Positions 1 through 64,000 of a stretch of DNA of 64,000 nucleotides are shown here, piece after piece. The position numbers and the translations under genes were made by a program. Source of the stretch: Patescibacteria group bacterium (GTDB lineage: Bacteria > Patescibacteriota > Microgenomatia > UBA1406 > GWC2-37-13). The stretch covers positions 62,001 to 126,000 of the forward strand of contig BPJE01000001.1 of the NCBI GenBank assembly GCA_026004455.1, in the 5' to 3' direction. Under the pieces are notes generated by a model. The model had not been told where the DNA came from, did not search any database, and was given only the letters and a program-made list of their open reading frames with translations. Positions within the stretch are counted from its first letter, which is position 1; each line of letters starts with the position of its first letter.

Positions 1-504
1 AAAAATAACTGAGGCTTTTTTAATATCTTTACCCGTAAGCTCAGTTGGGATAAATGTTGCTGTTGGAGTTGCATCTTTTTCATTAATTATTTTCTCTTCC
101 ATAAAAACAAGTTGAGCAGTTTTTCCAATTAATTTAATTGCCTCATTAACATCTTTTATTCCTGGTAAGTCAACAACAATTCGATAATTTTGTCCTGTTT
201 TTAATGTTTGCACTGTTGGTTCACTAATACCAAAAAAATTCACTCGCTTCTCAATAATATCTCGAGCAGACTCAATTGCATCATTTAAATCTTCTTTTTT
301 AATATTTTTTGTATCAATATCAAAAACTAAATGACTACCACCTTTTAAATCAAGACCAAGACTAGTTTTTATTTCTTTTTTAAAACCAAAAATGTTTATT
401 GATTTAGGAATATTATATTTATCTTTAATTGACTCAGGGATATCTATCCATAAAATAAAAAAAAAGATAATAATAAAAAAAAATATTTTAAAAGTACCTT
501 TCAT
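1..504 (-). CDS. secD: Protein translocase subunit SecD (N-terminal part, cut by window edge)
   Basis: This is the first 168 codons of SecD, the membrane subunit that with SecF uses the proton gradient to help protein export through SecYEG. The ATG is at 504-502 and the frame stays open to base 1. The start encodes one hydrophobic segment (about residues 5-20) followed by the SecD signature LGLDLKGGSHLVFDID near residues 48-65. The first periplasmic domain follows, including VNFFGISEPTVQ and VVDLPGI. The gene runs off the left edge, where the rest of SecD would lie. The next gene upstream on the same strand is a winged-helix protein, 20 nt away. Identification is by clear family motifs. Confidence 0.93.
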   Translation of the reverse strand, partial: MKGTFKIFFFIIIFFFILWIDIPESIKDKYNIPKSINIFGFKKEIKTSLGLDLKGGSHLVFDIDTKNIKKEDLNDAIESARDIIEKRVNFFGISEPTVQTLKTGQNYRIVVDLPGIKDVNEAIKLIGKTAQLVFMEEKIINEKDATPTATFIPTELTGKDIKKASVIF

Positions 505-524
505 ATTATTTCATTAATTCATCC

Positions 525-1082
525 TCACTGCCATAAAGCATAATTTTTGGTTGTTTTTAAAAATTTCCAAATAAATGGATCATTATTTTTTTTGCGATAT
601 TTTAATTCCTCTTCTGTCATCACTGTATAATTTATTGGTCGACCATATTGCTTTTCTGCCTCAGCAATAAGCGTTTCAACCTCAGCGACAACAATCACAC
701 CAACAAAAAGTAAATAAATCTCGTCTTCTTTTATTTCAATATTTTTAGTATATTTTGTTGATAAGGCAATATATTTAATTTTTCCAATTTTTGATAAATT
801 TTGATAAATTAATGTTGATAAATAATTAGTTTTTGCAAATATTCTTAAAAACTCTTCATAAAAAAGATAATTTTTATTTAAAGTGTAATAAACTTTATTC
901 AATCTTTTTTCTCGCAAAAGCAATTTTTCCTCAGTTAAAATATCAAGCTCACGTTTTACTGCATTGACCTCTTCTTCTACTTCTCGAACCACTTTTCTTA
1001 CATAATAATTCTCATTTGGATGATGATAAAAAAGCTCTAAAATCTTTCTTCTTGTTTTTGATGGGATAATATGATCTAACAT
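525..1082 (-). CDS. Winged-helix DNA-binding protein with nucleotidyltransferase-like C-terminal region
   Basis: This is a 185-residue protein. Residues 1-75 look like an ArsR-type winged helix: IIPSKTRRKILELFYHHP, then the putative recognition region YYVRKVVREVEEEVNAVKRE, then a wing with LLLREKRLNKVYYTLN. The rest (about 80-185) resembles the minimal nucleotidyltransferase-like domain often fused to such helices in candidate-phylum genomes. I see no intact GS-x10-DxD catalytic motif, so enzyme activity is doubtful. It starts 1 nt after the stop of the DUF3048 gene and ends 20 nt before secD, so the three are probably co-transcribed. The likely role is DNA-binding regulation, but no target can be named. 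Confidence 0.6.
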   Translation of the reverse strand: MLDHIIPSKTRRKILELFYHHPNENYYVRKVVREVEEEVNAVKRELDILTEEKLLLREKRLNKVYYTLNKNYLFYEEFLRIFAKTNYLSTLIYQNLSKIGKIKYIALSTKYTKNIEIKEDEIYLLFVGVIVVAEVETLIAEAEKQYGRPINYTVMTEEELKYRKKNNDPFIWKFLKTTKNYALWQ

Positions 1083-1083
1083 G

Positions 1084-2256
1084 TTAATAATTTACTTTAT
1101 TACCAATTGGTAATATCTCAACCCAAATTGGTCCGCGAACTAAACTAATCTCATTACCAGCTTCATCATAAAATCTTATCTGACTCTCTTCATCTGTTTT
1201 TTTCCAAGTGCCTTTTATAACTTTTCCGTCTTGAAAAAATAATCCTTCACCACTACCAACTATCTTATAAAGTAAATGACCACCTTCATATCCATCATTA
1301 GCTGGTGACTCTTTAGCAAAAACAATCATCACATTTTTTGCTGAAATCTGTTTACCAGTATTTTTATCAATATGAGGTTTTCCACCATTAACTCGCAAAT
1401 ACTGATTATTATTTTTATCATAATTCCAAACAACATTAAAATCTGAGGCTAAATTATCCCAAAAACTAAAATCAATTTTTGCAATACTGCCTCTTTGATC
1501 TATTTTTACATCATCTTTAAATAACCATTTTTTGAAAATTTTTATCCCAAGAAACACCATTTTCATCAACATTAGTTAATTTTCTTTTATCTTTTGCATA
1601 CTGCCAAAGTTTTGTTGTTGATGAATAAACTGTGTGTTCTGTTGATCTATTTGGTAATCTTTCATAATCTCGCCAAAAATATGGAAAAGGTACTGAAAAT
1701 TGATTTAAATCATTATAAGCAGCCCAACCAAGATTTCTTATTTCACCTAAAGCATCAGCTGGACCAGGAGTATTAGCTCCACCAACATGAGCATATAAAG
1801 GATAATTACCAAAACCTTGTAAAAAGTTTTATAAAATAAATTCTTGCTGATCTGATCGGACCAATATAAGGAGCGTCTTGACAATAAAAAACTGATAAAA
1901 ATCTTGTGATTCCTCCCTCAGCCACTACCTCAAAAACCACATCAGCTGAAGATAATCCTGATTGTGGTCTAGCCTCAACATGATTTTCAATCATTACCCC
2001 TAATGGCCTTCTTGCTTCCCATTTTTGCCTTTGAGATTTTGAATAAAAAGCGCCGTTTATTGGACACTCTTCAGTTTTTGGTTCATTATTTAAATTTTCC
2101 TCTGAATTACTACCATTTTTTAGGAGGTTGGTAATTTGAAATAGGAGAAAAAATATTACCATTTTCAGTTTTTGAAGAAAAAACTAAGTAAGAACCAATT
2201 AAAGAAGAAATAAAAACTAAAACAATAACAATCAGAGCGGTTTTTTTTGGTACCAT
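1084..2256 (-). pseudogene. DUF3048 (YerB-like) membrane-anchored protein, broken by three +1 frameshifts
   Basis: Three overlapping frames together encode one DUF3048 protein of about 389 residues. The ATG at 2256 opens a signal or anchor segment (VPKKTALIVIVLVFISSLIG). The N-terminal DUF3048 signature (RRPLGVMIENHVEARPQSGL, then GGITRFL and IGPIRSARIYF) is in the second frame. The YAHVGG and C-terminal domain (NGVSWDK, RFYDEAGNEI) are in the next. Removing one base from each of three short homopolymers restores a continuous frame: an A run near 2120, a T run near 1828 and a T run near 1550. The total length, 1173 nt, equals 390 codons plus 3 nt. Whether this is true decay or consensus error is open. 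The function of the family (YerB lipoproteins) is unknown. Confidence 0.8.
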
Positions 2257-2280
2257 AAAAAATGTTTAAAATTTTAACAA

Positions 2281-2725
2281 TTAACTACTTTTTTCAATTA
2301 CTTGCTTTTCTTCTTCTGACAATTCATACTCTGCGCCTTTACCCTTAATGACTTTTTTTGTATAAACTCTTAATCCTTCTTTCGTATAAATAAAATTTAA
2401 TATCAAACCACTATTTTCCTTATTAAGCAAAGCAATAACAAAACTTTGTTTTCCTCCAGTTTTATCAAATGGGTTATATCTAATTAAACCAATTTTTTGA
2501 AAATAATATCTTGATAAATTGATTTGATTTTGTAACTCTTGTTTTATAACATAAATATCCTTTTCTATTTTAATATCTTTTTCCAATAATAATTCTAAAA
2601 CCTCATCTAATTTTTCTTTTTTTGTTTTTGATATTAAGTTTTGATAATGATTTTTTAGCTTAATAAAAAAAATAGCTCAAAACAAAAAGCCAAATAAAAA
2701 AAATAATATTGACTAAATTTAGCAT
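2281..2725 (-). CDS. DUF4446 family membrane protein (one +1 frameshift)
   Basis: The DUF4446 body (about 101 residues) is read from 2586 to 2281 and includes RYNPFDKTGGKQSFVIALLN and the GLRVYTKKV region. The expected N-terminal membrane anchor lies upstream in another frame, starting at the ATG at 2725 (MLNLVNIIFFIWLFVLSYFF). Deleting one base from the 8-T run (minus-strand sense) near 2667 joins the anchor through IKLKNHYQNLISK and EKLDEVLELLLEKD to the body, giving about 147 residues, the usual family length. The span of 445 nt is 148 codons plus 1. The family's function is unknown; it is a single-pass protein with a cytoplasmic domain. Confidence 0.78.
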
Positions 2726-2744
2726 TATTTACATTCTATAAAAT

Positions 2745-2774
2745 TTGCATTCTCTGTGTCAATGTGTTTATAAT
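2745..2774 (+). promoter_or_regulatory. Putative sigma70-type promoter for the small gene at 2787
   Basis: TTGCAT at 2745-2750 and a perfect TATAAT at 2769-2774 are separated by 18 nt. The ATG of the next gene begins 12 nt after the -10 box, which implies a 5' leader of only a few bases. This is pattern recognition only. Confidence 0.5.
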
Positions 2775-2786
2775 GTTAACATAACT

Positions 2787-3057
2787 ATGCCTAAAAAAAC
2801 TAGAAAAGAAAAAATTATCGCCCAATATCGAAAAAAACTAAAACTTCTTAACCAACAAAATAATCAATCGTTAATTGAAAACAAATTATTAGAAAAAAAA
2901 ACCTGAAATAAAAAAAATAGAAAAAAATAACAATCTAAATAAAAATAACTCTTCTGATAATAAATATTTTGTTAATGATCTAAAAAAAAGTTTAATAATA
3001 ACTTTTTTGATAATTGCTCTTGAAATCAGTTTGTATTTTGCTAATCTTATTAAATAA
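2787..3057 (+). CDS. Small Lys/Asn-rich single-pass membrane protein (one +1 frameshift)
   Basis: The ATG at 2787 encodes MPKKTRKEKIIAQYRKKLK and a hydrophilic stretch ending in a premature TGA just after an A9 run (about 2892-2900). Removing one A restores EKKPEIKKIEKNN and continues through NDLKKSLIITFLIIALEISL to a TAA at 3055-3057, giving about 89 residues with one C-terminal transmembrane helix. The 271-nt span is 90 codons plus 1. I do not recognise the family. The arrangement (basic N-terminus, tail anchor) suggests a membrane-tethered nucleic-acid or ribosome-associated protein, which is only a guess. It sits directly before the DUF5679 zinc-ribbon gene and may share its transcript. 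Confidence 0.55.
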
Positions 3058-3098
3058 AATCCGACTTTACGGATAAAAGAAAGGGGGTGATAAAAAAT

Positions 3099-3242
3099 AT
3101 GGCCACAATGTATTGCGTAAAATGTCGAGCTAAAAAAGAAGTCGCCAATCCAGAAAAAGTTACTATGAAAAATGGTAAACCAGCAATGAAAGCAAAGTGT
3201 CCAGATTGTGGAACAGGAATGTATAAAATTGGAGCGGCATAA
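3099..3242 (+). CDS. DUF5679-type zinc-ribbon microprotein
   Basis: This is a 47-residue protein. It contains two CxxC knuckles, CVKC (residues 6-9) and CPDC (34-37), which should bind one zinc ion. Between them is the NPEKVTMKNGKPAMK segment typical of the DUF5679 family. The start is supported by a strong Shine-Dalgarno sequence (AAGGGGGTG, 3081-3089) about 9 nt upstream of the ATG, which is unusual in this window. The family's function is unknown; the ribbon fold suggests nucleic-acid or protein contact. A 14-bp inverted repeat follows 27 nt downstream. Confidence 0.82.
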   Translation: MATMYCVKCRAKKEVANPEKVTMKNGKPAMKAKCPDCGTGMYKIGAA

Positions 3243-3268
3243 TATTTTTTAAAAAAAATATAAATATA

Positions 3269-3299
3269 AAGGACAGAATCTATTTTAGATTCTGTCCTT
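3269..3299. repeat. Perfect 14-bp inverted repeat (GGACAGAATC type), possible bidirectional terminator
   Basis: Arms 3269-3282 and 3286-3299 are perfectly complementary around a 3-nt loop (TTT). The element lies between the convergent ends of the DUF5679 gene (3242) and the thpR-like gene (3306), where a bidirectional terminator would be expected; only short T-rich flanks follow. The core GGACAGAA(T/C)C recurs at 40022-40065 and 48599-48643, so it also belongs to a dispersed repeat family. Confidence 0.75.
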
Positions 3300-3305
3300 A
3301 TTATT

Positions 3306-3848
3306 TTAATCTTTTAAAAGTTTAAAAGTAGCAATTTTTTTATAAATTGGTTTTTTATCTGTTAAAATACTTTCAAATAAAAATACTTCTTCAACTGGAA
3401 AAGAAATATTAATTCTTATCTTTGATAATTTTCTTTTTAAGGCAAAATACTGTTGTTTTGAAGATTTGCTACTTCTTGCTAAAGTTAAATGAGGAATAAA
3501 TTTTTTTTGTGAATTTGAGTTTTGATCAAAATTATTTTTAATTGCCATTGCTAATTGCTCAATCCTTTTTTCTCTTTGAAAAGTCAAATATGTTACCAAC
3601 TTATTATGAACAAAAACATCTAAATTTAAAGAATAAAGATAGAAAACTGATTGATCCCATAACAAATCACTAATTTTTTTAATAATCTTTTCAGTATCTT
3701 GCCTTTCTCCAAAAAAGTAAATAGTAATATGAAAATTTTCTGGGGTTACCCAGTTAAATTGAGGATATTGTTTTTTTAATGCTGTAATTTGCCTTTCTAA
3801 TTTTATTTTTTCTTTTTCCGGCAAATCAATTGCTAAAAATAGTCTCAT
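3306..3848 (-). CDS. thpR: RNA 2',3'-cyclic phosphodiesterase (ThpR / LigT family)
   Basis: This 180-residue protein of the 2H phosphoesterase superfamily carries both catalytic HxTx motifs: HITI at residues 40-43 and HLTL at 120-123. The N-terminus MRLFLAIDLPE is typical of ThpR. The family hydrolyses 2',3'-cyclic phosphate ends of RNA and can join tRNA halves with 2'-5' bonds in vitro. Length matches the family. The gene overlaps the upstream cytidylyltransferase-like gene by 4 nt (ATGA, 3845-3848), indicating translational coupling. Its 3' end faces the DUF5679 gene across the inverted repeat at 3269. Confidence 0.9.
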   Translation of the reverse strand: MRLFLAIDLPEKEKIKLERQITALKKQYPQFNWVTPENFHITIYFFGERQDTEKIIKKISDLLWDQSVFYLYSLNLDVFVHNKLVTYLTFQREKRIEQLAMAIKNNFDQNSNSQKKFIPHLTLARSSKSSKQQYFALKRKLSKIRINISFPVEEVFLFESILTDKKPIYKKIATFKLLKD

Positions 3849-4324
3849 AATTTAAAAATTTTGGAAATTTTCGTAGTTGAAAATTTTTTTAATAATGGCG
3901 AAACAACTTTAACCTCGCCACCAATTTCCTTAGCTTGTTTTTCTTTATTTTTTAATTGTTTATCTCCTTGAGTTACAGCAATTATTTTTGGTTTGATTAA
4001 TTTTACTAATTCAAAATAATCTTTATCTGATTTAAATAATGGTATTTTAATTATTAAATCAACAAAATTTAAACTAGCCAAAATCTCTGCTCTTTGTTGT
4101 TGATTATGAATTGGTTGTTGTCTTTTGTATTTTTTAATAAAATCATCTGATTCCAAAATCACTATTAAAAAATCTCCTTGTTTTTTGGCTTTTTCTAAAA
4201 ACTTCAAATGACCATAATGAAAAATATCAAAACAACCACCAACTAAAACAATATTTTTATTTTTCAAAAAATCTAAATGTTTCTTAATTTCTTGGTAAGA
4301 AATGATTTTTAATATGTTTTTCAC
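3845..4324 (-). CDS. Nucleotidyltransferase of the cytidylyltransferase (RfaE/HldE C-terminal-like) family
   Basis: The 159-residue protein has the nucleotide-binding motif GGCFDIFHYGHLKFL (residues 29-43), the HxGH-type signature of cytidylyl/adenylyltransferases. The family transfers CMP or AMP to a phosphorylated small molecule, such as a sugar phosphate. The C-terminal ISSTSK-like motif appears as FSTTKISKIF, with the expected serine and lysine. The exact substrate cannot be read from sequence; HldE-like ADP-heptose synthesis or a glycerol- or pantetheine-type substrate are possible. The start ATG (4324) lies exactly 6 nt from a minus-strand TATAAT, so the mRNA may be leaderless. It overlaps the thpR-like gene by 4 nt. 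Confidence 0.82.
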   Translation of the reverse strand: MKNILKIISYQEIKKHLDFLKNKNIVLVGGCFDIFHYGHLKFLEKAKKQGDFLIVILESDDFIKKYKRQQPIHNQQQRAEILASLNFVDLIIKIPLFKSDKDYFELVKLIKPKIIAVTQGDKQLKNKEKQAKEIGGEVKVVSPLLKKFSTTKISKIFKL

Positions 4325-4338
4325 AGTATAATTATACT
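4325..4338. promoter_or_regulatory. Palindromic bidirectional -10 element between divergent genes
   Basis: AGTATAATTATACT is a perfect 14-bp palindrome that presents TATAAT on both strands (plus 4327-4332, minus 4336-4331). The minus-strand gene starts at 4324, 6 nt from its -10; the plus-strand gene starts at 4345, 12 nt from its -10. No good -35 is visible for either direction. Symmetric -10 boxes are known to drive divergent transcription in bacteria; activity here is inferred. Confidence 0.6.
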
Positions 4339-4344
4339 ATTAAT

Positions 4345-6591
4345 ATGAAATTAAAAACTGAGATTTTAAACATTTATCAAAAAGCTTTAATCATCTCTTC
4401 AATAAATTATTCTTTTATTGATATTTTAAAATCTCATTTTAAAAAATATTCTGTTGAACCATTTTTTTCTTCTACTGAACCAAAATCTTTGAAAATTTTT
4501 GATTATGTTTTTGTTATTGATAACTATCTTTCAAAAATAAAATTAGAAAAATATTCAAACAAAAAATATGTTTTTATCTTTATTAACAAAAAAATTCCTG
4601 AAAATCTATTTAATAATGAAAATCTTAAAATAATTAAACTTAATCACTACGTTTTAAATGAAAATGAAATTGATAGAATTCTGTGGTTTATATTTTCTCA
4701 GTCAAAAGAAAAATTTTTAAAAATAGATAATATCAAACCGAAAGAAAAAATTAAAACAATTTTTTTTCCAAAAATTAATCTTTTTAATAAAAAAAATTTG
4801 TTAACTTTTTTAATTTTATCAATATTAATAAGTCATCTGATTTTCTTACCCTTTTTATTAATTTCTTATTTTTTTAATTATTTATCCATAAAAGAATTTA
4901 AAAAAGAAAATATAAACAAAACAAAAGAATATTTATCAAAAGGAAAAAAATTTTTTAATTTATCAAAAAATTTTTATCAAATCGTTGATCAAAATTATAA
5001 ATTATTTGGAATCTCAAACTTATCACAAAATTTGATTGATATTGATCAAGCAGCAATAAAAATTATTGAAGAAGGTATAAACAGTTTAAATAACTTAAAA
5101 AAAATTCAACAACTTGTTTTTTTAAAAAACAAATCAATTGAGGAAAAAAATGATCTTAAACTAAGATTAAAAAACCTAGATAATTCAATAAGTGTTATTA
5201 ACGAAAACATTGAAATTGTTTATCAAAAATTAGATTTTCCTTTTGAGCCGATTAAGAAAATTAAAAAAAATCTTTTTGAAATCAAAGACCTCCTCTCAAA
5301 AGCAACATCGATTTATAAATATTTTCAAAAAATTATCAGTCAAGAAAAAACTTCAAAATATCTGCTTTTATTTGCTAATAACATGGAATTAAGACCTGGC
5401 GGTGGTTTTTTAGGATCATTTGCAATATTGGAGATTGGTAATTACGAAGTTAGTCAATTAAAAATTTATGATGTTTATGATGCTGATGGTCAATTAACAG
5501 CCCATATTGAACCTCCAAAACCTCTTAAAAAATATCTTAATCTTCCTCATTGGTTTTTAAGAGACTCAAATTTTTCTCCTGATTTTATAGAAAATTATCA
5601 AAAAGCCCTTTTTTTTCTTGAAAAAGAAATGAAATTTACTGATTTTGATGGCGGAATTTTGTTAACCACAACAACAATTGAAAATATTTTATCAGCTTTT
5701 AATAATATCTATCTTCCTGATTATAAAGAATATATCAATTCAAAAAATTTTTATCTTAAAACTCAACTTTATGTCGAAAAAAATTTTTTTCCAGGATCAA
5801 CTCAAAAACAAACATTTTTATCCAAATTAGTCAATCAAATTATCATTAATTTAGACCAAGCCTCTTTTTTAAATTTAATCAAAGCAATAAAAACATCTTT
5901 TGATGAAAAACAATTAGTTGTTTATTTCAATGATGAAAATATACAAAAGCTTTTTGATTCTTTATTTTGGTCTGGTCGATTAATTGAACCAAAATGTCTG
6001 ATTAATCAAGAAAATTGTATTGTTGATTATATCTTTCCTTATGATGCTAATGTTGGTACTAACAAAGCGAATTTTTTTGTCAATAAATTTTATTATTTAA
6101 AAACTAGCATTGATTCTTCATCAAATTTATCTCATTTATTAACTATCAAATACGAAAACACTTCTCCTTCAGAAATTTTTCCTACTGGTTATTTTCGAAA
6201 TTATTTTCAAATCCTTTTACCAAAAAATGTTTTAATAAAATCAATTACTAAAGACGGTGTTTTAGTTGAAAACTATGATGAAAAAGATGATATTTTTAAA
6301 TTAATTGGTTTTTATTTTGAAATTCCTCCAAAAAAAACAGTCGAAATAAAAATAAACTATCAATTAAAACAACCAGTTTTTAATGGAAAGCAGATCTATC
6401 AAATGATTTTTCAAAAACAAATTGGCGCTAAAAATAGCGATTTAATTTTAAATTTTGAATTTAATAAAAATATCAGCTTAATCAATCAAAACTTTTCCCC
6501 TCTTGTCAAAAACAATCAGATTATTTATAATACTACTTTAACAACAGATAAAATTTTTTTAATAGAAATTAAAAATAATCAAAATCTATGA
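4345..6591 (+). CDS. DUF4012 domain membrane protein
   Basis: This is a 748-residue protein. Residues 1-140 form a soluble region of unclear fold, followed by a strongly hydrophobic segment at about 152-180. A coiled-coil-prone Lys/Asn-rich stretch follows (190-335). The DUF4012 core then begins with ELRPGGGFLGSF (348-359) and continues with DVYDADGQL and HWFLRDSNFSPDF. The family is widespread in candidate-phylum and Gram-positive genomes, often near surface-polysaccharide genes; its biochemical role is unknown. The topology suggests an outward-facing domain on a single membrane anchor. The gene ends with a 4-nt overlap with the L25 gene, so it probably heads the L25-nusA-infB transcript. 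Confidence 0.85.
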   Translation: MKLKTEILNIYQKALIISSINYSFIDILKSHFKKYSVEPFFSSTEPKSLKIFDYVFVIDNYLSKIKLEKYSNKKYVFIFINKKIPENLFNNENLKIIKLNHYVLNENEIDRILWFIFSQSKEKFLKIDNIKPKEKIKTIFFPKINLFNKKNLLTFLILSILISHLIFLPFLLISYFFNYLSIKEFKKENINKTKEYLSKGKKFFNLSKNFYQIVDQNYKLFGISNLSQNLIDIDQAAIKIIEEGINSLNNLKKIQQLVFLKNKSIEEKNDLKLRLKNLDNSISVINENIEIVYQKLDFPFEPIKKIKKNLFEIKDLLSKATSIYKYFQKIISQEKTSKYLLLFANNMELRPGGGFLGSFAILEIGNYEVSQLKIYDVYDADGQLTAHIEPPKPLKKYLNLPHWFLRDSNFSPDFIENYQKALFFLEKEMKFTDFDGGILLTTTTIENILSAFNNIYLPDYKEYINSKNFYLKTQLYVEKNFFPGSTQKQTFLSKLVNQIIINLDQASFLNLIKAIKTSFDEKQLVVYFNDENIQKLFDSLFWSGRLIEPKCLINQENCIVDYIFPYDANVGTNKANFFVNKFYYLKTSIDSSSNLSHLLTIKYENTSPSEIFPTGYFRNYFQILLPKNVLIKSITKDGVLVENYDEKDDIFKLIGFYFEIPPKKTVEIKINYQLKQPVFNGKQIYQMIFQKQIGAKNSDLILNFEFNKNISLINQNFSPLVKNNQIIYNTTLTTDKIFLIEIKNNQNL

Positions 6592-7286
6592 AAAACAAAT
6601 CTCAGGAAAAAATCATTCTCTCAGCTGAAATTAGAAATTTAGTTGGTAAAAAAGCTAAGAAACTAAGAAAACAAGGTCTTATTTTAGCCAATATCTTTGG
6701 TCAAGATTTTAAATCTCAAGCAATTACTGTTAACTATAAAGATTTTTTAAAAGTTTATAAAATTGCCAAAGAAACCGGTATTATTTATCTTCAATTAAAA
6801 AACCAAGAACTTCCAGTTCTTATAAAAAATATTCAAAAACATCCAATAACTGATCAAATCATTCATGTTGATTTTAGAAAAATTGATTTGAATAAAAAAA
6901 TTAAAACAGAGGTACCAATAAAAATAATTGGCGAATCTGAGGCAGTAACTCAAAAAGGTGGAGTTTTGTTAATTCAATCTGATCATCTTTTGGTTGAAGC
7001 TCTACCTGAAAATATTCCTCAAGAAATTGAAGTTGATATCAGTATTATAAAAGATATTGGTCAAGAAATTAAAGCTGTTGATCTTCCAAAATCAGATAAA
7101 TATGAAATAAAAACACCATTGGAAAAAGTATTAGTGTCTGTTATCGCTCATAAAGAAGAAAGCGCTGCTCCAGAGACAACCACTGTTACTCCAGAATTGG
7201 TTGAAAAAGAAAAACCTGAAGAAGAAAAAGAAGAACAAAAATCAGAATCAGGTAAACAAACTACTGATTCCTCACAAAAACAATAA
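6588..7286 (+). CDS. rplY: 50S ribosomal protein L25 (TL5/Ctc type)
   Basis: The 232-residue protein has the L25 5S-rRNA-binding domain (residues about 10-95, with RNLVGKKAKKLRKQGLI and NIQKHPITDQIIHVDF). The Ctc-type beta domain follows (about 100-185), then a Lys/Glu-rich acidic tail. L25 binds 5S rRNA in the large subunit. The long form with the C-terminal domain is the TL5/Ctc version. It overlaps the DUF4012 gene by 4 nt and lies 20 nt before nusA, matching an expression-machinery operon. Confidence 0.92.
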   Translation: MKNKSQEKIILSAEIRNLVGKKAKKLRKQGLILANIFGQDFKSQAITVNYKDFLKVYKIAKETGIIYLQLKNQELPVLIKNIQKHPITDQIIHVDFRKIDLNKKIKTEVPIKIIGESEAVTQKGGVLLIQSDHLLVEALPENIPQEIEVDISIIKDIGQEIKAVDLPKSDKYEIKTPLEKVLVSVIAHKEESAAPETTTVTPELVEKEKPEEEKEEQKSESGKQTTDSSQKQ

Positions 7287-7291
7287 AAATT

Positions 7292-7300
7292 TGATAAAAT
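7292..7300 (+). promoter_or_regulatory. Extended -10 promoter element for nusA
   Basis: TGATAAAAT (extended -10: TGn plus TAAAAT at 7295-7300) ends 6 nt before the nusA ATG at 7307. Transcription starting about 7 nt downstream of the -10 would give a leaderless nusA mRNA. Inferred from spacing only. Confidence 0.45.
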
Positions 7301-7306
7301 CAACAT

Positions 7307-8320
7307 ATGACAATAATTAAATCAGAATTTGCTTTGGCATTAAATCAAGTCGCCTCAGAAAGAGGTATCTCTCCTGATGATGTTATTGCTTCAATTGAAG
7401 CGGCAGTAATTGCTGCTTATAAAAAAGAGTATCCAGAAGAAGCAAAAAATACTGATATTATTGCTAAAGTTAATAAAGAAACTGGTGAAACTCTAATTTT
7501 AAAAAATGGTAAAAATATCACTCCCCCTGGATTTGGAAGAATTGCCGCTCAAACTGCCAAACAAGTAATTTTACAAAAAATAAGAGAAGTTGAGAAAAAA
7601 ACTATTGCTTCAAATTATAAATCTCAAATTGGAAAAATAATTAAAGGAAGAATTATTCGTTATGATGGTCATAACGTCTATCTTGATATTGGAAAAGCAG
7701 AAGCTCTTTTACCAAAAGAAGAACAAATAAAAAATGAACGCTATCAAATCAATAACAGTTTAATTGTTTATTTAAAATCAATTGAAAACGACAAATTTGG
7801 CAATCCTCGAATTATTGTCTCTAGATCACACCCAAATTTAATTTTAGAACTTTTTAAACGTGAAGTTCCTGAAGTAGCTAATGAAAATGTTGTCATAAAA
7901 AAAGTTGTCAGAGAACCTGGAGAAAGAGCAAAAATTGCTGTTTTTTCATCCTTCTCTGGTATTGATCCAGTTGGTGCTTGTGTTGGTCAAAAGGGTGTGA
8001 GGGTGCAAACAGTCACTGATGAACTCGGAGGAAATGAAAAAATTGATGTGATTCAATGGAGCCAAGATAAAAAACAATTTTTAATTGCTGCCTTATCGCC
8101 GGCTAAAATCCAATCAATCGAACTTGATGAAAAAAATAGAAAAGCCAAGATATTTGTTGATGAAACTCAAGCTCCACTAGCAATTGGAAAAAATGGAGTT
8201 AATGTCAATCTTGCTTCAGAATTAACAGGTTTAAATATTGATATTATTCAAGTGAAACCAGCTGAAAATTATCAATCAAAACAAGAAACTTCAGAACAAT
8301 CTAAACAAAATAACAAATAA
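7307..8320 (+). CDS. nusA: Transcription termination/antitermination factor NusA
   Basis: This is a 337-residue NusA. The N-terminal RNA-polymerase-binding domain comes first (FALALNQVASERGI, VIASIEAAVIAAYKKEYPEE). It is followed by an S1 domain (about 108-175, GKIIKGRIIRYDGHNVYLDIG) and two KH domains, with GACVGQKGVRVQTV near 225-240 and PLAIGKNGVNVNLASELTG near 290-310. NusA modulates pausing, termination and antitermination. The acidic repeats found at the C-terminus of some NusA proteins are absent, replaced by a short Gln/Ser/Lys tail. It sits between L25 and infB, the conserved nusA-infB order; rimP and rbfA are missing from their usual places. Confidence 0.95.
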   Translation: MTIIKSEFALALNQVASERGISPDDVIASIEAAVIAAYKKEYPEEAKNTDIIAKVNKETGETLILKNGKNITPPGFGRIAAQTAKQVILQKIREVEKKTIASNYKSQIGKIIKGRIIRYDGHNVYLDIGKAEALLPKEEQIKNERYQINNSLIVYLKSIENDKFGNPRIIVSRSHPNLILELFKREVPEVANENVVIKKVVREPGERAKIAVFSSFSGIDPVGACVGQKGVRVQTVTDELGGNEKIDVIQWSQDKKQFLIAALSPAKIQSIELDEKNRKAKIFVDETQAPLAIGKNGVNVNLASELTGLNIDIIQVKPAENYQSKQETSEQSKQNNK

Positions 8321-8351
8321 TTTATTATAATTGAAATATTTATTAATTTTT

Positions 8352-8367
8352 TCCGCCAATTGGCGGA
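8352..8367. repeat. 16-bp perfect palindrome between nusA and infB
   Basis: TCCGCCAATTGGCGGA is a perfect palindrome 32 nt before the infB ATG. It resembles the palindrome at 14007-14032 (CCGCTAATTA core), suggesting a shared repeat type. No T-tract of terminator length follows, so a repeat or an RNA hairpin in the infB leader is more likely than a terminator. Confidence 0.6.
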
Positions 8368-8398
8368 TTTGATTTTTAATTTTTAACTTTTGATTTTT

Positions 8399-9850
8399 AT
8401 GCGTCCCCCTGTTATTACTATTTTAGGTCATGTTGATCACGGAAAAACAACTCTTTTAGATTATATTAGAAAATCAAATATTACTGATCAAGAGCATGGA
8501 GGAATTACTCAAAAAATCGGTGCCTATGAGATCACTACTTCATTTAACGACTACAAAACCAATAAAATTACCTTTATTGATACTCCAGGCCATAAAGCTT
8601 TTGCCAAACTTCGCTCACGTGGAGCAAATGTAGCTGATATTGCTATTTTATTAATAGATGGCAAAGACTCAGTAATGCCCCAAACAATTGAATCAATTTA
8701 TCATATTAAAAATGCAAAAATTCCTTTTATTGTTGCTATAAATAAAATCGATCTGCCTGAGGTTAATATTGAAAAAGTAAAAAACGATCTTTTAAAATAT
8801 GAAGTTTTAGTTGAAGGCAAAGGTGGTAAAATACCAGTTTGTCCTATCTCAGCAAAAACTGGCCAAGGAGTAAAAGAGCTTTTAGAAACAATACTTTTTA
8901 TTGCTTCTGAGTTAAATATTCAATATGATATTAATTCTCCAGTTGAAGCATACATTATCGAAACAAAAAAAGATCGCCGTGGGATTGTTGTTTCCTCAAT
9001 TATCAAAAACGGCAGAATCAAAGTTGGTGATGTTTTATATAATAATGAAAAGAAAATCAAAGTTCGCTCTCTTATAAATGATCAAGGAAAAAGTATTAAT
9101 GAGGTTGTTCCATCAATGCCTTTTGAAATTTTAGGTTTTGATTTTTTACCTGAAGTTGGTACAATTATCACTAGCGAAATCAAAACTCAAGGTCAAAAAG
9201 AAGATACAAATAAAATTAATCAACAAAAATCTAACTTTAGTCTTGAAGCAATTCTTGAAACTCCAAAACAAGAAAAAAAATTATCAATAATTATCAAAAC
9301 TGACTCTCAAGGAAGTCTTGAAGCAATTGAAGAGTCAATAAAAAATATTCCTAATATTGAAATTGCCTTAAAAGCAGTTGGTGAAATCAGTAAATCAGAT
9401 GTTTTTTTAGCAAAAACAACTAAATCAATAATTTTAGGCTTTAATACAAAAGCAAATCTTGAAGCAGAAAATCTAGCTAAACAAGAAAAAATTATTATTA
9501 AAACCTACAACATAATTTATGAATTATTAGATGAAATAAGCGAAGTTGCTTCACTTTTAAAAGAAAAAGAAGAAAAAGAAAAAAATCTTAAAGGAGAAGC
9601 AAAAATTTTAGCCACTTTTATTATTGAAAAAGAAACTGTTTATGGCGTAAAAGTAACAAAAGGAAAAATCAATCTTGATGATCCAATTGAAATATATCGA
9701 GATAATAAACTTATAGGAAAAACTAAACTGATATCTTTAAAAATTCGAGCGAAATCTGTTAACGAAGTAAAAAAAGACCAAGAAGCAGGAATGATGTTTT
9801 ATCCTCTACTTGACATTAAGGTAGGTGATGTGGTAAAATCTATCCTATAA
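8399..9850 (+). CDS. infB: Translation initiation factor IF-2, minimal form
   Basis: I place the start at the ATG at 8399, giving 484 residues beginning MRPPVITILGHVDHGKTTLL. A TTG 9 nt upstream would add only three residues. The G1 motif GHVDHGKT (10-17), DTPGHKAF (G3), NKID (G4) and SAKTG (G5) are intact, followed by IF-2 domains II-IV (TDSQGSLEAIEESIKNI; EAGMMFYPLLDIKVGD). IF-2 brings fMet-tRNA to the 30S subunit. The long N-terminal domain of most bacterial IF-2 proteins is absent; the protein starts directly at the G domain, consistent with genome streamlining. It follows nusA and precedes the DHH-like gene by 1 nt. Confidence 0.95.
   Translation: MRPPVITILGHVDHGKTTLLDYIRKSNITDQEHGGITQKIGAYEITTSFNDYKTNKITFIDTPGHKAFAKLRSRGANVADIAILLIDGKDSVMPQTIESIYHIKNAKIPFIVAINKIDLPEVNIEKVKNDLLKYEVLVEGKGGKIPVCPISAKTGQGVKELLETILFIASELNIQYDINSPVEAYIIETKKDRRGIVVSSIIKNGRIKVGDVLYNNEKKIKVRSLINDQGKSINEVVPSMPFEILGFDFLPEVGTIITSEIKTQGQKEDTNKINQQKSNFSLEAILETPKQEKKLSIIIKTDSQGSLEAIEESIKNIPNIEIALKAVGEISKSDVFLAKTTKSIILGFNTKANLEAENLAKQEKIIIKTYNIIYELLDEISEVASLLKEKEEKEKNLKGEAKILATFIIEKETVYGVKVTKGKINLDDPIEIYRDNKLIGKTKLISLKIRAKSVNEVKKDQEAGMMFYPLLDIKVGDVVKSIL
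9810..9839 (+). promoter_or_regulatory. Putative promoter inside the 3' end of infB
   Basis: TTGACA (9810-9815) and TAAAAT (9834-9839, with upstream TGG giving an extended -10) are spaced 18 nt apart. The downstream ATG is at 9852, 12 nt past the -10. The element lies within codons for a conserved stretch of IF-2, so chance is possible, but the match is close to consensus. Confidence 0.4.
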
Positions 9851-9851
9851 T

Positions 9852-10799
9852 ATGAACAATCATGCCAATACCTTAAATAGAATTATTGAAATTATAAATA
9901 AAGGTAATTATGGAGTTATTCTTATTCCTCAAAACCCAACTATTGATTCTGTTGCCGCCGCTACTTCTTTATATCTTGGCTTAAACAAAGCGGGAAAAAA
10001 TGTTTCTTTAGCCTCATCTAATAAAATTGATTTTGATCTTGTTGCTACTGATAAATTTAAAAATATTATTGCCGCTGAAGGTGACTCTTTAATGATCTCT
10101 TTTCCTTATATTGATGGTTCAATTGATAAAGTGGATTATAATATCAAAGGAGAAAATTTTAATTTAATCATCACTCCTCGACCAGGTTATCCAAAACTTA
10201 ACCCAAATCAAGTTAAGTTTTCTTACATTGGTGGTTCAATTGATTTTTTTATTGTTATTGATGCGCCAACTTTAAATAGTTTGGGTGAAATTTACACTGA
10301 TAATCAAAATCTTTTTGCTGGAAAAGACATTATCAATATTGACAGACATCTAACCAATGCTTATTTTGGCACTGTTAATTTTGTTGATAAAACCATTTCT
10401 TCTATATCAGAATTAATCCTTAAAATACTTCAAACTCTAAAAATTGAAATTGATAAAGATATGGCAACTAATCTTTATGCTGGTATTGCTGCCTCAACCA
10501 ATAATTTTATTTCTTACTCTACCAATGCTAATACTTTTGAAAATATTGCTACTTTACTTAGACTAGGAGCAATAAAAAAAATAATTAAAAAACCCGAAGT
10601 TAACAAAACTTTTACTGGATTTGTCCCTCAAGCTCCCCAACCTATAAGACCAAGCTTCTCTTCAATTCCTGAAACTCAACCCGTTACTCCAATTGAGAAA
10701 GTTGAAAAAGAAAAAACACCAACTGATCAAAATTTTGAAGAAAAAAAACCTCAAGATATTTTAAAACCAAAAATATTTAACAGCGATAATATTATTTAA
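9852..10799 (+). CDS. DHH-family phosphoesterase-like protein (NrnA-like, catalytic residues degenerate)
   Basis: This 315-residue protein has the fold pattern of NrnA/DHH phosphoesterases: YGVILIPQNPTIDSVAAATS, then FIVIDAPTLNSLG, then INIDRHLTNAYFG. Active homologues read NPDGDAxGS in the first motif and DHH in the third. Here the first motif lacks two aspartates and the third is DRH, so metal binding is probably lost. The last 75 residues are Pro/Lys/Glu-rich and look disordered. The nusA-infB-DHH neighbourhood is conserved across bacteria, where the DHH protein degrades nanoRNA or dephosphorylates pAp. A non-catalytic or altered role is inferred. Its 3' end overlaps the convergent rmuC gene by 8 nt. 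Confidence 0.75.
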   Translation: MNNHANTLNRIIEIINKGNYGVILIPQNPTIDSVAAATSLYLGLNKAGKNVSLASSNKIDFDLVATDKFKNIIAAEGDSLMISFPYIDGSIDKVDYNIKGENFNLIITPRPGYPKLNPNQVKFSYIGGSIDFFIVIDAPTLNSLGEIYTDNQNLFAGKDIINIDRHLTNAYFGTVNFVDKTISSISELILKILQTLKIEIDKDMATNLYAGIAASTNNFISYSTNANTFENIATLLRLGAIKKIIKKPEVNKTFTGFVPQAPQPIRPSFSSIPETQPVTPIEKVEKEKTPTDQNFEEKKPQDILKPKIFNSDNII

Positions 10800-11841
10800 G
10801 AAGTGATTGCTGAGTAGATGATGATTCCTCTAATTTTATCTTATCAATTGTTCGAAGTAATTGATTGGTCCTAGTTGAATTAACTAAATTATATTGCTTT
10901 GTCAAAGACTCAATTCTCTCACCAATTTTTAAAAATTCTTCATTATATTTTGAAAACTCTATTTCAAAATTTTTAATATAAGTAATAATTTTTTGAACAT
11001 TTTTTTGATAACGAAAATTATCATAAGCTTGACGAACCAATCTTAAAATTGCCGTAAAACTAAATGGTCCAGCTAAAATTACTTTTTGTTTCATTGCTTC
11101 AACCCAAAGATCATTCATCTTTTCATAAATATAAGAAAAAATCATCTCATTGGGAATAAAAAGCACAACAAAATCAACAGTATTATCATCTGGATTAATA
11201 TATTCGCGTGTTGATACTTGTTTTATCTTTTCTCTTACATCTTTTTCAAACTCTTTTTCTAATTCTTTTTTTGTTGCTTGATCTTCAGTCTCAGCCATTT
11301 TTTGTAAATTTTGATATGGAAATTTAACATCAACATTAATTTTTGTTTTATTAGGAAGATAAATAACAAAATCTGGTCGAGTACCTGATGATTTTTGCTC
11401 CTTATTAAAATCATAATCAACACCTCTAACAAATCCGCTCATCTTTAAAAGATTTTCCGCTACTTGCTCGCCAAATTGACCTCTCATTTGATTATTTGAC
11501 AAAACTCTTTTGAAACTCTCTGTTGTCGCCCGTAATTGTTCGGTAATCGATAATTGATTATCAATTGCTTCTTTTAATCTTGAAAAAGAGCTGATTCTGT
11601 CTTTATCACTTTTTTCTAATTTTTCCTCTGTTTCTTTGACTAATTGTTTTATCTCCTTAAAAATATTTTCAATTGCTTGCTTTTTATTGTCCAAATCAGT
11701 TTTTATCTCTTGTTTTTCTGAGCCTAATTTTTCTTTAGCAATATTTAAAAACTGTTCTAAAAATTTTGGCAAGAAAAAAGTAATGATAAAATAAGCAACA
11801 ACAATTCCAACCCCAAGACCAATTAAAATTGAATATAACAT
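10792..11841 (-). CDS. rmuC: DNA recombination protein RmuC
   Basis: The 349-residue protein has an N-terminal transmembrane segment (residues 2-26) and a coiled-coil region (about 40-115). The RmuC nuclease-like domain follows, with NNQMRGQFGEQVAENLLKMS, GTRPDFVIYLP, VDVKFPYQNL and FVVLFIPNEMIFSYIYE. The D...D-x-K pattern resembles the PD-(D/E)XK fold proposed for the family. RmuC limits DNA rearrangement between inverted repeats in E. coli, which is of interest given the many inverted repeats here. The gene converges on and overlaps the DHH-like gene by 8 nt. A repeat-rich gap separates it from recJ, upstream and divergent. Confidence 0.93.
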   Translation of the reverse strand: MLYSILIGLGVGIVVAYFIITFFLPKFLEQFLNIAKEKLGSEKQEIKTDLDNKKQAIENIFKEIKQLVKETEEKLEKSDKDRISSFSRLKEAIDNQLSITEQLRATTESFKRVLSNNQMRGQFGEQVAENLLKMSGFVRGVDYDFNKEQKSSGTRPDFVIYLPNKTKINVDVKFPYQNLQKMAETEDQATKKELEKEFEKDVREKIKQVSTREYINPDDNTVDFVVLFIPNEMIFSYIYEKMNDLWVEAMKQKVILAGPFSFTAILRLVRQAYDNFRYQKNVQKIITYIKNFEIEFSKYNEEFLKIGERIESLTKQYNLVNSTRTNQLLRTIDKIKLEESSSTQQSLLK

Positions 11842-11864
11842 ATATAAAATTTAATAAATTATCA

Positions 11865-11906
11865 TTCCTGCCTTTTTTACACGCTTTTTTAGACGGTAAA
11901 GCAGGA
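11865..11906. repeat. Imperfect inverted repeat (TCCTGC...GCAGGA)
   Basis: TCCTGCCTTTTTTAC and GTAAAGCAGGA form an imperfect hairpin with a CGCTTTTTTAGACG middle. It lies in the 283-nt rmuC-recJ gap, upstream of both divergent genes, so it is unlikely to be a terminator and looks like a dispersed palindromic element. Confidence 0.5.
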
Positions 11907-12008
11907 TATAATAATTTATTAATTATAATTTAAATTGTATCATATTTATATTTTTAATTCTTATTCTGAATTCTGACTAAAAATAAAAAAATTTACTAAC
12001 AAGTTTCT

Positions 12009-12074
12009 TGTCATTCTGAACTTGTTTCAGAATCTAATTTAATAGACACCAAAACAAGTTCGGCATGACAGGAT
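12009..12074. repeat. REP-like inverted repeat (TGTCATTCTGAACTTGTTTC type)
   Basis: The left arm TGTCATTCTGAACTTGTTTC (from 12009) and the right arm, ending ACAAGTTCGGCATGACA (about 12053-12070), are near-perfect inverted copies around an A/T-rich middle. TGTCATTCTGAAC-type palindromes are widespread bacterial intergenic repeats. It lies about 50 nt before recJ. No gene is visible in the rest of the gap. Confidence 0.7.
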
Positions 12075-12124
12075 AAATTAAATTATAAATTTAACACGTA
12101 AGTCCCATTATTAAATCAACTAAA

Positions 12125-13975
12125 ATGAAAATTAAAGTTAATAAAAAAATAATTATTGAAGACAAAATCAATAATGAACAAATTATCAATATTCTTTTAG
12201 AAAATCGAAAAATCAAAGATTTTAAAAATTTTTTAAATCCTCCTCATCCCTTAAATATTTCCTTATTTGATTTTGATGAAAAATATAAAAATAGCCTTTC
12301 AAAAGTTATAGAAATTTTAAAAACAATTAAAAAGAATCAGCAAAAAATTGTTGTTTATACTGACTATGATGCTGACGGCATCACTGGAGGCGCAATTATG
12401 TGGGAAACTTTATATCTACTTGGTTTTGATGTTATGCCATATGTACCAGATCGAATTAAAGAAGGTTATGGATTTTCGATTAAAGGAATCAACAATGTCA
12501 TCGAAAAATTTAATCCCGCTCTTATCATAAGCGTTGATCATGGAATTACAAAAATTGAAGAAGTTAATTACGCCAAAAGTAAAAATATCAAAATAATTAT
12601 TACTGATCATCATTTAAAAGCAGAAGATACACCAAAAGCTGAGGCAATTTTTCATATTCCCGGACTTTCAGGAAGTGGTGTTGCTTATTTTTTTGCTAAA
12701 GAAGTTTTTAATCATTTCTATAAATATATACAAAGTATAAGAAACTCTAAGGTTGATAAGCAAATCGGAAAAACTTCGGAGATTAAAAAACTAAATAAAA
12801 ACTTTCAAATCGACTATCTGGCTCTAGCTTCAATTGGTACAATTGCTGATCTGGTTCCTTTAGTTGGACCATCTCGCTCAATTGTTAAATATGGTCTTGA
12901 AATATTTTCTCAAGTTAAAAGATTTGGTATTCGTCATCTTTTAAAAGAAGCTGGAATTGAAAATAAAAAAATTACCCCTCATGAGGTAGGTTTTATAATT
13001 GCTCCTCGCATTAATGCTGTTGGAAGACTACAAACTGGCCTTGATGCTTTGCGACTTTTATGTACAAATAATCAGCAAAAGGCCGAAAAACTGGCTTTTT
13101 ATATTGGAAAAATCAATCGCGAAAGACAAGATTTAGTTGAAAAATCTGTTAATGAGGCTAAATTAATTCTTTTTAAAAAAGCGAAGAAGACAAATTTTTT
13201 TACGATCACTGACATCGAAGAGAAAATTTTAGAAAAAGAGTTTTTTGCATTGACAACTAATAAAAATTTGTCTTCAAGCAATCTTCAAATTCCCAAAATA
13301 ATCATTTTTATTTCAGATTGTTGGCATGAAGGAATTATTGGTTTAATTGCCTCAAAAATTGCCGATGAATTTTATCGACCAACAATTGTTTTGACAAAAT
13401 CAGATAGCCATTATAAAGCCTCAGCTCGGTCAATAAAAGATTTTCATATTACTAATTTTTTGCGCAGTTTAAAAGATTATCTTATTGAAGTCGGCGGTCA
13501 TGAGCAAGCTGCTGGTTTTTCAATTGAAGAAAAAAATCTTGAAAATTTTGTTAAAGAAGCTTTAAATAAAGCCGATACTGAAATAAAAAATGAAATTTTA
13601 GAAAAAACTTATTTTGCTGATTTGCAAATTCCAGTTTCTTTTATCAATCTTGATTTAATTAAAAAAATTGAATCTTTATCACCATTTGGTATTGGCAATC
13701 CTCAACCAATCTTTTATACTGAGGCGATTTTATCTGATGCAAAAATCTTTGGTAAAAAAAACGAACACTTAAAAATCTTTATTGAAGATGAAAACAATGT
13801 TACACGTTCTAAGTTCCACCTTACACAATTAGAATTACTCGCTTTCAACCAATCATCTCTTTTCCACCATCTCTCCCGCCACCAACCAATTAAAGTTCTT
13901 TATACCTTAGAAATCGATCGCTGGGGAGAAAAAGAAAAAGTAAGAGGAAAGGTAATAAAGCTTCTTAATTTTTAA
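12125..13975 (+). CDS. recJ: Single-stranded-DNA-specific exonuclease RecJ
   Basis: The 616-residue protein carries the RecJ DHH-domain motifs: VVYTDYDADGITGGAIMWE (motif I, about residue 76), VDHG (about 138) and TDHH (about 160). GTIADLVPLVG and GGHEQAAGFSIEE (DHHA1 domain) follow. RecJ degrades single-stranded DNA 5' to 3' in recombination and mismatch repair. All metal-binding aspartates and histidines I can check are present, unlike the DHH-like protein at 9852. There is a hydrophilic insertion near residues 200-220. It is transcribed divergently from rmuC and followed by a 505-nt gap. Confidence 0.96.
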   Translation: MKIKVNKKIIIEDKINNEQIINILLENRKIKDFKNFLNPPHPLNISLFDFDEKYKNSLSKVIEILKTIKKNQQKIVVYTDYDADGITGGAIMWETLYLLGFDVMPYVPDRIKEGYGFSIKGINNVIEKFNPALIISVDHGITKIEEVNYAKSKNIKIIITDHHLKAEDTPKAEAIFHIPGLSGSGVAYFFAKEVFNHFYKYIQSIRNSKVDKQIGKTSEIKKLNKNFQIDYLALASIGTIADLVPLVGPSRSIVKYGLEIFSQVKRFGIRHLLKEAGIENKKITPHEVGFIIAPRINAVGRLQTGLDALRLLCTNNQQKAEKLAFYIGKINRERQDLVEKSVNEAKLILFKKAKKTNFFTITDIEEKILEKEFFALTTNKNLSSSNLQIPKIIIFISDCWHEGIIGLIASKIADEFYRPTIVLTKSDSHYKASARSIKDFHITNFLRSLKDYLIEVGGHEQAAGFSIEEKNLENFVKEALNKADTEIKNEILEKTYFADLQIPVSFINLDLIKKIESLSPFGIGNPQPIFYTEAILSDAKIFGKKNEHLKIFIEDENNVTRSKFHLTQLELLAFNQSSLFHHLSRHQPIKVLYTLEIDRWGEKEKVRGKVIKLLNF

Positions 13976-14481
13976 TTTCCGCTACTTGTCAAGCGCAAAT
14001 TAACCTATTTCCGCTAATTAATTAGCGGAAATTTAGATAATAAAAAAATTTATTTTTCATCTATTATTGTTTATCATAATAGACGTATTATTAATTTTCG
14101 TCTATTAAAAATAGATTAAATAAAAAAACATCAAGAAATTATTATTACAAGAACTAATACCCCAAAACAACTTGTCAAAAAACTCCTCAAATGGTCATTA
14201 AAAAAAGCTTAAAAAATCATCAAGATATCAAAATATATTCAAAAGATATTTTAATAAACTATTTGAGATTAAAAGAAAAAAATAAAATAATTAACCATAT
14301 TTTTATATTTATTTTTTGATTTTTTACTTAAATGAGTTCTAACTTTTTTAGTTTATTATAAAAGAATATTATAAAACTACTCACAGATAGAAAAAAATTA
14401 TTTAAATCTTTTTTAGTTAATCTTACCTATTTGTTATTTATTCTAAATCTAAACTATAATAATAATTTAGATTTTTTCAAT
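13976..14481. other. 505-nt gap after recJ with palindromes, no convincing gene
   Basis: The first part holds a 26-bp palindrome (14007-14032) and smaller hairpins (TCTATTAT/ATAATAGA near 14058-14081; TAGACG/CGTCTA near 14081-14107). From about 14110 to 14320 two short open frames overlap, one with HQEIIITRTNTPKQLVKKLL and another with HQDIKIYSKDILINYLRLK. They could be pieces of one small broken gene, but no family is recognisable and no start is supported. The remainder is A/T-rich. Confidence 0.5.
14007..14032. repeat. 26-bp perfect palindrome after recJ
   Basis: The two 13-nt halves (ATTTCCGCTAATT and its exact complement) form a perfect palindrome 31 nt after the recJ stop. It could act as a terminator hairpin for recJ, although the T-tract is weak. 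The CCGC core and AATT centre resemble the palindrome at 8352-8367. Confidence 0.65.
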
Positions 14482-14787
14482 TTATTTGCTCTTATAAGTT
14501 ATTTTTCCTGGACGATGTATTTCTTTTTCATTTCTTTCTCTTATTTGAAGTTTTTTCCATTTAATTGTAGCATTTTCTAATTGAACTCCAAGAGCTAATA
14601 AAGCAAGAGGTAAAAGATCTAAAATTTTTGTGTCAAATTCAGGAATCGTAATTAATTTTATTTGCGCACCAACACCAGCACGATAATGGTCGATTGATAA
14701 ACGACCAACTCTTTTTCCTTCCTCTGTAAAACATACTGACAGAACATTTCTGCCTGATACTTTATAATTATTTTGTTTAAATTCCAT
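14482..14787 (-). CDS. Unrecognised 101-residue protein with strong ribosome binding site
   Basis: I do not recognise the family. The protein is basic at both ends, with a compact centre (VLSVCFTEEGKRVGRLSIDH, then LLPLALLALGVQLENATIKW). That LALLALG stretch is too short to be a clear membrane helix. The start is well supported: GGAGG lies 6 nt before the ATG at 14787. The GGAGG lies in one arm of a hairpin (14793-14812), so translation may be controlled by structure. A consensus promoter at 14957-14984 points toward it, giving a leader of about 160 nt that contains a possible 30-residue hydrophobic peptide. The length and Shine-Dalgarno make a real gene likely. Confidence 0.6.
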   Translation of the reverse strand: MEFKQNNYKVSGRNVLSVCFTEEGKRVGRLSIDHYRAGVGAQIKLITIPEFDTKILDLLPLALLALGVQLENATIKWKKLQIRERNEKEIHRPGKITYKSK

Positions 14788-14792
14788 AAAAA

Positions 14793-14812
14793 ACCTCCTT
14801 TTTCAGGAAGGT
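14793..14812 (-). promoter_or_regulatory. Hairpin that includes the Shine-Dalgarno sequence
   Basis: On the minus strand ACCTTCCT, GAAAA and AGGAGGT form a 7-bp stem with one bulged T; the right arm holds the GGAGG that serves the ATG at 14787. Pairing would hide the ribosome binding site. This could be a translational switch, or chance; there is no T-tract suited to a terminator before the gene. Confidence 0.4.
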
Positions 14813-14834
14813 GATTTTAATTTTTAATTTTAAA

Positions 14835-14928
14835 TTACCTTACCCTTCTCTTAACCACTAATCCACCTAATAAACCTAATAAGATGGATAAAATTAAGAA
14901 AGAATGGTTGGTAATATTTATTTTTCAT
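14835..14928 (-). CDS. Possible 30-residue membrane peptide or gene remnant (needs one +1 correction)
   Basis: On the minus strand a frame with a strong transmembrane segment and a basic end (SFLILSILLGLLGGLVVKRR) ends at 14835. It has no start in frame. Removing one A from the A5 run after the ATG at 14928 gives a complete 30-residue peptide MKINITNHS... ending in that helix. The span of 94 nt is 31 codons plus 1, the same kind of single-base excess seen in other genes here. Alternatively it is the C-terminal anchor of a lost surface protein. Confidence 0.3.
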
Positions 14929-14956
14929 ATTATTATTCATATTATTATAGGATAAT

Positions 14957-14984
14957 ATTTTACCAAAAAAATCCTTATTGTCAA
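14957..14984 (-). promoter_or_regulatory. Putative promoter toward the unknown gene at 14482 (-35 shared with aspS promoter)
   Basis: Read on the minus strand: TTGACA at 14984-14979, a 16-nt spacer, and TAAAAT at 14962-14957. The -35 overlaps the plus-strand -35 of the aspS promoter (14978-14983), so two divergent promoters share the same 7 bp (TTGTCAA on plus, TTGACAA on minus). Confidence 0.55.
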
Positions 14985-15006
14985 ATAGGAAAAAAAAGAA
15001 TAAAAT
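14978..15006 (+). promoter_or_regulatory. Putative aspS promoter
   Basis: TTGTCA (14978-14983), a 17-nt spacer, then TAAAAT (15001-15006). The aspS ATG is at 15016, 9 nt past the -10, implying a 5' leader of at most a few bases. Confidence 0.6.
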
Positions 15007-15015
15007 ATCTTTTGT

Positions 15016-16383
15016 ATGAAAAAACTTTTTGTTGAGGAGACTGTTAATAAAATTGGTCAGGAAGTTGAGCTTTATGGCTGGGTTGATTCAAAAAGAGATC
15101 ATAAAAAAATTATTTTCATTGATCTTCGCGATCGAACCGGTATTGTACAGGTAGTTGGTGGTGAAGCATTTAAAGATATTTCTCAAGAAGATGTCGTCTA
15201 TATCAAAGGCATTGTTAAAAAACGACCAGAAAAACTAGTGAATCCCAAGATAAAAACTGGCACAATTGAGATTGAGGCTAAAGAAGTTAAAATATTAAAC
15301 AAAACCAAACCTCTTCCTCTTCCTGTTAACACTGACGGCTATGAGATAGATGAAGAAGTCAGATTAAAATATCGCTATCTTGATCTTCGACGACCAAGAA
15401 TGTATAAAAACTTAGCATTAAGAAGTAAATTCATTGATCTTATTCGTCAATATCTTTTTAAACAAGGCTTTTTGGAAATCGAAACACCAATTTTATCAGA
15501 AACTACTCCTGAAGGTGCTCGTGATTTTATTGTTCCCTCTCGTCTTCAACCAGGAAAATTTTATGCTCTTCCTCAATCACCTCAACAATACAAACAACTT
15601 TTAATGGTCGCTGGCATTGAAAGATACTTTCAAATTGCTCGTTGTTTTCGTGATGAGGATCCTCGAGCTGATCGAGCATACGGTGAGTTTACCCAGCTTG
15701 ATTTGGAAATGAGTTTTGTTAATCGCGAAGACGTAATGAAACTAATTGAAGAGATGATTATTGATGTTTATAAAAAACTTAATATTCCAATAAAACAAAT
15801 TCCTTTTCCTGTTTTCACTTACAAGGAAGCTTTAGAAAAATTTGGCGCTGATAAATTTGATCTTAGAACAGAAGAAGAAAAAAAACAAAACATACAAGCT
15901 TTTGCTTGGGTTATTGATTTTCCTTTTTTTGAAAAAACACCTGAAGGTGGCTGGACATTCACTCATAATCCATTTTCTGCCCCAAAACCAGAGTTTATGG
16001 ATGATCTTTTAAACAAAAGAAACATCGAGAATATCTTAACAACTCAATATGATTTAGTTTGTAATGGCTATGAGGTTGGTGGTGGATCAATTAGAAATCA
16101 TCGTCCTGAAGCTTTAAAAGCTGTTTTTGAAATTATGGGGTTAAGCGAGGAAGAAATTAACAAAAAATTTGGCCATATGATTGAAGCTTTAGGTTACGGT
16201 GCTCCTCCGCATGGTGGAATTGCTCCAGGAATTGACAGACTCTTAACTTGTATCACTGATGAAAAAAATTTAAGAGAAGTAATCGCTATGCCAATGACCT
16301 CTGGTGGAAAAACTGCTATTATGAACGCTCCTTCAGAAGTTGATGAAAAAAAATTAAAAGAACTGGGAATAAAAATTCGATAA
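15016..16383 (+). CDS. aspS: Aspartyl-tRNA synthetase lacking the GAD insertion domain
   Basis: The 455-residue enzyme has the N-terminal OB anticodon-binding domain (GWVDSKRDHKKIIFIDLRD), motif 2 (FRDEDPRADRAYGEFTQLD) and motif 3 (GIAPGIDRLL). Bacterial AspRS is usually about 590 residues, with a GAD domain inserted before the WVIDFPMF segment. Here the chain goes from FGADKFDLR through a 14-residue linker to FAWVIDFPFFE, so about 120-130 residues are missing. His29 occupies the position where non-discriminating bacterial AspRS enzymes have His and E. coli AspRS has Leu. This hints that it also charges tRNA-Asn for GatCAB; that is inference. The leader is very short. Confidence 0.95.
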   Translation: MKKLFVEETVNKIGQEVELYGWVDSKRDHKKIIFIDLRDRTGIVQVVGGEAFKDISQEDVVYIKGIVKKRPEKLVNPKIKTGTIEIEAKEVKILNKTKPLPLPVNTDGYEIDEEVRLKYRYLDLRRPRMYKNLALRSKFIDLIRQYLFKQGFLEIETPILSETTPEGARDFIVPSRLQPGKFYALPQSPQQYKQLLMVAGIERYFQIARCFRDEDPRADRAYGEFTQLDLEMSFVNREDVMKLIEEMIIDVYKKLNIPIKQIPFPVFTYKEALEKFGADKFDLRTEEEKKQNIQAFAWVIDFPFFEKTPEGGWTFTHNPFSAPKPEFMDDLLNKRNIENILTTQYDLVCNGYEVGGGSIRNHRPEALKAVFEIMGLSEEEINKKFGHMIEALGYGAPPHGGIAPGIDRLLTCITDEKNLREVIAMPMTSGGKTAIMNAPSEVDEKKLKELGIKIR

Positions 16384-16385
16384 AA

Positions 16386-16500
16386 ATTTTCAATTATCAA
16401 TTTACATTTTTCAATAAATTTTCATTTAAACAATTTTCAGTTTAAAAACTTAAATATTGAAAATTCAATGAAAATTAAAAATTGAAAAATGAAAATTAAG
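16386..16500. repeat. Long imperfect inverted repeat of CAATTTTCA/TGAAAATTG words
   Basis: The aspS-dacA gap is almost wholly an imperfect inverted repeat. The left part has repeated TTTTTCAAT and TTTTCATTT words; the right part has ATTGAAAA, ATGAAAATT and ATTGAAAAATG. A long A/T hairpin could form. It belongs to the low-complexity intergenic class also seen at 26701-26948. Confidence 0.55.
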
Positions 16501-16504
16501 AAAG

Positions 16505-17413
16505 ATGCGTTTTAAATTTTATCTATTTCTTATTTTCTATACTCTTCTTTTCCTTTTTTACCCGGGAAATAATTTTTATTTTCATATTTTTGCTTATCAT
16601 CGAGACCTTTTTAATAAAAAAGAAGTCGCTGTTAAAAATCAAAAAAGACTTGTTCCCTATCTAAAAAATCCTTTTTTCCAACCTGAGGTTAGTGCTCAAG
16701 GAGTTTATGTAGTTGATTATGACTCTTTTACTCCTGTTTTTCAAAAAAATCCTCATGAAAAATTTTTACCAGCCTCAACTGTAAAGATAATCACTGCTTT
16801 AACTGCTTTAGATGTTTATAAACCAGATGATATTATCACGGTAAAAAAAACTATATCTGACGGTCAATTAATGGGATTGGTTGAAGGAGAAAAAATCACT
16901 GTTGAAAATCTTCTTTATGGTATGCTTATTCACTCAGGTAATGACGCTGCTTTTGTTTTAGCTGATAATTATGGTTATAAAAAATTTGTTGATTTGATGA
17001 ATAAAAAAGCAAAAGATTTTAAAATGAAAAACAGTTTTTTTAGCGACCCAACTGGATTAATTGAGACCAATCAATATACTTCTCCCTTTGATCTTGCTCT
17101 TGCTTCAAGAAAATTATTAGAAAATCGTTATTTATCAAAAATTGTCTCAATTAAAGAGATTACTATTTCAGACATTGAATTTAAATATTTCCACAAACTA
17201 AATAATGTCAATAAACTTTTAGGTCAAATCACTGGAATTGGCGGTTTAAAAACTGGTTATACTGAACTTGCCGGAGAAAATTTAGTCTCATTTTATAAAA
17301 AAAATGGTTATCAATATTTAATTGTTATTTTAAAAAGCGAGGACAGATTTGGCGATACAGAAAAAATAATCAACTGGCTAAATGAAAATATCGACTATAT
17401 AATCATTAATTAA
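16505..17413 (+). CDS. dacA: D-alanyl-D-alanine carboxypeptidase (serine-type, S11 family)
   Basis: The 302-residue protein has an N-terminal signal or anchor (residues 3-20) and the three penicillin-binding active-site motifs: SxxK as PASTVKIITALTALD (Ser92, Lys95), SGN at about 144 (HSGNDAAFVLADNYG), and KTG near 250 (GGLKTGYTELAGENLVS). The family trims the terminal D-Ala from peptidoglycan stem peptides outside the membrane. It lacks the long C-terminal extension of larger DacA proteins. GAAAG lies directly before the ATG. Its last 4 nt overlap the end of the convergent gene at 17410. Confidence 0.92.
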   Translation: MRFKFYLFLIFYTLLFLFYPGNNFYFHIFAYHRDLFNKKEVAVKNQKRLVPYLKNPFFQPEVSAQGVYVVDYDSFTPVFQKNPHEKFLPASTVKIITALTALDVYKPDDIITVKKTISDGQLMGLVEGEKITVENLLYGMLIHSGNDAAFVLADNYGYKKFVDLMNKKAKDFKMKNSFFSDPTGLIETNQYTSPFDLALASRKLLENRYLSKIVSIKEITISDIEFKYFHKLNNVNKLLGQITGIGGLKTGYTELAGENLVSFYKKNGYQYLIVILKSEDRFGDTEKIINWLNENIDYIIIN

Positions 17414-18459
17414 TTTTCAATTAACCATGATGAAGTAATTGCTGGCAAATAAGCAACAAAATTATCCTCACCTAAAAATACATAAACTGGTTGTAAAAAA
17501 CTTTGATACTCATCTGAATCATAATAAGCAATGTACATATCTTTAATTGTGATATTTTTTTTACCTATTGTCGCTGCCACAACTTTTCCTTTTCCTTGTA
17601 AAAATTCCTCCCAAGCTAAATCTGCTGATTTGACTGGATAAATATCATACTGACTATCTGATTTTTCAAAATGAGCAATTTGAGCTTTAACAACTTTATA
17701 ATCGTTTTGATCAAACATCAAAACAACATAATTTTGACTATTAAAAAATTTTGGACTAACAACTGGCACTTCATCTGGATATTGTCGAAAAAAATCCACC
17801 TCTACTAAATTAGCTTCTTTGGGACTATTAACATTAGTATAAGTTTCAAAGACAGAATTGTATTTAACATAAATAATATTTGTTGTTCCTTTAATTAATT
17901 CATCTGGATATCGATTAATTTTTCTTAAAAAATCAGTTGCTTTTTCTATTATGTTTTTTTCATCTGGTATATTAGCTTGAGAATTAGCTAAATTTTCCGG
18001 ATTAGGTAAACTATCAAAAGTAAAATTATAGTTTGTTATATCAATTTTCAAATTTTTACCTTCTTCTTGAAAATAAACAAAATTATCTTGTAATTTATAA
18101 TTAACTGAGTTAACATCAAAACCTAAAGTTTTTGCCATTAAATAAACTTTTTCTCGATAACCAAAACGGGTTGCTGGTTTTGGAATAAAATAAACTTTAG
18201 CGCTATCAGTTGTTGTCACTGGTCGACCTTCAATATTATCTAAAACAAAAGAAAAATTAGCACTTGAAGTTGAATTTTTTATTATTGGCGCCTCAATTCG
18301 ACCAAAAACAGTTGGAGTAATTATTTTTTTGGGTCTATTGGCTTCTAAATAAATAAAATAAAGTTTTGCTGAATAATAAATAATCAAAAAAAATAAAACA
18401 AAAATAATCAATAATGGTAAAAATTTTCGTAAATAATAAGAAAGTTCTGTTAATGACAT
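17410..18459 (-). CDS. Membrane-anchored protein of unknown function (349 residues)
   Basis: No family is recognised with confidence. A single transmembrane segment near the N-terminus (about 14-36, LPLLIIFVLFFLIIYYSAKL) is followed by an extracytoplasmic region of about 310 residues. Readable features include VYFIPKPATRFGYREKVYLM, a NxxYPDELIKG segment, and a C-terminal repeat-like VYVFLGEDNFVAYLPAI. The layout (anchor plus beta-rich domain) recalls regulatory or cell-wall-associated exported proteins, which is a guess. It converges with dacA, overlapping by 4 nt, and follows the solute-binding protein by 104 nt on the same strand. Confidence 0.6.
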   Translation of the reverse strand: MSLTELSYYLRKFLPLLIIFVLFFLIIYYSAKLYFIYLEANRPKKIITPTVFGRIEAPIIKNSTSSANFSFVLDNIEGRPVTTTDSAKVYFIPKPATRFGYREKVYLMAKTLGFDVNSVNYKLQDNFVYFQEEGKNLKIDITNYNFTFDSLPNPENLANSQANIPDEKNIIEKATDFLRKINRYPDELIKGTTNIIYVKYNSVFETYTNVNSPKEANLVEVDFFRQYPDEVPVVSPKFFNSQNYVVLMFDQNDYKVVKAQIAHFEKSDSQYDIYPVKSADLAWEEFLQGKGKVVAATIGKKNITIKDMYIAYYDSDEYQSFLQPVYVFLGEDNFVAYLPAITSSWLIEN

Positions 18460-18563
18460 ATTTTTTATTCGTTACAACAACTAAACATTTTTCTAAATAA
18501 ATTTGCCAAAAAAGATAAAAAAATATTAAAAATATTTACCATAATTTATTTATAACAAAAAAA

Positions 18564-19925
18564 TCACTTTCTTTCTATTTTATAAACATAAGGAAAGTAT
18601 AAAAAAATTGCTGGAAGATCTTCACGAATTACTTTTTGAAAATCAAAATATTCTTTTTCTCTTTCGTCAATATCAATTGTTGATCTTGCTTTCTCTAACA
18701 ATAAATCAACCTTTGGATTTTTATAACCACCAATATTACCTGTTTTTTGAGTTGAGTGCCAATAATAATACTGATCTGGATCAACAGGTATTTTTAAATA
18801 AGCGAGTAACAAATCAAAATCTTGAGTTTTTCCTAATTGATTGATTTTTATATCAGTAGATAAGTTAATCTTATTCATTTCGTCAACAAATTCATCAGCA
18901 ATTTGATAATTTTCAAAAAAAGTAACAAATTGAAGATTTGACGATAAAGAAGCGATATTTTCTTTTTCAATGATTTTTCTTGCTGTTTCAGGATCATAAT
19001 TATAATTTTTTATATCTGGATTATATGCCCAAGAATTAGGAGGAATGGGACTTTTAGCAACTTCTCCATATTGTTCAAATTTATTAACATCAACCAACAT
19101 TGATATTGCTTCTCTAATTTTTTTATTTTCAAAAATTGGATTTTTAAAATTAAAAAAAATTGTTAATAATCTAGAATAATCAACACTTTTGGTAATCTTA
19201 GTATTTTTCCAATTAGAAAAACTGTCAGCGATTGATTTTTTATAAACAACTATCTCAGTTATCTCACCTTTTTTATAAGCAGTTACTAATTGATTTTCAT
19301 TTTTATAAAAACGATATTTTAATGGTTTAATATTTTTAATATTTGGCAATAAACTTACTTCTTTTAAAAATCCTTCTGAAGTTTTAATTTTGCCTACTCG
19401 ATAATAACCAGCAACACCAATCAAAGGATATTTAATAATCGGCTTATCAAGATAAGTTGGAAAAATACCGAGTGGTTTATCAAGAAAAAAGTCAATGGTT
19501 CTATCATCAACTGCTTTTATTTGAACATCACTAAAATTATATTTAATATCTTTTGCAGAAAATTTTTTATTATCATTCCAAAAAAGATTGTCTTTTAAAT
19601 GAAAACGGTATTCTTTTCCATTATTTTTAACTTCCCAAGAATTAGCTAAAATTGGAATGATTTTTCCTTTATTATCAACCATGATTAATCCATTGGAAAT
19701 TTTTGTTAGCAATTCATCAGGTGGATTATCAATCGTATAATTCCCGATTAAACCAATTTTTTTTTCTTTAATAAAAGTTAAATCAATAGTTGAAGATAGT
19801 GATAAAAAAGTAAGAATAACAATAAAGCTAATAAAAAAACTTAAAATAATTAATCGACTATGTTTTTTAAAAAATTCAATTAAAACCCAATAATAATAAC
19901 GAAATATTTTTTTTTGTGAATTCAT
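18564..19925 (-). CDS. ABC transporter substrate-binding protein, family 5 (peptide type), membrane-anchored
   Basis: The 453-residue protein has an N-terminal transmembrane anchor (about 24-46) instead of a lipobox, then an SBP_bac_5 fold: LLTKISNGLIMVDNKGKIIP, NSWEVKNNGKEYRFHLKDN, WNDNKKFSAKDIKYNF, KKIREAISMLVDVNKF. The family captures oligopeptides or similar ligands for an ABC importer. No permease or ATPase gene for such an importer is nearby. The protein ends at YFPYVYKIERK, short of the usual C-terminal lobe, so it may be truncated. It lies 7 nt after the secG stop in the same orientation. Confidence 0.85.
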   Translation of the reverse strand: MNSQKKIFRYYYWVLIEFFKKHSRLIILSFFISFIVILTFLSLSSTIDLTFIKEKKIGLIGNYTIDNPPDELLTKISNGLIMVDNKGKIIPILANSWEVKNNGKEYRFHLKDNLFWNDNKKFSAKDIKYNFSDVQIKAVDDRTIDFFLDKPLGIFPTYLDKPIIKYPLIGVAGYYRVGKIKTSEGFLKEVSLLPNIKNIKPLKYRFYKNENQLVTAYKKGEITEIVVYKKSIADSFSNWKNTKITKSVDYSRLLTIFFNFKNPIFENKKIREAISMLVDVNKFEQYGEVAKSPIPPNSWAYNPDIKNYNYDPETARKIIEKENIASLSSNLQFVTFFENYQIADEFVDEMNKINLSTDIKINQLGKTQDFDLLLAYLKIPVDPDQYYYWHSTQKTGNIGGYKNPKVDLLLEKARSTIDIDEREKEYFDFQKVIREDLPAIFLYFPYVYKIERK

Positions 19926-19932
19926 AAAAAAA

Positions 19933-20151
19933 TCATCTCACAAAAAGATTAATTAAAGAAACAATAAAAAAAACAATAATTAAAAATGAAGCTAACCAAA
20001 TCGTTATTTTTTCTATTCCTCTTCTTGTTTGATACTTTTCTCCTCCCCCTCCCCAAGCGCTTCCTAAACCGGCTCCGCCACCTTGAATTAAGATTAAAAA
20101 AACAATTGAAATCGCTAAAACAATATTAAAAATAAGTAAAAAATTTTTCAT
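19933..20151 (-). CDS. secG: Preprotein translocase subunit SecG
   Basis: This is a 72-residue protein with two transmembrane helices (about 3-23 and 50-70) flanking the SecG loop LIQGGGAGLGSAWGGGGE. SecG is the small accessory subunit of the SecYEG export channel. Length is right for the family. It overlaps the upstream four-helix membrane gene by 4 nt (20148-20151) and precedes the solute-binding protein by 7 nt, so all three are likely one transcript. Confidence 0.92.
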   Translation of the reverse strand: MKNFLLIFNIVLAISIVFLILIQGGGAGLGSAWGGGGEKYQTRRGIEKITIWLASFLIIVFFIVSLINLFVR

Positions 20152-20546
20152 AGTATTTTCTCCAATAAATTAATAATGGTTGAAATTGAAAACGATGATA
20201 AAAAAATGTTAGTTAAATAATTAATATCCATTGGCATAAGAATAAAATTTAAAAATCTTCCACCATCAAAATGCCAAGCTTTAATAGTAATTAAACCAAT
20301 ATTATTAAAAACTAAATAAAATAAAACACCATAAAAAATTATTGATACTAATCCCAATGTTAAAATATTTAAAGGTAGAAGAATTATTTTTGTTATTGGA
20401 ACAATAAGATAATAGACTAAAGCAATAATTAACGAAGCTTTAAAATAAACAATAAAATCATTTTCAATTAAAAAACCTTTATTCCATAAAGAAGTTAAAA
20501 AAATTGCCATTGCAGAGAAAATTATCATTCGAAAAATCTTTTTCAT
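20148..20546 (-). CDS. Small polytopic membrane protein, phage-holin-family-like (YvlD type)
   Basis: The 132-residue protein has four hydrophobic segments (about 5-20, 33-55, 57-90, 108-130) and the PITKIILLPLNILTLGLVS motif typical of the PF04020/YvlD family of membrane proteins. Function is unknown; homologues are small four-helix proteins often annotated as holin family. Nothing here suggests a phage. It lies 7 nt after uvrC and overlaps secG by 4 nt. Confidence 0.72.
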   Translation of the reverse strand: MKKIFRMIIFSAMAIFLTSLWNKGFLIENDFIVYFKASLIIALVYYLIVPITKIILLPLNILTLGLVSIIFYGVLFYLVFNNIGLITIKAWHFDGGRFLNFILMPMDINYLTNIFLSSFSISTIINLLEKIL

Positions 20547-20553
20547 AAAAAAA

Positions 20554-21843
20554 TTATATCAAAAAATTCTTATTTCTTATTTTTAAATGATATTTTTTAG
20601 CAAATCGATGAGCCTCATCGCGAAGAAGCCTTATCAGATTAAATCCTTTATGGGTTTGAGGAAATTTTACTGTTAAAAAATTTTCTTGACCAATAATCAG
20701 TCTATCAGGATTTTTAGCAATACCAATCACTGGTATATCTTTGTTAAAATTTTTTAAAATCTCCAAAACAATGTTTACTTGCGGCCGACCACCATCAATC
20801 ACTAATAAATCTGGTAGCGGCCAATCATTTTTGAATCTTCTTTCCAAAACTTCTTTAATTCTCTCAAAATCTGAACTTAAATTGTGATTTTTTATTTTAA
20901 ATCTTTTATATTCCTTTTTATCAATTTTTCCCTCTGTCATCACCACCATTGAAGCCACCTGAAATTGATTTTGAAGATTACTAATATCATAACACTCAAT
21001 CCTTGATAATTTTTTTATTTGAGGAAAGTATTTCTTTAATTCACTTAAAAGTAAAATTAAACTTTTATGATCATCATTTATTATCTCTTCCTCTTGTATT
21101 GGATTATTAAGTAATTTTTCTAATCTAAAAATTTTATCTCTTATTTCAATTGCTTTTTCATAATTTTCTTCACTCGTTAATTTTTTTAATTTTTTATAAA
21201 AATCATCTAAAATCCTGGTAATTTTTCCATTAAAAATATCAATAATTTTTTTAATATTGTTTTTATATTGTCTTTTTAATTGTTTTTTAACTTCTTTATC
21301 TTTTGTATTTTCAATAATATTGGGACAAGGATGACAAAGACCAATTTTTGAATAAAAACAAGGTTTGTTAGAAAGTTTTTTTTCCGTACAAAAAGGAATA
21401 ATTTTTCTAATCTCAGAAATTAAATTTTCAGCAATCTTTGTTGATGAAAAAGGTCCAAAATACAAAGCTTTCTTATTATTTTCTTTAATATCATGTTTTC
21501 TTACTAAAAAAATTTTTGGATATTCATCATTTATTGTAATTGTAATATAAAGATAGCTTTTATCATCTTTCCAAATTACGTTGTATTTTGGACGATATTT
21601 TTTAATTAATTCTGATTCAAGAAGAAGCGCCTGAAACTCTGTCTCAACGGCAATTGTTTCAATATTATCTGCTTGATTAACAATTAAATACTCTTTCTTA
21701 TTAAGCTTAGCATTTTCAATATGGGACTTTATTCTTGCTTTGATATTAACAGATTTACCAATGTATAAAATTTCTTGGTTTTTCTTAAATAAATATACAC
21801 CAATTGTTGAAGGTAAATTATTAATTATTTTTTTATTAATCAT
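20554..21843 (-). CDS. uvrC: Excinuclease ABC subunit C without C-terminal HhH domain
   Basis: The 429-residue protein has the N-terminal GIY-YIG nuclease domain (TIGVYLFKKNQEILYIGKSV), a UvrB-binding UVR motif (YEKAIEIRDKIFRLEKLL, about 215) and the RNase-H-like C-terminal nuclease domain (IECYDISNLQ, LLVIDGGRPQVN). Full UvrC is about 600 residues. Here the chain stops at LLRDEAHRFAKKYHLKIR, exactly before the tandem helix-hairpin-helix DNA-binding region. UvrC makes both incisions in nucleotide excision repair; loss of HhH could alter DNA binding. uvrA and uvrB lie upstream on the same strand. Confidence 0.93.
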   Translation of the reverse strand: MINKKIINNLPSTIGVYLFKKNQEILYIGKSVNIKARIKSHIENAKLNKKEYLIVNQADNIETIAVETEFQALLLESELIKKYRPKYNVIWKDDKSYLYITITINDEYPKIFLVRKHDIKENNKKALYFGPFSSTKIAENLISEIRKIIPFCTEKKLSNKPCFYSKIGLCHPCPNIIENTKDKEVKKQLKRQYKNNIKKIIDIFNGKITRILDDFYKKLKKLTSEENYEKAIEIRDKIFRLEKLLNNPIQEEEIINDDHKSLILLLSELKKYFPQIKKLSRIECYDISNLQNQFQVASMVVMTEGKIDKKEYKRFKIKNHNLSSDFERIKEVLERRFKNDWPLPDLLVIDGGRPQVNIVLEILKNFNKDIPVIGIAKNPDRLIIGQENFLTVKFPQTHKGFNLIRLLRDEAHRFAKKYHLKIRNKNFLI

Positions 21844-21885
21844 TTTAAAATTATTTTTACAAATTAATTATTTTTTATATATCTT

Positions 21886-21954
21886 TGTCATTCCGTGCTT
21901 GACACGGAATCCAGTTTGATAATTCTATAGATTCCCGCTTTCGCGGGAATGACA
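21886..21954. repeat. REP-like double hairpin (TGTCATTCC...GGAATGACA)
   Basis: Two hairpins sit in tandem: ATTCCGTG/CACGGAAT (21890-21910) and ATTCCCGC/GCGGGAAT (21931-21950). The whole unit is bounded by TGTCATTCC and GGAATGACA. This GC-rich island in very A/T-rich DNA belongs to the widespread GTCATTCCCGCG...-type intergenic repeats. It lies between uvrC and the transglutaminase gene. Confidence 0.8.
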
Positions 21955-21964
21955 ATTTAATATT

Positions 21965-23782
21965 TTAAATAAAATATTTTTTAAAGTATTTTCTAACAAA
22001 AAATAAAATCACAATAAAAAGAATAATAAAAAAAATGATTTTAATATTTGCTTCTGAAATAAAAGGTATTTTGACTTTTTGTTCTAAAAGTACTTTATTA
22101 TTAGATAAAATTAAAATTTTCTCTTGATTATTACTTAAAGAAAATTTATTTGGTTTTTCAACATTAAAAATAACTTCTTTTTTTTCTAAGGGAGCCAATG
22201 ATCTAATATTAAAATCATTATTATTTACTATTAATGTTTTTGTTTTTATCTCAATGGGTAAATTGTATAAATAAACATTTCCTTCATTTTTAACAGTTAT
22301 TTTTATTTGATAAAAATTATCTTTGTTTTTATAAAAATTAAAATCACTAATTGTGATCTTTTTTATTTCTTTTGGTAAATCAATTACAGGATTAATAATA
22401 ATATCTTTTGAATCACTGATTTTATATGTTCCAGCCGGTAATGGATATTCAGATGATTTTCCATGAATAACAAAAACTAGATGATTTAAATCAAATGAAG
22501 AAAAATAATCAATACCAGAGGTATTTTCCCAAGTAGGATCAACTGGTTGCCAAATGCCTAAATTTTCATCATAATATTCTGGCCAGGCATGTAAAACATC
22601 TGATGATAAAGAAATTGGTTGTAATTTTGGATCAAGAGAAAAACCATAACCATTAATCTCTCTTGCTAAAATCCCTTTTTCTCGAGCAATTGAAACAAAT
22701 AAATCAGTAAACTCTAAACAAACAGCATAATTTGGATTAGATAAGATCTTTTCTGCACCAAGTCTTAAATTGTTAGATCTTAATTTATTATAATTGTATT
22801 GAAGATTATTAACGACAAAATAATAAATATCTTCAACTGTTTTTAAATCTTTAATTTTATCAGTATTTTTAATTGACCAAAAAGGTTGTGGACTTAATAA
22901 ATATTTTTTTTGATTTTTAATTTGACTTCGATCAAATTCAATTATGTTCTCCCGTGGTTTTGAAAAAGTTTGAATATATCCTTTAAAAGTGATTTTTTTT
23001 AATTCAAAAGGTTTAAGTAGATATTTTACTAAAAAATTACCATCTTCATCTTGATAAACATCAATTGGCACCTCACTTAAAAATTCTAAATAAACTTTTT
23101 GATATAAAGTATCAGGAGGTAAAGCTATCTCTTGAATAACAGGATAAACTTCTTTGTTTTTTAAATTATAAACTAACTCTGTCTTATATATTTGTGTCTC
23201 ACCAAAAACTGCGTAAATTGTTTTTGTTTTTGGATTATTCCAAATAATCTCTGAATGACTTATTAAATCTGGTTTTGGTTTAGAAATAGAAATTTTTTTA
23301 TTGGAATTTGCAGGTAAAATAACTTTTATTTGATAATTATCATCTGGTTTTTTTTCTATTGTTGGTAAAATCACTTCCCAAACATTTCCAGTAATTTGAA
23401 ATAACTTTTTTTGATTAAAATTTAAATAGAGATTATTAACTGTTTCTTTACCAATTTTTGGATTATTAAAATCCATATCTATTTTTATAAAATCAGAGTC
23501 TGTTGATATTCTTGGAGAAATCTGACCATTATCATCAAAAACATTAATATCGCTTATATAAAAAGATGAAGGAAAAGATATTGAAAATCGACTAACATAA
23601 ACATCACTTCTTAAATTAGTAATTTGTATATGAAAATTGACTTTGGTTAATTGATCTTTTTCAAAATTTCTTAAATCATACTCTACTTGATAATCAGTTT
23701 TATATTCAGCAGCTTTTACACCTAAAGAAAGACTAAAAAAAAGAAAAAAAACAACAATTAATTTTAAAAAAAGCTTTCTCAT
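21965..23782 (-). CDS. Exported transglutaminase-like domain protein with C-terminal membrane anchor
   Basis: The 605-residue protein has a signal peptide (residues 3-24), an N-terminal beta-rich region (25-290) and a transglutaminase-like core. The core contains the catalytic triad: Cys in NYAVCLEFTDLF, His in LHAWPEYYD, Asp in QPVDPTW. A second beta domain and a C-terminal transmembrane helix (about 578-598) with a lysine-rich end follow. The fold includes cysteine proteases and cross-linking enzymes; a surface role is likely, but the substrate is unknown. It lies 50 nt after uvrA on the same strand. Confidence 0.82.
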   Translation of the reverse strand: MRKLFLKLIVVFFLFFSLSLGVKAAEYKTDYQVEYDLRNFEKDQLTKVNFHIQITNLRSDVYVSRFSISFPSSFYISDINVFDDNGQISPRISTDSDFIKIDMDFNNPKIGKETVNNLYLNFNQKKLFQITGNVWEVILPTIEKKPDDNYQIKVILPANSNKKISISKPKPDLISHSEIIWNNPKTKTIYAVFGETQIYKTELVYNLKNKEVYPVIQEIALPPDTLYQKVYLEFLSEVPIDVYQDEDGNFLVKYLLKPFELKKITFKGYIQTFSKPRENIIEFDRSQIKNQKKYLLSPQPFWSIKNTDKIKDLKTVEDIYYFVVNNLQYNYNKLRSNNLRLGAEKILSNPNYAVCLEFTDLFVSIAREKGILAREINGYGFSLDPKLQPISLSSDVLHAWPEYYDENLGIWQPVDPTWENTSGIDYFSSFDLNHLVFVIHGKSSEYPLPAGTYKISDSKDIIINPVIDLPKEIKKITISDFNFYKNKDNFYQIKITVKNEGNVYLYNLPIEIKTKTLIVNNNDFNIRSLAPLEKKEVIFNVEKPNKFSLSNNQEKILILSNNKVLLEQKVKIPFISEANIKIIFFIILFIVILFFVRKYFKKYFI

Positions 23783-23832
23783 TAGTTTTTATCAGGTTTT
23801 TAATTTTTGACTTTTGAATTTTGACTTTTAAC

Positions 23833-26700
23833 TTATCTTAAGTATCTCCCCGTATATGACTCCTTAACTTTAATTATACCGTCAATTTCACCTTGATAGA
23901 CAACTTGTCCTCCTTTATCTCCACCCTCAGGTCCTAAATCAATAATATATGAAGAATTTTTTATCACATTAAGATTATGCTCAATAAGAATCACTGTATT
24001 ACCTCGATCAACTAACTCTTTTAAAGCATAAAGCAATTTTTCTACATCGTGAAAATGCAAACCAGTGGTTGGTTCATCTAATATATAAAGAGTTCGACCA
24101 GTATCTTTTTTAGATAATTCACTTGCTAATTTTAATCTTTGTGCCTCACCTCCAGATAAAGTTGGCGCTGGTTGACCTAACTGAATATATCCCAAACCAA
24201 TTTTTTTAAGAATTTCTAATTTATAAAAAATACTAAAATGATTAGAAAAAAATTCTAACGCCTCATCAACAGTCATTTTTAAAATCTCATAAATATTTTT
24301 ACCTTTATATTTTATTTCTAGTGTTTCTTTGTTATATCTTTGACCTTGACAAACATCACAAGTAATATAAACATCAGATAAAAACTGCATCTCAATTTTC
24401 AAAACCCCAGCTCCTTGACACTTTTCGCAACGACCACCTTTGACATTAAAAGAAAATCTCCCCTTTTTAAAACCAGCTGCTTTAGCATCAACAGTTGAGG
24501 CAAAAATATCACGAATATCATCAAAAAAACCAATATATGTCGCAGGATTTGAACGTGGTGTTCGACCAATTGGTGATTGATCAACTAAATAAACTTTATC
24601 TAAATATTGAAACCCTTCTAATCTTTCAAAATCACCAATTTTATCTGGATAATATCCATCAAGATGGTATTTTAATGCTGGATATAAAGTCTCGGTGATT
24701 AAAGTTGATTTGCCGCTTCCTGACACTCCAGTAACCACAATCAAATTACCTAACGGAAATTTAACAGTAATATTTTTTAAATTATTTTCTTTAGCGCCTT
24801 TTAAAATCAACTCTCCTTGATTTTTAACTAATTTTTTTCTATTTAATTTAATAGTTTTTTTATTGGATAAATACAAACCAGTTAATGAATTTTTATCTTT
24901 TTTTATCTCATCGAGTGTTCCTTGAAAAACTACCTTACCACCTTCTTTACCTGCTTTTGGGCCCAGCTCAATAATATAATCTGAAGATTCAATTGTCTCT
25001 CGATCATGTTCAACAACAAGTAAACTATTACCTAGATCTCTTAATTGTTTTAAAGTAGCAATAAGGGAAGAGACATCTTTTGGATGAAGACCGATTGATG
25101 GCTCATCTAAAACATACAAAACTCCTGTTAATCCTGTCCCAATTTGTGAAGCTAACCTGATTCTTTGTAATTCTCCACCAGATAAAGTTTTTGCTGTCCG
25201 GCTAATTGTTAAATAAGATAAACCAACATTATTTAAAAAACTTAAACGACTGATAATCTCTTTTAAAATTGGTTTAGCAATTTGTTTTTCGTATTCATTT
25301 ATTTTTTGAGGTAATTCCTTTTCAAAATATTTAAGTAAAAAATCAATTGATAAATCAGAAATTTGAGCAATGTTTTTTCCATCAATTGTCACTGATAATA
25401 CTTCTGGTTTTAATCTTTTTCCTTGACATTTTGGACAAATCTCCTCTCTCATATATTTTTGAATTTCAACACCAGCATAATCACCTGAGGATTCATAATA
25501 TCTTTTTTCCAGTTCAGCAATAATCCCATCAAATTTTTCATAAATCATTGTTGGTTTACCAAACCTATTTGTGCCTCTTACTTGATAAACTTTACCTGTT
25601 CCATAAAGTAGAATATCTATCTTTTCTTGAGGTAATTTTCCAATTGGCGTGTTTAAATCAATATCTTCCTCAAGAGCAACTTTTTTTATTAATCGAGAAT
25701 ACCAAGTTTCATTAAAGAAAAATCGATTAAAAGGCAGTATTCCTCCTTCAAAAATTGAAAGATTTTTATTAAAAATTAAATTTTTATCAACCGCAAAAAT
25801 CGTCCCAATTCCTTTACAATTTTCACAAGCACCAAGCGGTGAGTTAAAAGAAAACATTCTTGGTTCAAGCTCAGACAAAGATATATTATCAATCGGACAA
25901 GAAAATTTTTCTGAAAAAAGAGTTTCTTTTTGATTTTCTTCAATAATCACTAAACCATCAGAAAGATTTAAAGATTGCTCAATAGAATTGGCTAATCTTG
26001 ATCTTAGATTTGCCATAAAAATCTCATCTTTTGCTTGCTTAAAATCTAAAGATAACTCATCAATAATAACTTTAATATCATGTTTATTGGTTTTAATTAA
26101 ATTAATCTCATCATTTAGATTTTTTTCTTGATTATCAATAATTGCTTTTGAAAATCCTTTTGATAATAAATTATCAAACAAATCTTTAAACTCACCTTTT
26201 TTTGCTCTAACTACTGGTGATAAAATTCTAAATTTTAATGGTTTAAATTTATTTTTAGAAATTTCCTCTTTTATTAAAATAATTGTTTTTTCAACAACCT
26301 CATCTAAGGTCATTTTACTTATTTCTCGGCCACACAAAGGACAATGAGGATGGCCAATTCGAGCAAATAATAATCGCAAATAATCATAAACCTCAGTGAT
26401 TGTCCCAACAGTTGATCGAGGATTATGAGAAGTAGTTTTTTGATCAATTGAAATTGCTGGTGACAATCCTTCAATTAAATCAACATCAGGTTTATTCATT
26501 ACTCCCAAAAACTGTCTCGCATAAGCTGATAAAGACTCAACATAACGCCTTTGTCCTTCAGCATAAATCGTATCAAAAGCTAATGATGATTTACCACTTC
26601 CTGACAAGCCAGTGATAACTACTAATTTATTTTTAGGAATCTCTAAATCAATATTTTTTAAATTATGTTCTCTCGCGCCTTTAATTTTTATAAAGTCCAT
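23833..26700 (-). CDS. uvrA: Excinuclease ABC subunit A
   Basis: This is a full-length UvrA (955 residues) with two ABC ATPase modules: Walker A GLSGSGKSSLAFDT near residue 31 and GVSGSGKSTLITET near 645. It has ABC signatures TLSGGELQRIRLASQ and TLSGGEAQRLKLASE, and zinc-binding cysteines (CPLCGREI; CENCKGIG; CEKCQGAG with CDVCQGQR). UvrA recognises DNA damage and loads UvrB. It is separated from uvrB by a 248-nt low-complexity repeat and followed by the transglutaminase gene. Confidence 0.97.
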   Translation of the reverse strand: MDFIKIKGAREHNLKNIDLEIPKNKLVVITGLSGSGKSSLAFDTIYAEGQRRYVESLSAYARQFLGVMNKPDVDLIEGLSPAISIDQKTTSHNPRSTVGTITEVYDYLRLLFARIGHPHCPLCGREISKMTLDEVVEKTIILIKEEISKNKFKPLKFRILSPVVRAKKGEFKDLFDNLLSKGFSKAIIDNQEKNLNDEINLIKTNKHDIKVIIDELSLDFKQAKDEIFMANLRSRLANSIEQSLNLSDGLVIIEENQKETLFSEKFSCPIDNISLSELEPRMFSFNSPLGACENCKGIGTIFAVDKNLIFNKNLSIFEGGILPFNRFFFNETWYSRLIKKVALEEDIDLNTPIGKLPQEKIDILLYGTGKVYQVRGTNRFGKPTMIYEKFDGIIAELEKRYYESSGDYAGVEIQKYMREEICPKCQGKRLKPEVLSVTIDGKNIAQISDLSIDFLLKYFEKELPQKINEYEKQIAKPILKEIISRLSFLNNVGLSYLTISRTAKTLSGGELQRIRLASQIGTGLTGVLYVLDEPSIGLHPKDVSSLIATLKQLRDLGNSLLVVEHDRETIESSDYIIELGPKAGKEGGKVVFQGTLDEIKKDKNSLTGLYLSNKKTIKLNRKKLVKNQGELILKGAKENNLKNITVKFPLGNLIVVTGVSGSGKSTLITETLYPALKYHLDGYYPDKIGDFERLEGFQYLDKVYLVDQSPIGRTPRSNPATYIGFFDDIRDIFASTVDAKAAGFKKGRFSFNVKGGRCEKCQGAGVLKIEMQFLSDVYITCDVCQGQRYNKETLEIKYKGKNIYEILKMTVDEALEFFSNHFSIFYKLEILKKIGLGYIQLGQPAPTLSGGEAQRLKLASELSKKDTGRTLYILDEPTTGLHFHDVEKLLYALKELVDRGNTVILIEHNLNVIKNSSYIIDLGPEGGDKGGQVVYQGEIDGIIKVKESYTGRYLR

Positions 26701-26948
26701 AAAAATAATTTTTAATAATTAATAATAAATTTTTTTTAATTAATAATAAATTTTTAATCAATAATAAATAAATATTTCAATAAATTAATAATTCAAAAGT
26801 TAAAATTCAAAAGTCAAAAGTAAAAGTCAAAAGTTTTTTTAAATTTTTAATTTTGAATTTTCATTTTGATTTTTGACTTTTGCATTTTGAATTTTATTTC
26901 TCTTACTACTTAATACTTTCTACTTACTACTTTTTCTTTTTTTCATTA
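26701..26948. repeat. Low-complexity inverted repeat region between uvrB and uvrA
   Basis: The gap is built of TTAATAATTAATAATAAATT-like words (26705-26780), then AAAATTCAAAAGTCAAAAG words (about 26797-26832). Their rough complements follow (TTTTTGACTTTTGCATTTTG, to about 26897), then CTTACTACTTAATACTTTCT words (26900-26935). A large imperfect hairpin can form. The same words occur at 23790-23830 and 8370-8398, and in part inside glycosyltransferase genes. No gene is visible. Confidence 0.6.
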
Positions 26949-28955
26949 TTAATTATTCATCAACTCTCTTATCTTATCTCTTATTTTAATTGCTAGCTCA
27001 AAATTTAAATTTTCTGCTTGATACTTCATCTCTGTTTTTAATTTTTTAATAATCTTTTTTTTATCATAAGGAGTTAGACTTTCTGGTTTAATTTTTTCAA
27101 TTTCAAAATAATCAAACTCTCGATCAAAAACTAAAAACTTTTCTTCTTTTTCAATAATTTTTTCTCTAATTGGTTTATAAATAGTTTTTGGAGTAATGTG
27201 ATGTTTTTGATTGTACTCTAATTGATATTTTCTTCGTCTATTGATCTCATCAATTGCCTCTTTCATCGAACCAGTAACAACATCAGCATATAAAATCACT
27301 TGGCTATTGATATTTCTTGCTGCTCGACCCATTGTTTGAATAAGAGATGTTTTTGATCTTAAAAATCCTTCTTTATCAGCATCAAGTATTGCCACAAGTG
27401 TCACTTCAGGCAAATCAAGACCTTCTCGAAGCAAATTGACACCAATTAAAACATCATACTCTCCTTTTCTTAAATTATCTAAAATATCTGATCTTTCCAA
27501 GGTCTCAATATCAGAATGAAGATAATTAGCTCTAATATTTTTTTCTTTTAAAAAACTACTTAAATCTTCAGCCATTTTTTTTGTTAATGTTGTTACTAAA
27601 ATTTTTTCTTTATTTTTAACTCTTTTTTCAATTTCCAAAATTAAATCTTGCACTTCATTTTTTGCTGACCGAACAATAATTTCTGGATCAACAATACCAG
27701 TTGGTCTAATAAGCTGCTCGGCAATACCATCTGGTTTTGATAAATTTATCTCAAAATCATCAGGAGTAGCTGAAACATAGATGATTTTTTTTGGAATTTT
27801 GTAAAACTCATCAAATTTTAATGGTCGATTATCAAAAGCCGCTTTTAATCGAAAACCAAACTCAACCAAAGTTTTTTTACGAGAAAAATCACCATTATAC
27901 ATTCCTCTTAACTGCGGCACTGTCATATGAGATTCATCGATAAACAAAAGCCAGTTATCTCCATATGCTTCTTGAAAATAATCAAGAAGTGAATAAGGAG
28001 GATCGCCTGGTTTTCTACCATCAAAATATCGTGAATAATTTTCAATACCATTTACATATCCTACTTCTTTGATCATCTCTAAATCATAATTCACTCGTCT
28101 TATCAATCTTTCTGCCTCAGCTATTTTTCCTTGTTTCTTTAGCTCTTCAGATTCGGTTTTTAAATCTTCTCTTATCTTTTTTTCAACATTAGCAAATATA
28201 TTAGGATCAGTCATAAAATGCTTTGCTGGATAAATAATTAATTTCTTTTGGTCATATTTTTTTAACAATTTACCAGTTAAAGGTTCAAACTGCTCAATAT
28301 TAGCAATTTTTCCATTTGCTAAAATTATTCTATAACCAATATCTTCATAAGCTGGATAAATATCAATTCTCTCTCCTCTTAATCTAAAAGTGCCTCTTTT
28401 AAAATCAAACTCACTTCTCTCATATTGTAGCTCTGCTAATCTTTTAAAAATTTCTTTTTCATAAACTTGCTGGCCAACTTCAAGTTCTAAAATAAATTTT
28501 CCATACTCAATTGGCGAACCAATATTATAAATACACGAAACTGAGGCAACAACAATGACATCATTTCTTGTCAAAATGTTTGTCGTTGTTTGCAGTCTTA
28601 ATTTATCAATTAACTCATTAATTTGCGCCTCTTTTTCAATATAAGTATCAGTAGCAGGAATATAAGCTTCTGGTTGATAATAATCATAATAAGAGACAAA
28701 ATAAGAAACCGCATTTTCCGGAAAAAAATCACGAAATTCTTGATAAAGCTGACCAGCTAAAGTTTTATTATGAGAGATGATTAAAGTTGGTAAATTAGTC
28801 TTTGCAATAATATTGGCCATAGTAAAAGTTTTTCCGCTTCCTGTCACTCCAAGCAATACTTGATTTTTTAGACCTTTTTTTATACCGTTAACCAGTTTCT
28901 CAATTGCTTGCGGCTGATCTCCAGTTGGTGAAAAAGATGATTTTAATTTAAACAT
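26949..28955 (-). CDS. uvrB: Excinuclease ABC subunit B
   Basis: This is a full-length UvrB (668 residues). Walker A GVTGSGKTFTMAN, the beta-hairpin region SYYDYYQPEAYIPATDTYIE, DESH box, helicase motif VGVNLLREGLDLPEV and motif QTMGRAARN are all present. The C-terminal UVR motif (LNFELAIKIRDKIRELM) binds UvrC. UvrB is the DNA-melting helicase-like core of nucleotide excision repair. The acyltransferase remnant lies 43 nt upstream of the start. Confidence 0.97.
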   Translation of the reverse strand: MFKLKSSFSPTGDQPQAIEKLVNGIKKGLKNQVLLGVTGSGKTFTMANIIAKTNLPTLIISHNKTLAGQLYQEFRDFFPENAVSYFVSYYDYYQPEAYIPATDTYIEKEAQINELIDKLRLQTTTNILTRNDVIVVASVSCIYNIGSPIEYGKFILELEVGQQVYEKEIFKRLAELQYERSEFDFKRGTFRLRGERIDIYPAYEDIGYRIILANGKIANIEQFEPLTGKLLKKYDQKKLIIYPAKHFMTDPNIFANVEKKIREDLKTESEELKKQGKIAEAERLIRRVNYDLEMIKEVGYVNGIENYSRYFDGRKPGDPPYSLLDYFQEAYGDNWLLFIDESHMTVPQLRGMYNGDFSRKKTLVEFGFRLKAAFDNRPLKFDEFYKIPKKIIYVSATPDDFEINLSKPDGIAEQLIRPTGIVDPEIIVRSAKNEVQDLILEIEKRVKNKEKILVTTLTKKMAEDLSSFLKEKNIRANYLHSDIETLERSDILDNLRKGEYDVLIGVNLLREGLDLPEVTLVAILDADKEGFLRSKTSLIQTMGRAARNINSQVILYADVVTGSMKEAIDEINRRRKYQLEYNQKHHITPKTIYKPIREKIIEKEEKFLVFDREFDYFEIEKIKPESLTPYDKKKIIKKLKTEMKYQAENLNFELAIKIRDKIRELMNN

Positions 28956-28998
28956 AGGTAAACTAATAATTTTATCAAAAATTGGAGAATAATAAAAG

Positions 28999-29602
28999 TT
29001 AAGCTAATTTTAAGCTATTAATAATGACATTAATAAAAATTGATCCAAAAAATATTTCTAAAAAAAATAAAAACCAATTTGAAGGAATAATTTTTAACCA
29101 AATAATTGTTAATAAAACTAAAAAATGAATAAAATATAGAGAATAATAATTAACACTAAAAAATTTTAATAATTTTGATTCTTTCTTATTAAAAATAAAA
29201 TACAAAATTCCAATCCAACAAGAACCAAATGTCAGATAATATAAAGTTGGTGGATATTTATTAGAATATTGACTTAAATTATGACCAATTTTTATCTCAA
29301 AAAATCTTAATAAAATCTTATATTAAAAATAAATAATAAAGCAATATCAATCTTTTGAGTCTTTTTTTATAAAAAGCAATTAATTGATCACGTTTAAATT
29401 CTAAATTTTTTTCAAATAAAACATAAAAAGAACAAAATACAAATACTGGCACTGCCCATTCTAAATTATCCCAGATAAAATAAGCAGTTTTGTCTTTTAA
29501 AAAATAAGCTGTTGCATGAATAATCATCATTGCAATTATTGAAATCCCACGCAAGTTATCAATAAAAAAAATTCTTTTTTGAGGAGTTGTTTTATCTTTC
29601 AT
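28999..29602 (-). pseudogene. Acyltransferase-type membrane protein remnant (heparan-alpha-glucosaminide/acyltransferase-3-like)
   Basis: The N-terminal 94 residues (from ATG at 29602) contain FFIDNLRGISIIAMMIIHAT, the signature opening of acyltransferase-3/DUF1624-type membrane acyltransferases, and stop at about 29318. A second frame resumes at about 29320 with LRFFEIKIGHNLSQYSNKYP, PTLYYLTFGSCWIGILYFIF and two C-terminal helices ending at 28999. A +1 shift near 29320 joins them. The joined protein of about 200 residues is shorter than usual acyltransferases, so an internal deletion of several helices is also likely. I read this as a decaying gene. Intact relatives acylate surface sugars. 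Confidence 0.7.
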
Positions 29603-29637
29603 TTAGTTTTTAATTTTATCAAAATTTAAATTTATTA

Positions 29638-29643
29638 TATAAT
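29638..29643 (+). promoter_or_regulatory. -10 element, 6 nt before the DUF5674 start
   Basis: A perfect TATAAT ends exactly 6 nt before the ATG at 29650, so transcription would begin at or next to the start codon (leaderless mRNA). No convincing -35 is visible. Confidence 0.5.
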
Positions 29644-29649
29644 TCTTCT

Positions 29650-29994
29650 ATGAAATTAGTTGATAAAAAAATCAAATTAGATGAACTAAAAAAAATGTCT
29701 TTAAAAATGTTTGGTGGATTGGTCAAAACAGTTGTTGATGTAGAAAAAGAAATTATGGTAGTTGATGGCGAAATGCATGCTGATGAAGAAAAATATCTTT
29801 TATCTTTAGGAAGTCTTCAAGAAAATTTATGGGGCATAAATCTTTATCCTGATTTTTTTGGAAAAGAAGAATTTATTGAATTTGATTCAATGATTAACAT
29901 CCGTCCTCGACAAAATAATTTCTCAAGAGATATTGAAAATAAAAAAATTAAAGAAAAAATCATTAAAATTGTTCATAATCTCGTTGAAAAATGA
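29650..29994 (+). CDS. DUF5674 family protein
   Basis: This 114-residue protein matches the DUF5674 pattern: LKKMSLKMFGGLVKTVVDVE, then IMVVDGEMHADEEKYLL and LWGINLYPDFFGKEEFIEFD, then MINIRPRQNN. The conserved Asp, His and Glu residues could form a metal site, but no activity is established. The family is common in candidate-phylum genomes. Its stop overlaps the next start by 4 nt (ATGA), so the two proteins are translationally coupled and may work together. Confidence 0.85.
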   Translation: MKLVDKKIKLDELKKMSLKMFGGLVKTVVDVEKEIMVVDGEMHADEEKYLLSLGSLQENLWGINLYPDFFGKEEFIEFDSMINIRPRQNNFSRDIENKKIKEKIIKIVHNLVEK

Positions 29995-30317
29995 AATATT
30001 TTCATGATGAAATAATAAGCCGTTGGAATAATTTTTCAATATATGAGCAAATGGCAAATATTGGCGCTGAAGTTGGCCGAGCTATTAAATGGAAAAATAA
30101 AAATCAAAAAATATTTTTAAATGCTTTTTATCGAGCGCTTGAATTAATTGATCTAACGGCTGCAGATAAAAAAAATCATCATCGATTATCAGAAATTTTA
30201 AGATTGCGGGAAACTATAGCTGATTTTCTAGTTGGAGATAATATCTACAAACAAACTGAAAAACAAATTGAAAAATATTTTTATTACTTCACTCTTGCAG
30301 CAAGAGAAAATAAATAA
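29991..30317 (+). CDS. Hypothetical protein coupled to DUF5674
   Basis: The 108-residue, mostly helical protein begins with MKYFHDEIISRWNNFSIYEQ and includes ANIGAEVGRAIKWKNKNQ and RALELIDLTAADKKNHHR. I do not know a named family, but the pattern resembles small helical proteins found beside DUF5674 in related genomes. The 4-nt overlap with DUF5674 supports a joint function. It converges with the AbiEii-like remnant, whose stop follows immediately (30318). Confidence 0.65.
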   Translation: MKYFHDEIISRWNNFSIYEQMANIGAEVGRAIKWKNKNQKIFLNAFYRALELIDLTAADKKNHHRLSEILRLRETIADFLVGDNIYKQTEKQIEKYFYYFTLAARENK

Positions 30318-30682
30318 TTAGCTTAAAGAAATTTTTTTTAAAAATTTTTTTATTTCTTCATCTTTTTTTTCAAAACCAGGTAAATATTCAATTTCTTCAG
30401 AATAATCAATATCATCAAAGTAACTAAGTTGAACACGAAAAAGTTTTTCATTAAATTCTGATTTAAAAATTGAATAAGTTTTATCAATTAAATCTTTAAA
30501 ATTATTCTTCTAATTTTAAGCGGATTAAAAGATTTTTCAGTAAATAAATCAAAATCAATTGATCTTCGATGACCAATCTGTAAAGCAATTGCAGTTCCTC
30601 CAACTAAATAAAAATTTTTTGAAAATAATTTTATTAAAGGTAAAAGTTTTATTTGTTCTTCAGTTAAAATATTTTTAAACAT
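30318..30682 (-). pseudogene. Nucleotidyltransferase AbiEii-like remnant (frameshift, probable internal deletion)
   Basis: From the ATG at 30682, MFKNILTEEQIKLLPLIKLF leads to the nucleotidyltransferase core FYLVGGTAIALQIGHRRSID and FDLFTEKSF, including GG and DxD. The frame then stops near 30488. Another frame continues with FKDLIDKTYSIFKSEFNEKL, VQLSYFDDIDYSEEIEYLPG, and ends ...FLKKISLS at 30318. The 365-nt span needs one added base near 30493. Compared with my memory of about 210-residue relatives, some 90 central residues also appear missing. AbiEii is the toxin half of type IV abortive-infection systems; this copy is probably dead. Confidence 0.7.
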
Positions 30683-30929
30683 GTTTTTTAAAATAATTTT
30701 CAAAATAATGTTTTATTTGAGGCAAGTAGTTAATTCTTTTTTTATTCAAACTTTTATAAAACAATTTAGCTGTTTCTTTTATTCCGTTAATTTTGATAAA
30801 TTCTTGAACATCTTCCCAATTACCATAATTTAAAACATGCTCCAAAACTGCCTCTTCTGAAAGTTTGTCAGGATCTTTTACATACCAAGCAAGATAAGGT
30901 TTTTTCTTAATTATTGAATTTACTGTCAT
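30675..30929 (-). CDS. Small partner protein of the AbiEii-like nucleotidyltransferase
   Basis: I choose the ATG at 30929 (84 residues, MTVNSIIKKKPYLAWYVKDP...) rather than the upstream ATG at 30944, because a perfect TATAAT occupies 30941-30936, inside the longer version, exactly 6 nt before 30929. The protein is helical (LSEEAVLEHVLNYGNWEDVQ; LNKKRINYLPQIKHYF) and overlaps the nucleotidyltransferase start by 8 nt. Such small proteins commonly precede AbiEii-type genes in candidate-phylum genomes and may act as the antitoxin or regulator; that role is inferred. Confidence 0.65.
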   Translation of the reverse strand: MTVNSIIKKKPYLAWYVKDPDKLSEEAVLEHVLNYGNWEDVQEFIKINGIKETAKLFYKSLNKKRINYLPQIKHYFENYFKKHV

Positions 30930-30935
30930 AAAAAT

Positions 30936-30941
30936 ATTATA
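30936..30941 (-). promoter_or_regulatory. -10 element, 6 nt before the AbiEii-partner start
   Basis: TATAAT on the minus strand, 6 nt from the ATG at 30929. This repeats the spacing seen before the genes at 7307, 29650 and 4324, and decides the start codon of this gene. Confidence 0.5.
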
Positions 30942-30946
30942 CATTA

Positions 30947-31969
30947 TTACGGTAAAGACTCACAGGCGATGCCATCTCCAATTCCTACATTATCTAAATT
31001 CATAGGATCATAAGTAGCAGTAAATCCGCAACAATTAAAAAAAGCCTGTGCTTCTGCTTGGGTTTTAAAATCTGAACAATCTCTATCAGGACCTGAACAA
31101 GAATATTGACAATTTGAAGAAGTTGTTTGATTAATAATATTACTCGTTGGAATTAAAACAGTAAAAGTAACACAAGCATTCTCTGCCCATAACCCTCTTT
31201 TATTTTCTTGAGCTTGTTTTTGAGCGTTTTTGTATTGTTGTTGGTATTTATAAGGGATATTGTAGGTATACTCATATGCATAACCTTCTTTAATCATCAA
31301 AAGCCCAAAATCAATACCATCTTCCAAAAATACATAACGAAGTAATCTTCCGTATTTATCTACATAACCTTGAGTTGGATCAGATTCTAATCGGACTTTT
31401 TTATTGAATAATAATTCTTTAGCTTTTTCTGATGCTTCTTTTCCAAAACATTCAACTTTTTTTCTTGGATCAACTACCTCTGGAGTATTTATGCCAATAA
31501 CTCTTATTCTTTTTATTTTACCATCAATATCAACATCAAAAGTATCGCCATCTATCACGTTTACAACTGAATAAAAAATTGGTGTTGGAGAAGGAGTAAG
31601 AGAAGGTATTAAAGTTTGAGTAATGGTTGGAATTCTGGAAGGCTTTGGAATTTCTGTGATTGTATTTTTTTTAATTTCTTGTTTTTGATTTGTTGGCGAT
31701 TGATAATCAACTTTAGGAAAAAAAGCAAAAGCTAAAAATAAACTTAAAATAATAAAAATAACTTTTGTTTTTTCTAAATTTAAAAATTTTAAATTTTCTT
31801 TTAAATAATTAAATGTTTTAGGAATTAAAAGTAAGGATAAAAACAAATAAAATATTGATGATAAAAATGATTCTTTTATTAAAGAAAAAGAAGTTAATAA
31901 TGATAAAATTCCAAATACAAAACTCCAGTTTGTATTTTTTAATTTATTAATAATTATTTTTATTAACAT
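30947..31969 (-). CDS. Membrane-anchored thermonuclease (SNase) with C-terminal excalibur domain
   Basis: The 340-residue protein begins with two or three hydrophobic segments (about 14-56 and 66-86). A Pro/Thr/Ser linker (TLIPSLTPSPTP) follows, then a staphylococcal-nuclease domain with NVIDGDTFDV, the catalytic Arg in IKRIRVIGINTPE, Glu in GKEASEKAKELL and Arg in DKYGRLLRYV. The C-terminus is an excalibur calcium-binding motif (RDCSDFKTQAEAQAFFNCCG ... GIGDGIACE). SNase domains cut DNA and RNA in a calcium-dependent way; the topology places the enzyme outside the membrane. A role in taking up nucleotides from external nucleic acid fits a genome-reduced organism, but this is inference. Confidence 0.9.
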   Translation of the reverse strand: MLIKIIINKLKNTNWSFVFGILSLLTSFSLIKESFLSSIFYLFLSLLLIPKTFNYLKENLKFLNLEKTKVIFIILSLFLAFAFFPKVDYQSPTNQKQEIKKNTITEIPKPSRIPTITQTLIPSLTPSPTPIFYSVVNVIDGDTFDVDIDGKIKRIRVIGINTPEVVDPRKKVECFGKEASEKAKELLFNKKVRLESDPTQGYVDKYGRLLRYVFLEDGIDFGLLMIKEGYAYEYTYNIPYKYQQQYKNAQKQAQENKRGLWAENACVTFTVLIPTSNIINQTTSSNCQYSCSGPDRDCSDFKTQAEAQAFFNCCGFTATYDPMNLDNVGIGDGIACESLP

Positions 31970-32036
31970 ATTTTTGACGAATTTAAAAATTAAATTTTAT
32001 TTAAAGCCTCTATTTTAATTATTTTTTAAATAAATT

Positions 32037-32270
32037 TTAACACTCTTTTACCAACATTGATTTTAAAAATTTTTCTCTTCTTAAAACATCATGTTTTGAA
32101 AGAAAAAATTCACAAAATAATAATTTAAAAGGACGTCTAAATTTAGTTGTTTGAGAATTACCAGAAATATGATAGGTTAATCTTTGATGAAGATTTGTTG
32201 TATAACCGATGTAAAATTTCTTATCTTTAAGAGAATATAAAAAATAAACGCAGTATTGAATTTTTTTCAT
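32037..32270 (-). CDS. Small GIY-YIG nuclease-domain protein (YhbQ-like)
   Basis: The 77-residue protein is a minimal GIY-YIG domain: VYFLYSLKDKKFYIGYTTN with the paired Tyr motifs, Arg in LHQRLTYH, and the catalytic Glu in RREKFLKSM. Small GIY-YIG genes of this type are often multi-copy in candidate-phylum genomes. No target is known. Two hairpin repeats lie between it and tRNA-Tyr (32316-32380). It is not inserted in another gene, so a classical homing role is not supported. Confidence 0.85.
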   Translation of the reverse strand: MKKIQYCVYFLYSLKDKKFYIGYTTNLHQRLTYHISGNSQTTKFRRPFKLLFCEFFLSKHDVLRREKFLKSMLVKEC

Positions 32271-32315
32271 TTAAATTGACTCTTAATTTTTTAAAAAAGA
32301 GTCATTATTGTGTCA

Positions 32316-32345
32316 TGTACTAGAGTTGCTCCGCAACACAGTACA
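32316..32345. repeat. Hairpin repeat A (TGTAC...GTTGC-TCC-GCAAC...GTACA)
   Basis: Arms TGTACTAGAGTTGC and GCAACACAGTACA pair with one mismatch and one bulge around the loop TCC. It is GC-rich compared with its surroundings and lies 46 nt upstream of the GIY-YIG start, next to a second hairpin. Confidence 0.65.
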
Positions 32346-32346
32346 C

Positions 32347-32380
32347 GACTATGAACCGTGCTTTGCTCTGGTTCATAGTC
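32347..32380. repeat. Hairpin repeat B abutting the tRNA-Tyr 3' end
   Basis: GACTATGAACC (32347-32357) and GGTTCATAGTC (32370-32380) form a perfect 11-bp stem around a 12-nt loop. The right arm ends within the last bases of the tRNA gene. There is no T-tract, so it is not an ordinary terminator. Confidence 0.65.
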
Positions 32381-32463
32381 CAGGGGGGGAAGATTCGAAC
32401 TTCCGCAGGGATAAACCCGACAGTTTTACAGACTGTTCCGATTGACCACTCCGGCACCCCTGG
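32379..32463 (-). tRNA. tRNA-Tyr (GTA)
   Basis: The anticodon arm CAGTCTGTAAAACTG presents GTA in a 7-nt loop, and a long variable arm is present as expected for bacterial tRNA-Tyr. The T arm is GGAAG-TTCGAAT-CTTCC. The acceptor 5' strand CCAGGGG pairs with CCCCTGG, but one extra C sits between the T stem and the acceptor strand, inside a G7 run (32383-32389, plus strand). That breaks the fixed tRNA geometry and may be a homopolymer error. CCA is not encoded. Confidence 0.9.
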
Positions 32464-32495
32464 TGAATTTAAATATTATAACAAAAAATTATATA

Positions 32496-32525
32496 AAAAT
32501 CCCCGACATAAAGTCGGGGATTTTT
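32496..32525. terminator. Bidirectional intrinsic terminator after groEL
   Basis: AATCCCCGAC and GTCGGGGATT form a 10-bp GC-rich stem around the loop ATAAA, with T-rich tracts in both directions. It lies 24 nt past the groEL stop (minus strand) and between groEL and tRNA-Tyr. Confidence 0.85.
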
Positions 32526-32548
32526 TATTTATAACCTTAAATTCTCTC

Positions 32549-34268
<1,720 letters not shown>

Positions 34269-34272
<4 letters not shown>

Positions 34273-34595
34273 CTAACAATCGCCATAATATCTTTTTGTT
34301 CAATCAAAAGCCACTCTTCCATACCAACCTTTACCTCATTTCCACCCCATTTTTTATAAAGAACTTTATCACCTACCTTAACTACCATTTTTGAAGATTT
34401 TTTTTCATCACCCCCACAACAACAATCACCACATCCTTGATCACCAGGACCAACTGCCATTACCTCGCCAATTTGAGGTTTTTCTTTTGCAGTATCAGGC
34501 AAAACAATTCCTGAAGGTGTTTTTGTTTCTGCCTCAATTGGTCGAACTAATACATAATCAAAAAGAGGTTTAATATTGACATTTTGCTTTGCCAT
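34269..34595 (-). CDS. groES: Co-chaperonin GroES with a cysteine-rich insertion
   Basis: The 108-residue Hsp10 has the usual start (IKPLFDYVLVRPIEAETKTP), the mobile loop SGIVLPDTAKEKPQIGEV and the C-terminal half KVGDKVLYKKWGGNEVKV. It is about 12 residues longer than usual because of an insertion after AVGPG: GDQGCGDCCCGGDEKKSS, with cysteines at 55, 58, 59 and 60. This segment falls where the GroES roof hairpin lies. The Cys cluster could bind metal or form disulfides, which would be unusual. A near-consensus promoter lies upstream. Confidence 0.95.
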
Positions 34596-34646
34596 AATTT
34601 TTAAAATATTAAACTTGTAATTAAACTAATATTTTTTTATGATGAA

Positions 34647-34675
34647 AATATAACTAAATTTTTTTTGTTTGTCAA
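34647..34675 (-). promoter_or_regulatory. groESL promoter
   Basis: On the minus strand TTGACA (34675-34670), a 17-nt spacer, then TATATT (34652-34647). The groES ATG is at 34595, giving a leader of about 45 nt, longer than for most genes here. I see no CIRCE operator. The -35 lies 39 nt before the probable start of the divergent Lon-like gene. Confidence 0.7.
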
Positions 34676-34713
34676 GAGGAATTTATCAAACAAATATTTT
34701 ATCTGCTAATAAT

Positions 34714-35758
34714 ATGGAGGATCAAAAAACATTGTCAGAAATAGAAAAATTAAAAAATGCTTTGCAATCAGCAGATTTACCTGCTAATTTATACGAAAAA
34801 GCAAGCGAGCAAATTGAGCGTATTTCTTTAGCTTTAAAATATGGTGGCAATCTTTCTCAACTTGATATTACGACAAAATATATTGACTGGATCACTCATC
34901 TTCCTTGGAATAAAAAATCAGAAGATATTTTAGATATTAATTTAGCCAAACAAATTTTAGATAAAAATCACTATGGTTTGGAAAAGATAAAACAACGAGT
35001 TTTAGAATATTTATCAATTCTTATTCTTCAAAAACAAAAAAAACCAAGAAGGTTTATATCATGCGCCAGTTTTATTTTTTGTTGGTCTAGCTGGTACGGG
35101 AAAAACTACTTTTGCCAAATCAATTGCTGAGGCCTTAGGTAAAACAATGGTTCGTATTCCTTTTGGAGGCTTATCATCAGCCTTAGATCTTCGTGGCCAA
35201 GCCAAGACTTCAACTGAAGCTGAACCAGGAATGATTATTAAAGCTTTGCGTCGCGCTCAAGTAAAAAACCCAGTGATTTTGCTTGATGAGCTTGATCGAG
35301 TCACTCCAGAGGCTCGAGCAGCGATTATGGGAGTGTTAATTGAACTTTTAGATCCTGGTCAAAATAGCAATTTTACTGATTATTTTATCGACTACCCCTT
35401 TGACTTATCTCAAGTACTTTTTGTTGCTACCGCTAATAATACTAATAATATCTCAACAGCAGTTATGGATAGATTAGAGGTTATCAATATGCCCTCTTAT
35501 ACTGATGAAGAAAAAATTGCTATTGCTAAAAACTATGTTTTTCCTCGTTATGTCAAAGAAGTTGGTCTTTCTCCAGAAAATATAAAAATTGATGATAATC
35601 TTTGGCCAAAACTAACTCGACCACTCGGATTTGATGCTGGAATAAGAAGTTTGGAGCGAACTATTGAGGGAGTTGTTCGCAAAGTAGCTCTTAAAATCGT
35701 CTCCGGCCAAGGAACAACCTTTGTTATCAATGAAGCAAATGTGAAAGAGTATCTTTAA
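34714..35758 (+). CDS. Lon-type AAA+ ATPase without protease domain (one +1 frameshift)
   Basis: The frame begins like the Lon central region (SADLPANLYEKASEQIERIS, TTKYIDWITHLPWNKK, YGLEKIKQRVLEYL). It then shifts at an A8 run (about 35036-35043). Removing one A restores GLYHAPVLFFVGLAGTGKTT (Walker A). Walker B VILLDELDRVTPEARA, sensor-1 VATANN, Arg finger VMDRLEVI and sensor-2 GIRSLERTIEG follow. The corrected protein is about 347 residues. It lacks the Lon N-terminal substrate domain and stops at NEANVKEYL, just where the S16 protease domain would begin. I prefer the ATG at 34714 to a TTG at 34669, which lies on the groES -35. An unfoldase role beside groESL is inferred. Confidence 0.78.
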
Positions 35759-35829
35759 TAACAACATCTATAAAATACACCTCGGAGGTACAATAAATAT
35801 AACACCTCGGGATATTGTTAATTTTTTAG

Positions 35830-35917
35830 CGGAGATGAGAGGATTCGAACCTCTGTTCCGAGCAACTCGGAAACTGGTTTTCGAGACCAGCCCGTTCAAC
35901 CACTCCGGCACATCTCC
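35830..35917 (-). tRNA. tRNA-Ser (CGA)
   Basis: Acceptor GGAGATG/CATCTCC with G73; anticodon stem CTGGT/ACCAG and loop CTCGAAA give CGA (reads UCG). A long variable arm (TTCCGAG/CTCGGAA) marks a class II tRNA. T loop TTCGAAT. Downstream of the Lon-like gene, on the opposite strand. Confidence 0.95.
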
Positions 35918-36009
35918 TAGTTTTAAACTTTTAACTATATTTTATCAAAATTTTTAAATTTAATTTTTACATTTTATAGGATATATTATTTCTTTTTAAA
36001 TAAAATAAA

Positions 36010-36038
36010 TTGTTAAAAAAGACTATTTAAGGTAAAAT
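36010..36038 (+). promoter_or_regulatory. Promoter for tRNA-Cys
   Basis: TTGTTA (36010-36015), 17-nt spacer, TAAAAT (36033-36038); the tRNA begins 11 nt later at 36049. Confidence 0.6.
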
Positions 36039-36048
36039 ATCAAATAAT

Positions 36049-36120
36049 GGCGCGTTGGCGAAGAGGTAACGCAGCTGTCTGCAAAACAGCTATGCGCCGG
36101 TTCAAGTCCGGCACGCGCCT
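36049..36120 (+). tRNA. tRNA-Cys (GCA)
   Basis: Acceptor GGCGCGT/ACGCGCC with discriminator T (U73, expected for Cys). Anticodon stem GCTGT/ACAGC and loop CTGCAAA give GCA. T arm CCGG-TTCAAGT-CCGG. CCA is not encoded. Confidence 0.95.
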
Positions 36121-36121
36121 C

Positions 36122-36206
36122 ATAAAAATATCAAATATCAAATATTAAATATCAAATATACAAATCAAATATCAAATATAAAAATTTAAAATTTAAAAAT
36201 TAAAAA
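36122..36206. repeat. ATCAAAT-type direct repeats between two tRNAs
   Basis: Tandem degenerate copies of ATCAAATATCAAAT run from 36128 to about 36180, followed by AAAATTTAAAATTTAAAAAT. This is low-complexity intergenic DNA with no gene or clear promoter. Confidence 0.6.
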
Positions 36207-36208
36207 AA

Positions 36209-36295
36209 GGAGAGGTGGCAGAGTGGTTGATTGCACAGGTCTTGAAAACCTGCATCACCGCAAGGTGATCGGGGGTTCGAATCCCCCCCTCTCCG
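36209..36295 (+). tRNA. tRNA-Ser (TGA)
   Basis: Acceptor GGAGAGG/CCTCTCC with G73. Anticodon stem AGGT/ACCT and loop CTTGAAA give TGA (reads UCA and others). The variable arm is CATCACCGCAAGGTGATC and the T arm GGGGG-TTCGAAT-CCCCC. The NUDIX gene ATG starts only 6 nt after the tRNA 3' end. Confidence 0.95.
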
Positions 36296-36301
36296 CATTT
36301 T

Positions 36302-36724
36302 ATGTTTATCCAACACGTTGTCATTGGGATAATTCGAAAAAATAATAAATATCTTTTAACAAAAAGAGTTTATTTTGATGATGAAAAAGATAATCAATTT
36401 TATCCTTTTGTTTGGAACTTTCCTGGCGGTGGAATTGAAGCAAATGAGACGCCTCAACAAGCCTTAATTCGGGAATTAAAAGAAGAGCTAAATGTTGAAG
36501 TTGATAAAATTACGCCAATAAATAAGATGTTTACTGATACTCAAGGAAACTGGCAAGGAATTTTTTATGTATTTTTGTGTCAACTAAAAGATGAAGATCA
36601 ACTAATTATTTTAAATGAAGAAGCTAGTGAATATGGTTGGTTTGAAACTCAAGAAATAAAAAACTTAAAAACACTTCCCTTAACCTATGAAATGGCTGAA
36701 ATTGCTGATAAAATAACTGTATGA
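36302..36724 (+). CDS. NUDIX hydrolase
   Basis: The 140-residue protein has a complete Nudix box: GGGIEANETPQQALIRELKE then ELNV (the G-x5-E-x7-RE-U-x-EE-x-G-U pattern with minor variation). NUDIX enzymes hydrolyse nucleoside diphosphates linked to another moiety; the substrate here is unknown. It begins 6 nt after tRNA-Ser(TGA), so tRNA 3' processing would leave a leaderless mRNA. The stop overlaps the next NUDIX start by 4 nt. Confidence 0.9.
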   Translation: MFIQHVVIGIIRKNNKYLLTKRVYFDDEKDNQFYPFVWNFPGGGIEANETPQQALIRELKEELNVEVDKITPINKMFTDTQGNWQGIFYVFLCQLKDEDQLIILNEEASEYGWFETQEIKNLKTLPLTYEMAEIADKITV

Positions 36725-37167
36725 AAGTTATTTATCAAACTTCTGCTGGTGGAATTGTTTATAAAAAAGAAAATAACAAATATTTATGGCTTATTTGTCA
36801 ACATTCTCAACATAAAGGCTGGGTTTTTCCAAAAGGCTTAGTTGGTGATCATACTCCAAATGAATCTATGGAAACTGCTGCCCTTCGTGAAGTTGAAGAA
36901 GAAGGTGGTGTTAAAGCAAAAATAGTCAATGAAAAACCCATAAAAACTTTTTATCAATATAAGTGGCAAAATCAATTAATCAAAAAAACTGTTTATTATT
37001 TTTTAATGGAATATTTATCTGGTGATCCAAAAAATCATGACTGGGAAATGAGTGATGCTAAATTTTTAAATACTGAAGATATCTTAAATACTTTAACTTA
37101 TCCTTCTGATAAACAAGCATTTGAAAAAATTTTAGAAATTTTAAAAATAAAAAATGGAAGAAAATAA
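36721..37167 (+). CDS. NUDIX hydrolase (second copy)
   Basis: The 148-residue protein has a Nudix box GLVGDHTPNESMETAALREV then EEEGGV, preceded by GGIVYKKENNKYLWLICQHS and KGWVFPKG. The KGW(V)FPKG and extended form resemble diadenosine polyphosphate- or NTP-hydrolysing NUDIX proteins; the substrate is not proven. It overlaps the first NUDIX gene by 4 nt and the following membrane gene by 14 nt, so the three form a tight operon. Confidence 0.9.
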   Translation: MKVIYQTSAGGIVYKKENNKYLWLICQHSQHKGWVFPKGLVGDHTPNESMETAALREVEEEGGVKAKIVNEKPIKTFYQYKWQNQLIKKTVYYFLMEYLSGDPKNHDWEMSDAKFLNTEDILNTLTYPSDKQAFEKILEILKIKNGRK

Positions 37168-37729
37168 AGAAACTAAACTAAAAATTTTTAAATACAATGC
37201 AATTTTATCAATGATATTTTTCTTAACATCAAGTATTTATTTTGGTAAACAAATTCAAAATTATAATTTAAATAAATACACAATTTCAGCTATAAGTAAT
37301 TTTTTAAATCAAGAAAAGCTAAGTTATTTTAATGCCACTTTTATTATCAAGGCCTTGATGGATCTCTCTTTTGGTTTTTATGTTTTTAAATATTTTAAAA
37401 TTCCTCTTTTTTCTCCAACCGCTTTATTTTGGATTTTAGCTACTTTATCTTTTGGACTACTTGGATTTTTTCCATCAGCAAAATATGTATTAATTCATAA
37501 CATTATTGTAGCGATTTTATTCTTAACTTTTTCATTAAGTGAGTATCTGCTAGCAAAATTAACAAAAGATGAAAAATTTATTTATTTAACTAACAATTTT
37601 TTAATTGTTCAAATCTCAAGTATTTTACTTTTTTTTATCACTGCCAATTTTAATGGAGTCTTTGAGATATTCTATATGTTTATGGCTTTCTTTTGGTTGA
37701 TGATATTTATAAGAAACTACTTAAAATAA
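37154..37729 (+). CDS. DUF998-like six-helix membrane protein
   Basis: The 191-residue protein has about six hydrophobic segments. The pattern (YNLNKYTISAISNFLNQEKL, then FGLLGFFPSAKY) resembles the DUF998 family of unknown function, where helix 1-2 loops contain a similar Tyr/Ser motif. The first 14 nt overlap the preceding NUDIX gene. It ends just before a block of four minus-strand tRNAs. The family assignment is tentative. Confidence 0.65.
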   Translation: MEENKETKLKIFKYNAILSMIFFLTSSIYFGKQIQNYNLNKYTISAISNFLNQEKLSYFNATFIIKALMDLSFGFYVFKYFKIPLFSPTALFWILATLSFGLLGFFPSAKYVLIHNIIVAILFLTFSLSEYLLAKLTKDEKFIYLTNNFLIVQISSILLFFITANFNGVFEIFYMFMAFFWLMIFIRNYLK

Positions 37730-37736
37730 AAAAATG

Positions 37737-37808
37737 AGCGGGCGAAGGGAATTGAACCCTCTGTCTTCTCCTTGGCAAGGAGACGTTTTGCCGGTAAACT
37801 ACGCCCGC
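37737..37808 (-). tRNA. tRNA-Gly (GCC)
   Basis: Acceptor GCGGGCG/CGCCCGC with T73. Anticodon stem CTCCT/AGGAG and loop TGCCA flanked by T and A give GCC. T loop TTCAATT. First of four adjacent minus-strand tRNA genes in coordinate order. Confidence 0.93.
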
Positions 37809-37818
37809 AAAATTAAGG

Positions 37819-37890
37819 TGCGCTCGCTTGGATTCGAACCAAGGACTCCTACTTTATAAGAGTAGTGCTCTACCGCTGAGCTACGAGCGC
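37819..37890 (-). tRNA. tRNA-Ile (TAT)
   Basis: Acceptor GCGCTCG/CGAGCGC with A73. Anticodon stem CTACT/AGTAG and loop CTTATAA place TAT at positions 34-36, with T33 and A37. TAT reads AUA directly. Most bacteria instead read AUA with a CAU anticodon modified to lysidine by TilS, so this is an unusual tRNA. T arm CTTGG-TTCGAAT-CCAAG. All arms pair normally. Confidence 0.9.
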
Positions 37891-37943
37891 TTAAATTTTA
37901 ATATTTATTATAACACTTGTAAATAGGTTTTTAAAAATAAAAG

Positions 37944-38015
37944 TGGACCGAAGGAGACTTGAACTCCCAACCTCTGCAATGCGAATGCAGCGCTCTGCCA
38001 TTGAGCTATCGGCCC
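37944..38015 (-). tRNA. tRNA-Ala (CGC)
   Basis: Acceptor GGGCCGA/TCGGTCC has the G3-U70 wobble pair, the alanine identity element, with A73. Anticodon stem CTGCA/TGCAG and loop TTCGCAT give CGC (reads GCG). Confidence 0.93.
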
Positions 38016-38019
38016 TTTG

Positions 38020-38091
38020 TGACTCTAGGAGGAATCGAACCTCCACTTTCAGTTCCGGAAACTGACGCTCTATCCTTTAAGCTATAGAGTC
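38020..38091 (-). tRNA. tRNA-Arg (CCG)
   Basis: Acceptor GACTCTA/TAGAGTC with A73. Anticodon stem TCAGT/ACTGA and loop TTCCGGA give CCG (reads CGG). T arm GGAGG-TTCGATT-CCTCC. Upstream (5') member of the four-tRNA block. Confidence 0.93.
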
Positions 38092-38127
38092 AAATTATAT
38101 CTATTATAGCAAGACAAACTTCTAAAT

Positions 38128-38901
38128 TTATTTTTTAAAGAAGAAGAAAAAAATTATTGATAAAATGATTCGATAAATTCCAAAAATTATCAATGTTTTT
38201 GTTTTTAAAAAATTTAAAAACCATCTAACCACCAATAACGCCGTTATAAAAGAAACAAAAAAACCAATTATTAGCATTTGTAAATTACTACCTGTAAAAA
38301 AATTAAAATCTGATTTTATAATCTCTAATCCTGAAGCAGCAAAAATCGTTGGTGCAGCTAATAAAAATGAATAAATCGCTGACTGATCCCTTTTAAATCC
38401 TAAGATCATCATTGTTAAAATTACTGCTCCAGCTCTTGAAACTCCAGGCACTACTGCTAAAGACTGACCCAAACCTATTAAAAACGCCTCAAAAAAACTC
38501 ATCTCTAAAATATCTTTTTTTAAATTTTTATTACCAAAAAATACTTCAAAAACAATAAAAAAAATACCAACCAAAAACATTGCACTAACAATCAAATCAA
38601 TCGAATTAAAAAAATATTTTTTAATAATTTTTTGCAATATTAAGCCAACTACTGCTGTTGGCAAAAAAGATAGAAACAACTTTCCCCATAAATTTTTATT
38701 TCTCAAAACATATTGAAAATACAAAAAAATAATTGCCAAAATTGCCCCTGATTGAATCACAACATCAAAAAAACTAGCAAAATCTGTCTGAGGAATATTA
38801 AGAATTTTGTTTGTTAAAATTAAATGAGCAGTTGAGGAAATTGGTAAAAACTCTGTTAATCCTTCAACAACTCCAAGAATAATTGCGTTTAATAAATTCA
38901 T
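38128..38901 (-). CDS. uppP: Undecaprenyl-diphosphatase UppP/BacA
   Basis: The 257-residue membrane protein has the UppP motifs GVVEGLTEFLPISSTAHLIL (residues 10-29) and PGVSRAGAVILTMMILGFKR (about 152-171), plus about seven to eight helices. It recycles undecaprenyl pyrophosphate to the lipid carrier used for peptidoglycan and surface glycans, and so serves the glycan genes nearby. It is divergent from the GT4 gene with a 26-nt gap. Confidence 0.96.
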   Translation of the reverse strand: MNLLNAIILGVVEGLTEFLPISSTAHLILTNKILNIPQTDFASFFDVVIQSGAILAIIFLYFQYVLRNKNLWGKLFLSFLPTAVVGLILQKIIKKYFFNSIDLIVSAMFLVGIFFIVFEVFFGNKNLKKDILEMSFFEAFLIGLGQSLAVVPGVSRAGAVILTMMILGFKRDQSAIYSFLLAAPTIFAASGLEIIKSDFNFFTGSNLQMLIIGFFVSFITALLVVRWFLNFLKTKTLIIFGIYRIILSIIFFFFFKK

Positions 38902-38910
38902 AGAATAATT

Positions 38911-38917
38911 TATAATA
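38911..38917. promoter_or_regulatory. Overlapping divergent -10 boxes between uppP and the GT4 gene
   Basis: TATAATA reads TATAAT on plus (38911-38916, 11 nt before the ATG at 38928) and TATTAT on minus (38917-38912, 10 nt before the ATG at 38901). Only 26 nt separate the two start codons, so both leaders must be very short and the -35 regions lie inside the opposite gene. Confidence 0.5.
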
Positions 38918-38927
38918 TCATAAAATT

Positions 38928-40073
38928 ATGAAAATCGCTTTAGTTCATGATCAATTATCTGAATTTGGAGGATCTGAAAGAGTTTTGGTTGCTTTAAAAA
39001 AAATCTTTCCTCAAGCTGATATTTATACCACGGTTTATAATCCTGACAAACTTGGTGTCCATAAAAAAATTTTTCAAAACTGGAAAATCTATCAAAGTTG
39101 GTTTGGAAAAATTCCTATTTTAAGAGATTATTATTCTCCGTTTCGATTTTTAACACCAATGATCTGGGAAAGTTTTGATTTTTCAAAATATGATTTAGTC
39201 ATTTCCTCATCAGGATCATGGATGAGCAAAGGTATTAAAACTAAAAAACCAACCATTCATATCTCCTATATTCACCATCCTCCTCGCTATCTTTATGGTT
39301 ATGAAACAGCGATTGAATGGCAAAAGTATCTACTAGTTAGACTTTATGCTTATGTTGTCAATCATTTTTTGCGGATTTGGGATTTTGAATCAACAAAACG
39401 GCCTGATTATATGATTGCTAATTCAATTGAGACCCAAAACCGGATTAAAAAGTTCTATCGCCGAGATTCAATCGTGATCTATCCTCCAGTTAAAATTCCA
39501 AAAACGTTCTCTGTTTCACGCTCTAAATCTGAGTACTATATCACTCTTTCTCGTTTAGCTAAAGCAAAACATATTGATATCTTGATAAAAGCTGCTAACA
39601 AAATGAAATTTAATCTAAAAATTATTGGTACTGGCCGAGATGAAAAATATTTAAAATCAATTGCCGGAAAAACTGTAGATTTTTTAGGAAATATTAATGA
39701 TGAAGAGTTTAAAAAAATTTTTCAAAATGCCAAAGCTTTTCTTTTTGCTAGTCGTGATGAAGAATTTGGTATTGCTCCAGTTGAGGCAATGGGTTATGGG
39801 CTACCAGTTATTGCTTATAACTCTGGTGGTATTCCTGAATATGTAAAAAATGGTGTTAATGGATTTTTATTTAATTCACTAGAGCCATCAAGTCTTATTA
39901 ATGCCATTAAAAAATTTGAAAAACTAAGTAGCGAAAAAATTTTAAAAATGAAACTTGCCGCCCGAAAAACAGCAGAAAAATTCTCAGAAGAGAATTTTAA
40001 AAAAAACATCTTATCATTTATAGGTTCTGTCCTTGATAAGGACAGAACCTTAAAGGACCGTCCCTATGCCTGA
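38928..40073 (+). CDS. Glycosyltransferase family 4
   Basis: The 381-residue GT-B enzyme has the N-terminal HDQLSEFGGSERVLVALKKI motif and the C-terminal donor site FASRDEEFGIAPVEAMGYGL PVIA with the EX7E-type glutamates. Family members transfer sugars from nucleotide donors at the cytoplasmic face. The last 15 or so residues (VLDKDRTLKDRPYA) are encoded by an intruded palindromic repeat (40022-40065), and the stop lies 8 nt inside mutM. The original C-terminus was probably altered by that repeat. Confidence 0.92.
   Translation: MKIALVHDQLSEFGGSERVLVALKKIFPQADIYTTVYNPDKLGVHKKIFQNWKIYQSWFGKIPILRDYYSPFRFLTPMIWESFDFSKYDLVISSSGSWMSKGIKTKKPTIHISYIHHPPRYLYGYETAIEWQKYLLVRLYAYVVNHFLRIWDFESTKRPDYMIANSIETQNRIKKFYRRDSIVIYPPVKIPKTFSVSRSKSEYYITLSRLAKAKHIDILIKAANKMKFNLKIIGTGRDEKYLKSIAGKTVDFLGNINDEEFKKIFQNAKAFLFASRDEEFGIAPVEAMGYGLPVIAYNSGGIPEYVKNGVNGFLFNSLEPSSLINAIKKFEKLSSEKILKMKLAARKTAEKFSEENFKKNILSFIGSVLDKDRTLKDRPYA
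40022..40065. repeat. GGACAGAACC palindromic repeat inside the GT4 3' end
   Basis: AGGTTCTGTCCTT (40022-40034) and its exact complement (40038-40050) form a 13-bp stem with loop GAT, followed by TAAAGGACCGTCCCT (to 40065). The unit ends directly at the mutM ATG (40066). It is related to 48599-48643 (shares AAGGACAGAACCT and AAAGGACCGTCCCT) and to 3269-3299. Confidence 0.85.
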
Positions 40074-40920
40074 ACTTCCAGAAGTTGAGTCTATAAAAAA
40101 TTCTTTATCCTCAAAAATCATTAATAAAACTATTGATGAAATCAATATTTTATCGCAAAAAAATTTTATTGGTGATAAAAACAAAGTAATTGGCACAAAG
40201 ATAACTTCATTAGAAAGACATGGAAAAGTCTTGATTTTTAAAGTAAGTAACAATTATTTTTTAAACATTCATTTTAAATTATCAGGTCAAATGCTTTACG
40301 CTGATAATATTGATTCAGCTTTTTATAAAAATATTATTCCCTTTACAAAAACTAATAAGATGCCCGGTAAAACTACAAGAGTAATAATAAAATTTACTGA
40401 TAATTCTGGACTATTTTTTAATGATTTAAGAAAATTTGGTTGGATAAAAGTTTCAAAAAAACCATTAATTCCAAAAGGAGTTGATGTTTTGTTAAAAAAT
40501 TTCACTTTAAATTATTTTGAAAAAATTATTTTAGCAAGTAAAAAACCAATAAAAATCTTACTTATGGATCAAGACAAAATTACTGGCATTGGCAATATTT
40601 ATGCTAATGATTCTCTTTTTAAAGCAAAAATTCATCCTTTAAAAAAATCAAATGAGTTAACAAAAAAAGAAATCAACAATCTTTATCAATCAATAAAAGA
40701 AGAAATCAATCAAGGCATTAAAGATAAAGGTTCCTCTGGCGCTGATGAAGCATTTATTTTACCTGATGGCTCAAAAGGATCTCATCAAAGACATTTTTTA
40801 GTTTATCAACGAGAAAATAAGCCTTGTCCTCGTTGTAAAACTTTAATTAAACGTATTAAACAAAACGGAAGAAGTAGTTTTTTCTGCCCCAAATGCCAGA
40901 AATTAGTTGAAAATGGTTAA
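40066..40920 (+). CDS. mutM: Formamidopyrimidine-DNA glycosylase
   Basis: The 284-residue protein starts MPELPEVESIK; Pro1 (after Met removal) is the catalytic nucleophile and Glu2 the general acid. The H2TH region includes LLMDQDKITGIGNIYANDSL, and a C-terminal zinc finger has CPRC and CPKC. It excises oxidised purines such as 8-oxoguanine. Its start lies 8 nt inside the GT4 gene and directly after the palindromic repeat. Confidence 0.96.
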   Translation: MPELPEVESIKNSLSSKIINKTIDEINILSQKNFIGDKNKVIGTKITSLERHGKVLIFKVSNNYFLNIHFKLSGQMLYADNIDSAFYKNIIPFTKTNKMPGKTTRVIIKFTDNSGLFFNDLRKFGWIKVSKKPLIPKGVDVLLKNFTLNYFEKIILASKKPIKILLMDQDKITGIGNIYANDSLFKAKIHPLKKSNELTKKEINNLYQSIKEEINQGIKDKGSSGADEAFILPDGSKGSHQRHFLVYQRENKPCPRCKTLIKRIKQNGRSSFFCPKCQKLVENG

Positions 40921-40970
40921 AAATAGTTATAAATAGTTAAAAATAGTTATAAGTTGTTTTAATTGGTTTA
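40921..40970. repeat. Left inverted-repeat flank of the four-helix-bundle gene
   Basis: Tandem AAATAGTTATAAATAGTTAA-type units, ending AGTTGTTTTAATTGGTTTA. It is roughly the reverse complement of 41327-41376 on the other side of the gene and related to 34218-34272. Confidence 0.6.
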
Positions 40971-40975
40971 AAAAA

Positions 40976-41320
40976 ATGATTGAAAAAAATGTTAAAAATT
41001 TAAGAATATATTTAAAAGCTTTAGAATTAGTTGGTAAAATTTATGATCTAATTAGAAAAAATAAAAGTTTATCAAAAGATTTTTCTTTATGTGATCAATT
41101 AAAAAGATCTTCTATATCTATTTCTGCTAATATTTCAGAAGGATATGCTCGTAGTAAAAAACAATTTAAAAATTATTTAGAAATTACTAAAGGTTCAACT
41201 AATGAGATAATTGCTTTATTAGATATTGTTATTCTTGTTTATAATATTAATGTAAAAGAACTACAAACCGAATACGAAATATTAGCTAAACAAATCACAG
41301 CATTTTCTAAATCTTTTTAA
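40976..41320 (+). CDS. Four-helix-bundle protein (S23/23S rRNA intervening-sequence type)
   Basis: The 114-residue protein begins NVKNLRIYLKALELVGKIYD and contains LKRSSISISANISEGYARSK, the family hallmark, then LEITKGSTNEIIALLDI. The family includes proteins encoded in 23S rRNA intervening sequences and the Avd accessory protein of diversity-generating retroelements. No rRNA or reverse transcriptase is here. The gene is tightly flanked by imperfect inverted repeats (40921-40970, 41327-41376), which suggests it may move as a small cassette; that is inference. Confidence 0.88.
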   Translation: MIEKNVKNLRIYLKALELVGKIYDLIRKNKSLSKDFSLCDQLKRSSISISANISEGYARSKKQFKNYLEITKGSTNEIIALLDIVILVYNINVKELQTEYEILAKQITAFSKSF

Positions 41321-41326
41321 TTTTAA

Positions 41327-41376
41327 TAATTACAACTATTTACAACAATTTATAACCATTTACAACTAATTAAAAC
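41327..41376. repeat. Right inverted-repeat flank of the four-helix-bundle gene
   Basis: Units TTACAACTATTTACAACAAT and TTATAACCATTTACAACTAA are the approximate complements of the left flank. They end 2 nt before the stop of the convergent permease gene. Confidence 0.6.
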
Positions 41377-41378
41377 TA

Positions 41379-42584
41379 TCATTCATATCTTATCGCCTCA
41401 ACAGGCTCTAAATCAGCAGCTCTTTTTGCTGGAAAAACACCAAAAATTATTCCAATTGCTGAAGATACTCCAAGAGCTAAAACAACAGAGCTAACATCAA
41501 TATAGGCTGGAAAAAATTTTTGAACTATTAAAGTCCCAATATATGCCAATGTTAATCCTAAAAATCCGCCCAAAATCGATAAAATCGTTGATTCAATTAT
41601 AAACTGAACTAAAATATCTTTTTTTCTTGCGCCAATTGCTCGTCTTACCCCAATCTCTTTTGTTTTATCAGAAACAGTAACAAACATAATATTCATAATT
41701 CCAATTCCGCCAACCACAAGTGATATACTAGCAATTGCTACTAACACCATATTTAAAATTCCGAAAATTGAGTTAACAGCTGATAATATATCTCCTGGTT
41801 CAATAATAGAAAAAGAGTCTTCATCATACCGTTTTAAAAATTCTTTTTTAATAGTTTCTTTTACATCCATTATCGAATAATTTTCATCAAATTTAATTGC
41901 AAATCTCGAATAGGTTTTTGCTGTATTAAAAATAAATCCAGTTGTATAAGGAGAAAACATATAATTATCATAATCCGGACCACCAAAACCTCCTCCTCCT
42001 TTTGATTCTGTTATTCCAATAACAATAAAATTAATATTATTAGCAGAAACTTTACTATCTAAAGCTGCCTCAACTGATCCAAAAAGTTTTTCTGCTAATT
42101 TTGGCCCGATGACAACTACTTTTGCTTTTTTATCAATATCAGCTTTTTCAAAAAATCTTCCCTTTTTAATTTTAAATCCATTAATATCAAAAAAAGCCTC
42201 AGAAGAAAAAATAATCGTTGTATCTTCGCTTTTCTTTTCGCTTTTAGCAGTAGTTTGTTTTGAAAAAATTGGTGAGATCTCTCTTATCTCTTTAAGCCTT
42301 TTAAGACGAAGCAAATCTCGATTATCAAATTTAATTGATGCTAAAGCTGATGTCGCATTAAAACTTCCTCCGGATAAAATTTTACCTGGCACTAAAAAAA
42401 TTGTGTTTTTTCCAAGAGCGGCAAACTGATCATTTATATATTGTTTTAACCCTAAACCTAAAGCAGTAAGCATCACCACAGCAAAAACACCAATCAAAAT
42501 TCCCAATGATGTTAAAAATGTCTGAGTTTTATTTCTTCTAAAATCCTCAATTGCTGCTTTAACAACAAATAAAAAATAATTCAT
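41379..42584 (-). CDS. ABC transporter permease, MacB/FtsX type
   Basis: The 401-residue protein has an N-terminal transmembrane helix (about 20-45, TFLTSLGILIGVFAVVMLTA), a MacB periplasmic core domain (50-270) and three C-terminal FtsX-type helices. Typical motifs include VGGIGIMNIMFVTVSDKTKE then IGVRRAIGARKKDI and PAKRAADLEPVEAIRYE. Such permeases work as mechanotransmitters rather than channels, exporting lipoproteins, peptides or drugs with a MacA-like adaptor. It lies 12 nt after its ATPase gene. Confidence 0.94.
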   Translation of the reverse strand: MNYFLFVVKAAIEDFRRNKTQTFLTSLGILIGVFAVVMLTALGLGLKQYINDQFAALGKNTIFLVPGKILSGGSFNATSALASIKFDNRDLLRLKRLKEIREISPIFSKQTTAKSEKKSEDTTIIFSSEAFFDINGFKIKKGRFFEKADIDKKAKVVVIGPKLAEKLFGSVEAALDSKVSANNINFIVIGITESKGGGGFGGPDYDNYMFSPYTTGFIFNTAKTYSRFAIKFDENYSIMDVKETIKKEFLKRYDEDSFSIIEPGDILSAVNSIFGILNMVLVAIASISLVVGGIGIMNIMFVTVSDKTKEIGVRRAIGARKKDILVQFIIESTILSILGGFLGLTLAYIGTLIVQKFFPAYIDVSSVVLALGVSSAIGIIFGVFPAKRAADLEPVEAIRYE

Positions 42585-42596
42585 AAAAATTTAACT

Positions 42597-43271
42597 TTAA
42601 TTTCTAACAATCTCTCCGTCTTTTATTTTAATTATTCTTTTTCCATACGCTGCTATATCTGCCTCATGAGTGACAACAACAATAGTGATTCCCTCTTTCT
42701 CATTTAATTTTTTTAATAAATTCATGATTTCAATACCAGTTTTACTATCAAGATTGCCAGTTGGTTCATCTGCCAAAATTAATTTTGGCTCCATAATTAA
42801 AGCCCTCAAAATTGCCACTCGTTGTTGCTGACCACCAGAAATTTTATTAGGATAAGAGTACTCTTTTCCGCTTAAACCAAATTTTTTTATTAAATCTAAA
42901 GCTTTCTTTCTTGGATCATAAGTTAATTTTTTTCGTGCATAAATTGTTGGTAATAAAATATTTTCCAAAACTGTTAATTTTGGAATAAGATTAAACTGTT
43001 GAAAAACAAAACCAACAAACTCATTACGTAGAGTTGATAATTCATCATCACTAAATTTAGCCACATTTTTTCCATCAATTAATATCTCTCCTTTTGTTGG
43101 TTTATCAAGAAGACCAATAAGATGCATTAAAGTTGATTTACCAGAACCAGAAGGACCAATAATTGAGACAAACTCTTTTTCTTTAATTTCAAGATTAATA
43201 TTTTTTAAAGCCTGATATTCTATCTCACCATCTAACTTATAAATTTTCCAAACATTTTTAAACTTTATCAT
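42597..43271 (-). CDS. ABC transporter ATP-binding protein, MacB/LolD type
   Basis: The 224-residue ATPase has Walker A GPSGSGKSTLMHLIG, Q-loop FVFQQFNLIPKLTVLENI, signature ISGGQQQRVAILRAL, and Walker B LILADEPTGNLDS followed by the H-loop VVTHE. It powers the FtsX-type permease next to it. It lies between the adaptor and permease genes with gaps of 10 and 12 nt. Confidence 0.96.
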   Translation of the reverse strand: MIKFKNVWKIYKLDGEIEYQALKNINLEIKEKEFVSIIGPSGSGKSTLMHLIGLLDKPTKGEILIDGKNVAKFSDDELSTLRNEFVGFVFQQFNLIPKLTVLENILLPTIYARKKLTYDPRKKALDLIKKFGLSGKEYSYPNKISGGQQQRVAILRALIMEPKLILADEPTGNLDSKTGIEIMNLLKKLNEKEGITIVVVTHEADIAAYGKRIIKIKDGEIVRN

Positions 43272-43281
43272 AAAAAAATCA

Positions 43282-44301
43282 TTAATTTACAACTATATCT
43301 CCCTCATTTAATCCATCAACAATCTCGATCTTTCCATCAATTTCATCACCCTCAACAATATATTTCTTTACTTTTTTATTATTTTCTTTTACATAAACAT
43401 AAGCGCCTTTTTTATCATCTTTTATAAATCTTGAAGGAATGGCTAAAATATTATTTTTTTCTTTAACAACAAACTCTACATCTCCTGTCATTCCAAGCCT
43501 TAAAGGCATTTTTTTAGTTTTATCAGTTAATTCTAGTTTTACTTGGTAAACTGTTCCTGTCTCTCCTTGTTTTGGTGAAAAACTAATATAGCTTACTTTT
43601 ACTTGATCACTAAAATTTTCAAAAGAATCAAGTGATAATTTTCCAACCATTCCTTCTTTTATTTTGACTACATCTGCCTGTTCAATAGTTGATGAAAAAT
43701 ATAAGGTTTTTGGATTAACTACTTCAAATGTTGCTCCAGCTGGAGTAATATTAACACCAGCTACTGGAACATCGATATGAGTAACAATTCCTTCAATTGG
43801 TGTCCATAAATTAGCGTTTTCTAAAGCTAAATTTTGATATTCAACATCCAAAACCGCAGACTCTAAATTGTATTGATTTTGCTCTAAAATTCGTTGTGCT
43901 TTGACTCTGGTTGCTTCGTTTAAATCATATTGTTTATTCCAATAATCATCTTTTGTTTGATCAAAATTTGAGCGTTGAATACTATATGCTCGCAGATATT
44001 TTTCTAATCTATTTTTTATATCACGTTGATCAAGAGAGGCAATTGTCTGATATTTTTTTACATAATCTCCCTCTTTAACTCCAACCCAAACCAATCTTCC
44101 TGAAGTTTGAAATTTTAAAGTAGCTTTTTCTTCTGCATCAATTTCACCGGATAAAGTCAACACTTCTTTAAGATTTTGTTTTTTTATTACATAAGTATCA
44201 TCTTTAGTTTCGCTTTTTTTTCTACTAGTTGAAAAAATAATCACTCCAATTAATAACAAAATAAAAACAAAATACCATCTTTTTTTCAAAAAATTAATCA
44301 T
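43282..44301 (-). CDS. Efflux adaptor protein, HlyD/MacA family
   Basis: The 339-residue protein has an N-terminal transmembrane anchor (about 8-26), a lipoyl-like half (ATLKFQTSGRLVWVGVKEGDYVKK), a short alpha-hairpin (80-150) and beta-barrel domains (GIVTHIDVPVAGVNITPAG; KMPLRLGMTGDVEFVVKEKN). In Gram-negative bacteria such adaptors link to outer-membrane channels; in a single-membrane cell the protein may instead shape the exit of the MacB-like pump. It lies 13 nt after the MarR gene. Confidence 0.92.
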   Translation of the reverse strand: MINFLKKRWYFVFILLLIGVIIFSTSRKKSETKDDTYVIKKQNLKEVLTLSGEIDAEEKATLKFQTSGRLVWVGVKEGDYVKKYQTIASLDQRDIKNRLEKYLRAYSIQRSNFDQTKDDYWNKQYDLNEATRVKAQRILEQNQYNLESAVLDVEYQNLALENANLWTPIEGIVTHIDVPVAGVNITPAGATFEVVNPKTLYFSSTIEQADVVKIKEGMVGKLSLDSFENFSDQVKVSYISFSPKQGETGTVYQVKLELTDKTKKMPLRLGMTGDVEFVVKEKNNILAIPSRFIKDDKKGAYVYVKENNKKVKKYIVEGDEIDGKIEIVDGLNEGDIVVN

Positions 44302-44314
44302 ATTTATAAAATAA

Positions 44315-44728
44315 TTAACTATTAATTTTTTCTAAAATTTTTAATAATTGATTTTTTTCAACTTCTTGTAATTTATTTATTATTGATGAAAAACATGTTT
44401 GTCTTTGTTTTATCAATTTATTAATTATATTCTCTCCTTTTTTTGTTAAAAAAAGATGAATAATTCTTCTATCTTTTTGATCATTTTTTCTTGATATTAA
44501 ATTTAATTTGATAAGCTTTTCAATTAAACTATTAGCAGTTGGTAAAGTTATGGAAAAATTTTTAGCTAAATCTGTTAATTGACAATTTTTGTTTTCTTTT
44601 ATAAAAATTAAAGCATGAAGTTGAATCATGGTTAGCTCATTTTTTTTCATCAAATCAAAATTTTTCTTCATTTTTCGATAAATAGAAAAAATATGTTCTG
44701 ATATTTTTTTATCAATATTATTTTTCAT
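44315..44728 (-). CDS. MarR family transcriptional regulator
   Basis: The 137-residue protein shows the MarR winged helix: LTMIQLHALIFIKENKNCQL, TDLAKNFSITLPTANSLIEK and the wing NDQKDRRIIHLFLTKKGENI. MarR proteins are usually dimeric repressors released by small ligands. As the first gene of the adaptor-ATPase-permease unit, it probably controls that efflux system. No operator palindrome was confidently located. Confidence 0.92.
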   Translation of the reverse strand: MKNNIDKKISEHIFSIYRKMKKNFDLMKKNELTMIQLHALIFIKENKNCQLTDLAKNFSITLPTANSLIEKLIKLNLISRKNDQKDRRIIHLFLTKKGENIINKLIKQRQTCFSSIINKLQEVEKNQLLKILEKINS

Positions 44729-44799
44729 AAATAATTTAATTAGAAAATCTAATAATTAGATTATATAACTATTCTTTATTTTTGTCAAATCAAAATATT

Positions 44800-45888
44800 T
44801 TACAAAAACGCCTTCCAGTCAGATATTGGCAGTAAATTAAATGATGCAAAATTTATCGCGTATAAAAATATTCCTATTAATAAAATAATAAAAATTATTA
44901 AAAATTTTTTTGAAGTAAAAAATTTTTCAAAAGCAACCATTGCCATTGGCCAAAGTGGTAAACTATAGCGACTAATATCTCGATGTTGGACAAACAATAT
45001 CGCTGTAAAAAAAACTAAACTAAAATAAAACAAACTTCGATAATGACTTTTTCTTAATGAATAAACAGTTAATCCATATAAAAAATAATAAAAAATTATA
45101 TCCTCAAGCCAACCAGTCCCCACCCAAATCTTTCTAAAATCAAAAACAGCAAATGGATAAACTAAATGGATATTATCCCCTGATTTAAAATAAGCAAAAA
45201 AGTCACCTGTTTGAAAAAAATAAAATAAAAATACTCCCACTAAACCCATTGGAATAAGAACCACCCCCAACCACCGCCAATCAATTTTTTTTTCATTTAT
45301 TAATCTCTCAACAAATACTAAACAATAAGCGCCAAAAAGCAAAATTCCTGGTGTTTTTGTTACTACCGATAACCCACCAAAAAATCCAGCTAACAAATAT
45401 TGTTTATTTTCAAAAAAATACAAAGATAAAAGAATTAAAAACATAAATAATGTTTCAGGGGCGCCAACTGATCTAACCACTAAAAACCTTGGTAAAAATA
45501 AAAATACAATTGAAAGCAACAGTGGCTTTGAGGTGATTTTAATTTTTTTAAGCAAAAAATAAAACATCCAAACTAGAAAAACTGAAAAAAATAGATTAAT
45601 TAATACCATTGATTTTAAGTACTTTAAGTTTCCGCCAATTAAATCTCCAAAAACTCTAATCATCAATGGATATAAAGGCAAATGAGCAGTAAAATAAATT
45701 GGTTTTAATCCTTGTTCAATATTTAAATTTTTAATTGCTTCAAAATTATATAAAGTTTTTCCTGAGACAACATATAAAGCCCCATCAAAGTTCTTGTATA
45801 TGTTCTCCATTCCCACCGCTTTCCAGATAATTAAAGTAGAAAAAACACTGATAAATGCTAAAATTAAATAAGGTAATATGCGTCGCAT
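44800..45888 (-). CDS. GT-C membrane glycosyltransferase (GT39/mannosyltransferase-like)
   Basis: The 362-residue polytopic protein has about nine to ten helices. An acidic first loop NIYKNFDGALYVVSGKTLYN carries the Asp expected of GT-C catalytic sites, and HLPLYPLMIRVFG follows. The family uses polyprenyl-phosphate sugars on the outer face of the membrane. Its start codon lies in the same 11 bp as the start of the divergent gene at 45878; both proteins begin MRRI. It has no visible Shine-Dalgarno. Confidence 0.8.
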   Translation of the reverse strand: MRRILPYLILAFISVFSTLIIWKAVGMENIYKNFDGALYVVSGKTLYNFEAIKNLNIEQGLKPIYFTAHLPLYPLMIRVFGDLIGGNLKYLKSMVLINLFFSVFLVWMFYFLLKKIKITSKPLLLSIVFLFLPRFLVVRSVGAPETLFMFLILLSLYFFENKQYLLAGFFGGLSVVTKTPGILLFGAYCLVFVERLINEKKIDWRWLGVVLIPMGLVGVFLFYFFQTGDFFAYFKSGDNIHLVYPFAVFDFRKIWVGTGWLEDIIFYYFLYGLTVYSLRKSHYRSLFYFSLVFFTAILFVQHRDISRYSLPLWPMAMVAFEKFFTSKKFLIIFIILLIGIFLYAINFASFNLLPISDWKAFL

Positions 45889-47332
45889 AAAAAATATTTT
45901 AACAAATAATTGGCTTATAATTCTAATTTTAATTATAGGAGGATTTTTAAGATTTTATCGATTTGAAGAATTTGTCACTTTTTTAGGCGATCAAGGAAGA
46001 GATGCGATCATCATTAAAAGAATTTTAACTTTGGAGCATTTACCTGCTATTGGCGCGCCAACCTCAATTGGTCAAGTTTATTTAGGTCCTTTTTATTATT
46101 ATTTTATTGCTCCTTGGCTTTTGATATTTAGATTTAATCCTGTTGGTTTGGCTTTTGGTGTTGGTTTTTTTTCAACCTTATTTTTAATTATCAATTATCT
46201 AATTGTTAAAAAACTTTTTGATAAAAAAACTGCTCTTATCTCAACTTTTTTAATAGCTACTTCATATGTCTTGATTGATCTATCGCGTTTTTCTTGGAAC
46301 CCAAATCTTTTGCCTTTATTTTCCTTTTTAACAATCTACTTTCTTTATCAAGCATTAAAAACAAATAAATGGTATTATTTTGCTTTTACTGGCGCTTTTT
46401 TATCTTTTTCCATCCAACTTCACTATTTAGCCTTATCTTTAGGTTTGCCTATTTTGATTTTATTCATTGGTTACCTTTTAAAAAATCTAAAAAATCTCAA
46501 AAAACTCATTATTCATTATTCATTATTAATTTTTAATTTTTCACTCTTTTCTTTGCCTCTTTTAATTTTTGATTTGCGTCATAATTTTTTAAACTCGAAA
46601 AATTTAATCACTCTTATTCAAACTTCCTCAAGCCAAAAACCAGATTTTTTAGCAAATTTAATCGACACATTTTCTTATCTTAACTTTTATATTTTCAACT
46701 ACAAATTTAGTCAATTAATCAATATTGTTCTTTTGGTCTCAATTATTATTTCTTTCTTATCTTACTTTAATCGCAAAAAAGATTTATTTTATTATTTACA
46801 CTTAGTATTTATCACCATTCTTTTATTTTTATCTTTATATTCCGGTCCAAAACATCCTCATTATCTTGGAGTTTTATATCCATTTTATTTGCTTTTAATA
46901 TCGCGATATTTGAGTTTTCTTTTTAATAGTTTGTTTGAAAAAACAGTTGTTTTAGTTTTTTTAGTCTCATTTGTATTTTTAAACAATCAAAAATACAGTT
47001 TTTTGTATTTTAAAGGTGGAAATCAAATAAAACATTCTGAAAAAATAGCTCAATTTTTAAAAGAAAAAATAAATAACAAACCTTATAATATTGCTACCTG
47101 GCCAGTAGATTTTACTGAAGATAATTATTTATATTTTTTAGAACTTTATGGTTTAAAACCAGCAGATCGTCAAAAAGTAGAAATCACAAATCAAATGTTT
47201 GTTTTATGCAATAAAGAACCATGCCAAGTAATAAACTCTCCTTCGTGGAATATATCAATGTTTGGTAAAGCTAAAATTGTCAGTCAATGGACAGTTGATA
47301 ATGTTAAAATATACAAATTAATTCATAATTAA
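45878..47332 (+). CDS. GT-C membrane glycosyltransferase, DQGRD subgroup
   Basis: The 484-residue protein has an N-terminal helix, then a first loop FVTFLGDQGRDAIIIKRIL with the putative catalytic Asp in DQGRD, then LPAIGAPTSIGQVYLGPFYY. About ten further helices and a soluble C-terminal tail (390-484) follow. The DQ(G/V)RD loop recurs in the proteins at 49410 and 63195, defining a subgroup distinct from those with a classical DE motif. AAGG lies 4 nt before the ATG. It overlaps the divergent gene by 11 nt. Confidence 0.85.
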   Translation: MRRIKNILTNNWLIILILIIGGFLRFYRFEEFVTFLGDQGRDAIIIKRILTLEHLPAIGAPTSIGQVYLGPFYYYFIAPWLLIFRFNPVGLAFGVGFFSTLFLIINYLIVKKLFDKKTALISTFLIATSYVLIDLSRFSWNPNLLPLFSFLTIYFLYQALKTNKWYYFAFTGAFLSFSIQLHYLALSLGLPILILFIGYLLKNLKNLKKLIIHYSLLIFNFSLFSLPLLIFDLRHNFLNSKNLITLIQTSSSQKPDFLANLIDTFSYLNFYIFNYKFSQLINIVLLVSIIISFLSYFNRKKDLFYYLHLVFITILLFLSLYSGPKHPHYLGVLYPFYLLLISRYLSFLFNSLFEKTVVLVFLVSFVFLNNQKYSFLYFKGGNQIKHSEKIAQFLKEKINNKPYNIATWPVDFTEDNYLYFLELYGLKPADRQKVEITNQMFVLCNKEPCQVINSPSWNISMFGKAKIVSQWTVDNVKIYKLIHN

Positions 47333-47335
47333 AAT

Positions 47336-48076
47336 ATGAAAATTTCTCTGATTATTCCTTGTTATAACGAGGAATTAAATATTCAAAAAGGAGTTTTAGA
47401 TAAAATTGGCAATTACACAAAAAACAACGATCTTTTTTTAGAAGTTATTATCTCTGATGATGGGTCAAATGATAAAACAAAAAAAATCATTAAAGAAAAA
47501 TATTTAAAAATTTTTCCAAAATTTAAACTTCTTGAAAATCATCATCAAGGCAAAGCTTACGCAATAATTTCTGGTATTAAAAATTCAACTGGTAATTGGG
47601 TGATGTTTTCTGATATTGATTTAGCCACTCCAATTGAGGAAGCAGAAAAACTTATTAAATACGCAAAAAATTATCAAATAATTATTGGTTCTCGCAATAC
47701 TCACCGCGAAGGCGCGCCAATAATAAGAAAAATTATGGCAAAAGGTTTTATCTTTATTCGCAATTTTTTAATTGGTTTAAAAAATATTAAAGATACTCAA
47801 TGTGGTTTTAAGCTTTTTGAAAAACAAGCCGCTTTAAAAATCATCAACAATTTAAAAGTTTTTGGAGAAAAAAGAAAAGCAAAAGGATCATCAGTTTCCG
47901 CCGGTTTTGATCTAGAATTTTTATATTTAGCAGAAAAATATCAATTTAAAATAAAAGAAGTGCCAGTTGTTTGGCGCCATGTTGAGACAAAAAATGTCAA
48001 TTTTATCAAAGATTCAATTGAGACTCTTATTGATATTGCTAAAATTCTTTATTATCACAAAATCAATCCTAAATAA
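47336..48076 (+). CDS. Glycosyltransferase family 2, dolichyl/polyprenyl-phosphate sugar synthase type
   Basis: The 246-residue GT-A protein has SLIIPCYNEELNIQKGVLDK, EVIISDDGSNDKTK, and MFSDIDLATPIEEAEKLI (DxD metal site). It also has GSRNTHREGAPIIRKIMAKG and QCGFKLFEKQAALKI, the layout of dolichol-phosphate glucosyl/mannosyl synthases. It probably makes the polyprenyl-phosphate sugar donor used by the GT-C enzymes around it, which ties the locus together; donor and sugar are not determined. It lies 3 nt after the previous gene. Confidence 0.9.
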   Translation: MKISLIIPCYNEELNIQKGVLDKIGNYTKNNDLFLEVIISDDGSNDKTKKIIKEKYLKIFPKFKLLENHHQGKAYAIISGIKNSTGNWVMFSDIDLATPIEEAEKLIKYAKNYQIIIGSRNTHREGAPIIRKIMAKGFIFIRNFLIGLKNIKDTQCGFKLFEKQAALKIINNLKVFGEKRKAKGSSVSAGFDLEFLYLAEKYQFKIKEVPVVWRHVETKNVNFIKDSIETLIDIAKILYYHKINPK

Positions 48077-48096
48077 TATTTGAAAATTATTAAACA

Positions 48097-48126
48097 TGTA
48101 GAGACATGCCATGGCATGCCTCTACA
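48097..48126. repeat. Palindromic repeat TGTAGAG(A)CATGCC...CTCTACA
   Basis: TGTAGAG (48097-48103) pairs with CTCTACA (48120-48126), enclosing the perfect inner palindrome CATGCCATGGCATG (48105-48118); only the A/C pair at 48104/48119 mismatches. TGTAGAGAC...-type palindromes are common dispersed repeats in bacteria. It lies 38 nt upstream of the next glycosyltransferase gene. Confidence 0.8.
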
Positions 48127-48147
48127 ATAATTATTCAGATTTTATTT

Positions 48148-48156
48148 TGCTAAAAT
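48148..48156 (+). promoter_or_regulatory. Extended -10 element before the gene at 48164
   Basis: TGCTAAAAT (48148-48156) ends 7 nt before the ATG at 48164, again implying a leaderless mRNA. This may start a new transcript within the glycan locus. Confidence 0.4.
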
Positions 48157-48163
48157 ATATCTA

Positions 48164-49408
48164 ATGAAAAAAATTTTACCAATAATTTTGATTATTTTCT
48201 TATCCTCATTTTTTATCTTTTACCAAAAAAATCAAATTCCTAAAGATTTAACATTTGATGAAGTTGAGTTTGCTAAACTGGCTTTATCTTTAGAAAACAA
48301 ACCATATACTCCTTATTCGCCTTTGGCAACAGGTCATTCAACTTTATATTTTTATATTTTACTTTTTTCTTTAAAAACATTTGGTATTAATACCTTTGCC
48401 CTTCGACTTCCCAGCGCTATTTTTGGAATTTTAAGCATTATTATTTTTTATCTAATTATCAAAAAACTACTTACTAATTACTACTTATTACTTACTATTC
48501 TCTTTACCACTTCTCGCTGGTTTTTAAACTTTGCTCGATTTTCATTTGAAGCGACTTTTTTACTTTTTTTAGAACTAACATCTCTTTATTTTCTTATCAA
48601 GGACAGAACCTTACAAGGACAGAACCTAAAAGGACCGTCCCTTATCATCTCAGGTATATTTGCTGGCCTAGCTTTTAATTCTTATACACCAGGAAGAATC
48701 TTTTTTATTTTACCTTTATCAATAATCTTATTCTTAATTATTAAAAGCAAAAAAAATAATAACCTAAAACTCAAACAACTACTTTATTTTCTAATTCCTT
48801 TTGTCATCATGATCACTCCTCTAACAAACTATCTTTTAACTCATCAAGACACCCGTGTTGATCAATTATTTTTTTGGAAAAATCATGAGATGAGTTGGCA
48901 AGAAAAAATTATTGGTACTTTAGAAAATATAAATTCAATATTCTTAATGTTTTTTTTAAAAGGCGATATGAATGGTCGTCATAATTATCCAGGAAAACCA
49001 GCTTTAAATCCAATTTATTCAATTCTTTTTTTCATTGGCTTGATAATATCAATTAAAAAATTTTTCAAAAAAAAAGATTTGTCTAATTTTGTTTTTGTTA
49101 GTTATTTTTTTCTCTCGATATTTCCTTCTTTAGCTATTTATCCTTGGGAAAATCCTAGTATGCTTCGAACCTTTACAGTAATCCCATCAATAATTTTTTT
49201 TATTTCTCAAAGTTTAATTTATATTTTTAATTTTTTAAAAAAATATTTATCACCTTCCTTAATACTTACTACTTTCTACTTAATACTAATATTGTCTTGT
49301 TTTTATGAACTGCGAACATATTTTAAATATCAAAAAGTTGTTTTTAATCAAGCCTTTGAGATAAAATATCCACTAGATAAAGCAATAAAAATGGATTTTA
49401 AAAATTAA
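48164..49408 (+). CDS. GT-C membrane glycosyltransferase (GT39/ArnT-like)
   Basis: The 414-residue protein begins with a membrane helix. A first loop IPKDLTFDEVEFAKLALSLE follows, with the classical DE pair of GT39/ArnT enzymes, then a TGHSTLYFYIL segment and about nine helices. Bases 48599-48643 encode KDRTLQGQNLKGPSL, an in-frame insertion of the GGACAGAACC repeat in a loop between helices. TTACTAATTACTACTTATTA-like low-complexity DNA (about 48470-48500) encodes part of one helix. Its stop lies 1 nt before the next start. Confidence 0.85.
   Translation: MKKILPIILIIFLSSFFIFYQKNQIPKDLTFDEVEFAKLALSLENKPYTPYSPLATGHSTLYFYILLFSLKTFGINTFALRLPSAIFGILSIIIFYLIIKKLLTNYYLLLTILFTTSRWFLNFARFSFEATFLLFLELTSLYFLIKDRTLQGQNLKGPSLIISGIFAGLAFNSYTPGRIFFILPLSIILFLIIKSKKNNNLKLKQLLYFLIPFVIMITPLTNYLLTHQDTRVDQLFFWKNHEMSWQEKIIGTLENINSIFLMFFLKGDMNGRHNYPGKPALNPIYSILFFIGLIISIKKFFKKKDLSNFVFVSYFFLSIFPSLAIYPWENPSMLRTFTVIPSIIFFISQSLIYIFNFLKKYLSPSLILTTFYLILILSCFYELRTYFKYQKVVFNQAFEIKYPLDKAIKMDFKN
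48599..48643. repeat. GGACAGAACC repeat inserted in frame within a glycosyltransferase gene
   Basis: AAGGACAGAACCTTAC is followed by a second AAGGACAGAACCT in direct orientation, then AAAAGGACCGTCCCTTA. It matches the 3' half of the 40022-40065 element. The length keeps the frame open and adds about 15 hydrophilic residues to a loop. Confidence 0.8.
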
Positions 49409-49409
49409 T

Positions 49410-50843
49410 ATGAAGCAATTAAAAAAAATTTTATTAAATAGATATTTTTTTATTTTTTTTGTTTTTTCTTTAAGCTTTTTTTTAAGATTTTATAATCTTC
49501 CAAAATATATCTCATTTCATCAAGATCAAGTAAGAGATTTGCTTTTTATCAAAGATCATTTTGATAAAAAACTACCAATTCTCTTAGGACCAAAAGCCTC
49601 TGTTGGTGATTTTTATCTACCTCCTTTTTGGTATTACTTAATGAGTATTTCTTATTTATTCTCTCCTTCGCCATTATCACCGGCAATTATGGTAATTTTT
49701 TTAAATAGTTTAGCAGTTATTTTTATTTATCTTTTTTGCGAGCAGTTTTTTAATAAAAAAACCGCTGTTTTTTCATCTTTACTTTATGCTGTTTCGCCTA
49801 TATCAATTGAGTATTCTCGCTTTGCCTGGAACCCAAATCCTATACCTTTTTTTACCATCCTAACTTTTTATTTTCTTTATTTATATTTTGAAAAAAATAA
49901 TATTTTTTATTTTATTTTTGGTTCAATTTTTGCTAATCTCACTCTTCAACTTCATTATCAAGGATTTATTGTCTTTAGCTTTTATTTTATTATTCTTTTA
50001 ATTTTTAAAAAAATTAATTTAAAAAAATTTCTAATATATATAATCATTAATCTAATTCTTATAATTCCCTTTTTAATATATGAGTATCAAAATAAATTTT
50101 CGAACACTTATGGCATTATTAACTTTGTTTTAAAAAATCAAAATAATACATTAAATTTTTTTGGTATTCCTTTTTTTATCAAATTTTTATTTTCTGATTT
50201 TTCTTTATTTTTAGGAAAAATTATTGCTTTTAAAAATAAAACTTTAGGATTAATTCTGTTTGCCTTAATGATTTTTTTTATTTTTAAAAATTTATTTAAA
50301 AAAGATAAGAAAATCCAAATACTAAATTATTTTTTAATCTTCTCATTGATACTTTTTTTTATTTATAAAAACTCATTAATTGATTTTTATTTATTGTTTT
50401 TTATTCCTTTATTTATCATCTATATTGTTTACAACCTGATAAAAAATCTTAAAAAAACTGCAATAATATTTTTTTTTGTTTTATTGTTTTTTAATTTAAA
50501 ATACTCTCCAGCTTTTAGTTCATATGACAATACTTATCTTTGGTTAACAAAAACAGTTAAATTAATCACAAGCGATAAAAATTACTGTCTTTTTTATGAT
50601 ATTTTTTCAGAAACTTTTATTGAAAATAAAATAAGGTATATGATTAGCCTTGAAAAAAACCAACCAGAAAAAAATTGCTTGGAAATTTTAGAAAAAAAAC
50701 GACCAAAAAATATAAAAGTTTTTTACTATCTTTGTAAAACAGCTAAATGTCATTCAGAAAAATTCAAAATTCTTGATTATGAAGAGATTAAATTTAAAGA
50801 TTTAGAATATGATGTTAAAATTTTCAAATATCAAATAAACTAA
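49410..50843 (+). CDS. GT-C membrane glycosyltransferase, DQ(V)RD subgroup
   Basis: The 477-residue protein has a first helix, then a loop YISFHQDQVRDLLFIKDHFD, LLGPKASVGDFYLPPFWYYL, about ten helices and a soluble tail (from about 385) with four cysteines (KNYCLF, KNCLEI, YLCKTAKCHSEKF). It is a paralogue of the proteins at 45878 and 63195: same Asp motif, same GP(K/T)xxxG(D/Q)xYL region. The Cys-rich tail is an individual feature. The gene follows the previous one by 1 nt and precedes the next by 1 nt. Confidence 0.83.
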   Translation: MKQLKKILLNRYFFIFFVFSLSFFLRFYNLPKYISFHQDQVRDLLFIKDHFDKKLPILLGPKASVGDFYLPPFWYYLMSISYLFSPSPLSPAIMVIFLNSLAVIFIYLFCEQFFNKKTAVFSSLLYAVSPISIEYSRFAWNPNPIPFFTILTFYFLYLYFEKNNIFYFIFGSIFANLTLQLHYQGFIVFSFYFIILLIFKKINLKKFLIYIIINLILIIPFLIYEYQNKFSNTYGIINFVLKNQNNTLNFFGIPFFIKFLFSDFSLFLGKIIAFKNKTLGLILFALMIFFIFKNLFKKDKKIQILNYFLIFSLILFFIYKNSLIDFYLLFFIPLFIIYIVYNLIKNLKKTAIIFFFVLLFFNLKYSPAFSSYDNTYLWLTKTVKLITSDKNYCLFYDIFSETFIENKIRYMISLEKNQPEKNCLEILEKKRPKNIKVFYYLCKTAKCHSEKFKILDYEEIKFKDLEYDVKIFKYQIN

Positions 50844-50844
50844 G

Positions 50845-52006
50845 ATGAGAAAAATTAAAGTTATTATTTCTTTTATACTAATTTTCTTATCTTTTTTAAA
50901 TTTATTTTTATTGGTAAAAAATAACCTATCAAAATTTACAGAAAAATTTGATCCAAAAAAATATGAAGAAAAATACAATAAATCTCAATATGTAATTCCC
51001 AATTCAAAAAATCCAATCTCAGATGCAGAATTATATACCTATGCTGGATATAAATATATTATTGGCGAAAATCCTTTATATTTAAACGCGGAACATCTAA
51101 CAGTGGGAAAATACTTAATTGGTTTATCAACCGTTATATTTAACAACGAAAATTATTCAACACTCTTAATTATTATTTTATTTATTTTAATTTCATTTTA
51201 TTTAATCTTTAATTTAACAAAATCATTATTATTAAGCTCATTTTTAATTTTATTAATAACTTCTGACTCTTTTATAAAAGATGCTCTTATAAACGGTCCA
51301 TTACTCGATATATATCAATTATTTTTCTTTTTTATTAGTTTAATTTTTTTTATAAATTGGTATCAAAATAAAAAAATAATTTATTTAATATTTATAGGAA
51401 TCTTTTTAGGACTATTTAGTGCAAGTAAATTTTATTTAGCAACTTTAATCATTTTATGTACTTATTTTATTTTTTTAATAATAATTAAAAAAAATCCTCA
51501 AAAAAAATTTATTCTATTTAATTTCAATAATATTTTTTTTAATAATAACTTTTACTGCAACTTATACAATATCTTTTATAAAAGGATCAACAATTAATGA
51601 ATTTGTTAAATCTCAAAAATGGATTTTTAACTTTTGGCGATTTAACTCTTTAAATAATGTTGACGCAAAAGGTAATTTTTTAAATTTAATACTGTTTAAC
51701 AAATGGAAAATTTGGTGGGATAATAAACACTTTATAAATTATAAAGATTGGAATTTGTCTTGGCCTATTTTTTATATAACAGGTTTATTCATATCTATAT
51801 TAAATTTATTAAATTTTAAAAAACAAAAATCAAAATTAACCATATTAGATAATTATTTATTAATAATATCTATCTGGATTATTAATTATTCTTTTTATTT
51901 ATATTTTATCCCTATATATCCTAGATATTTAATCTTAATCTATCCTTTTATTTATTTTTTAATAATTTTATTTTTTGCTAAAATATTAGATAAAAAATAT
52001 GTTTGA
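50845..52006 (+). CDS. GT-C-type membrane protein (one +1 frameshift)
   Basis: From the ATG at 50845 the protein has an N-terminal helix and a first loop with SDAELYTYAGYKYIIGENPL, then LTVGKYLIGLSTVIF and several helices, stopping at 51597. Removing one A from the A8 run at about 51500-51507 carries the frame through QKNLFYLISIIFFLIITFTA to 52006, via YKDWNLSWPIFYITG. The corrected length is about 386 residues. The loop has DAE rather than the DE motif, so catalysis is uncertain. Very A/T-rich even for this window. It overlaps the next gene by 8 nt. Confidence 0.72.
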
Positions 52007-53540
52007 CATTTTTAAAATATTTAATTTTTTTAAAAAAAATTTTTCTAAAAAAGACATTTTGGTACTATTTTTAATTTTTGTTTTATTTTTTTCAACCCGA
52101 CTGATTAATCTTGATAAAAATCCGATTTTTTCTGATGAGGGAATTTATATCAGATGGGCAAAAACTGCTTGGCATGATCCATCTTGGCGATTTATATCTC
52201 TTACTGATGGTAAGCAACCTCTTCAAACTTGGGCGACAATCCCCTTTTTAAAACTTTTTCCTGACAATGCTCTTTTAGCTGGCAGACTTTTTGCTGTTTT
52301 TTCAGGATTATTTACTTTAATTGGAATATTTATCCTATCTTTTTATCTTTTTGGAAAAAACACTGCTTATATTGCCTCAATTTTATATATTATCACGCCA
52401 TTTTTTACTTTTTTTGACAGAATTGCCTTAGTTGATTCATTTGTTGCTGGTTCTTTTGTCTGGATGTTTTTTTTATCGCTTTTGTTAGCTAACACTTTAA
52501 GACTTGATATCTCTTTAATTTTTGGATTTTTCACAGGTATTTTTCTTCTTGCTAAATCATCAGTTTCACTTTTTATTATCAATTCTTTTTTTGGTTTTAT
52601 TAATATTTTTAAAGAAAAAAAAGATTTTTTTAAAAAAATCATTAATTATCTTATTCTTTTTTTCATCTCAATCTCTATTGCTTATCTAATATACAATATC
52701 CAAAGATTGTCGCCATATTTGCATTATGTTGCCGAAAAAAACAAAACTTTTGTTTTAACAATTGATGAGTTTTTGAAAAATCCTTTTCAAGTTTTTTGGC
52801 ATAATTTTCGCTACATCCCCTACTATGTCGCGCACAGTCTTGGATACACTAATTTTATATTAGGACTGCTTGGAATATACTTTATCTCTAAAAAAAATTT
52901 TTGGCTAGCTTCCTATATATTTTTTTGGATATTTGTCCCTTATATTCCAATGACTTTTTTTATGAAACTTTTATCAATTAGATATACAATATTTTTAGCA
53001 CCTCTTTTTATTGTCACAACTGCTTATTTTTTAAATCAAATATTTTCTAACAAAAAAAATCTTTTATTAAAATCTTTACTTGTTTTTCTTAGCTATCTTT
53101 TTACTTTTTATTTTACCTATACGATTATTTTTGCTTATGATAAAATCCCTTTTCCGCCTCTTCCTTCTCCCTCTGTTGATCGTGGCCAATACATTGAAGG
53201 CTGGCCAGCTGGTTGGGGAATAAAAGAGTTTATGGATTATGCTCGAGAAAAATCAAAAGAAAAACCAGTAGTGATCTTAGCTGAAGGTAATTTTGGTATG
53301 TCCGCTGATGTCTTAGATGTGTTTTTAAAAAGAAATGATAAGATCACTATCAAAGGCTATTGGCCATTAGACGAAAAAGTCTTGTTTGAAAATCAATCTC
53401 TTATTGAAAAAAATTATGTATTTGTTTTTTATTCTCATCAAGACAAATTTCCTCCTTCTTGGCCATTAAAACTTATCAAAAAAATCAAAAAACCCGGCAA
53501 CAAATCGCAGTTTTATATTTTTGAGTTAATTAAACAATAA
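51999..53540 (+). CDS. GT-C membrane glycosyltransferase (GT39 family)
   Basis: The 513-residue protein has a first helix, then KNPIFSDEGIYIRWAKTAWH with the classical DE motif, then DGKQPLQTWATIPFLKLFP, the second conserved GT39 region. About eleven helices and a soluble C-terminal domain (from about 400, with GQYIEGWPAGWGIKEFMDYA) follow. This is one of the most canonical GT39/PMT_2 members of the array. It overlaps the preceding gene by 8 nt and precedes the next by 1 nt. Confidence 0.88.
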   Translation: MFDIFKIFNFFKKNFSKKDILVLFLIFVLFFSTRLINLDKNPIFSDEGIYIRWAKTAWHDPSWRFISLTDGKQPLQTWATIPFLKLFPDNALLAGRLFAVFSGLFTLIGIFILSFYLFGKNTAYIASILYIITPFFTFFDRIALVDSFVAGSFVWMFFLSLLLANTLRLDISLIFGFFTGIFLLAKSSVSLFIINSFFGFINIFKEKKDFFKKIINYLILFFISISIAYLIYNIQRLSPYLHYVAEKNKTFVLTIDEFLKNPFQVFWHNFRYIPYYVAHSLGYTNFILGLLGIYFISKKNFWLASYIFFWIFVPYIPMTFFMKLLSIRYTIFLAPLFIVTTAYFLNQIFSNKKNLLLKSLLVFLSYLFTFYFTYTIIFAYDKIPFPPLPSPSVDRGQYIEGWPAGWGIKEFMDYAREKSKEKPVVILAEGNFGMSADVLDVFLKRNDKITIKGYWPLDEKVLFENQSLIEKNYVFVFYSHQDKFPPSWPLKLIKKIKKPGNKSQFYIFELIKQ

Positions 53541-53541
53541 T

Positions 53542-55125
53542 ATGGAATTTTTAATACTTTTTATTTTATCTTTAATACCTCGATTAATATTTCTTTTTTA
53601 TGGTATGCCTTCAATTACTCATGATGAAGCTGATTATTTTCTAAATAGTTATTTTTTAGCAAAAACTGGGTCTGATTTTTGGAATAACAAATTTTTTTTA
53701 ACAAGTGGAATATTAAATTCAACTGGCGGTATACCAGTTTATTTTAATTCAATTTTTTATTTTTTTTTAGAAAAAAATATCGTTGTTAGTAGATTAATTT
53801 ATGGATTGATGAGTGTTTTTACACCAATAATAATTTATTTAATTGTTAAAAAAATTACTAAAAACAGATTTTTATCATCTATTACATTTTTAATATTTAA
53901 TTTTTCCCCTTGGTATCTACATCTCTCTACTCAAGCTGCCGTAGAACAAATACCAAGTTTATTTTTATTTTTTCTTGGTTTTTATCTTTTTCTTTTTAAT
54001 AATATCTTTATCAAATTACTTTCTTTTATTTCTTTATTCTTATCATTTCATTCTTATATGGGAATCAAATTAGTTATGCCTTTTTATATTTTCATCATCC
54101 AATTAACAAAATTAATAATTGATAAAAAAAAGATAGAAATAAAATTATTATTAAAATTAATTTTCATAACAGCAATAATTTACATTGTTTTTATAACTCC
54201 AATAATTATTAATAATAAAAATTTACTTATTCGTGCTAACGATACGTTAACATTTTTAAATAAAAATTATTTAGAAAATAAAGTTTGGTATGAAAGATTA
54301 ACTTTTAATGGCCCTGAAATTTTAAAAAAGATTTATTCAAATAAACTTACTGTGATAATAAAGGATTTTTTAGAAAAATATTTTGAAATATTTAATTTAA
54401 AAATATTATTTATTAATGGTGATCCTCACGCTATTTATGGATCAGGATATAGCTTATTTTATTTCCCTTTAATATTTTTCTTCATTTATGGATTTATTCA
54501 ATCATTAACAAATTTTAAAAATTTTAATTTAATAATAATTATTTTTATTTTATTTAGCCCTTTTAGTATAGCATTCAACAATCAACCAGCCACAATAGCT
54601 TTGAGAGCTTACCCTCTTTTATTTGCTTACAGTTATTTAATCGCATTAGGAATAGAATCATTTTTAAAAAATAATTTAAAATTAAAAACATTCTATTCTT
54701 ATCTAATCTACCTATTTATATTTTTCTCGTTTATTAACTATATTTTAATTTACAATTTTAGACTAAAAATAATAAATTCTGAACAATGGCATTTAGGTGA
54801 AAAAAAACTTTTTGAAAAAGTATTAAATAAAAAAACAAATCAAACAATTTATATTGTTAACAATGAACCAAAAGAGACTTTTATGTTATTTTCTTTTTAT
54901 CATTTAGATGATGCTTTTTTAATTAAAAATAAACTTCAAAAAAATGATTATACCTACAAAAACTTAGTCTTTACTGATAAAAAAATTTCAGAATTAAAAA
55001 ATGGAGTTATATTAATTAAAAGAGGTATTCAAGATGTTGATAAATTAATTGAAAATAAATTAATTTTTTATCAACCTTATCTAGAAGCTTCCGATAAAAG
55101 TGGAATTTTGTATTATAAACTTTAA
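53542..55125 (+). CDS. GT-C membrane glycosyltransferase (GT39-like)
   Basis: The 527-residue protein has MPSITHDEADYFLNSYFLAK (DE motif) after the first helix, then STGGIPVYFNSIFYF, about eleven helices, and a periplasmic tail from about 420 (QWHLGEKKLFEKVLNKK; IYIVNNEPKETFML). It is very A/T-rich with many ATA codons by eye, unlike the gene at 51999. Its tail recalls those of GT39 enzymes with a C-terminal sugar- or substrate-binding part. 9-nt gap to the next gene. Confidence 0.82.
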   Translation: MEFLILFILSLIPRLIFLFYGMPSITHDEADYFLNSYFLAKTGSDFWNNKFFLTSGILNSTGGIPVYFNSIFYFFLEKNIVVSRLIYGLMSVFTPIIIYLIVKKITKNRFLSSITFLIFNFSPWYLHLSTQAAVEQIPSLFLFFLGFYLFLFNNIFIKLLSFISLFLSFHSYMGIKLVMPFYIFIIQLTKLIIDKKKIEIKLLLKLIFITAIIYIVFITPIIINNKNLLIRANDTLTFLNKNYLENKVWYERLTFNGPEILKKIYSNKLTVIIKDFLEKYFEIFNLKILFINGDPHAIYGSGYSLFYFPLIFFFIYGFIQSLTNFKNFNLIIIIFILFSPFSIAFNNQPATIALRAYPLLFAYSYLIALGIESFLKNNLKLKTFYSYLIYLFIFFSFINYILIYNFRLKIINSEQWHLGEKKLFEKVLNKKTNQTIYIVNNEPKETFMLFSFYHLDDAFLIKNKLQKNDYTYKNLVFTDKKISELKNGVILIKRGIQDVDKLIENKLIFYQPYLEASDKSGILYYKL

Positions 55126-55134
55126 AATTCACTT

Positions 55135-56679
55135 ATGAAAAAAATATTATTAAATACTTTTTCATTAATCATTTTTATTCTTATTTTATCACTTTCTTTT
55201 TATACTCACTATAATCTTAGATATTATTTACGTTTTGGAGATGAAGTTGGACATCTTTATTCTGGTCATTTAATTTTAAATAACAAAATACTTTATAAAG
55301 ATATTCAATTAAACCATCAACCAATTCCATATATATACAGCGCTATTATTGAAAAAATTGCCCAACCAGAAAATTTATATAAATATATTGGTTATCAAAG
55401 AATGTCGATTTTTATTTATAGTTTGTTTTGGAACATTATATATTTTATTTATTTTGGAAAAATTTCTCTTGTTTTTATATTTTTATTTGAGTTTTTAAAA
55501 CTTTTTTACTTAGGATTTCAAAATTTAGGAGAAACTTTTGCTGTTTATCCATTAATTTTTTTAATAGGAAGCATTTACAAAAACTATATCAATGAAAAAA
55601 CTACTTATTTTGACATTGTTCTTTATTCTTTCGCTAATTTCTTAGCTTTTTTTTCTTTAGCTCCTTTATGGCCAGCATTATTTTTCCTTTTTATTTTTAA
55701 ATTTATTCTTTTAAAAACAAAAAAAGAAAAAATAATCTTAATTATCACTTCAATATTTTTAATATCTATTCTCGGAATTTTTATTCCTTATTCAGATTAT
55801 TTTAGAGAGACAATATACTATAACTATAAATATTTTTTACCAAGTTTTAAACATAATCTAAATATCTTTCAATATTTGTTTTTTCCTTTTCAACCTTTCT
55901 TACCTCCTTATGATTTAATTAGTATCATAATTGGGTTATTTACAATAATTTTTGTTACCAATCTTTTCATAACTTCTAAAAAAAACAAAAAAATATTTAA
56001 AATTCTTATATTTTTTATTTTTATTATTTATCTTTTAAATACTCGTGATCCAATAATAAAATTTGATAAATTTCCAAAATTTCATATGCTTCCTTGGATT
56101 GGAGCATATTTAATCATTAATATTCTAACTCTAAAATATTTAGTTAAAAACAAAATAAAAATCGCAAAAATATTCATATTTTCTATATTGGTTATTACCT
56201 GTTATTTAATACTTTTTAAAAACGGAGATTATTATAAAAAAAGAGATTTTATGAATGATTTTTATATAAATTATTCTGAATCAGAAAAGTATGGACGAAT
56301 AATAAAGGCATTAAAAAATAACCAAGATAAATTACTTGTTATTCCAAATGACCCTTTAATTTATTATTTAACAAATATCAAACCGCCAATAAGAATTAAT
56401 GAATATTATTTATGGACTCAAAAAATACCTGATGATAATAAAAAATTAATTAATCTTTTTAAAAATTCACCACCAGAATTTGTTGTTAATATTGGAAATA
56501 CAAACGGACTTGATAAAAATAATTTTTTAGAAAAATACGTTTTAGATAACTTAGAAAAAAATTATATTGTATTGAAGCATTTAAATGAAAATTCAAAACT
56601 CTATATTCAAAAAGATAAAATTAAGCAAATTAACGATTATCAATTAAAACAAATGAAAGATTTACTTTTTAGCTTCTAA
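55135..56679 (+). CDS. GT-C-like membrane glycosyltransferase (514 residues)
   Basis: The first loop YLRFGDEVGHLYSGHLILNN contains a DE pair, then LYKDIQLNHQPIPYIYSAII, which resembles the KQPLxxY-type second motif of GT39. About ten helices follow, with a C-terminal soluble part (from about 390, including NIGNTNGLDKN). The divergence from classical GT39 sequences is larger than for its neighbours. It lies 2 nt before the next gene. Confidence 0.78.
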   Translation: MKKILLNTFSLIIFILILSLSFYTHYNLRYYLRFGDEVGHLYSGHLILNNKILYKDIQLNHQPIPYIYSAIIEKIAQPENLYKYIGYQRMSIFIYSLFWNIIYFIYFGKISLVFIFLFEFLKLFYLGFQNLGETFAVYPLIFLIGSIYKNYINEKTTYFDIVLYSFANFLAFFSLAPLWPALFFLFIFKFILLKTKKEKIILIITSIFLISILGIFIPYSDYFRETIYYNYKYFLPSFKHNLNIFQYLFFPFQPFLPPYDLISIIIGLFTIIFVTNLFITSKKNKKIFKILIFFIFIIYLLNTRDPIIKFDKFPKFHMLPWIGAYLIINILTLKYLVKNKIKIAKIFIFSILVITCYLILFKNGDYYKKRDFMNDFYINYSESEKYGRIIKALKNNQDKLLVIPNDPLIYYLTNIKPPIRINEYYLWTQKIPDDNKKLINLFKNSPPEFVVNIGNTNGLDKNNFLEKYVLDNLEKNYIVLKHLNENSKLYIQKDKIKQINDYQLKQMKDLLFSF

Positions 56680-56681
56680 TT

Positions 56682-58361
56682 ATGAAAAAACTAATTTTAT
56701 TTTTTTGTATTATATTTATAATTCTTTTTCTTGGAAAAGATTTGCTGCCAACTAATGATTATTTTTTTACCTTTCATGATGAGACTCAACCAGCACGGAT
56801 TCAACAATTTGTGATTAATTTAAAAAATCTTCAAATTCCCCCTCGAATTGCTCCAGATTTTTCATTCAAACTAGGATTTCCTGTTTTTAACTATTATGCG
56901 CCAACTTCATACTGGATCACATCTTTTTTTCATTTAATTGGTTTTGATGTTTTAACCTCTTTAAAAATATCATTCATATTAGCAATTGTTATTGGTTTTA
57001 TTTCTTTTTATCTTTTATCATCTTTATTTTTTAATTTTAATCAAAGCATTTTTGCTAGTTTGCTTTATGTTTCCTCTCCTTGGATAGCAGTTGAAATATT
57101 TGTCAGAGGCAACCTTGCTGAAATTTGGTTCATAGCACTCTTACCTTTATCTTTTTGGGCATTATATAAAAATTCAATAATCCAATCGCCTAAATTATAT
57201 GTTTTAACAATAATCATCTTAGGGGCAACATTAACTACTCATAATGTTTTATCATTGGTCTCCTTACCAATCTTTATTATTTTTATTCTTATTAACAAAA
57301 ATAAAATTAAAAATTTTTCTGCGTTATTTTTAAGTTTATTATTAAACGCTTATTTTTTTATACCAGCAATTTTAGAGATAAATCAAACTCATGCAACTTC
57401 AATATCAAAACATACTAATTATGCTTCTCATTTACTTTGTCTTTGGCAGCTTTGGTCAGCTCCTTTTTGGGGTTATGGTGGTTCTGGACCTGATTGTATA
57501 AATGACGGAATGAGTTTTATGCTTGGTAAACCTCAAATAATTTTTTCTTTAATTGGTCTGGTTTTTATCACTTATTCAATATTTAAAAAAAACAAAAATT
57601 ATAAAAACTTTATTTTTTTTACACTATTAACAACAATCTTCGTTTATTTAACCACTTTTCTTTCTTATCCAATATCAAAATTTTTTAATAATTATTTAGG
57701 TTTTTTTCAATTTCCTTGGCGATTTTTAGCTTTTGTTTTAATAGGTTTAAACTTTATCTCTTCATCAATTTATTTTCCTAAAAAAATAAAATCTTTTGAA
57801 AAAATACTGATTATTTTAGGTCTGATAATAGTAATATATAACTCAAAATTCTTTACTAAAGACAAAATATCAAACAATAAATTGAATTATGATTTATTAA
57901 ATCCTTCTTTTATATCAAACATGGCTTCTTACAAAGTCGCCGAATATCTTCCTAAAACAGTTGATTATAAAACATGGCTTAAATATGAGCCAAAAAAACA
58001 AGAAAAATACTTAATTGATAAAACGCTCAATGATAATTCATTTGTTCACTATATTGACAGTCAAAAATCAGCAAAAATTATTGAAAACAAAGAATTTTAT
58101 AAAAAAGCAATTATTGAAAAAAATAAACAAATAATAATTAATATCTCATATATGCCTTATTGGAAAATTATCATTAATGATAAAGAATATATTCCAAAAA
58201 AATTTGATAAATTAGGTAGACCAATAATAGATATTAAAAATAATTCTCAACTAATAATAAAATACGAGCAAACACCAATTGAAAAATTATCCAATATAAT
58301 TAGTTTATTGACCTTTGTTTATCTTTTATTTTTATTAAAAACACCCAAAGAAGTTTTTTAA
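56682..58361 (+). CDS. PTPS-related / YfhO-like membrane protein (putative GT-C)
   Basis: The 559-residue protein begins with a helix and a long first loop: TNDYFFTFHDETQPARIQQF, then PPRIAPDFSFKLGFPVFNYY and APTSYWITSFFHLIGFDV. These match the family annotated as 6-pyruvoyl-tetrahydropterin-synthase-related membrane proteins. About ten helices and a soluble C-terminal domain (420-530, MPYWKIIINDKEYIPKKFDK) follow. The name reflects a historical link; the topology (acidic HDE loop) suggests a GT-C enzyme. It is followed 2 nt later by the flippase gene. Confidence 0.8.
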   Translation: MKKLILFFCIIFIILFLGKDLLPTNDYFFTFHDETQPARIQQFVINLKNLQIPPRIAPDFSFKLGFPVFNYYAPTSYWITSFFHLIGFDVLTSLKISFILAIVIGFISFYLLSSLFFNFNQSIFASLLYVSSPWIAVEIFVRGNLAEIWFIALLPLSFWALYKNSIIQSPKLYVLTIIILGATLTTHNVLSLVSLPIFIIFILINKNKIKNFSALFLSLLLNAYFFIPAILEINQTHATSISKHTNYASHLLCLWQLWSAPFWGYGGSGPDCINDGMSFMLGKPQIIFSLIGLVFITYSIFKKNKNYKNFIFFTLLTTIFVYLTTFLSYPISKFFNNYLGFFQFPWRFLAFVLIGLNFISSSIYFPKKIKSFEKILIILGLIIVIYNSKFFTKDKISNNKLNYDLLNPSFISNMASYKVAEYLPKTVDYKTWLKYEPKKQEKYLIDKTLNDNSFVHYIDSQKSAKIIENKEFYKKAIIEKNKQIIINISYMPYWKIIINDKEYIPKKFDKLGRPIIDIKNNSQLIIKYEQTPIEKLSNIISLLTFVYLLFLLKTPKEVF

Positions 58362-58363
58362 TT

Positions 58364-59797
58364 ATGGAAAATTTTAAAAAAAATACCATTGTTTCTACCT
58401 TATCGCTCTTTTTTCAGTCTGGTTATTCTGCTTTTTTAGGATTTGTTGCTAATTTAGTCTTAACAATCCTTCTCTCTCCAAAAATTTTTGGAATTTATTT
58501 TACAGTTTTATCAATTATTGCTATTTTAAATTATTTTTCCGATATTGGACTGGCTGCCTCACTTGTTCAAAAAAAAGAAATTAAAGAAAAAGAAATCGCT
58601 ACTGTTTTTACATTTCAACAAATTTTAATCTTCACTATCATTATCATTGGCTTTTTATCAACTAATTTTATTGTTCGATTCTATCAACTATCAGTTGAAG
58701 GAAAATATCTTTATTGGGCGCTTCTTTTATCTTTTTTTCTTTCTTCCCTCAAAACAATTCCTTCAATTTTGCTTGAAAGAAAAATCGAGTTTCAGAAAAT
58801 AGTTTTTGTTCAAATAATCGAAAATACTTTTTTTTATTTAACAGTAATTATTTTAGCAATTCTTAATTTTGGTTTAAAAAGCTTTATCTGGGCAGTGATT
58901 TTTAGAGCTATTGTTGGTGTTTTACTAATCTATAAAATTTCACCTTGGAAAATAAGTTTAACAATTGACTTTCCTACTCTTAAAAATCTTCTTTCTTTTG
59001 GTGTTCCATTTCAACTATCGTCATTTTTAGCCCTTTTAAAAGATGATTTGATGACTTTGTATTTAGGAAAAACTTTAGGATTTCAAACTTTAGGATATTT
59101 AGGTTGGGCAAAAAAATGGGCTGAAGCAGTCTTAAGAATTATTATGGACTCATTAAGTAGAGTGCTTTTCCCAGTGTTTTCAAGAGTTCAAGAAGAAAAA
59201 GAACGATTAAAAATATTGGTCGAAAAAATTATTTATTATCAATCTTTAATTATTATCCCGGTTATTTTTGGCATGATTTTAGTTATGGAAAAAATCGTTT
59301 TTTTAATTCCAAAATACTCTAAATGGCAGGTGGCTTTACCTTATTTTTACTTATTTTCAATCTCAGCTCTTTTTTCTTCTTACTCTACTCCATTTATCAA
59401 TCTTTTAAATGGTCTAGGCAAAGTAAAACTAAGTCTTTATTTTATGATCTTTTGGACAGCTGGTACATGGATTTTAGTGCCTTTTTTAACAAAAATATAT
59501 GGTGGAATTGGCTTTCCAATCACCTTGCTAATTTTATCATCATCGTTTTTTATTGTCCTTTTAACAGCAAAAAAAATCGTCAATTTTTCTTTTTTAAAAA
59601 ATTTTTATCCTTTTTTGATATCAACTTTGATTTTTTTTATTGCCGAAAAGTTTTTGCCATTTGAAAAAAATAACTTTATCAATTTGTTTATGATAATTTT
59701 TAGCAGTATAATAATATATTTAATATCGCTTTTAGTAATTTTTAAAATTAATGTTTTTCAAGACCTAAAAAGTTTATGGAAAAAATCACCGCAATAA
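58364..59797 (+). CDS. Oligosaccharide flippase (Wzx/RfbX family)
   Basis: The 477-residue MATE/MOP-superfamily protein has about twelve to fourteen helices. Its Wzx-type motifs include SGYSAFLGFVANLVLTILLS, LSPKIFGIYFTVLSIIAILN, FSDIGLAASLVQKKEI and GFQTLGYLGWAKKWAEAVLR. It would flip lipid-linked oligosaccharides made by the GT2/GT4 enzymes to the outside, where the GT-C enzymes could act; this is inference from context. It overlaps the next gene by 22 nt. Confidence 0.92.
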   Translation: MENFKKNTIVSTLSLFFQSGYSAFLGFVANLVLTILLSPKIFGIYFTVLSIIAILNYFSDIGLAASLVQKKEIKEKEIATVFTFQQILIFTIIIIGFLSTNFIVRFYQLSVEGKYLYWALLLSFFLSSLKTIPSILLERKIEFQKIVFVQIIENTFFYLTVIILAILNFGLKSFIWAVIFRAIVGVLLIYKISPWKISLTIDFPTLKNLLSFGVPFQLSSFLALLKDDLMTLYLGKTLGFQTLGYLGWAKKWAEAVLRIIMDSLSRVLFPVFSRVQEEKERLKILVEKIIYYQSLIIIPVIFGMILVMEKIVFLIPKYSKWQVALPYFYLFSISALFSSYSTPFINLLNGLGKVKLSLYFMIFWTAGTWILVPFLTKIYGGIGFPITLLILSSSFFIVLLTAKKIVNFSFLKNFYPFLISTLIFFIAEKFLPFEKNNFINLFMIIFSSIIIYLISLLVIFKINVFQDLKSLWKKSPQ

Positions 59798-60645
59798 TTG
59801 TTGCTAAAAATCATCCTCCTTATATTTTAAAAACCATTTCCTCAATTGAAGATTTTGTCAAAGAAATTGTTATTGTTGATATAGGTATTGATAATAAATT
59901 AATTAATACTTTAAAAAAAAATAAAAAAATAAGTATTCATAAAATCAACAAAGATATTCAATACGTTGAGTTAATTCGAGAAAAAGTAAAAAATCTTGCA
60001 AAAACTGAATATATTCTTTTTCTTGACCCAGATGAGGTTATTCAACCAAAATTAAAAACATTAATTAAATCAAATCTAAATAATTATGATTATTTTAAAA
60101 TTCCAAGAAAAAACATCATCTTTGATAAATGGATAAAACATAGTCGCTGGTGGCCTGATTATCAAATAAGACTTTTTAAAAAAGATAAAGTTTTTTGGCC
60201 GGAAATAATTCATAGTCAACCAAAAATAATTGGTAAAGGTTTAGAAATTGAAGCTGATGAAAATTTAGCAATTATTCACTATAACTATCAAAATTTAGAT
60301 CAATACCTTGAAAAAGCTCAAAGATATGCTAAATCAGAAGCACAACAATTAATAAAAGAAGATAAAATTTTTACATTTAAAGATGTTATTAATAAAGCAT
60401 TAAATGAGTTTATTAGTCGTTATTTTGCTGATTTAGGTTATAAAGATGGTATTCATGGTTTTATCCTTTCATTTTTACAAATGTTTTATTATTTTTTAGT
60501 TTATTTTTATTATTTAGAATCCAAAAAGTTTACAACTGATGAAAATATCAATCCTAAGGAATATTTTAAACAAGGACTAAAACAATCGCTTCACTGGGAA
60601 ACAAACAAATCATTAAAAGAAAAAATTGTTAAAAAAATCTTGTAA
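59776..60645 (+). CDS. Glycosyltransferase family 2 (WaaE/KdtX-like)
   Basis: The 289-residue GT-A protein has ITAIIVAKNHPPYILKTISS, a metal site in EYILFLDPDEVIQPKL, and KHSRWWPDYQIRLFKKDKVF, the layout of WaaE/KdtX-type lipopolysaccharide core glucosyltransferases. A helical C-terminal part with one hydrophobic stretch (GFILSFLQMFYYFLVYFYYL) suggests membrane association. Its first 22 nt overlap the flippase gene, so the two are coupled. Confidence 0.88.
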   Translation: MEKITAIIVAKNHPPYILKTISSIEDFVKEIVIVDIGIDNKLINTLKKNKKISIHKINKDIQYVELIREKVKNLAKTEYILFLDPDEVIQPKLKTLIKSNLNNYDYFKIPRKNIIFDKWIKHSRWWPDYQIRLFKKDKVFWPEIIHSQPKIIGKGLEIEADENLAIIHYNYQNLDQYLEKAQRYAKSEAQQLIKEDKIFTFKDVINKALNEFISRYFADLGYKDGIHGFILSFLQMFYYFLVYFYYLESKKFTTDENINPKEYFKQGLKQSLHWETNKSLKEKIVKKIL

Positions 60646-60663
60646 ATCTTATATATAAATATT

Positions 60664-61476
60664 ATGATCGGATTAATTACTGTTAATTACAATCAATATC
60701 AGATGACAAAAGATTTTTTAGATTCTGTTGCTACTGTTGATAATACTAAAAATCTTAAAGTTTACATTGCTGATGTTTCAACAAAAAAACAACCATTTAA
60801 AATTGGCAATTACCCAATGGAAATAATTAATATTAATCTTCCTAATAAAGGTTATGCTTTTGGAATAAATGAAGGAACAAAATATTTTCTTAAACAAGGC
60901 TTAAATAAATTTTGCGCTATTAATAACGATATTTATTTTAATAAAAATTTTGCAATTGAGGCTGAAAAAACTTTTCAAAAAGCTAATATTTTTGGTGGAA
61001 AAATTTACTATGCTCCTGGATATGAATATCATAAAACTAGATATGCTAAAAAAGATTTAGGAAAAGTCATCTGGTATGCTGGAGGAGAAATCGATTGGAA
61101 AAATGTTTTTACTAATCATCGAGGCGTTGATGAGGTTGATAATGGTCAATATGATAAATTTGAAAAAACAGATTTTATTACTGGTTGTATGCTTTTTTTT
61201 AATAAAAAAGTTATTGATAAAATTGGTTTTTGGGATGAAAAATATTTTTTATACTTTGAAGATACTGATTTTTGCGAAAGAGCCAAACAAGCTGGATTTA
61301 CTCTTTATTATAATCCAAAGATTATTATTTATCATAAAGTTTCTCAATCAACAGGAGGCAGTGGCTCATCAATTCATACAAAATATCAACGGAAAAACAG
61401 ATTAATTTTTGGTCTAAAATACGCTCCTTTAAAAACAAAAATTCATTTAATTAAAAATTATATTTTGGGAAAATAA
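60664..61476 (+). CDS. Glycosyltransferase family 2 (rhamnosyltransferase/WbbL-like)
   Basis: The 270-residue GT-A protein has GLITVNYNQYQMTKDFLDSV, NKGYAFGINEGTKYF, CAINNDIYFNKN (DxD-like NND), FITGCMLFFNKKVIDKIGFW, and YFLYFEDTDFCERAKQAGFT with IIIYHKVSQSTGG. These are hallmarks of WbbL/RfbF-type rhamnosyltransferases. The acceptor is unknown. Its stop overlaps the next start by 1 nt (TAATG). Confidence 0.9.
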   Translation: MIGLITVNYNQYQMTKDFLDSVATVDNTKNLKVYIADVSTKKQPFKIGNYPMEIININLPNKGYAFGINEGTKYFLKQGLNKFCAINNDIYFNKNFAIEAEKTFQKANIFGGKIYYAPGYEYHKTRYAKKDLGKVIWYAGGEIDWKNVFTNHRGVDEVDNGQYDKFEKTDFITGCMLFFNKKVIDKIGFWDEKYFLYFEDTDFCERAKQAGFTLYYNPKIIIYHKVSQSTGGSGSSIHTKYQRKNRLIFGLKYAPLKTKIHLIKNYILGK

Positions 61477-63179
61477 TGAATTTTTGGCAAAAATTATTAC
61501 TTATATTTGTAATAATAATTGGTTTCTTTATAAGAATTTATAAAATAAATGAGATACCATATGGCCTACTACCTGATGAAGCAAGTATTGGATATAACGC
61601 TTATTCAGTTTTAAAAACAGGAAAAGATGAATATGGAATTAAATTTCCTATAATTTTTAAAGCTTTTGGTGATCAAAAACAACCAATATACATTTATTTA
61701 ACAATCCCTTTTATAAAAATATTTGGTTTAACAAATTTTTCTGTAAGAATTTTATCTGTAATCTCAGGTACTTTATTAATTTTTATTATTTTTAAATTAT
61801 TAAGACTATTAAAATTTAATATCTATTTATCAATATTAGGTAGTTTTATAACAGCAATTAGTCCGTGGATGATTATTTTAAGTAGATTTTCTTATGAATC
61901 TAATGTCGCTTTATTATTTTTTTTAAGTGGAATTTATTTTTTAATAAAAGATAAATCTAAACTAGATTTAATATTTTCAATATTATTTTTAAGTTTAACG
62001 TTTTTTACTTATATTAGTTTTAGATTGATCACCCCACTAATAACTTTTTTAATAATCGTATTAATAAATAAAAAAAATAAAAAATTATTATTATTTTTCC
62101 TTATATTCTTTTTTTTATTTTTATTTTTATTAAAGATGGAAAATAATTCTTCAAATTTAGCAAGATTTAATCAAATAACAAATACAACTGCTCAAGGATT
62201 AGTTTTAGAAATAAATGAATATAGAAATTTTTGTTCTAATTATTTACCAACAAAAATTTGTTATGCAAATGCAAATAAATTAATATTTTTCACAAGAGAA
62301 TTTATATATAGATTCATAAAAAGTATTTCTTTTGATTACTTATTTTTATATGGAGATAATGAAGCTAAATATATAAATATTGACCATTTTGGATTAATAC
62401 CAATATTTTTATTACCTTTTTATATTTTAGGATTTGTAAAAATTATTGATGAATTATTTAAATTAAAATTTAATCATATAAATTTGTTTATAATAATAGG
62501 CTTAATCATAACACCAATTCCAAATATATTAGTAAGTGATCCACAAAAAATAAGATTATCAGCCCTTTATCCTTTTGTTTGTTTATTAATAATATATGGA
62601 TTTCAATTTATTTTTGAGAAAATAAAAAAAATAAATTATTTTATTTTATATAACTTTATTATTTTATTATTTTGTCTTTATGGAATATTTTTAACAATAA
62701 ACTTTCTTTTTATTCATATAAATAAATATGAAATTAGTTATTATAATCATGTTAGAAAACTTGCAGAATATATAATTAAACAAGACAAAAATAATATTTA
62801 TTTAATAAGAAATTTTCCTGAATTTCCCATAATTTATGCTTTCTATAAAAAAATTGATCCTATTTTATTTCAAAAACAAACAATAAGAAAAAAATCGGAT
62901 AATATTGGTTTTTCTCATATTTTTAAAACAAATAATATAATCATGACTGAAAAAAGTATTGATGAAATATATTGTTATTTAAAAGAAAAAAAATTATTAA
63001 GTAAAACAAACTATTATTATGTTATTAATGAAAATCTAATTGATAATAAAAAAATATTAAAATCAGAAAAAATAATTTATTCAACCAATAGTTCATTAAA
63101 ATTAATATATGTTTTTAATTTAAATAAAATTAATAATAAATCGGTTGATTGCTCTTATATTAAAAATTTAAGTTTTTAA
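61476..63179 (+). CDS. GT-C membrane glycosyltransferase (GT39/PMT_2 family)
   Basis: The 567-residue protein begins NFWQKLLLIFVIIIGFFIRI. The highly canonical first loop is PYGLLPDEASIGYNAYSVLK then TGKDEYGIKFPIIFKAFGDQ and KQPIYIYLTIPFIKIFG, the full GT39 signature with DE and the QPxYxY motif. About eleven helices and a soluble tail (from about 420) follow. Codon use is strongly skewed to ATA/AGA/TTA by eye, beyond several neighbours. 15 nt separate it from the next gene, whose N-terminus (MNFWQK) is nearly identical. Confidence 0.9.
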   Translation: MNFWQKLLLIFVIIIGFFIRIYKINEIPYGLLPDEASIGYNAYSVLKTGKDEYGIKFPIIFKAFGDQKQPIYIYLTIPFIKIFGLTNFSVRILSVISGTLLIFIIFKLLRLLKFNIYLSILGSFITAISPWMIILSRFSYESNVALLFFLSGIYFLIKDKSKLDLIFSILFLSLTFFTYISFRLITPLITFLIIVLINKKNKKLLLFFLIFFFLFLFLLKMENNSSNLARFNQITNTTAQGLVLEINEYRNFCSNYLPTKICYANANKLIFFTREFIYRFIKSISFDYLFLYGDNEAKYINIDHFGLIPIFLLPFYILGFVKIIDELFKLKFNHINLFIIIGLIITPIPNILVSDPQKIRLSALYPFVCLLIIYGFQFIFEKIKKINYFILYNFIILLFCLYGIFLTINFLFIHINKYEISYYNHVRKLAEYIIKQDKNNIYLIRNFPEFPIIYAFYKKIDPILFQKQTIRKKSDNIGFSHIFKTNNIIMTEKSIDEIYCYLKEKKLLSKTNYYYVINENLIDNKKILKSEKIIYSTNSSLKLIYVFNLNKINNKSVDCSYIKNLSF

Positions 63180-63194
63180 AAAATCAAAAAATCA

Positions 63195-64000
63195 ATGAAT
63201 TTCTGGCAAAAAATATTGTTAGTAATAGTTTTATTTTTTTATATTTATTTTCGAATAACACCAATTATTCATCAAACAGTTCCTTACACTTATGATCAAG
63301 GTAGAGATTTTTTAAAAGTAAAAGAAATCGTTGAAAATAAAAATTTCACTCTTATTGGTCCGACAACAGGATTAGAAGGTATTTTTCATGGAGTTTGGAT
63401 TTATTATTTTTTATCAATTCCTTACATTCTTTTTTCTGGTAATCCCATTGGTTTTTATTACTTTTTCTTTCTTATAAATTTAATTGTTAATCTATTATTT
63501 TTTAATTTTTTAAGAAAAAAATTTAATTTTAATTTAGCAATTTTATTTTTGTTGACGACCTCAATTTCCAAATATTTTATCAATGAAGCATTCTCGCCAA
63601 GCAACGATCATCTTGTAAGTATTTTTATTTTAGGATTTATTTATTTTTCTTATCTTTATTTTTTAAAAAAAGAAAAAAAATATTTATTTTTAACAATGAT
63701 GTTTTCTGGATTTATATTAGAATCAGAGTTTGCTTTTGGTCTTTTTTTAATTCCCTCAACTTTCTTTAGCTTTTTAATTATTGAAAAAAAATCATTTATT
63801 AAAAAAATCCCTCTTTTTTTTATTAGTATTATTCCTCCATCTTTACCAAGATTTATATTTGAAATAAAACATAATTTTTTACAAACAAAAAATTTTCTAA
63901 AATATCTTTTTTCAAATCAATCTAATAATTTAGAATTTACTCAAATTATAAAAGAAAGATTAATTTTATTTTTTAATTATATAAACGATATTTTTACATA
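63195..64000 (+). CDS. GT-C membrane glycosyltransferase, DQGRD subgroup (cut by window edge)
   Basis: The first 268 residues are visible. NFWQKILLVIVLFFYIYFRI is followed by the first loop TVPYTYDQGRDFLKVKEIVE, LIGPTTGLEGIFHGVWIYYF and several helices. The YDQGRD motif and GPTTG region match the paralogues at 45878 and 49410. The frame is open to base 64000, so the C-terminal half lies outside. The first six residues equal those of the preceding GT39 protein. Confidence 0.83.
   Translation, partial: MNFWQKILLVIVLFFYIYFRITPIIHQTVPYTYDQGRDFLKVKEIVENKNFTLIGPTTGLEGIFHGVWIYYFLSIPYILFSGNPIGFYYFFFLINLIVNLLFFNFLRKKFNFNLAILFLLTTSISKYFINEAFSPSNDHLVSIFILGFIYFSYLYFLKKEKKYLFLTMMFSGFILESEFAFGLFLIPSTFFSFLIIEKKSFIKKIPLFFISIIPPSLPRFIFEIKHNFLQTKNFLKYLFSNQSNNLEFTQIIKERLILFFNYINDIFT

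Follow-up and report, generated by a model that had tools for sequence, protein, structure and literature searches.

A tRNA-Ile(UAU) gene as the likely sole reader of AUA codons in a Microgenomates-type Patescibacterium without detectable TilS

The DNA analyzed here (the window, 64,000 nucleotides, C1:62001-126000 of the source genome G000) belongs to a Patescibacteria genome of 895 kb in 5 contigs, which is 92% complete and has a GC content of 27.5%. Eight tRNA genes lie in the window, and one cluster of them reads Arg(CCG)-Ala(CGC)-Ile(UAU)-Gly(GCC) on the minus strand (Table 1). ARAGORN predicted the isoleucine gene as tRNA-Ile(tat) at 37817-37890, and Infernal aligned it over the full RF00005 model (1-71) with 73.9 bits, an E value of 2.6e-14 and 0 broken pairs, which is the top tRNA score in the window and rank 2 of 46 in the genome. 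The anticodon loop has 7 bases, CUUAUAA, with UAU at positions 34-36; the preliminary description had read the loop in the same way (CTTATAA, TAT at 34-36), and ARAGORN concurs.

Table 1. Features of the tRNA cluster, numbered from the first nucleotide of the window
Feature	Position	Strand	Evidence
tRNA-Arg(CCG), first gene of cluster	38020..38091	minus	ARAGORN + Infernal
tRNA-Ala(CGC), cluster member	37944..38015	minus	ARAGORN + Infernal
tRNA-Ile(UAU), 72 nt with A73, CCA unencoded	37819..37890	minus	ARAGORN + Infernal RF00005
Anticodon UAU (ATA on the plus strand)	37856..37858	minus	Sequence reading + ARAGORN anticodon position 33
tRNA-Gly(GCC), next gene of cluster	37737..37808	minus	ARAGORN + Infernal

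AUA is a codon in regular use. ATA occurs 25.7 times per 1000 codons. Its share of Ile codons is 24% in the whole genome and 23% in the window, and the codon was found in 672 of the 679 genes of at least 150 aa. The preliminary description had called ATA frequent, above all in glycosyltransferase genes, which agrees with the counts: the ATA-densest genes of the window lie at 50845-63179 and are PMT_2-type membrane glycosyltransferase-like ORFs or their unassigned neighbours.

ARAGORN and the covariance model agreed on a set of 46 tRNAs, most with CCA unencoded, covering all 20 amino acids. Isoleucine is served by one GAU and one UAU tRNA, which have C4-G69, U12-A23, A37, A38 and A73 in common. 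The isoleucine determinants of Escherichia coli include C4-G69 and position 12 (PMC9976931). Among 81 class and phylum loci, the 78 UAU tRNAs have C4-G69 in 60 cases, U12 in 75 and A73 in 76, and C4-G69 was found in none of the 15 CAU tRNAs from those loci. One weak intron-bearing candidate, a tRNA-Pro(ggg) with a 31-base intron, was judged spurious.

Only two CAU tRNAs are present in the 46-tRNA set, one initiator-like (C1:256459-256530, minus strand) and one elongator-like (C3:13752), and a third CAU tRNA that could serve as tRNA-Ile2(CAU) was not found in it. One might suppose that one of the two is really Ile2, modified at C34 by a divergent or non-homologous enzyme that went unrecognised, and that the UAU tRNA plays a minor part; archaea do achieve the same end with TiaS, an enzyme unrelated to TilS (PMC11938285), and the initiator is atypical in having a U1-A72 pair. 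However, initiation and elongation require one CAU tRNA each and only two exist; one of them has the CGGGG/CCCCG acceptor and the D arm of the C1-type initiators of relatives, and the other has A4-U69 instead of the C4-G69 of the isoleucine tRNAs. Such a modification would also leave the occurrence of UAU in genomes without TilS unexplained, and we consider it highly improbable. As a separate observation, the initiator combines U1-A72 with an anticodon stem GGAGG/UCUCC, where initiators usually have a 1-72 mismatch and three G-C pairs; this form recurs in the related genome G121, and G060 and G076 retain C1.

Neither the TilS family (TIGR02432) nor the TilS/TtcA-type PP-loop domain (PF01171) matched anything in the genome, and both were positive in 14 of 14 control genomes; two TilS proteins of CPR bacteria used as local queries gave 0 matches as well. 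The PP-loop motif SGGxDS was absent from the ORFs of the genome, and PP-loop proteins with this motif, GuaA included, were not found in it. Because the genome is 92% complete, its own absences alone are weak evidence, and the case for absence rests on a survey of the class. The anticodon and T-arm pattern of the tRNA-Ile(UAU) matches named genomes of Levybacteria, Roizmanbacteria, Woesebacteria, Curtissbacteria, Daviesbacteria, Shapirobacteria and Chisholmbacteria, which we take to be Microgenomates lineages of Patescibacteria; by kinship and by this pattern match, the genome is assigned to a Microgenomates-type class.

TilS above the TIGR02432 cut-off was found in 0 of 281 genomes of the class, many of them 99-100% complete. 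The four best weak TIGR02432 matches in the class, considered as hidden TilS proteins, were PP-loop domains of GuaA (GMP synthase) according to NCBIfam. Two UAU tRNA patterns matched 132 and 196 of the 281 genomes, together 223 (about 218 after subtraction of five chance-looking matches), and left 58 without a match. Three genomes negative by the first pattern were read tRNA by tRNA: G121 (same family as the source genome, single contig), G076 (another family, single contig) and G060 (another family). The later pattern, that with 196 matches, does match G121 and G076; G060 is matched by neither. Each has a single Ile(GAT), a single Ile(TAT) and two CAT tRNAs, initiator-like and elongator-like, so these genomes fail as counter-examples: their UAU tRNAs have either the variant T-loop GGTCC or a loop with A38C. 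Since all three carry Ile(TAT), the patterns undercount, and UAU is very probably universal in the class.

These counts bear on the possibility that the UAU tRNA is an addition to a normal lysidine system, with tilS and tRNA-Ile2(CAU) encoded in sequence that the assembly lacks. The incompleteness of the genome leaves room for this, and Lactobacillus plantarum has both CAU and UAU Ile tRNAs, according to a title cited in PMC9976931. The class survey nevertheless refutes such redundancy for the class, the single-contig genomes G076 and G121 have only their two CAU tRNAs, and in the phylum as a whole TilS and UAU hardly ever occur together, as described below; for the source genome itself the chance of it is very slight. 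The suggestion that the organism has dispensed with TilS is thus supported, neither tilS nor a tRNA-Ile2(CAU) having been found in the genome, and the relatives, when checked, did not show a lack of conservation.

Across the phylum, TilS above the cut-off was detected in 96 of 380 genomes, none of them in the class. The scores are bimodal, with a best match of at least 123 bits in every positive genome and all other matches at 54 bits or less. Of the 380 genomes, 242 match the UAU pattern; 95 have TilS only, 241 UAU only, 1 both and 43 neither that was found (Fisher p 3e-54, a value that ignores shared ancestry and therefore overstates independence). TilS and UAU are near mutually exclusive across the phylum; the sole genome positive for both, G613, is so by pattern match. 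The statement in the preliminary description that UAU is rare holds for bacteria overall, according to the literature, but not for this phylum. A possible switch is seen in family f53, where TilS is present in almost every genome. In the three genomes of its genus g311, TilS is absent and the UAU pattern is matched in all three. This genus seems to have exchanged TilS for UAU inside an otherwise TilS-bearing family, a case that rests on pattern counts, as the UAU gene itself did not turn up in the 400 kb of these genomes that was examined.

The genome has a single isoleucyl-tRNA synthetase (IleRS), a protein of 991 aa encoded at L046:1480-4455 (G000:C3). The solved structures closest to it are the type 2 enzymes 8c8w and 1ile, followed by eukaryotic ones. 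A C-terminal CxxC was found in 0 of 29 IleRSs of the phylum that were examined; judged by this motif, neither TilS nor UAU lineages have the zinc module of type 1 enzymes. In Mycoplasma mobile, Arg865 of IleRS, at the position of E. coli Trp905, reportedly permits acceptance of UAU (Taniguchi and colleagues, 2013). We take this site to belong to the C-terminal region of type 1 IleRS, with no evident counterpart in the enzyme studied here. As the latter is of type 2 and has no zinc module at its C-terminus, the type 1 change of M. mobile is apparently not in use, and a look at IleRS for changes that accept UAU, which had been proposed, revealed none of the M. mobile kind.

In the IleRS tree, TilS and UAU lineages are intermixed. 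The g311 enzyme is sister to that of TilS-bearing G505 (72-74% identity), and its nesting among TilS-type relatives suggests that the switch needs little change in IleRS. IleRS as the key to the two states was considered and rejected, as no residue in the anticodon-binding part convincingly splits UAU from TilS lineages; within family f53, nine alignment columns differ cleanly, few of them in the C-terminal part, and the comparison includes only three UAU sequences. Type 2 IleRS is homologous to the eukaryotic cytosolic enzyme (PMC10485003).

Several features of the synthetases were noted in passing. In the IleRS of the source genome, GVHH replaces the class I HIGH motif (NNPMGVHHAWGRT) and MHKS replaces KMSKS. 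GXHH, the swapped motif tied to mupirocin hyper-resistance in IleRS2 (PMC10485003), also occurs in the IleRS of G121 (GAHH), G101, G038 and G031 and of TilS-bearing G294 and G335, and the related forms GLHH and GIHH occur in G337 and G432, respectively. In G012 (family f14, 99% complete), no match passed the family cut-off for IleRS; the best one has the position range and score of the second aminoacyl-tRNA synthetase in other genomes and is probably ValRS.

The state of U34 is relevant to how AUG would be spared. MnmG and MnmA gave 0 matches in the genome with single E. coli sequences as queries (identity confirmed by NCBIfam), and the MnmE query found only the GTPase Era. Unmodified U34 is thus the simplest expectation; U34 of the tRNA-Ile(UAU) is probably unmodified, and U34 hypermodification seems, from gene content, to be missing for all tRNAs of the genome. 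TsaD is present (362.7 bits), so that t6A37 is expected. In a Bacillus subtilis suppressor, unmodified UAU binds AUA strongly and AUG weakly (PMC4810244), and a strong preference for AUA with little misreading of AUG was described for unmodified UAU (PMC4810244; PMC5485724). Alternatively, U34 might be modified by another route, such as pseudouridine or a 5-substituent, and that modification would prevent misreading of AUG. Yeast tRNA-Ile has pseudouridine at 34 (PMC4810244), and the absence of Mnm genes rules out only one pathway; the suppressor data, together with the unmodified U34 of the M. mobile UAU tRNA (PMC4014445; PMC4013482), argue against it, and we regard this route as unlikely, though it deserves to be kept in mind.

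Taken together, these results lead us to propose, with a probability of roughly 0.9, that tRNA-Ile(UAU) is the only AUA-reading tRNA of this Microgenomates-type Patescibacterium, which has no TilS. The single type 2 IleRS would charge the tRNA directly, so that no lysidine would be needed for setting its identity. U34 would pair with the A of AUA in Watson-Crick geometry, and any reading of AUU or AUC by U34 would be harmless because both also mean Ile. AUG would be left to tRNA-Met(CAU), probably through competition and through weak U34-G pairing of an unmodified U34, the latter because MnmG, MnmA and MnmE, which would install cmnm5s2U, were not found. The tRNA is expected to carry t6A37. A broader reading, to which we give slightly less than even odds, is that TilS-free U34 reading of AUA is the majority state of Patescibacteria and may be ancestral in Microgenomates and several other CPR classes; type 2 IleRS would accept either a UAU or a lysidine-modified tRNA, and lineages could then switch without an overhaul of IleRS or a pathway for U34 hypermodification, as apparently happened in g311 of family f53.

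The canonical lysidine system of other Patescibacteria, TilS with tRNA-Ile2(CAU), does the same job of reading AUA as Ile; in contrast, the present genome has neither TilS nor a third CAU tRNA. Eukaryotic cytoplasmic tRNA-Ile(UAU), psi-A-psi in yeast, resembles the present case in that the IleRS reading UAU belongs to the same broad type, but eukaryotes also possess an inosine-34 Ile tRNA and add pseudouridine at 34. Loss of TilS with a C34-to-U34 change has been described in Mollicutes, and M. mobile has its own IleRS adapted for acceptance of UAU (PMC4014445). Like M. mobile and the hemoplasmas, the present genome is AT-rich and reduced, with a UAU gene, no tilS and no CAU Ile2, and its lack of detectable Mnm genes is consistent with the unmodified U34 of M. 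mobile. It differs in its type 2 IleRS, which lacks the zinc module at the C-terminus, and in the reach of the trait, which extends over a class and a large part of a phylum rather than a few species. By analogy, decoding in this genome would work as in M. mobile, but without the same IleRS change.

Replacement of tRNA-Ile2(CAU) by tRNA-Ile3(UAU) has been recorded in 17 genomes (PMC8450103) or 19 species (PMC4013482), including Mycoplasma, Bifidobacterium and Neorickettsia, and also in Nanoarchaeum equitans and Korarchaeum; the relevant passages of the two papers make no mention of Patescibacteria. As in Bifidobacterium and Neorickettsia, the CAU tRNA is here replaced and not supplemented; unlike those scattered cases, the trait is found in every genome of the class that was examined in detail. 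A search confined to open-access literature found no paper dealing with TilS or UAU in either Patescibacteria or Microgenomates. The decoding mode itself is known; its extent in Patescibacteria appears, provisionally, to be unreported.

In the literature, TilS figures as an essential enzyme that is conserved across bacteria and as a rule needed for decoding of AUA (PMC11938285; PMC12514573), and a 2025 paper still regards it as conserved among bacteria (PMC12514573). The class surveyed here lacks TilS entirely, and a directly matching tRNA takes its place across the phylum. In practice, TilS would be no target in these organisms. The phylum offers hundreds of natural comparisons for charging of UAU tRNAs and their exclusion from AUG, some of them between close relatives of the TilS and UAU types, as well as natural IleRS/tRNA pairs for codon-reassignment work, in which the M. 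mobile pair has been used so far. Annotation of tRNAs in CPR genomes should expect Ile(UAU).

Some minor observations concern the tRNA genes more generally. A contig binned as Desulfotomaculum sp. UBA9916 (L121, 38% GC) carries a Microgenomates-type UAU tRNA arm and is probably a misbinned Patescibacteria contig. By covariance model and ARAGORN, tRNA-Asn(GUU) was not found in the nearly complete genomes G121 and G060, in which it possibly has an intron or an unusual structure; it is present in the source genome and in G076. Arg(GCG) stands in the tRNA set of the source genome in place of the inosine-type Arg(ACG), which suggests that TadA is dispensable there as well. Finally, both U34 and C34 tRNAs are present for each of Lys, Glu, Gln and Leu(UUR), and for the CGN as well as the AGR codons of Arg.
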